IMG/VR virus record: IMGVR_UViG_3300042154_001770
Location: 1-22,095 of that record
Direction: 5' to 3' (one strand)
Source: a virus
Length of the DNA: 22,095 nt
The first letter of the stretch is position 1, and each line of letters starts with the position of its first letter. The notes beneath the pieces are model-generated. The model was not told where the DNA came from. It worked only from the letters and a program-made list of their open reading frames with translations, and ran no database searches. Of this stretch, positions 1 through 22,095 are shown one piece after another. The position numbers were made by a program, and so were the translations under genes.

Positions 1-76
1 GGGGGGGGGGCCGCGGCCCCCCGGCCCGCCGGCGACGCACCGCGACGGGTTCCCTCACCGAAATTTTTTTCATAAA
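1..76. repeat. GC-extreme window end with perfect 18-bp palindrome
   Basis: The first ten bases are all G, and the first 34 bases contain only G and C. Bases 5-22 (GGGGGGCCGCGGCCCCCC) form a perfect inverted repeat. A T-run follows at 64-70, just before the first gene. I see no coding sequence, no convincing -35/-10 pair and no Shine-Dalgarno site. A poly-G start at a sequence edge is a common sequencing or assembly artefact, so this may not be real phage DNA. If real, it would be a very stable hairpin upstream of the packaging genes. Confidence 0.6.
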
Positions 77-688
77 ATGGCTACCATGAATGCCAGCATT
101 CCGCAGCACCTTTATGGCCTGGTTGACGGGGGGATTTTGCGTGGACGGGTGGAGGATGGCGACGACTTTGACAAGTGCGTGGTGTTCGGGGTCACCTCTC
201 TGCCGTCGCGGGCGCTGCATTTCTCGATTTTGACGGAGGCCGGCAGCCAGTGGGCGAGGATCCCGCTGCACAAACTGCGGCACACGGAGCCGGTGGAAGG
301 CGGTCCACGGCACGCGTTGCCGGAGTTGCAGAGTTGGGACTGCCACGGCTGGGATTTCTCGGCGGTGGCCTACGAGTACCTGCGGGAGATGGGCTGCGAG
401 TACCGGACGAGGGACGGCATCATGGTGCCGGCGAGTTATTGGTTCACTCTCGATCACACCGACAACGGCTACAGCCAGTACCCGCCGGAGCACAAGTGCT
501 ACCACCTGCTCCTCTTGGAGGACGGGAGCGGCCAGATTGCCGCGCAGCCGAACAACCGGATCCTGTGGCGGGATGACTCGTTCGTGAGGCCCAACCCGAC
601 GACGTTGCAGGAGTACCGGGTGATGCCGGACAAGACTTGGCACGCCGAGCTGGGGCGTAATGCGGATCTGAATACTTTTTCCAAATGA
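77..688 (+). CDS. Hypothetical phage protein upstream of the terminase genes
   Basis: This encodes a soluble 203-residue protein that I do not recognise. It has no signal peptide and no membrane segment. It is rich in Trp, Tyr and His, with an aromatic stretch around residues 87-104 (WDCHGWDFSAVAYEYLREM), a conserved-looking segment around residues 125-145 with several His and Tyr, and PNNRILWRDDSF near residues 158-169. It is the first gene of the late operon, and its TGA overlaps the ATG of the next gene by four bases, so the two are probably translationally coupled. A second ATG lies three codons in, at 86, preceded by ACC like several other starts in this window, so either could be used. 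Location suggests a packaging-related or virion role; this is inference only. Confidence 0.75.
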   Translation: MATMNASIPQHLYGLVDGGILRGRVEDGDDFDKCVVFGVTSLPSRALHFSILTEAGSQWARIPLHKLRHTEPVEGGPRHALPELQSWDCHGWDFSAVAYEYLREMGCEYRTRDGIMVPASYWFTLDHTDNGYSQYPPEHKCYHLLLLEDGSGQIAAQPNNRILWRDDSFVRPNPTTLQEYRVMPDKTWHAELGRNADLNTFSK

Positions 689-1194
689 ACTACCAAATTC
701 GCGAGATAGAGCTGGCCAACCAGGTCGGCCTGAGCCGGGTGGAGGTTAAGAAGCTGCGGGAGCGGCTGACCGTGGATCTGCACTGGGGTTATGAGGGCAG
801 GCCGAGGGCGGTCTGGTACACGGCGGCTGGGGTGAGTGCGTTTGAGGCTTTGCTGGGCGAGCAGCCGGAGGCGGTGGCGCCGGTACCGGTGCAAATTCGG
901 GCGCCGGAGGCGGGATCTGGTCACCGATATGCGGATGCGGACATTCCGAGACTGCCGCAGAATGGGCTGATTTTGGAGCACGGGCGGCCTGCCTGGTGGA
1001 CGGCGGACGAGGCAAAGGTGGTGGCCAACAAGTTCGTGAATCGGAAGGCGATCTATGTGGAATTTGAGGGCAAGAAGATGATTTGCCGGGTTAAGGATTC
1101 GCTCAATTTTGCGACGCACATGGTGATTCCGGTGCGGAGGTACGACAACATCCTGATGGCTGCACGTCAGCCGCGGTTCCCGGGGAAGTGGTGA
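685..1194 (+). CDS. Winged helix-turn-helix protein, candidate small terminase
   Basis: This 169-residue protein starts with a helix-turn-helix-like segment (residues about 8-28, LANQVGLSRVEVKKLRERL). A wing-like stretch and YTAAGVSAFEALL follow, up to about residue 57. This arrangement resembles the winged-HTH N-terminus of lambda Nu1-type small terminase subunits. A Pro/Ala-rich linker (about 60-80) leads to a second small domain (about 95-160) that I cannot assign. It overlaps the preceding gene by ATGA, and its stop lies one base before the large terminase start, the usual place for TerS. TerS recognises the packaging site and regulates TerL. The HTH reading is good; the TerS role is inferred from position and could instead belong to the small HTH gene after TerL. 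Confidence 0.75.
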   Translation: MNYQIREIELANQVGLSRVEVKKLRERLTVDLHWGYEGRPRAVWYTAAGVSAFEALLGEQPEAVAPVPVQIRAPEAGSGHRYADADIPRLPQNGLILEHGRPAWWTADEAKVVANKFVNRKAIYVEFEGKKMICRVKDSLNFATHMVIPVRRYDNILMAARQPRFPGKW

Positions 1195-1195
1195 T

Positions 1196-2815
1196 ATGGC
1201 CGACCTGCTCAAAGGCTACGTTCCCGCCCCGCACCCGGTGCTCCACTCGCCGAGCATCGATGATATTCGGCGGATGGTGTCCGAGCACGGCGCCGAGGAG
1301 ACGGCACGCCGGCTGCAACTGCGTGAGGACAAGATCGTGGCCGAAAGGCTGGATCCGTACCGGCACGGCTACGAGCCGAAGCACTGGAAACTCGCCGACG
1401 AGCTGCTGCTGAAGCACCGAGAGCTGCTGGTATCCGGTGGTAACCGGGCGGGCAAGACCGAGTACGCGGCCAAGCGGGCGATCAATTTGCTCGTCGCCAG
1501 ACCCGAGTCGCGGGTGTGGTGCCTGCACACGACGAACATGTCGTCGATTCAGATGCAGCAGGGCGTGATGTGGAAGTACATGCCGCCCGAGTACAAGCTG
1601 GCGCGAAAGACCAAGATCACAAACGTGGCCTACACTCAGAAGAATGGGTTCTCGGAAAACACGTTCGTTTTGCCCAACAAAAGCCAGTGCTTTTTTATGA
1701 ATTACGCCCAGGACAAGAAGGTCATCGAGGGCGGCGAGTGTGATATGATCTGGTGCGACGAGCTGGTGCCGCTCGACTGGGTCGAGACGCTGCGCTACCG
1801 GCTGGTTACGCGCAACGGGGTGCTGCTGCTGACATTCACGCCGGTCACCGGCTACTCGCCCACCGTGAAGGAATTCGTGGCGGGATCGACGTTCCTGACT
1901 GCTCGGAAGGCCGAGCTGCTGCCCGACACGATCAACGTGCCGGGTCTGCCCAAGGGCACGATGCCCTACACCGCCAAATGTCACGGCAAGCGCGGCGCCT
2001 GCATCTGGTTTCATTCGGATCTGAATCCGTACTCGGACTGGAACACGATGAAGAGCACGCTGGATGGTCGCGGCAGCTACGAGCTGAAGATCCGCGCCTA
2101 CGGCTGGGCCGAGAGTTTGCAGGGTTCTCAGTTCCCGAAATTCGGCCAGCACAACATCGTCGCGCACGAGAAGATTCCAACGGAGGGCACCAACTACATG
2201 GTCGTCGATCCGGCTGGGTCGCGAAATTGGTTCATGCTCTGGATGCGGGTGGACGAGGACGGGCGGCGCTTTGTCTACCGCGAGTGGCCCGACATCAATG
2301 TCGGCGAGTGGGCGCTGCCCAGCGAGAAGGCGGACGGCAAGCTCGGGATCGGCCAACGCAACGGCGCCGGTCGAGGGATCAACGACTACAAGGAACTCAT
2401 CAAGGATCTCGAGCAGAAGGAGTCCATGTTCACCCGGTACATCGATCCACGCGCCGGATCCACTCAGGCGGTGGGCAAGGAGGGCGGCACCAGCCTCATG
2501 GACCTGCTCGACTCCGACCCAGATCCAATGTTCTTCGAGCCGGCGGCGGGCATGCGCGTGGACGAGGGCGTCGGACTGATCAACGACTGGCTGGCGTTCA
2601 ACCTCAATATGCCGATCAACCGGGCCAACGAGCCGAAGTTGTTCATCTCCGACCGCTGCCAGAATCTCATTTTTTCCATGCGCGAGTGGACCGGCCAAGA
2701 CGGTGACAAGGGCGCCACCAAGGATCCCATCGACTGCCTGCGCTACCTGGCCGTCATGGATCCGACTCACTACACCAACACCAGCTTCGAGGCGGTCGGC
2801 GGCGGCTCCTACTAA
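1196..2815 (+). CDS. terL: Terminase large subunit (TerL)
   Basis: This encodes the 539-residue packaging motor and headful nuclease. The ATPase half shows Walker A GGNRAGKT at residues 81-88, a Walker B strand MIWCDE ending in D188-E189, and a coupling motif LTFTPVTG at 212-219. The C-terminal RNase H-like nuclease shows spaced acidic residues: D338 in MVVDPAG, D417 in YIDPRAG and D513 in DPIDCLRYL, the expected metal-binding triad. The length is typical and there is no sign of truncation. It sits one base after the candidate small terminase gene, and its stop is one base before the next ATG. Known of the family: TerL docks on the portal, pumps DNA using ATP and cuts the concatemer. Very secure. 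Confidence 0.97.
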   Translation: MADLLKGYVPAPHPVLHSPSIDDIRRMVSEHGAEETARRLQLREDKIVAERLDPYRHGYEPKHWKLADELLLKHRELLVSGGNRAGKTEYAAKRAINLLVARPESRVWCLHTTNMSSIQMQQGVMWKYMPPEYKLARKTKITNVAYTQKNGFSENTFVLPNKSQCFFMNYAQDKKVIEGGECDMIWCDELVPLDWVETLRYRLVTRNGVLLLTFTPVTGYSPTVKEFVAGSTFLTARKAELLPDTINVPGLPKGTMPYTAKCHGKRGACIWFHSDLNPYSDWNTMKSTLDGRGSYELKIRAYGWAESLQGSQFPKFGQHNIVAHEKIPTEGTNYMVVDPAGSRNWFMLWMRVDEDGRRFVYREWPDINVGEWALPSEKADGKLGIGQRNGAGRGINDYKELIKDLEQKESMFTRYIDPRAGSTQAVGKEGGTSLMDLLDSDPDPMFFEPAAGMRVDEGVGLINDWLAFNLNMPINRANEPKLFISDRCQNLIFSMREWTGQDGDKGATKDPIDCLRYLAVMDPTHYTNTSFEAVGGGSY

Positions 2816-2816
2816 C

Positions 2817-3026
2817 ATGAAAGAATACCCGATACTCATCACGAGAAAGCAGGCCAGCGAGTTGACTGGTCTCGACGAAAAGTATTTTGATCGGCTCAGG
2901 CACACCGAGAAGTTGCGTTGCTACCGCACGCTCGGCGGCCTCCACCGATTCTATCGGGACGAAGTGCTCGAGCACATCGGCGCAAATTTTGGTTCTAAAC
3001 AACCCACTAACCACATCTCACCATGA
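2817..3026 (+). CDS. Small MerR/excisionase-like HTH protein
   Basis: This is a 69-residue protein whose reading frame is longer upstream, but ATG 2817 (one base after the terminase stop) is the only sensible start. The sequence LITRKQASELTGLDEKYFD, then CYRTLGGLHRFYRDEV, matches the compact winged-HTH fold of excisionase/MerR-type DNA-binding proteins: a helix-turn-helix, a short wing with a Gly-Gly turn, and a final helix. It overlaps the portal start by ATGA. A DNA-binding mini-protein between terminase and portal could be a second packaging-site recogniser, the true small terminase, or a late-gene regulator. No integrase is seen in the window, so I do not call it an excisionase. Confidence 0.8.
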   Translation: MKEYPILITRKQASELTGLDEKYFDRLRHTEKLRCYRTLGGLHRFYRDEVLEHIGANFGSKQPTNHISP

Positions 3027-5173
3027 GTCTTGATTACAAAAAAGTACCCAGTTCACCAAACACTGACCAGCTCGTAAACGCGAGCGAGAAGCCAGATGTA
3101 AACTACCTCAACTACGAGTTTAAACGCTCGCTCTACACCGGCAACAATGTCAGCCGCGTCGATAACAACGACGCCGTGCGATTCTGCAAGTGGTCGGGCA
3201 TGACCGACGACGGCAAAAAGTACAGCTCCACCCGGCCAGACGGCGACCAGGTGTTCCCGTTCGAGGGCGCCTCCGACGTGCGCATTCGGCTCGTCGATTC
3301 CACCATCAATGAACTGGTGGCCAACCTGACCACCTCATTCGTGCGCGGCCAGCTCAACATCTCCGGCGTCGATATCAAGGACGGCGGGATGGCTGCTGCG
3401 GCCAGCGAGCTGATGACTTGGATCCGCCAGAACAAACTCAAGGTCGAACTCGAGCGCGAGGCCGAGCTGCTCGCTCAGTACACCCAGCAGTACGGCTGGT
3501 CCGTCGTCCATGTGGCCTGGGATCAAAAGACCGCCATCCGGTCACAGAAGATCACCATGCAGCAGGTCATGCAGCTCTCGCAGCAGGCCGGCGCCACCAA
3601 CCCAGCCAGCATCATCGCGCAGCTACCGATGCTTGTGATGAACCCCGAGGCCGAGCAGCAGGCGGCAGATATTGTCACCACGTTCCTGCCGGATCTCACC
3701 ATCCGCGACGCCAGAAAATTTGTGCGAGATTTGCGCGAGACCGGTACCGGCGAGTACGACGAGGAATACATCCAGAAGAATTTGCCCTCGGTCACCGCGC
3801 TGAAACCTTTCGACGAGGTGGCGTTCCCGCCCGAGACCATCGACCTCCAACGCGCCCGCGTCATCTTTCGGCGAGAGTACTTCACCGAGGTCGAGCTGAA
3901 GGCGATGGAGAAGGATGCCGGCTGGAGCGCAGAATTCTGCGAGAAGGCCGCGGTCACTCAGGGCCGGCAGAGCTGGTACAACAATCCCAACCTGGTCACC
4001 ACCTCCCTGAGCGTCAGCGGCACGGTGCGCAACGATCACTTGATCGAGATCGTCCACGCCTACACGCGCCAACTTAGCGACAACGGTTCGCCGGCGATCT
4101 ACTACACCGTCTTCTGCCCCGAGCTGGGTCAGGACATGTACGCCAAGCACGAGCTGCTGGACTACGCGCACGGCGAGTATCCGTTTGTTGAGTACCGGCG
4201 CGAGCGTCTGCGCCGAGCCATCTGTGACTCTCGGGGCGTACCAGAGTTGTCGATGACCGACCAGGAGGAGATCAAGGCCCAGCACGACTCGATGCGCGAC
4301 CGCACCGCGTTTACCACGCTGCCACCGATCCGCGTCAAAAAACGCATCGGCATGATCAACAAGATCGGCCCCGGCGTGCAGTTGCCGGTGACCCAAGCCG
4401 ACGACTACCAATTCATGGATCCACCACGCTCCCCGATCAGTGAGGCGATGGCGGTCATCGGTCAGGTCGAGAGCCGGCACGCCAACTACTTTGGCCTGCT
4501 GCACGCCTCCGTCCCGCCCGCCAAGCAGCAGGTGATTATGCAGAAGGAGATAAACAACTGGTTCGGCGTCTGGAGCAAGGTGTTCTCTCAGACCTTCCAG
4601 CTCTGCCTCCAGTACATGCCAGCAGAGGAGATCCAGCGCGTCGTCAACCTGCCAATGCCGCAGAATATCAGCGATATCGCCGGCCAGTTCGACTTCATTC
4701 TGAAGTACGACGTGCGCGACATGGACAACGAGTATGTGATGAAAAAGTTGCAGGCCATCTCGCAGTTCGTCGTGCCGCTCGACGCCGGCGGCGTGATCGA
4801 CCGCAACCAACTCATCACCGACATTATGACCGCCATCTCGCCGGATGCAGCTCGCACCATGATTACCGACCAGCAGGGCGCATCACAGAAAATGTTCAAG
4901 GACGTGCAGACCGACATCGGCATGATGATGCTCGGCAACGAGGCGCTCTACGTCGAAAACGATCCTGCCGCCGGCAGCAAAATGCAGTACGCCCAGCAGG
5001 TCTTGCAGAGCAACCCGAAGGCCCAGCAGGCGTCAAAAACCGACCAGCAGTTCCAGCAGCTCCTCCAAAAGTATATGCAAAATCTGCAGTTCTCGATGCA
5101 GCAGCAGCAGAATAAACAGGTCGGTAAGATCGGCGTCACGCCGGCCTCGGCCACACCGCCGCCTGCTCAATGA
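3023..5173 (+). CDS. Portal protein
   Basis: This encodes a 716-residue protein read as the dodecameric portal at the unique capsid vertex, through which TerL packages DNA. Evidence: it lies directly downstream of the terminase and upstream of scaffold and capsid genes, and its length suits large podoviral (P22-like) portals. Its N-terminal region has FPFEGASDVRIRLVDS (residues about 78-93), typical of this family. A long helical middle follows, and the tail (about 640-716) is very rich in Gln, as in portals with a helical barrel or crown. No membrane segment is present. The start is fixed by the ATGA overlap with the preceding gene; CTCACC precedes the ATG and there is no Shine-Dalgarno site. 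Its own stop overlaps the next start by ATGA. Confidence 0.9.
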   Translation: MSLDYKKVPSSPNTDQLVNASEKPDVNYLNYEFKRSLYTGNNVSRVDNNDAVRFCKWSGMTDDGKKYSSTRPDGDQVFPFEGASDVRIRLVDSTINELVANLTTSFVRGQLNISGVDIKDGGMAAAASELMTWIRQNKLKVELEREAELLAQYTQQYGWSVVHVAWDQKTAIRSQKITMQQVMQLSQQAGATNPASIIAQLPMLVMNPEAEQQAADIVTTFLPDLTIRDARKFVRDLRETGTGEYDEEYIQKNLPSVTALKPFDEVAFPPETIDLQRARVIFRREYFTEVELKAMEKDAGWSAEFCEKAAVTQGRQSWYNNPNLVTTSLSVSGTVRNDHLIEIVHAYTRQLSDNGSPAIYYTVFCPELGQDMYAKHELLDYAHGEYPFVEYRRERLRRAICDSRGVPELSMTDQEEIKAQHDSMRDRTAFTTLPPIRVKKRIGMINKIGPGVQLPVTQADDYQFMDPPRSPISEAMAVIGQVESRHANYFGLLHASVPPAKQQVIMQKEINNWFGVWSKVFSQTFQLCLQYMPAEEIQRVVNLPMPQNISDIAGQFDFILKYDVRDMDNEYVMKKLQAISQFVVPLDAGGVIDRNQLITDIMTAISPDAARTMITDQQGASQKMFKDVQTDIGMMMLGNEALYVENDPAAGSKMQYAQQVLQSNPKAQQASKTDQQFQQLLQKYMQNLQFSMQQQQNKQVGKIGVTPASATPPPAQ

Positions 5174-5397
5174 AACCAGACCAACTCGAGCCATTTGCGT
5201 TCACCGGCACCAGCCCGCTCTGGGATGCAGTTCTGGCCCACACCAGCGACTGCATCCAGGATGAGGTCGAGACCGCCATCAACCGCGAGACCCTCGGTGA
5301 GTATCGCATCCACGCCGCCGGCAGGGCCGAGGCGCTCAATGACTTCTTGATCTCGCTGCATCAACTGCGCGACGAGGCCAAGAAGCGATACCTATGA
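5170..5397 (+). CDS. Small hypothetical protein between portal and scaffold
   Basis: This encodes 75 residues, start-coupled to the portal stop by ATGA. The C-terminal half looks helical and amphipathic (AAGRAEALNDFLISLHQLRDE); the N-terminal half is more acidic. There is no membrane segment or catalytic motif. Small helical proteins in this position are common in podoviral head modules, but their roles are mostly unknown. I have no functional assignment. Confidence 0.75.
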   Translation: MKPDQLEPFAFTGTSPLWDAVLAHTSDCIQDEVETAINRETLGEYRIHAAGRAEALNDFLISLHQLRDEAKKRYL

Positions 5398-5538
5398 TCC
5401 CACAAATAGGTGGGTAGAGTTGGTGTAAGTTAGCTAGATACTAGACTGGAAAACAAATTTAGGGAATCGTGCGTCAACGGCTTTCTGCGTGGCGCCGATG
5501 AGCAACGCTGCACGACCTCTTGGCGGTCAAAAAACACC
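5398..5538. other. Longest gene-free stretch; possible structured leader before scaffold
   Basis: These 141 bases are the only substantial non-coding gap inside the operon. They contain a nested inverted repeat: TCGTGC (5467-5472) pairs with GCACGA (5510-5515), and inside it GCGT (5487-5490) pairs with ACGC (5505-5508). I see no clear sigma70-like or Bacteroidota-like promoter, no U-tract terminator and no tRNA T-loop motif. A late promoter recognised by a phage-specific factor or an RNA leader controlling scaffold/capsid levels would fit the position, but neither is shown by sequence. Confidence 0.4.
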
Positions 5539-6597
5539 ATGCCCGATACAGCAATCCAGACAGAAGAGACCGCACCCTTGGACAACGGAACGAGCGCGGA
5601 CAAGCCTCTCAATACCTCCGTGGCAGATAAGCTCGGTAAAATCAGCGAGGAGAAGCTTGCTTCTTTACTTCGTCGATCACTGTCGAACGAGCCGGCACAG
5701 GCACCAGCACCTGACACCAAAGCGGAATCAACGTCCGAGGAATCCACGGCAGATGCCGAGGCAACCGAAGACAAAACACAGGCAACTGTGGAAGAAACTT
5801 CAAAATTCGCGGAAGTTGAACAGTCAACGGATGCGGTTGAAGAGGGACTGCCCAAGGGCGCCCAAAAGCGCATCGACAAGCTGACCGCTCTCCGTAAGGA
5901 AGCCGAGGCGAAGGCGACGCAGTTGGAAGCCCAGATTGCTGATCTCAGGTTCAAGCTCGAAACAAAGGCCGCCTCAGTTGAGGATGCTCCGATTCGGTCT
6001 ACGCCCGACAACCCCTACTTGCACTTACAGTCGCAAGCCGAGGTAGATTCAGCATTCGCGGAAGCGCGTAAGGTTCGTCGCTGGTGCGAAGAAAATGCTG
6101 ACGGTGCCACCGTAAAAGACAAGGTGGGCAAGGAAACCGACTACTCAGCAGAAGATGTTCGACGCATTAAGCTCAACGCACTCGACGCTCTAGAAGAACA
6201 TCTGCCGAAGCAGCTCAAGTATGTAAATACTCGCAGCCAAATCGACCCGATGGCCGAAAGTGAATACCAGTGGTGGAAAGATCGGACCAGCCGAGAATAT
6301 GCCGTCGCACAAAACATGCTGACTGCTTTTCCTGAGCTGAGAAAATTCCCAGACTACAAGATGGTAATCGGCGACTACATCCGCGGCGCAGCTCAAAGGG
6401 AGAACAATTACGCTGCTCAAAAAGCAGGGGCTGCAAAGGCTCCACTCAAGAAAGCACCTGTTCAACCTACTCGATCAACCTCAAGCCCAGCTAGTGTCAC
6501 CGCCAAGGAGCGGGACGCAAAAAATGCTGAAGCCAAATTCCGAAAAACTGCCACCACCTCGAATCTAAAGGATCTTCTTCTACAACAATTTTTGTAA
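5539..6597 (+). CDS. Probable capsid scaffold protein
   Basis: This encodes a 352-residue protein with the layout expected of a head scaffold. The N-terminal third is acidic, disordered-looking and Glu/Thr/Ala-rich (residues 1-100). A strong coiled-coil segment follows (about 105-141, RIDKLTALRKEAEAKATQLE and onward). Then comes a helical middle, an Ala/Lys/Pro linker (about 296-325) and a short helical C-terminus (NLKDLLLQQFL). It lies immediately upstream of the major capsid gene with a 15-base gap. Scaffold proteins template procapsid assembly and then leave. The start ATG follows AAACACC. Local GC is lower (29 of 60 bases at 6181-6240) than in the portal gene (34 of 60 at 4621-4680), suggesting a different recent history. 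Function rests on layout and position rather than a named motif. Confidence 0.8.
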   Translation: MPDTAIQTEETAPLDNGTSADKPLNTSVADKLGKISEEKLASLLRRSLSNEPAQAPAPDTKAESTSEESTADAEATEDKTQATVEETSKFAEVEQSTDAVEEGLPKGAQKRIDKLTALRKEAEAKATQLEAQIADLRFKLETKAASVEDAPIRSTPDNPYLHLQSQAEVDSAFAEARKVRRWCEENADGATVKDKVGKETDYSAEDVRRIKLNALDALEEHLPKQLKYVNTRSQIDPMAESEYQWWKDRTSREYAVAQNMLTAFPELRKFPDYKMVIGDYIRGAAQRENNYAAQKAGAAKAPLKKAPVQPTRSTSSPASVTAKERDAKNAEAKFRKTATTSNLKDLLLQQFL

Positions 6598-6612
6598 TAG
6601 GAAAATACTCAC

Positions 6613-7608
6613 ATGGCTCAATTATTCGAACGCTCACAAGTTGGTAAACGCGAAGACCTCGCCGACTACATTTCCCTCGTTGACGCAAAGGACACCCCGT
6701 TCGTGGCGATGGCCCCGAAAGGTTCCAAACCCGGCAACACTTTCATGCAATGGCAGGCCGACAACATGCCAGCCACCGCCATCACCGGCACCGTGGACGG
6801 CACTGATGTCACCTCTGGTGATTATCAAAATCTTAACTCGGGTCGCGCAATTCTGTCCAACTATGTTCAGATTTTCCGCCGCCCCGTGCGCGTGTCTCCT
6901 CTCTCCGTCGATGTCTCTATCGTCGCCGGTCTGAAGGACGAACTCGCTGGCATGGTCGCTAAGGGAATCACGCTGATGAAGCGCGATATGGAAGCGACCT
7001 TCCTCTCGGCCAACGATGGCCAGGCGGATAACGGCACCGTTCCTTATCTCACCAAGGCGATGGGTAGCTGGATCAGCACGACTGGTGGCTCTGTGCCAGC
7101 GGTTGCCTCTGCGTTCCGCACTCCTGCCGCCAGCATCGTTGGTGGTTCCGCTGCATCCACGACCCTCGACGAGGCAATGGTGCAGGGTCTGCTCACCAGC
7201 ATCTACGGCCAAACCGGCACGTTCCGCGACTACGACGGCATCGTCGGCACCAGCGTCAAACGCGCATTCACGAACCTGCTCTTCACGACCAGCCAGAACG
7301 CCAACACCAACACCGCATCTTCGATCCGCACGTTTAATCGTGAGGCCGATGCTGACACGTTTATGTCGAGCGTGGACGTGTTCGAGGGCGACTTTGGTCG
7401 CATTCGTCTGCACCCTGATGCGTTCATGCCCGCGGTTTACAAGGGCTACGTCATCCCGACCGACCTCACCGAAATCCGCTACTCCAGCCTCCCCGAGGTC
7501 AAGGATCTGCCGGACTTTGGCGGTGGTCCAGCCCGCTTGATCGAGGCCGTCGCCGGTCTCGTTGTTAAGAATCCGCTCGCGTTCGGTAAGTTCGACTTCT
7601 CGAGCTAA
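6613..7608 (+). CDS. Major capsid protein, SU10/DUF5309 type
   Basis: This encodes a 331-residue major head protein. The N-terminus carries the pattern I associate with the SU10 major capsid family (formerly DUF5309): KREDLADYISLVDAKDTPF (residues 12-30), then NTFMQWQADNM (42-52), then an acidic Gly-rich loop and an arginine-rich stretch (YVQIFRRPVRVS). An HK97-like fold is expected for this family. The length is typical, with no N-terminal delta domain, consistent with the separate scaffold gene upstream. The start follows AATACTCAC, with a weak AGGA about 11 bases upstream. Its stop shares a base with the next ATG (TAATG). The assignment is strong from motif and gene order together. Confidence 0.92.
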   Translation: MAQLFERSQVGKREDLADYISLVDAKDTPFVAMAPKGSKPGNTFMQWQADNMPATAITGTVDGTDVTSGDYQNLNSGRAILSNYVQIFRRPVRVSPLSVDVSIVAGLKDELAGMVAKGITLMKRDMEATFLSANDGQADNGTVPYLTKAMGSWISTTGGSVPAVASAFRTPAASIVGGSAASTTLDEAMVQGLLTSIYGQTGTFRDYDGIVGTSVKRAFTNLLFTTSQNANTNTASSIRTFNREADADTFMSSVDVFEGDFGRIRLHPDAFMPAVYKGYVIPTDLTEIRYSSLPEVKDLPDFGGGPARLIEAVAGLVVKNPLAFGKFDFSS

Positions 7609-7976
7609 TGATCGCCGCCGTCCCCGACGATCTCTATAAGCCTCTGCTGGCCGAGTTTCGTCGGGGCTGGCACAAGGAAAAGGTGTTGAGTACCATCGAG
7701 GCCAAAAAAACCTCGGCGCTCAACCAAGTCTATCATCGGGGCGTGGACGGTCTAGGCCGTCTACGCGCCCGAATTCCTGCCTCCTCTTTTCATTTCTGGG
7801 GCCAGAAACTGGGATACGAATGCTGGAGAAATGACACTTTCATCCGCGAATTCTTGCGCGACAATCCTGGCCTCGAGACCAAGGGTGGCGCCACCAAGAT
7901 GCAGGTCGGTTACGGAAAATCGACCACTGATGGCAGCAAGGTTTCAATTCTCGACCAATTTGGAAGATGCGCCTAA
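7608..7976 (+). CDS. Small protein following the capsid gene
   Basis: This encodes 122 residues, coupled to the capsid stop by TAATG and overlapping the adaptor gene by 10 bases. It has a basic, helical N-terminus and a central aromatic block (FHFWGQKLGYECWRNDTFIREFLRDNP, given here only as a landmark around residues 63-89). The end is Gly/Lys-rich and beta-like. There is no membrane segment or enzyme motif. Its place between capsid and adaptor suggests a virion or head-completion role. I do not recognise a named family. Confidence 0.75.
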   Translation: MIAAVPDDLYKPLLAEFRRGWHKEKVLSTIEAKKTSALNQVYHRGVDGLGRLRARIPASSFHFWGQKLGYECWRNDTFIREFLRDNPGLETKGGATKMQVGYGKSTTDGSKVSILDQFGRCA

Positions 7977-8737
7977 TCGAACTCAGCACCGTGTTCTACC
8001 GATACCTGCAACTCGCGGGACTAGATCGGTCGAGTATCACCGCGCAAATGTTCGCGCAGTTTCGTGATTTTGCGAACGGTCGGATCGACAGCATCTGGAA
8101 ATCGGATGTGTGGCCAGACCTGATCCGCGTCACGGCGTACCCGGGCGACACCGTGGCCGTCGATGCTCAAGGCATCCGCACCGTGCAACTCGGCACCGAT
8201 GTCGGCGAGGTGCTCAACGTCTACGACCAAGATCCGCGGCTCACTACTCGAGCCAAAATTCTGAAGTACTTTTTGTACAACGACGGCACGAACGACTTCA
8301 TCAACTTGATGCAGAATGCGACGCCGGTCTTCGTGGAGTACCGCATTTCAAATCCAGAACTCTACGGCGACGCCTGGTCCTCCACTGTGGCCTACTCTGT
8401 TGGCGCCCAAGCCTACTTCGACACCAGCAGCAACACCGGATCATTCACGCCTGGCGCCGGCAAGCAGCCCGCCGGCAACCTGTACGAGTGCATTATCGCG
8501 ACCACCGCCAACCAGTCGCCCACCAGCAACACCGCCAACTGGTCGCTGGTCGAAATTCCCTACTTTTTGGGAGACTATGTCGCCCGCGCTGCTCTCTCCG
8601 ACTACCTCCGCGCCGAGGGTCAATTTGATCAGGCCGTCATCGCTGAAGCCGAGGCTGAACAAACTCGTGAAAAAGAGGTCGAGCGAATTCTCACTAGCCA
8701 AGGCCAAGTCCGCAGAATTAACTTTTTTGGTTATTAA
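7967..8737 (+). CDS. Head-tail adaptor (connector) with an inserted module
   Basis: This encodes a 256-residue protein that resembles podoviral adaptors binding beneath the portal. It has an N-terminal helical part (1-60), a beta-rich centre, and a C-terminal helical bundle (about 197-245) ending in a flexible tail (INFFGY). Residues about 136-196 interrupt this with a separate pattern, W-x6-Y-x2-G-x3-Y ... LYEC ... SP ... NW, strongly reminiscent of small aromatic carbohydrate-binding modules (CBM5/12-like) often found in phage structural proteins. The core resumes at EIPYFLGDY. The start overlaps the previous gene by 10 bases; GGAAG lies directly against the ATG, too close to be a good Shine-Dalgarno site. 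Adaptor call good; the role of the insertion is inference. Confidence 0.8.
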   Translation: MRLIELSTVFYRYLQLAGLDRSSITAQMFAQFRDFANGRIDSIWKSDVWPDLIRVTAYPGDTVAVDAQGIRTVQLGTDVGEVLNVYDQDPRLTTRAKILKYFLYNDGTNDFINLMQNATPVFVEYRISNPELYGDAWSSTVAYSVGAQAYFDTSSNTGSFTPGAGKQPAGNLYECIIATTANQSPTSNTANWSLVEIPYFLGDYVARAALSDYLRAEGQFDQAVIAEAEAEQTREKEVERILTSQGQVRRINFFGY

Positions 8738-8748
8738 AATTCAAATCT

Positions 8749-9054
8749 ATGCAACTCACCAAAGCCATCAACCTCTACCCGAAGCCGCATGTCGGTCAAA
8801 CGCTGCAAGAAATTGCAGTCGCTGCCAGCGTCGTTCAGCTCACCGCATTCAATCTTCAGACCCACTACGTTCTGCTTGAGGTCAAAAATGCCTCGGTCTA
8901 CGTCACTTTTGACAACAGCACACCAAGCGCGACCAATGGACATGTGCTCGCCTCGGGATACCGCGAAATGGTCAGCCGGCAGACCGCGCAGGCCGCTAAA
9001 TTTATTTACGTTAGCGCCGCCGCTCGCGTTATCGCTTCTCCGTTTACGGACTAA
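8749..9054 (+). CDS. Small beta-rich virion protein (head-fibre/decoration-like)
   Basis: This encodes 101 residues dominated by alternating hydrophobic beta-strand patterns. VYVTFDNSTPSATNGHVLASG (landmark near residues 50-70) and KFIYVSAAARV near the end are typical of small beta-sandwich phage proteins found near adaptors. It has no signal peptide, membrane helix or catalytic residues. It lies 11 bases after the adaptor and 2 bases before the next tiny gene. A decoration or tail-attachment role is plausible. The family is not named with certainty. Confidence 0.7.
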   Translation: MQLTKAINLYPKPHVGQTLQEIAVAASVVQLTAFNLQTHYVLLEVKNASVYVTFDNSTPSATNGHVLASGYREMVSRQTAQAAKFIYVSAAARVIASPFTD

Positions 9055-9056
9055 AC

Positions 9057-9170
9057 ATGCAAGCACTGCTGAACCGCATGCTGAAGGTGGTTCGCATTAT
9101 CGCCTTCCTTAACACCGAGGAAAACCGACAGCTTCTCCTCGAGGATGGATCCCGCATAATTGTCGAATGA
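9057..9170 (+). CDS. 37-residue small protein
   Basis: This short ORF runs from ATG 9057 to TGA 9168-9170. It starts MQALLNRMLKVVRIIAFLN and ends with an acidic, strand-like LLLEDGSRIIVE. The first half could form an amphipathic or weakly hydrophobic helix. It exactly fills the gap between two genes: its ATG is two bases after the previous stop and its stop overlaps the fibre ATG (ATGA). This tight fit supports it being real. The function is unknown. Confidence 0.6.
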   Translation: MQALLNRMLKVVRIIAFLNTEENRQLLLEDGSRIIVE

Positions 9171-11272
9171 GCGTTGATAAAAAAATCTCTCAGTTGCCGG
9201 TCGCCACCGGCGTCAACACCAACGACTTCACGGTCCTGGTGGACGGATCAACCTCGACCAACAAGCGGGCCACGGTTCTTCAGATTTTGGCAGCAAGCGG
9301 TGGCGGTACGGTCACCTCGGTCTCAGTAAGCGGATCCGATGGAATCACCAGCAGTGGCTCTCCCATTACATCGACCGGAACAATTGCGCTAGGTCTTGGC
9401 GCAATTACGCCGACCAGTGTGGTCGCCTCTGGGGCCGTCTCGGGGAGCAACCTGAGCGGCAGCAATACCGGCGATCAGACGATCACGTTGACCGGAGATG
9501 TCACCGGATCGGGCACAGGCTCATTTGCCTCGACCATTGCAGCCGGCGTAGTGACCAACGCGAAGCTGGCCGACATGACTGGCACCGTAATCAAGGGCCG
9601 GTCTAGCGGCACCGGTGCCCCAACCGATCTGAGCATGGTGTCGGTCAACGCCATGCTGCCGGTCTTCGTGGGCGACTCAGGATCCGGTGGCACGCAGGGT
9701 CTGGTGTTGGCGCCCACCGTAGGATCTGCCGCAGCCAAGAAATTTCTGCGAGCCGATGCCTCGTGGACTGCTCCAGATCTCAACGACCTTACGCCCAGCC
9801 AGGCGGGCAACTCGGGCAAAGTACTTTCCACAAACGGCACGACCACAGCATGGTCATCCGTTGGCGTCGGTAGCGTGACCAGCGTGTCCGTTGTGACCGC
9901 TAACGGGGTCAGCGGCACCGTAGCCACTGCCACCACGACGCCGGCCATCACGCTGGCGCTTGGCGCCATCACACCGACATCCGTTGCTGCGTCTGGGGCG
10001 GTCAGTGGGTCAAATCTGAGCGGGACCAACACGGGTGACCAGACGACGATCACCGGCAACGCTGGCAGTGCGACCATTCTGCAAACGGCTCGCGCAATCA
10101 ACGGCGTAAACTTTGACGGCTCCGCAGCGATTACGGTCACCGCCGCGGGGTCTACGCTTTCGGACACGGTGCCGATTGCGAAGGGCGGCACGGGTCAGGT
10201 CACGGCGCAGGCGGCGCTCAATGCCCTCCTGCCAAGTCAGGCTGGCGCGAGCGGAAAGAACCTACAGAGCGACGGCACCAACGTCAGCTTCGTGGCCGAC
10301 GCCGGCGGCACGGTGACATCTGTTGCGGCTACCGCTGGCACTGGCATCAGTGTATCGGGCAGCCCCATCACCACCTCGGGCACGCTCACCATCACCAATA
10401 CCGCGCCAGACCAGACGGTAGCCATTGCTGCCGGCACGGGTATATCTGTCAGCGGAACCTATCCCAGCTTCACGGTTACCAACAGTTCTCCCTCGTCTGG
10501 CGGCACGGTGACCAGCGTGGCCGCAACGGTGCCCAGCGTTTTGTCAATTTCTGGCAGTCCAATTACAGGCGCCGGCACGCTGGCGATTACCTACAGCGGC
10601 ACGGCACTACCCGTAGTCAACGGCGGCACCGGCGTGACCACATCGACCGGCACCACAAATGTGGTGCTGTCAGGCTCGCCGACAATCACCACGCCAGTCA
10701 TCGCGCAAATCAACGACGCGAATACTAACGCAACGCTCAAGCTCGCGTCGATTGCTTCAGCGGTCAATCAAGTCACAATTGAGAATGGCTCTGCTGGAAA
10801 TCCTGTGCATATTCGTGCAACAGGTAGCGACGCTTCCGTTGGCCTGCACTTGGTCGCCAAGGGCGCGAGCGGCTACGTCAACGTCACCGATGGCGTGGAC
10901 GAAACCAAGCGGCTTATGTTCAACGCTAGTGGCGGCACGACAAGTACGCGCACGATGCTGTCTAGCACGCAGACCGTTAACCGCACGATCTCGTTGCCTG
11001 ATGCGACGGATACTTTAGTTGGTAAGGCGACGACGGATACGTTAACAAATAAAACACTTACAAGCCCCACCCTGACATTGGCCGGCGTGGGTATCGCTAC
11101 CTCGGCAAGTACCAATCTAAACATTTTAGGTTCGACAACAACCGTGTCTAGTCTGCGTATTATTCCGGGAGTAGCGCCTACATCACCCGTCAATGGGGAC
11201 GTTTGGTCAACGTCTGCGGGGGCATTTATTAGAATCAACAACACGACTTATCAATTTGGGTCACTCCCATAA
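9167..11272 (+). CDS. Tail fibre protein 1, repetitive Gly/Ser/Thr-rich
   Basis: This encodes 701 residues with the composition of a trimeric beta-structured phage fibre: Gly, Ser, Thr, Ala and Val dominate and Cys is absent. The N-terminus KKISQLPVATGVNTNDFTVLVDG is a common virion-attachment start in environmental phage fibres. Four copies of a unit beginning GTVTSV or GSVTSV (near nt 9305, 9875, 10310 and 10505) alternate with a longer repeat (see separate entry). Near the C-terminus are SLPDATDTLVGKATTDTLTNKTL and a GDVWSTSAGAFIRIN-type tip. There is no S74 autocleavage domain. Coupling to the previous gene is by ATGA. The last 230 bases are visibly more AT-rich than the body, so the tip may have been exchanged. 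Receptor specificity cannot be read. Confidence 0.88.
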   Translation: MSVDKKISQLPVATGVNTNDFTVLVDGSTSTNKRATVLQILAASGGGTVTSVSVSGSDGITSSGSPITSTGTIALGLGAITPTSVVASGAVSGSNLSGSNTGDQTITLTGDVTGSGTGSFASTIAAGVVTNAKLADMTGTVIKGRSSGTGAPTDLSMVSVNAMLPVFVGDSGSGGTQGLVLAPTVGSAAAKKFLRADASWTAPDLNDLTPSQAGNSGKVLSTNGTTTAWSSVGVGSVTSVSVVTANGVSGTVATATTTPAITLALGAITPTSVAASGAVSGSNLSGTNTGDQTTITGNAGSATILQTARAINGVNFDGSAAITVTAAGSTLSDTVPIAKGGTGQVTAQAALNALLPSQAGASGKNLQSDGTNVSFVADAGGTVTSVAATAGTGISVSGSPITTSGTLTITNTAPDQTVAIAAGTGISVSGTYPSFTVTNSSPSSGGTVTSVAATVPSVLSISGSPITGAGTLAITYSGTALPVVNGGTGVTTSTGTTNVVLSGSPTITTPVIAQINDANTNATLKLASIASAVNQVTIENGSAGNPVHIRATGSDASVGLHLVAKGASGYVNVTDGVDETKRLMFNASGGTTSTRTMLSSTQTVNRTISLPDATDTLVGKATTDTLTNKTLTSPTLTLAGVGIATSASTNLNILGSTTTVSSLRIIPGVAPTSPVNGDVWSTSAGAFIRINNTTYQFGSLP
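9395..10045 (+). repeat. Long direct repeat pair within fibre 1
   Basis: Bases 9395-9480 and 9959-10045 encode nearly the same peptide: LGAITPTSV, one variable residue, then ASGAVSGSNLSG and NTGDQT. The DNA copies differ mainly at third codon positions, so the repeat is old and maintained at protein level. This is consistent with repeated beta-structural shaft modules. Confidence 0.85.
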
Positions 11273-11283
11273 CCACCACTCAC

Positions 11284-12828
11284 ATGGCACAAATTCAAAA
11301 AGGCACCACCTACACCACCGGCGACCAGGTCACCGCAGCCAACTTAAACAACCTGGCCGACGCTGCTATTCTGTTGGCGGGCGCCATCACCGATCAGACC
11401 GCAAAGACCGTACCACTCGCCGCAGATACGATCCTGCTCCACAGCGCCGCGGATACCGCACTTCGCAAATCGACGCTCACGCAGGTGTTCGCAAATGCCA
11501 CGGGAATTCCGATCAGCACCGGAATTTCGGGTCTTGGCACAGGCATTGCAACTTTCTTAGCCACGCCATCCTCGGCCAATCTCGCCTCTGCGCTCACCGA
11601 CGAAACGGGCAGCGGCGCAAACGTGTTCGCCACGTCTCCAACCCTCGTCACGCCGAACTTGGGAACTCCGTCAGCGGTGGTTCTAACGAACGCTAGTGGC
11701 ACGGCCTCAATCAACATAAACGGCACCGTGGGAGCGACGACGCCGAGCACGGGCAGTTTTACGACGTTAAACACTTCTGGTACTATTGTATCAAAAATTT
11801 CTAGCGGCGTTTTAACCTACAAAGACAGCGTCAGTGCGTCTGTCGGTCTAGCTGAATTTTACCGAATAAATAACGGCTCAACTTTATCTGGTTTAATAGG
11901 CACAAGAGACCAAGTTTTTGGCGGAACCATCAACGATTTTGCAATTGATGGACGAGCTGGAAATTTAGTTTTAGGCTGTGGAGGAAGCATAGTTGCCACC
12001 TTCACCTCCACCGGTCTAAACTCCACGGCCATCGGAGCGACAACGCCGAGCACGGGCGCGTTTACGACGGTGGCGGCGAGCACCTCTGCATCGTTTAGCG
12101 GTGCTGGCCTGCCTTACGCCGCAAACAGCTTGATGCTGAGAAACAACGGCACAGGTGATTCCCAGCTTTGGGCACTTGGTCCGAACACTAGCACTAACGG
12201 GACGATGACGTTTGTTGTTGCTGATAGCGACGGATCGGCGACCAATACGTTTGCAGTGGGAAGTAACACCGGCCTCGCCGTGACCGGGGCGTTGGGGGCG
12301 ACAGGAAACGTGTATAGTGGCAACAATGGGTTTTCAATCGGCACCGGCACGACGGATGGCTTCTACGTCACTCCGCTCGGCACAATGCTTCAATCATTCA
12401 ATGCGGCTGTTGCGGACGGCCAGTATGTGCGGCGGCGTGGAAGTGACGGCGTTATCACATATTACTACCGCGATAACACAAATGTCGGATCGATTTCCGT
12501 CACGACAACCGCGACCGCATACAACACCAGTTCTGATTATCGACTCAAGGATATCATAGGCCCATTAGTCGCAAGCGGAGCGTTTATCGACGCTCTTAAG
12601 CCCAAGGTTGGAACGTGGAAAGCGGATGGCAGCAAGTTTGTTGGATTCCTTGCTCACGAGTTTGCCGAGGTTTCGCCTTCATCTGTGCAAGGTGAAAAGG
12701 ACGCCGTGGATGCCGAGGGCAATCCAAAGTATCAAGGTATGCAAGCCAGCTCCGCTGAAGTCATTGCCAACCTCGTTGCCGAACTCCAATCCGTCCGCGC
12801 CCGCCTCGCCGTTTTAGAATCCAAATAA
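11284..12828 (+). CDS. Tail fibre/spike protein 2 with S74 self-cleaving chaperone
   Basis: This encodes 514 residues. The N-terminus (YTTGDQVTAANLNNLADAA) looks like a fibre-attachment segment, and the middle is Gly/Ser/Thr-rich beta structure. The last ~99 residues match the Peptidase_S74 intramolecular chaperone: SSDYRLKD at 416-423 with the predicted Ser417/Lys422 pair, then GFLAHEFAEVSP, and a final coiled helix (VAELQSVRARLAVLES). In this family the chaperone trimerises, folds the fibre and cuts itself off just before the conserved Ser, so the mature fibre should be about 416 residues. It starts 11 bases after fibre 1, behind CACTCAC. An AT-rich segment (about 11760-12000) is flanked by near-identical repeats. 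The two fibres may act as a branched pair or as alternatives. Confidence 0.92.
   Translation: MAQIQKGTTYTTGDQVTAANLNNLADAAILLAGAITDQTAKTVPLAADTILLHSAADTALRKSTLTQVFANATGIPISTGISGLGTGIATFLATPSSANLASALTDETGSGANVFATSPTLVTPNLGTPSAVVLTNASGTASININGTVGATTPSTGSFTTLNTSGTIVSKISSGVLTYKDSVSASVGLAEFYRINNGSTLSGLIGTRDQVFGGTINDFAIDGRAGNLVLGCGGSIVATFTSTGLNSTAIGATTPSTGAFTTVAASTSASFSGAGLPYAANSLMLRNNGTGDSQLWALGPNTSTNGTMTFVVADSDGSATNTFAVGSNTGLAVTGALGATGNVYSGNNGFSIGTGTTDGFYVTPLGTMLQSFNAAVADGQYVRRRGSDGVITYYYRDNTNVGSISVTTTATAYNTSSDYRLKDIIGPLVASGAFIDALKPKVGTWKADGSKFVGFLAHEFAEVSPSSVQGEKDAVDAEGNPKYQGMQASSAEVIANLVAELQSVRARLAVLESK
11731..12070 (+). repeat. Near-identical repeats flanking an AT-rich block in fibre 2
   Basis: Bases 11731-11770 and 12034-12070 begin GGAGCGACGACGCCGAGCAC and GGAGCGACAACGCCGAGCAC respectively and continue in close similarity. 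Both encode GATTPSTG then [SA]FTT. They lie 303 bases (101 codons) apart, in frame. The segment between them has only 23 G+C of 60 at 11881-11940, far below its surroundings. The arrangement would allow in-frame gain, loss or swap of the block. Confidence 0.8.
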
Positions 12829-12829
12829 C

Positions 12830-12970
12830 ATGACCACTGAACAAGCACTCCAAAACCTCTACGCAGGCAGCCGTCTGGCTCCATTACCCGCCGATCAGCA
12901 CGATTTGCTACGCAAGTGCGCGGAAGCCATTGCGGAGGCGTTAAAGCCAAAGGAACCGAAGGTCGAGTAA
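12830..12970 (+). CDS. 46-residue small hypothetical protein
   Basis: This short ORF runs from ATG 12830 to TAA 12970. It encodes MTTEQALQNLYAGSRLAPLP followed by a helical, charged second half ending in KPKEPKVE. It sits one base after the fibre 2 stop and one base before the next ATG, filling the gap exactly. There is no membrane segment. By pattern it could be a small helical assembly factor, but there is no evidence for a specific role. Confidence 0.65.
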   Translation: MTTEQALQNLYAGSRLAPLPADQHDLLRKCAEAIAEALKPKEPKVE

Positions 12971-12971
12971 C

Positions 12972-13502
12972 ATGGCCGGAACCTCCGACACGAACTGGCG
13001 CAGCTACGTTGGGCCACAGGACAACGGGCTGAAGGTGGACGAGGCTGAGTGGCAAGCTCCACCTGATCCAGAGAACTGGGACGACTTGGTGAAGTGCTCG
13101 AACTGCACCGGGCTAACGATTAGCGGGCTGACGATTCCAGCCAGCCGCGAGGACTCGATTGATTGCGTGCGCGGCTCCAATTACACGGTGCAGAATTGCA
13201 CGGTTCATGGCAGCGTGACGGTGAAGGGCGCAATCAACGGACTGACGCTCTACGGCTGCGTCATCTCAGGCACGATTGAACTCGGGCAGTACGACAACTA
13301 CTGGAGCCGAGGCCGCGCTCCTACGCGCAGAGTTTCCTTGGAGAATTGCTGTTCGCCGGACGGCTCGCCCGTTCGCGTGAAACTTTGGGACGCGGAGATG
13401 CCGCGAATTGAAGGCACCGAGGTGAGCGTGACGCGAATCCCAAAGTGGGTATGGCTTCCTTATTTTCTGTTCCGCCGTTTGACGAATCCGAAGAAGGTAT
13501 AA
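12972..13502 (+). CDS. Mini right-handed beta-helix-like protein
   Basis: This encodes 176 residues. Residues about 40-100 show short hydrophobic strands separated by Asn/Gly turns (NCTGLTISGLTI, GSNYTVQNCTVHGSVTV, INGLTLYGCVISGTIEL), the look of three or four rungs of a pectate-lyase-type beta-helix. Six Cys are present. The C-terminus is hydrophobic and basic (WVWLPYFLFRRLTNPKK), possibly a membrane-touching helix. I see no catalytic Asp/Arg set, so I do not call it an enzyme. It sits between the fibre genes and the holin-like genes, so it could be a fibre accessory that binds surface glycans or part of the lysis cluster. The function is unknown. Confidence 0.7.
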   Translation: MAGTSDTNWRSYVGPQDNGLKVDEAEWQAPPDPENWDDLVKCSNCTGLTISGLTIPASREDSIDCVRGSNYTVQNCTVHGSVTVKGAINGLTLYGCVISGTIELGQYDNYWSRGRAPTRRVSLENCCSPDGSPVRVKLWDAEMPRIEGTEVSVTRIPKWVWLPYFLFRRLTNPKKV

Positions 13503-13505
13503 GCC

Positions 13506-13904
13506 ATGCTCGATCTTCTCACCAACGCACTCGGCGGCGGCGCACTCGGCGTCCTGCTCAGAATCGGCAACGGGTTTTTCGAGAACTTCAAGGCCGGGCA
13601 GGACCACAAGCGAAAGCTCGAAGAGGCAAAGGCAATGGCCGAGATCGCCAGCGACAAAGCAAAGTGGGATGCGTTCACCGCAAGCCAACAGGCGGCCACT
13701 CCTCCGGCCAACACTTCGGCATGGGCAGCAAATTTGATAACGCTGTTTCGCCCACTCATCACGCTGCTCCTCTTGGTTCTGGTGACGATTGTCTTCTTTC
13801 GCGTCACCGCACTTGAGCAGGCCGAGATGATCGACGAGATTCAGTTCTGCGCTTTCAACTGCATCGGGTGGTGGTTCGGAGATCGCATGAGCCGCAAAAA
13901 ATGA
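13506..13904 (+). CDS. Holin-like membrane protein (3TM/GTA-holin type)
   Basis: This encodes 132 residues. The N-terminus is amphipathic (LLTNALGGGALGVLLRIG). A charged helical part follows (about 30-60), then a strong membrane segment at about 77-98 preceded by FRP, and a C-terminal hydrophobic region ending WWFGDRMSRKK (122-132). An RP before the membrane helix plus a terminal W-F-G-D-R is a pattern I associate with 3TM holins of gene-transfer-agent and phage type. Holins form holes in the inner membrane and time lysis. AAGAAGG lies just upstream, one of the few plausible Shine-Dalgarno sites here. The stop overlaps the next ATG (ATGA). Holin is the best guess; another small membrane role is possible. 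Confidence 0.7.
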   Translation: MLDLLTNALGGGALGVLLRIGNGFFENFKAGQDHKRKLEEAKAMAEIASDKAKWDAFTASQQAATPPANTSAWAANLITLFRPLITLLLLVLVTIVFFRVTALEQAEMIDEIQFCAFNCIGWWFGDRMSRKK

Positions 13905-14227
13905 ACGAGCACAAAGACCTCATGGAAGTGGCCAAGCTCTGGAAAGAAACGGGCTGGCTGACTGCGGTCATCGGCGGCGCTGGCATGATTGCTCGCCTAC
14001 TGGCCAACCCGATCCAAGGGACGATCTGGGACAGCGTGCGGCGCGTCATCATGGCGGCCATCGTCTCGACGCTCGCTTGGGTTATCGTTGAGCAAATCGA
14101 AGTCAGCTCGCTCGTGAAGGCCGTAACCTACGGCGTCGCCGGGCTGCTCGCACCCGAGATCATCGACGGCATCACGACGCTGGCAAAAAAGTATTCCAAG
14201 AATCCGGGCAAGCTGCTCAAGAAATAA
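13901..14227 (+). CDS. Second holin-like membrane protein
   Basis: This is a 108-residue protein. The frame is open further upstream (an earlier ATG-like start at 13868), but ATG 13901, overlapping the previous stop as ATGA, gives the natural start MNEHKDLMEV. It has three hydrophobic stretches: about 19-36 (GWLTAVIGGAGMIARLLA), 47-66 (RRVIMAAIVSTLAWVIVEQI) and 71-91 (VKAVTYGVAGLLAPEIIDGI), followed by a basic tail (KKYSKNPGKLLKK). Size, topology and tail fit LydA-like or class I holins. With the preceding gene it may be a holin/antiholin pair. The stop shares a base with the next start (TAATG). Confidence 0.7.
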   Translation: MNEHKDLMEVAKLWKETGWLTAVIGGAGMIARLLANPIQGTIWDSVRRVIMAAIVSTLAWVIVEQIEVSSLVKAVTYGVAGLLAPEIIDGITTLAKKYSKNPGKLLKK

Positions 14228-14859
14228 TGAATCCGAAGCTGATCACCGCTGCGCTCGCCGCGACCGTCATCTGTTTCGCGGGCGTCGGAGTGGTCACGGT
14301 CAAATCGGTCTCGGAGCACATCGCGGCGAGCGACAAAGAATTTGCGATGACGAGCAACGTGCTCAGTCCGCTTTTCGACATTTACGGGCTGGCTATCGTG
14401 GACGGTCAGGCGAAGGCGAGCAAGGGACTCATCGACGCCAAAGAGTTTTGCGACTCGCTGGCGAAGCTCCAAGCCGAGGCGGAGCGATTGCTCGCGGAAT
14501 TTGGCAACCCGGCGGAACTCGTGGCGCAGCACAAGATCGTCGCAGCCTACCTCAAAAAAGCGCGTTCAGCCTGCGACGCCGGGCAAATTGAAACGCTGAA
14601 CTCGCCGGCCATGACTGCCGAGCTTTACGCGGTTGTTGAACCGATGACGGCGCTGATCAACAAGGCGCTGCACGAAGAGCTGACGATTTCGCGCACGCAC
14701 AAGGAGGCCGCAGACCGGGCGCTGATCACGTTTGAGCGGTTCGCCTCGGTGGCTGCGGGGCTGGGCATCGTCTTCGCCATCGCGCCGTGGATCCGTAAGC
14801 AGCCAAAAATTATTAAGAAAGGGATTAAGAAGTCCGCCTCCCGGCGATCTAATTTATGA
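14227..14859 (+). CDS. Membrane protein with chemoreceptor-like four-helix-bundle domain
   Basis: This encodes 210 residues. One membrane segment lies near the N-terminus (about 5-25) and another near the C-terminus (about 172-188), followed by a strongly basic tail (RKQPKIIKKGIKKSASRRS). By the positive-inside rule residues 26-171 face the periplasm. They are almost entirely helical, and the stretch LFDIYGLAIVDGQAKASKG (50-68) resembles the ligand-binding four-helix bundle of methyl-accepting chemotaxis receptors. No HAMP, kinase or receptor signalling domain follows, so it is a sensor shell without output. It is coupled to the two holin-like genes by TAATG and to the next gene by ATGA. A periplasmic regulator of lysis timing (comparable in idea to T4 RI) or a receptor-interfering protein are possible; both are inference. 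Confidence 0.7.
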   Translation: MNPKLITAALAATVICFAGVGVVTVKSVSEHIAASDKEFAMTSNVLSPLFDIYGLAIVDGQAKASKGLIDAKEFCDSLAKLQAEAERLLAEFGNPAELVAQHKIVAAYLKKARSACDAGQIETLNSPAMTAELYAVVEPMTALINKALHEELTISRTHKEAADRALITFERFASVAAGLGIVFAIAPWIRKQPKIIKKGIKKSASRRSNL

Positions 14860-15098
14860 ACCCTAGAGACCTTCCCTGTAACAGCCCGCGTCGCGATGTG
14901 AGCGGCGGCAAGAAATCTGTCGTGCGGGCCTGCGCCTACGGGAAATCCAAAGTGATTCGCTTTGGCGACGCCAACATGAGCATCAAGAAAAGCCAGCCAG
15001 CTCGGAAAGCATCCTACTGCGCCAGATCCGGCGGCATCAAGGGCACATCCAATAAACTGTCGGCCAACTACTGGAGCCGCAAAGCCTGGTCCTGCTAA
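14856..15098 (+). CDS. Small basic Cys-containing phage protein
   Basis: This encodes 80 residues: 18 Lys/Arg, only 3 acidic, 4 Cys (8, 26, 55, 80). The second half reads RFGDANMSIKK, PARKASYCARSGG, and ends SANYWSRKAWSC. This pattern recalls small conserved proteins seen in many environmental podovirus and cyanophage genomes, whose role I cannot name. It is coupled upstream by ATGA and downstream by TAATG. The charge and size suggest a nucleic-acid-associated or virion component; the Cys spacing does not match a standard zinc finger. Confidence 0.75.
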   Translation: MNPRDLPCNSPRRDVSGGKKSVVRACAYGKSKVIRFGDANMSIKKSQPARKASYCARSGGIKGTSNKLSANYWSRKAWSC

Positions 15099-15229
15099 TG
15101 AAAACAAAATCGACCGTAAATTCTGCTGGCAACTACACCAAACCCGCCATGCGGAAACGCATGAAGGCCGGCAAACAGTTCGTTTCTCAGCCAAAATCAA
15201 TTGCCAAAAAAACCGCGAGGTACCGCTAA
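15098..15229 (+). CDS. 43-residue highly basic protein
   Basis: This short ORF runs from ATG 15098 (sharing a base with the previous TAA) to TAA 15229 (sharing a base with the next ATG). It encodes KSTVNSAGNYTKPAMRKRMK, then a Lys-rich end. Thirteen residues are Lys or Arg and none is Asp or Glu. The NSAGNYTKPAMRKR block looks like a conserved core seen in other phage mini-proteins. It pairs with the preceding basic gene. A DNA-condensing or internal virion role is plausible. GAGGT near its end is a good Shine-Dalgarno site for the next gene. Confidence 0.7.
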   Translation: MKTKSTVNSAGNYTKPAMRKRMKAGKQFVSQPKSIAKKTARYR

Positions 15230-17034
15230 TGCCCAGTAACCAATACATGGTCGAGGCCGAGAACGGATTTCTTGGAATGCAGAGCAGAATCAATCCGCTC
15301 CAGCTCGAGCCAGGATACGTTCAGATGTCGCAAAACATGCGCATGGACCTTGGCATCGCTGTCACGCGCAAGGGCCAAAAGCGCCTGACCGCCGGCGACA
15401 TCGTCGGCCTCACGATCTTTGGCTCGGGAGTGTATTCTTCGTCCAGCGGCGTCGAGCTGATCGTGCTGGCGATGGCCAACTCGCTCTTCGTTTTCAACAC
15501 CTCGACGCTTACGATTGGCACCGCAATAAACTACCCGACCGGGCGCACCATCACCTCGACTGACAAGGTCGATCTCGTGCAGGCCAACAACGTGATGTAC
15601 ATCTTCCGCGGCCAAGGCAGCGATCCGGTGTCCGTCACCAGCATCACACGGGTGTCCGCGACCGCCACTGTCACCATCACCGCGCACGGATTTTCCAACG
15701 GCGACGAGGTCATCATCTCGGGCGCAACGCAGACCGACTACAATGGATCGTTCGTGATCAGTAACGTCACCGCGAACACGTTCGACTACACGGTGGCCGG
15801 CACGCCTGCGACTCCCGCCACCGGTACCATCGTTTGCCGAAAAGCAAAATCAGCTCTGGTTTGGGACGGCGTCTCGACGGTCACTGTAGTTCCTCAAGGC
15901 GTCACCATCGGCGCCGCGGCTAACATGCCGACCAGTGACTTCGCTCTGTACTTCAAAAACCGGATCATCGTCAAAACGACTCGAGACACCATTGCGGCAT
16001 CCGACTACCTCGACTACAACACGTTCGACGCCGATTTTGCTCAGTTCGTGATCAACTTAGGCGCGAACGATTTTATCGTCGGATTCCAGCCGTGGCAGGA
16101 GGACAAGTTTTTGATCTTCCAGCGGAACTCGATCTACTACGCCTACATCGATCCCAACACCTACATTGCGGGATCGCCCCCTGGTGCGTTGAGTTTCATT
16201 GAGTCTCTCACCAACGAATTTGGCTGCTCCGCTCGGCGCACTATCGTCGCCGCCGGCCAGTACATGTTTTTTCTGAGCGACAATGGAGTCTACCTGCTTA
16301 ACCCCAGTCTCGATCTCAAGCTGCTCGGCAACACCACGCCGCTCTCGGATCCGGTCAACGACATCATCGGTCGGATCAACGCCACCGCGGTCTCCAACGC
16401 CGTGGGCAAAGTTTTTGATAACCGCTACTACCTAGCCATCCCAATTGATGGATCGACTCGAAACAATGTCGTGCTGATTTATTCGCTGCTCAACAAGGCG
16501 TGGGAGAGCATCGACAAGTTTCCCGCCGGCATGTACGTCGATAACTTTGTCGTCGCACTTTACGGTCAGAAAAAGCGCCTCTACGCGATCAACCAAGAGT
16601 TTGGCATTTTCCTAAGCGAAGAACTCAATTTCGACGAGCTGCAATCCACGACCGGCACTCCCACAATTCCGTTTCAACTGCCGTCGCAGATCACCAACGC
16701 ATTCATCCAGTATCAGATCGCTGGCCAGCTCCTCACCAGGAGATATTTCTTCAACACTTTTTCGGCAAAACGATTTACCTCGGGCGAGGTGGACATCCTG
16801 AGCAACAGCAACGACGCCATGACCATCACCGCGGTGGCCATAAACCCAGACAACTCGTCGGAGGTCTTCGCGTTCTCGGCGTCGGCCAACGAGGATTTCA
16901 CGAAGAGGTTCCCAATCGCAAAGCGTGGTTTTGGTCTCGACCTCAAATTCGACACGATTTTTGGGCGGCCAACTATTCGGGGTCTGCGCGTCTCTGCAAC
17001 CGTACCTGGGCGCAATGTCATCAGCGAAGAATGA
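15229..17034 (+). CDS. Tail nozzle / stabilisation-like protein
   Basis: This encodes 601 residues, mostly beta strands, as in podoviral nozzle or tail-stabilisation proteins (T7 gp12/P22 gp10-like beta-propellers). The N-terminus has SRINPLQLEPGYVQMSQNM then VTRKGQKRL (residues 19-53), a typical opening for this group. Residues about 135-204 form an inserted small beta domain (SVTSITRVSATATVTITAHG, then GDEVIISGATQTDYNG, then PATPATGTI), a surface-module pattern common in phage structural proteins. Downstream strands include YAYIDPNTYIAG and YMFFLSDNGVYLL, propeller-like. It is preceded by GAGGT seven bases before the ATG, one of the few clear ribosome sites. It overlaps the next gene by ATGA. 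It would close the short tail below the adaptor. Confidence 0.8.
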   Translation: MPSNQYMVEAENGFLGMQSRINPLQLEPGYVQMSQNMRMDLGIAVTRKGQKRLTAGDIVGLTIFGSGVYSSSSGVELIVLAMANSLFVFNTSTLTIGTAINYPTGRTITSTDKVDLVQANNVMYIFRGQGSDPVSVTSITRVSATATVTITAHGFSNGDEVIISGATQTDYNGSFVISNVTANTFDYTVAGTPATPATGTIVCRKAKSALVWDGVSTVTVVPQGVTIGAAANMPTSDFALYFKNRIIVKTTRDTIAASDYLDYNTFDADFAQFVINLGANDFIVGFQPWQEDKFLIFQRNSIYYAYIDPNTYIAGSPPGALSFIESLTNEFGCSARRTIVAAGQYMFFLSDNGVYLLNPSLDLKLLGNTTPLSDPVNDIIGRINATAVSNAVGKVFDNRYYLAIPIDGSTRNNVVLIYSLLNKAWESIDKFPAGMYVDNFVVALYGQKKRLYAINQEFGIFLSEELNFDELQSTTGTPTIPFQLPSQITNAFIQYQIAGQLLTRRYFFNTFSAKRFTSGEVDILSNSNDAMTITAVAINPDNSSEVFAFSASANEDFTKRFPIAKRGFGLDLKFDTIFGRPTIRGLRVSATVPGRNVISEE

Positions 17035-17456
17035 TCGTCGCCCCACCAGTCAATTGGCTCGAGCGCATCACCGACTTTGCGTCGGCCAACCGCGGACGGC
17101 GGTGCTTTCAAAACTGGCCCCGGGAATCCATCCGACAATATCTGGCTTTTCACTCGCAACAGAATACGCTCGCACTAGTCAAATATCGCGACGAGATTGT
17201 GGCCCTCGGGACCGCAATGCAGTGCGACGTAGGGGAAATTTCGTCCAATTGGGATTGGCGCAGCACTAATCCAAAAGGCAAAATCCTTTTGCTGCTGGAC
17301 ATCATTTCCACTCGGCGCGGCGGCCTCACGTTACTCTTCGTCGAAATGTTCAAGAAATGGCCGCCGGGATCCGTTGATCACGTCTTTGCTCTTAGGCCAA
17401 AAGGGGTCGTCGAAATCACTTCAAAATACATCAGGCTCACAACTTTAAAGGACTAA
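17031..17456 (+). CDS. Small protein resembling T7 gp13 (GNAT-like fold)
   Basis: This encodes 141 residues, close to the length of T7 gp13. It sits where that gene would be, directly after the nozzle and before the large internal proteins. The pattern of a strand (KILLLLDIIST), a Gly-Gly loop and helix (RRGGLTLLFVEMFKKWPPG), and then two strands (DHVFALR, VEITSKYIRL) resembles the core of a GNAT acetyltransferase fold. The classical acetyl-CoA P-loop (Q/RxxGxG/A) is not evident, so activity is doubtful. Known of T7: gp13 is needed for proper virion assembly. The assignment is by position and weak pattern. Confidence 0.55.
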   Translation: MIVAPPVNWLERITDFASANRGRRCFQNWPRESIRQYLAFHSQQNTLALVKYRDEIVALGTAMQCDVGEISSNWDWRSTNPKGKILLLLDIISTRRGGLTLLFVEMFKKWPPGSVDHVFALRPKGVVEITSKYIRLTTLKD

Positions 17457-17460
17457 TCAC

Positions 17461-20274
17461 ATGGGATCTACCACAATTCAAAATGCCCCGCAACGTGACT
17501 ACGCTTCGGAGACTCGCGACACGTTGCGAAACCAGATCGATCTTGCGCCAGAACTGTATGCTTCTGAGGCTCAATTCCAGCCGCAGTACAACAAGCTGGC
17601 GTTGCAACTAGCCGATCAAACTACGTTCGGAGTCGATGGGCAGCGGGGATTGCTGCAACAATATGCTGAAGCCGCCCCTCAACTCCAGACGTTGCAAGAA
17701 CAACTCAACCGTCAGCAACGCACCGCCGATTTGGCTGACGTATCTGCACTAGGGCAACAAGGCCAAGAAGCATTCAACGCGCTAAATCCTGAGCTGAGAG
17801 AAAATTTATTGCGTGCCGAGGATCTACGACGCAGCGGCAACACCAACCTCGACCGGCTAAATGCTCAGTTGGCTCAAGGCCCAGCAGACACTCAATTTCT
17901 GACCCCAAATCAAATCAACGCGCCGACGATAGGTGCTGCTGAGTTGGGTCGAGAGAACACCGGATTTGATAACATCTCAGCTCGAGATATCGACGCATCG
18001 ATGGTAGGCCGAGAGAACACCGGATTTGATAACATCTCAGCTCGAGATATCAATGCCGAGCGCATCGGATCTCAGGGCACACTAGGATACAACGCGGTCA
18101 CCGGACAGGGCGTAAGTGGTCGTGCCGTCACCGCAGACGAGGTGCAGGCCCAGCAGATGACATCACCAGGTTCAGTCGCAGCCCAGCAAGTAGGGGCTGC
18201 TCGAGTCGCCGCACCGGGACAGATCGGCGCCGAGCGCGTGGGTGCCGCATTAATCAACGCACCACAGAGTATCGGTGCCCGAGATGTTGCCGCGCAGAAC
18301 ATTACCGCGCAGCAAATTTACACGCCCGACCAGATCCAAGCTGGCCTGATCCAACCGGGTACGCTGGGAAGCAGCCTCTACAGTCAGGCACTAAACGCTG
18401 GCCCATCGAGGATCTCAAGCGCACTTGAGAGCGCCGTGCTCAACAATTTGACGGCGGATGGCAGTCTCAGCGCAGCCGAGCAACGTCAGGCCGAGCAGCA
18501 GGTGCGTGCATCCTACGCCGCCCGCGGCATGGCGATGTCACCGCAGGCCATCAGCGCCGAGGTGCAGAATCGTCTGGTCAACCAGCGCTCGCGTGCAATT
18601 GAGAACCTCGGTTTGGCCGGCCAAGTAAACCAGCAACTGCAAGCCGAGCAGGCCGCAAATCGTGGCTTTGCTGGCAATGTGCTAGCCGGCGATGTGGGTA
18701 TACAGCAGCAGAATGTGCGGAACCAATTTGAGGCCAGTCAATTCAACACCCGCACCCCGCTCGAGGTCGCGCTCGCAAACCAAGCGGCGGCTAATCAGTT
18801 TCAACAACTAAATCAGCAAAGTGGTCTCCAATCGCAACTTGCAAATCAACAGGCGGGTCTAACCGCCGACCAATTTAACGCCCGAACCAGCCTTGAGGCA
18901 CAGCAGGCGAACCAGGACGCATTACTCAGAGCACAGTTGGCCAACCAGCAGGCCGGGATCCAGACCGGCACGCTCAACGTGCAGACCGGTTTGCAGGCTG
19001 GCCTGGCAAATCAGGACGCCGAAAACCGAATCGCACTGGCCAACCAACAGGCAGGGCTTCAAGCCAGTCAATTCAACGTCGGCACGCAGGCCAACTTGCA
19101 ACAAGCGAACCAAGACGCAGCACTACGAGCAGCCCTTGCCAACCAACAGGCACGTCTAGCTGCATCCACGCAGACCGCTCAATTTGGAACCGAGGCAGAC
19201 AGGTTCTCGGCTCAACAGAACCTGCAAGCCCAACTGGCCAACCAACAGGCCGGCATGCAGACCGGCCAGTACAATATTGGGAACGCGACGACCTTGGCTC
19301 AGCTAAACCAAGAAGCAGCACTCAGAGCGCAACTTGCAAATCAACAGACCGATTTCCAGCGTGCTCAATTTAATGCTTCAAATCAGAGCGCCGTCGCTCA
19401 GGCAAACAGGGATGCCGCGCAAAGAAGCGGGCTGGCAAACCAAGAGGCTGCGCTTCGTGCGCAGTTGGCAAATCAGCAAAACTATGCGGCGACCCAGCAG
19501 TTCAACGCATCGAACCAGAGCGCCGTCGCTCAGGCCAATCGTGATGCCGCTCAAAGAGCAGGCATGGCCAACCAAGAGGCCGCACTCCGCGCCGCCCAAA
19601 TCAACGCCGGCTACAATTTCCAAGGTCAGGCCGCAAATCAACAGGCCAACATCGCCGCTGCTGAAGCGAACCGTGCATTCCAGGCGCAGCAGAATCAAAA
19701 TTACCTTCAAAACCTAGGCCAAGCCGGCCAACTCTACAATCAGGGTCTGGGTGCAGATCGCGCCTATGCTGCTCAGTTGGTAGGTCTCCGGCAAGCGACT
19801 CAATTTGACCCCTACGCAGCGATTCTTAATCGCAGCAGCACCGCCGGTCAATTTGCGCAAAACACGACCAACCAAGGGATGAACCTCACCAGCAACGCTG
19901 GCCCTGCTCTGTTCAACCCAGAATCGTCTTACGCCAACAACATCTACGGTGGCAACCAGCAGGCGACCAACGCTCGCAATATTGCGCAGGCGCAGGCCAA
20001 CGCCGCAATGAATGCAGCAGGCATCTCGGCGGCTGGAAATGTAGCAGCGGCAGCTACTCCAAAATTAAACTTCTGCTGGGTCGCCCGCGAGGTCTACGGC
20101 GCCAGCAATCCAAAGTGGAAAGAATTCCGCACTTGGTTGCTCACCAGCTCACCAAAGTGGTTCCATGACTTGTACGTCAAGTACGGCGCCCAGTTTGCTG
20201 AGTTCATCAGCAACAAGCCGCGCACAAAGAATCTTATCCGGCGTTGGATGGATTCGCGCATCGCCACCCTTTAA
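17461..20274 (+). CDS. Large repetitive Ala/Gln/Asn-rich protein, probable internal/ejected virion protein
   Basis: This encodes 937 residues in four parts. Residues 1-140 are helical and Gln-rich. Residues about 155-300 form a block with a five-residue rhythm [I/V]-x-A-x-x (for example IGAERVGAALINAP and DVAAQNITAQQI), likely an extended beta coil. Residues about 417-755 are helical repeats built on LANQQAG and QFN (about ten LANQ copies). The last 68 residues have a distinct globular end starting CWVAREVYG at 872-880 and ending NLIRRWMDSRI. The position after the nozzle and gp13-like genes matches T7 internal core proteins, which enter the cell with the DNA. There is no lytic transglycosylase or peptidase motif. 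AAAGGA precedes the start. Tape-measure function is less likely if the virion is short-tailed. Confidence 0.75.
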   Translation: MGSTTIQNAPQRDYASETRDTLRNQIDLAPELYASEAQFQPQYNKLALQLADQTTFGVDGQRGLLQQYAEAAPQLQTLQEQLNRQQRTADLADVSALGQQGQEAFNALNPELRENLLRAEDLRRSGNTNLDRLNAQLAQGPADTQFLTPNQINAPTIGAAELGRENTGFDNISARDIDASMVGRENTGFDNISARDINAERIGSQGTLGYNAVTGQGVSGRAVTADEVQAQQMTSPGSVAAQQVGAARVAAPGQIGAERVGAALINAPQSIGARDVAAQNITAQQIYTPDQIQAGLIQPGTLGSSLYSQALNAGPSRISSALESAVLNNLTADGSLSAAEQRQAEQQVRASYAARGMAMSPQAISAEVQNRLVNQRSRAIENLGLAGQVNQQLQAEQAANRGFAGNVLAGDVGIQQQNVRNQFEASQFNTRTPLEVALANQAAANQFQQLNQQSGLQSQLANQQAGLTADQFNARTSLEAQQANQDALLRAQLANQQAGIQTGTLNVQTGLQAGLANQDAENRIALANQQAGLQASQFNVGTQANLQQANQDAALRAALANQQARLAASTQTAQFGTEADRFSAQQNLQAQLANQQAGMQTGQYNIGNATTLAQLNQEAALRAQLANQQTDFQRAQFNASNQSAVAQANRDAAQRSGLANQEAALRAQLANQQNYAATQQFNASNQSAVAQANRDAAQRAGMANQEAALRAAQINAGYNFQGQAANQQANIAAAEANRAFQAQQNQNYLQNLGQAGQLYNQGLGADRAYAAQLVGLRQATQFDPYAAILNRSSTAGQFAQNTTNQGMNLTSNAGPALFNPESSYANNIYGGNQQATNARNIAQAQANAAMNAAGISAAGNVAAAATPKLNFCWVAREVYGASNPKWKEFRTWLLTSSPKWFHDLYVKYGAQFAEFISNKPRTKNLIRRWMDSRIATL
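17950..18051 (+). repeat. Exact 42-bp direct repeat, 60-bp period
   Basis: Bases 17950-17991 and 18010-18051 are identical and encode RENTGFDNISARDI twice, in frame and 20 codons apart. Exact identity, including third codon positions, indicates a recent duplication inside the five-residue repeat block of the large ejection-protein candidate. Confidence 0.95.
18709..19725 (+). repeat. Degenerate 'LANQQAG / QFN' repeat tract
   Basis: Roughly 340 codons consist of imperfect repeats of 35-45 residues, each with forms such as QFNARTSLEAQQANQDALLRA then QLANQQAG. A 20-nt exact match (CAGAGCGCCGTCGCTCAGGC) recurs at 19384-19403 and 19516-19535, 44 codons apart. The composition predicts long helices with few charged residues, as in phage ejection or core proteins. 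Confidence 0.85.
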
Positions 20275-20283
20275 AAATTCACC

Positions 20284-22077
20284 ATGAAAAAAGGCCCATA
20301 CTTTCAGCCGGTCCAGTACATCAGCCCCTTGCCCGAGGGCTACATGCAGGCTGCGGCCAGCATTGGCCAGAGCTACGGGCGAGCCATTGAATCAATTGGC
20401 GACAACATTTCTGGCGCCATCAAAAAGTACCAGAAGGACAAAGAGGAATCTGAGTTTTTGACAGGCCAGGCTGAATCTCTGACGCCGCTTTTGCAGTCGT
20501 TTGGGAAGGATATCAAAGACCAAAAAAGTCAGGTAGCGTTTGATGAAATTACCAAAAAATTAGGTAACTTTGCTGGCCAATCTCTCTCGCAGAAACGAGC
20601 AACTCTAGCATCTGCTGGGACTTTGGTTTCTTCTTTTGATCGCGCACGCCAGAATGAAAATGCGCGGACGCAAGCCGAAATTTTGGCTGTAAATTTGGAA
20701 AACTTAAATCAACAACGGCGCGATCAGGACGCATACTCGCAGTCGCTTAGTGGGCCGACCACTCGAGATGTTTCAAGAGAGGTTCCGGTAAGCGGTCTTC
20801 TTGATCAAAGTCAGTATTTATACAACGCTGGCAAAAATCAGCCGCCCGCAACACAGTCTAATTTTAGCAATATCGACACTGAAGCACTAAGTAAAATGAT
20901 GAATCGTGGCGACGGTTCTCAGGTTCCTGATTCACTTCCACCTCCTTCATCTATTACAGCCGCACCAATAGGCAGAGGCGGGCGTGTTGCCAACTTTGTT
21001 GAAGGCATGATAAATCGAGTTGGTGAATATGGAAATCGTGCTCAAGGCAATGCGATCACGGCTGCTCCAATGACTGCCGCAGAACGTGATGCGGCTATGT
21101 CAACGTCTCCAATTCCGGCTACTTCAATTACAGCTTCCCCGATGACTGCTGCTGAACGTGCTGAAGCTATGCCAATCACGGCTGCTTCTATGAATGCTCG
21201 TGAACGTGCTGCTGCTCTGCCGACCTCGTTCAATCAAGGTATCGGTGAGCTTCCTGCTCAAACATCAAAACGCACTGTCATCGATAAAGTAGATTTAACG
21301 CCAAAAGAGCTTTATACCAATCAGATCACTAGTTATATTGCTAAAGGCGGTCGAGTCACTCCTGAGATTAATGCTCAATTCAAGAAAGACGCAGGGGTTT
21401 TTGCTCCCGTTGACATTAATGTAAAACCAATAACAAGTGCTGATGGAAAAGTTATTGCAACAGCCATAATTTCAAAAGGAAGTTTAGCTCAGTTGGTTTT
21501 GCCAGAAAAACCAAGCGGACCTCAATCTGATATAGGTAAGAAAATAACAGACATGACCAATTTTCTTGCCCAAGGTCAGATGGGTGCTGCTCAACTAATA
21601 GCAGATGAGCTTAAACAAGGTAGTAGCAAAATGACCGAAGGACAGGGTAAGGCTTATCAGTATGCTGCTGAATTGTTTAAAACTAATGAAACAATTTCTA
21701 AACTTGAAAACAAAGGATTTAATCCAACAAACAATACTTGGGATCGATTTGCGCCTAATTATTTTAAAAGTGATGAGGGCAAACAATACTATTCTGCAAT
21801 GGATAAGTGGATTGAGGCTACTTTGCGAGATCGCTCTGGCGCAACAGTCATGGATTCCGAATATGATAAAGCAAGATTGCAATACTTTCCTGCCTACGGA
21901 GATAGTGCTATCAACATAGCAAACAAAAAAGCATTGCGAAGTGTAGCCATGCAAGCAATGGCTGACAGAGCTGAAGGTAAAATGAATAACCGTTATTTTG
22001 GTGCTACTGGTGAAACTCCAAAAATTGAAGAAAAAAAAGACCCAGCTGGCAGGTCATACATTCGGGAAAATTTCTGA
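20284..22077 (+). CDS. Hypothetical large virion-associated protein, AT-rich
   Basis: This encodes a 597-residue protein that I do not recognise. The N-terminal ~150 residues are helical and Gln/Lys-rich (coiled-coil-like). A disordered Ser/Pro/Thr segment follows (about 155-225). Three copies of a 15-residue motif come next (ITAAPMTAAERDAAM at 258-272 and relatives at 282-296 and 298-312). A mixed C-terminal region (about 330-597) includes a helical part with DRFAPNYFKSDEGKQYYSAM near 487-506. It has no membrane helix and no obvious lysozyme catalytic motif. The start follows ATTCACC. The position after the repetitive protein suggests a T7 gp15/gp16-like internal protein, by context only. 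GC falls sharply inside the gene (20 of 60 bases at 21421-21480, against 41 of 60 in the terminase at 2281-2340). Confidence 0.75.
   Translation: MKKGPYFQPVQYISPLPEGYMQAAASIGQSYGRAIESIGDNISGAIKKYQKDKEESEFLTGQAESLTPLLQSFGKDIKDQKSQVAFDEITKKLGNFAGQSLSQKRATLASAGTLVSSFDRARQNENARTQAEILAVNLENLNQQRRDQDAYSQSLSGPTTRDVSREVPVSGLLDQSQYLYNAGKNQPPATQSNFSNIDTEALSKMMNRGDGSQVPDSLPPPSSITAAPIGRGGRVANFVEGMINRVGEYGNRAQGNAITAAPMTAAERDAAMSTSPIPATSITASPMTAAERAEAMPITAASMNARERAAALPTSFNQGIGELPAQTSKRTVIDKVDLTPKELYTNQITSYIAKGGRVTPEINAQFKKDAGVFAPVDINVKPITSADGKVIATAIISKGSLAQLVLPEKPSGPQSDIGKKITDMTNFLAQGQMGAAQLIADELKQGSSKMTEGQGKAYQYAAELFKTNETISKLENKGFNPTNNTWDRFAPNYFKSDEGKQYYSAMDKWIEATLRDRSGATVMDSEYDKARLQYFPAYGDSAINIANKKALRSVAMQAMADRAEGKMNNRYFGATGETPKIEEKKDPAGRSYIRENF
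21055..21219 (+). repeat. Three 45-bp coding repeats (ITAxxMxAxER motif)
   Basis: Copies lie at 21055-21099, 21127-21171 and 21175-21219 and encode ITA[AS][PS]M[TN]A[AR]ER then four residues. A shorter related ITAAPIG lies upstream at about 20953. The copies are imperfect at DNA level. The predicted peptide is a short helix repeated within a flexible linker. Confidence 0.8.
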
Positions 22078-22081
22078 AATA

Positions 22082-22095
22082 ATGTCTAAAATTGT
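22082..22095 (+). CDS. Start of a further gene, cut by the window end
   Basis: An ATG at 22082, four bases after the previous stop, opens MSKI and runs out of the window. The spacing matches other junctions in this operon, which is the only support. There is no clear Shine-Dalgarno site. Nothing can be said about the product. Confidence 0.35.

Follow-up and report, generated by a model that had tools for sequence, protein, structure and literature searches.

Organization of the locus

The window, that is, the whole 22,095-base virus record that was analysed and which may be a fragment, contains three overlapping membrane-protein genes: h1 (13506-13904), h2 (13901-14227) and S (14227-14859), the last of the three; these, like u and d described below, lie on the plus strand. 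The sequence-only reading had described S as translationally coupled to the upstream genes, and the junctions agree with this: h1 and h2 overlap as ATGA at 13901-13904, and TAATG at 14225-14229 joins h2 to S. A further ATGA, at 14856-14859, is shared by S and the ORF that follows it, d.

The h2 gene codes for a 108-aa holin-like protein, which co-occurs with S and matches holin PHROGs (phrog_6384, E 3.2e-5; phrog_785, E 2.4e-4); a comparison with Phage_holin_3_3 (PF16083) gave no match. The product of h1, a 132-aa membrane protein, matches phrog_6637 (E 3.5e-9), a PHROG of unknown function, and has no match in Pfam, PF11351 included. In many relatives the h1 slot is occupied by a GTA_holin_3TM protein (PF11351/phrog_3427) of nearly the same length, with PF11351 scores of 38.9-45.5 bits against a cut-off of 24.8 and an E-value of 4e-23 to phrog_3427. 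Because a genuine 3-TM holin fills the same slot, h1 is, from its position, a putative holin. Alignment of h1 with the 3TM holin that replaces it gave an hhalign E-value of 0.2; since the two proteins are not detectably homologous, their exchange looks like a replacement and not a divergence. Of the two holin-like genes described earlier beside S, only h2 matches holin families directly.

Upstream of h1 lies u (12972-13502), which codes for a 176-aa beta-helix-like protein, identified by synteny and by a weak similarity to PF13229 that remains below the cut-off (E 0.012). It is found nearly always upstream of the holin slot and carries a hydrophobic/basic C-terminal segment (IPKWVWLPYFLFRRLTNPK). 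Downstream of S, d (14856-15098) produces an 80-aa Cys/Lys-rich protein that matches phrog_7595 (E 2e-11), of unknown function; it follows S in podovirus-like contexts and is conserved at 82-95% in several of them. At the other end of the window, just before the packaging genes, a gene at 77-688 matches the phage ferredoxin family phrog_3704 (E 2e-32). Scans of the proteins of the window and of 20 selected proteins of the long relatives G001 and G004 revealed no recognisable endolysin near this cassette.

S is a real gene under purifying selection, as its median dN/dS is about 0.08 in divergent pairs. The 210-aa product was first described as two membrane helices enclosing a mostly helical region, and the Kyte-Doolittle profile agrees, with peaks at about residues 5-26 and 165-189 and about 138 helical residues between them. 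TM1 (14239-14304) is placed by hydropathy and alignment; TM2 (14719-14793), placed by the same two means, is the most constrained part of the protein (dN/dS 0.058). The periplasmic domain between them (14305-14718, about residues 27-164) is delimited by the AlphaFold2 helices and by the hhalign match with MCP ligand-binding domains. The AlphaFold2 model is all-helical (helices 3-65, 71-92, 96-117 and 127-184), a layout that suits a 4HB sensor; its block-mean pLDDT is about 67-91 for residues 41-150 but low where the protein lies in the membrane. The short basic tail (14794-14856, about 21 residues past TM2) is K/R-rich across the relatives but variable in sequence; as had been read from the sequence, it carries no HAMP or signalling domain (Pfam gave 0 matches), and the relatives are alike in this. 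From the charges, both ends of S would lie inside the cell (N-in/C-in) and the sensor domain outside.

Cys75 (14449-14451), in predicted helix 2, and Cys116 (14572-14574), at the end of predicted helix 3, are both invariant (alignment A5) and may form a disulfide, since the two predicted helices are antiparallel; such a bond would fit a periplasmic location. Cys16 in TM1 is also invariant in the alignment of relatives and is preceded by I or V, a context that does not read as a canonical lipobox. S was also compared with spanins. As a unimolecular spanin it was rejected: S does have a C-terminal TM, but Cys16 follows I or V and not G, A or S, and the hydrophobic stretch runs past the Cys. It was likewise rejected as the inner-membrane subunit (Rz) of a two-component spanin, which has a single N-terminal TM and a free periplasmic C-terminus, whereas S has a second TM at 165-189 and a basic, cytoplasm-type tail.

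Relationship of S to chemoreceptor sensor domains

S resembles the four-helix sensor of chemoreceptors (MCPs), as the sequence-only reading had noticed. Two motifs, Y-[AG]-[VL]-x-[IV]-[VI]-D-x-x-x-K-x-x-x-G and L-Y-x-x-[IV]-[DE]-P, are common to S and to most plasmid MCP sensors in the alignment, which spans TM1 and TM2 of both. In S the first is YGLAIVDGQAKASKG (14383-14427, residues 53-67; combined alignment, with the invariant columns of the mixed alignment A4), the counterpart of Y-A-V-x-[IV]-[VI]-D-x-x-x-K-x-x-x-G in the plasmid MCPs; the second is LYAVVEP (14623-14643, residues 133-139; combined alignment), the counterpart of LYxx[IV]DP. Overall identity between S and the MCP domains is about 16-19%.

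The MCP sensors were fetched from plasmids with a generic sequence of the class, which served only as bait, and with a second bait; 12 were collected and 11 used in the profile and hhalign comparisons, and all eight that were scanned with Pfam are 4HB_MCP_1 and TarH domains above the curated cut-offs. The hhalign comparison of the S domain with the 11 MCPs gave a probability of 93%, an E-value of 2.6e-7 and a score of 48, against scores of at most 19.6 in 60 column shuffles and of 17.5 for the reversed domain. This E-value is to be discounted, because the MCP set was picked after the resemblance had been seen; a correction for about 25,000 Pfam families leaves it near 0.006. An HMM built from the 11 bacterial sensor domains (4HB_MCP_1/TarH), with no phage sequence in it, was run over 6,070 distinct frames from the viral loci, and 77 of the 78 S frames outranked every other frame, the exception being a truncated fragment; the ranking is only partly independent of the way in which the MCP set was chosen. 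The E-values were 5.7e-10 for the best S, 3e-5 for the S of the window and 2.2 for the best non-S frame. On a further set of 9,447 frames, 61 were matched at E <=0.1 by the MCP profile and 61 by the S profile. The MCP-only profile and the hhalign controls thus give statistical support to the resemblance first noted by eye.

General searches were less informative. S has no sequence match in Pfam, PHROG or PDB, in scans with the single sequence or with the alignment. Six-frame searches with the curated models, 4HB_MCP_1 on the record of the window and TarH on nine records, found nothing, S missing the curated Pfam cut-offs, and an alignment started from chemoreceptors found no viral relatives. 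In Foldseek searches of the PDB, the first model of S placed the sensor domains of NarQ, Tar, Tsr and Vc1313 near the top, at a non-significant E-value of about 0.1; PcaY_PP and Tsr were among the fold matches. Against viral models, Foldseek gave no informative match. The second model gave less specific and again non-significant results, and since no match was significant and this model was the less specific one, Foldseek serves as weak support only.

It may be that the similarity reflects convergence of helical membrane-anchored bundles, as the empty Pfam, PHROG and PDB sequence searches and the choice of the MCP set after a visual match would allow. This is very unlikely, as the two separate motifs occur at matching positions and the margin is large both over shuffles and over all other frames, membrane proteins included. 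S is thus very probably related to the chemoreceptor 4HB sensor domain and appears, from the profile evidence, to be an output-less, stand-alone relative of it.

Such a relationship, with the signalling domain absent as in a dominant-negative form, would suit an action on host chemotaxis, in which S would pair with host chemoreceptors through its 4HB domain and blunt their signalling during infection. The sequence-only reading had raised this as insertion into host receptor arrays. The idea has no support and is very unlikely: identity to the MCP domains is only about 16-19%, HAMP and signalling domains are lacking, the genetic linkage of S is to lysis genes, and GTDB species genomes contain no close cellular homologue.

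The h2-S pair in related phages

Linkage to holins in related phages, on which the earlier proposal had been made to depend, is conserved without exception: S directly follows h2 in 207 of 207 loci. This figure is not a count of independent phages, because loci on one contig that was fetched by different searches were counted separately. All 82 distinct h2-S junction sequences keep the overlap, which is of 4 nt in 64 of them and of 1 nt in the other 18. In the only five loci with h2 but no S, the contig breaks off within h2.

When h1 and the 3TM holin were taken as starting points, 81 untruncated loci turned up that lack both h2 and S, and profile searches of slot-filled loci without the pair detected no diverged copies of either gene. 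In L271 and L267 an endolysin (phrog_315, E 7e-52, and phrog_894, E 2e-38, respectively) directly follows the 3TM holin, which anchors the h1/3TM slot as a lysis cassette. Elsewhere among the loci without the pair, one-TM proteins of 51-104 residues come after the 3TM holin, or a prohead-protease-like gene adjoins it directly; the name of this gene is our reading of the sequence, as PHROGs gave no match. Examples of the one-TM proteins are L257:3408-3722 (104 aa), L259:3719-3874 (51 aa) and L255:3411-3638 (75 aa), placed behind the 3TM holin or behind the 104-aa gene; none of these three has a PHROG match, and they are possible alternative lysis accessories.

Since h2 and S are present or absent together, and absent from 81 slot-filled loci, they form an all-or-none accessory pair of a 3-TM-holin lysis cassette. 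Absence of the pair from some such cassettes is as expected of a regulator, and S is, as an antiholin would be, encoded with a holin in a lysis cassette.

The same pairing is compatible with the main rival reading, in which S is a structural accessory of h2 and not a sensor: a two-TM partner for insertion, oligomerisation or opening of h2, or a spanin-like envelope-disrupting factor, with the bundle as a rigid periplasmic scaffold. The all-or-none pairing, the conservation of TM2 above the rest of S and the other small one-TM proteins found after the 3TM holin, which indicate that the position may hold generic membrane accessories, all speak for it. However, the periplasmic motif residues shared with chemoreceptors are strongly conserved, beyond the need of a mere spacer, and for the spanin-like variant S has two TMs and no lipobox, unlike spanins. 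We regard this reading as rather unlikely.

The h2-S cassette is found in many freshwater phages. Relatives of S occur only in uncultivated viral contigs, and none was found in GenBank phages, plasmids or GTDB species genomes. The pair stands behind the 3-TM-holin slot in at least three phage backgrounds, being followed by a prohead-protease-like and capsid-like pair, by a podovirus-type structural gene with d, or by metallophosphatase/collagen-like genes; both h1 and the 3TM holin are found in each main downstream setting. The region 11284-15098 and its equivalents in L026, L058 and L113 comprise a fibre-like gene, u, h1 or the 3TM holin, h2 and S; in podovirus-like settings d is present as well. 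The u gene usually belongs to the same exchangeable block as the holin slot, h2 and S, and the u, h1, h2 and S proteins of the block have about 65-99% identity inside otherwise different phage genomes. The fibre-to-S block is suggestive of a mobile adsorption-plus-lysis module.

That this block usually starts with the fibre-like gene and u and ends with h2-S would also suit a protein for superinfection exclusion or envelope modification that travels with the tail fibre and lysis genes because it is adapted to the envelope of the host. Such a role is unlikely for S, which is tied to h2 without exception, yet h1 and the 3TM holin occur without it; moreover, co-translation with the lysis genes would be late for exclusion. 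Exclusion and taxis interference are the less likely readings of S.

The distances of h2 and S are correlated (r 0.68); the alleles nevertheless reassort, with pairs at an h2 distance of 0.02 and an S distance of 0.24, and the reverse. A strict co-evolution of h2 and S alleles was rejected on these grounds, and the reassortment argues against a tight allele-specific interface.

A proposed role in lysis timing

The best explanation, to which we assign a probability of roughly one half, is that S is a membrane-anchored, antiholin-like regulator of lysis timing, possibly ligand-gated and paired with h2. In the proposed mechanism, the highly conserved membrane helices of S would make contact with h2, or with the 3-TM holin, and S would restrain hole formation as an antiholin does; the state of the periplasmic bundle, set by a ligand, by envelope stress or by a superinfecting phage, would then shift TM2 and change the time of lysis. 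Bundles of this kind in chemoreceptors relay a small displacement of TM2 towards the cell interior. S has no HAMP domain to receive this movement, so that the likely receiver would be another membrane protein, for which the co-encoded holin is the obvious candidate. We infer in this way both the regulation of lysis and the sensing by S, together with the contact with a holin, its inhibitory sign and its gating by a ligand. A gating of lysis by S in response to a periplasmic ligand is plausible. The fuller proposal is more tentative: phages may have taken the sensor half of a chemoreceptor, cut off the signalling half and wired what was left to a holin, so that a periplasmic chemical or envelope signal would set the moment of lysis.

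Lysis timing that responds to the outside world has been documented mainly for T4-type lysis inhibition and recently for a Vibrio phage (PMC7182436). If the proposed role is true, a common freshwater cassette in which a chemoreceptor-type sensor is joined to a holin would offer a second route to lysis timing, one that chemicals can address, and standard methods exist for screening the ligands of this class of sensor. Should S sense nothing, an accessory pair of holin and S that different phages either carry whole or lack would still offer a clean natural system for the study of holin-accessory function. A search of the open-access literature with narrow terms found no phage-encoded lysis protein of the chemoreceptor type; as far as that search reached, S would be an accessory lysis regulator whose sensor domain has had no earlier link with lysis.

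Comparison with known systems

The 4HB_MCP_1/TarH domains, from plasmid MCPs of Azospirillum, Methylobacterium, Pseudomonas, Aeromonas and others, share with S two TMs around a periplasmic four-helix bundle, the motifs Y..xIVDxxxKxxxG and LYxx[IV][DE]P and a significant profile similarity. Of the parts of an MCP, S has the 4HB-type ligand-binding domain and the two flanking TMs (by hydropathy and by alignment with TM1 and TM2 of MCPs); unlike MCPs, it has no HAMP or signalling domain, is missed by the curated Pfam models, is encoded in a phage late operon and has only about 16-19% identity to them.

Among lysis proteins, PHROG and Pfam scans of S found no match to an i-spanin or to another known lysis protein; such a match would have spoken against the earlier proposal. 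GTA_holin_3TM (PF11351, phrog_3427), which in many relatives occupies the h1 slot two genes upstream of S, is a neighbour and not a relative of S. PF16083 is presumably the family of the phage P1 holin LydA, from which h2 would differ, having no match to it. The P1 system resembles the S cassette in combining more than one holin-like protein with an accessory regulator; it includes the holin LydA, the antiholin LydB and the further holins LydC and LydD (PMC9025707).

The T4 antiholin RI resembles S in its proposed role only, the control of a holin from the periplasmic side on a signal. The signal peptide of RI is cleavable and its periplasmic domain soluble (PMC8385771); S, by contrast, appears to be anchored in the membrane twice, and its bundle is of the chemoreceptor type. 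For the control of a holin from the periplasmic side, RI is the closest functional precedent, albeit as a processed, soluble protein.
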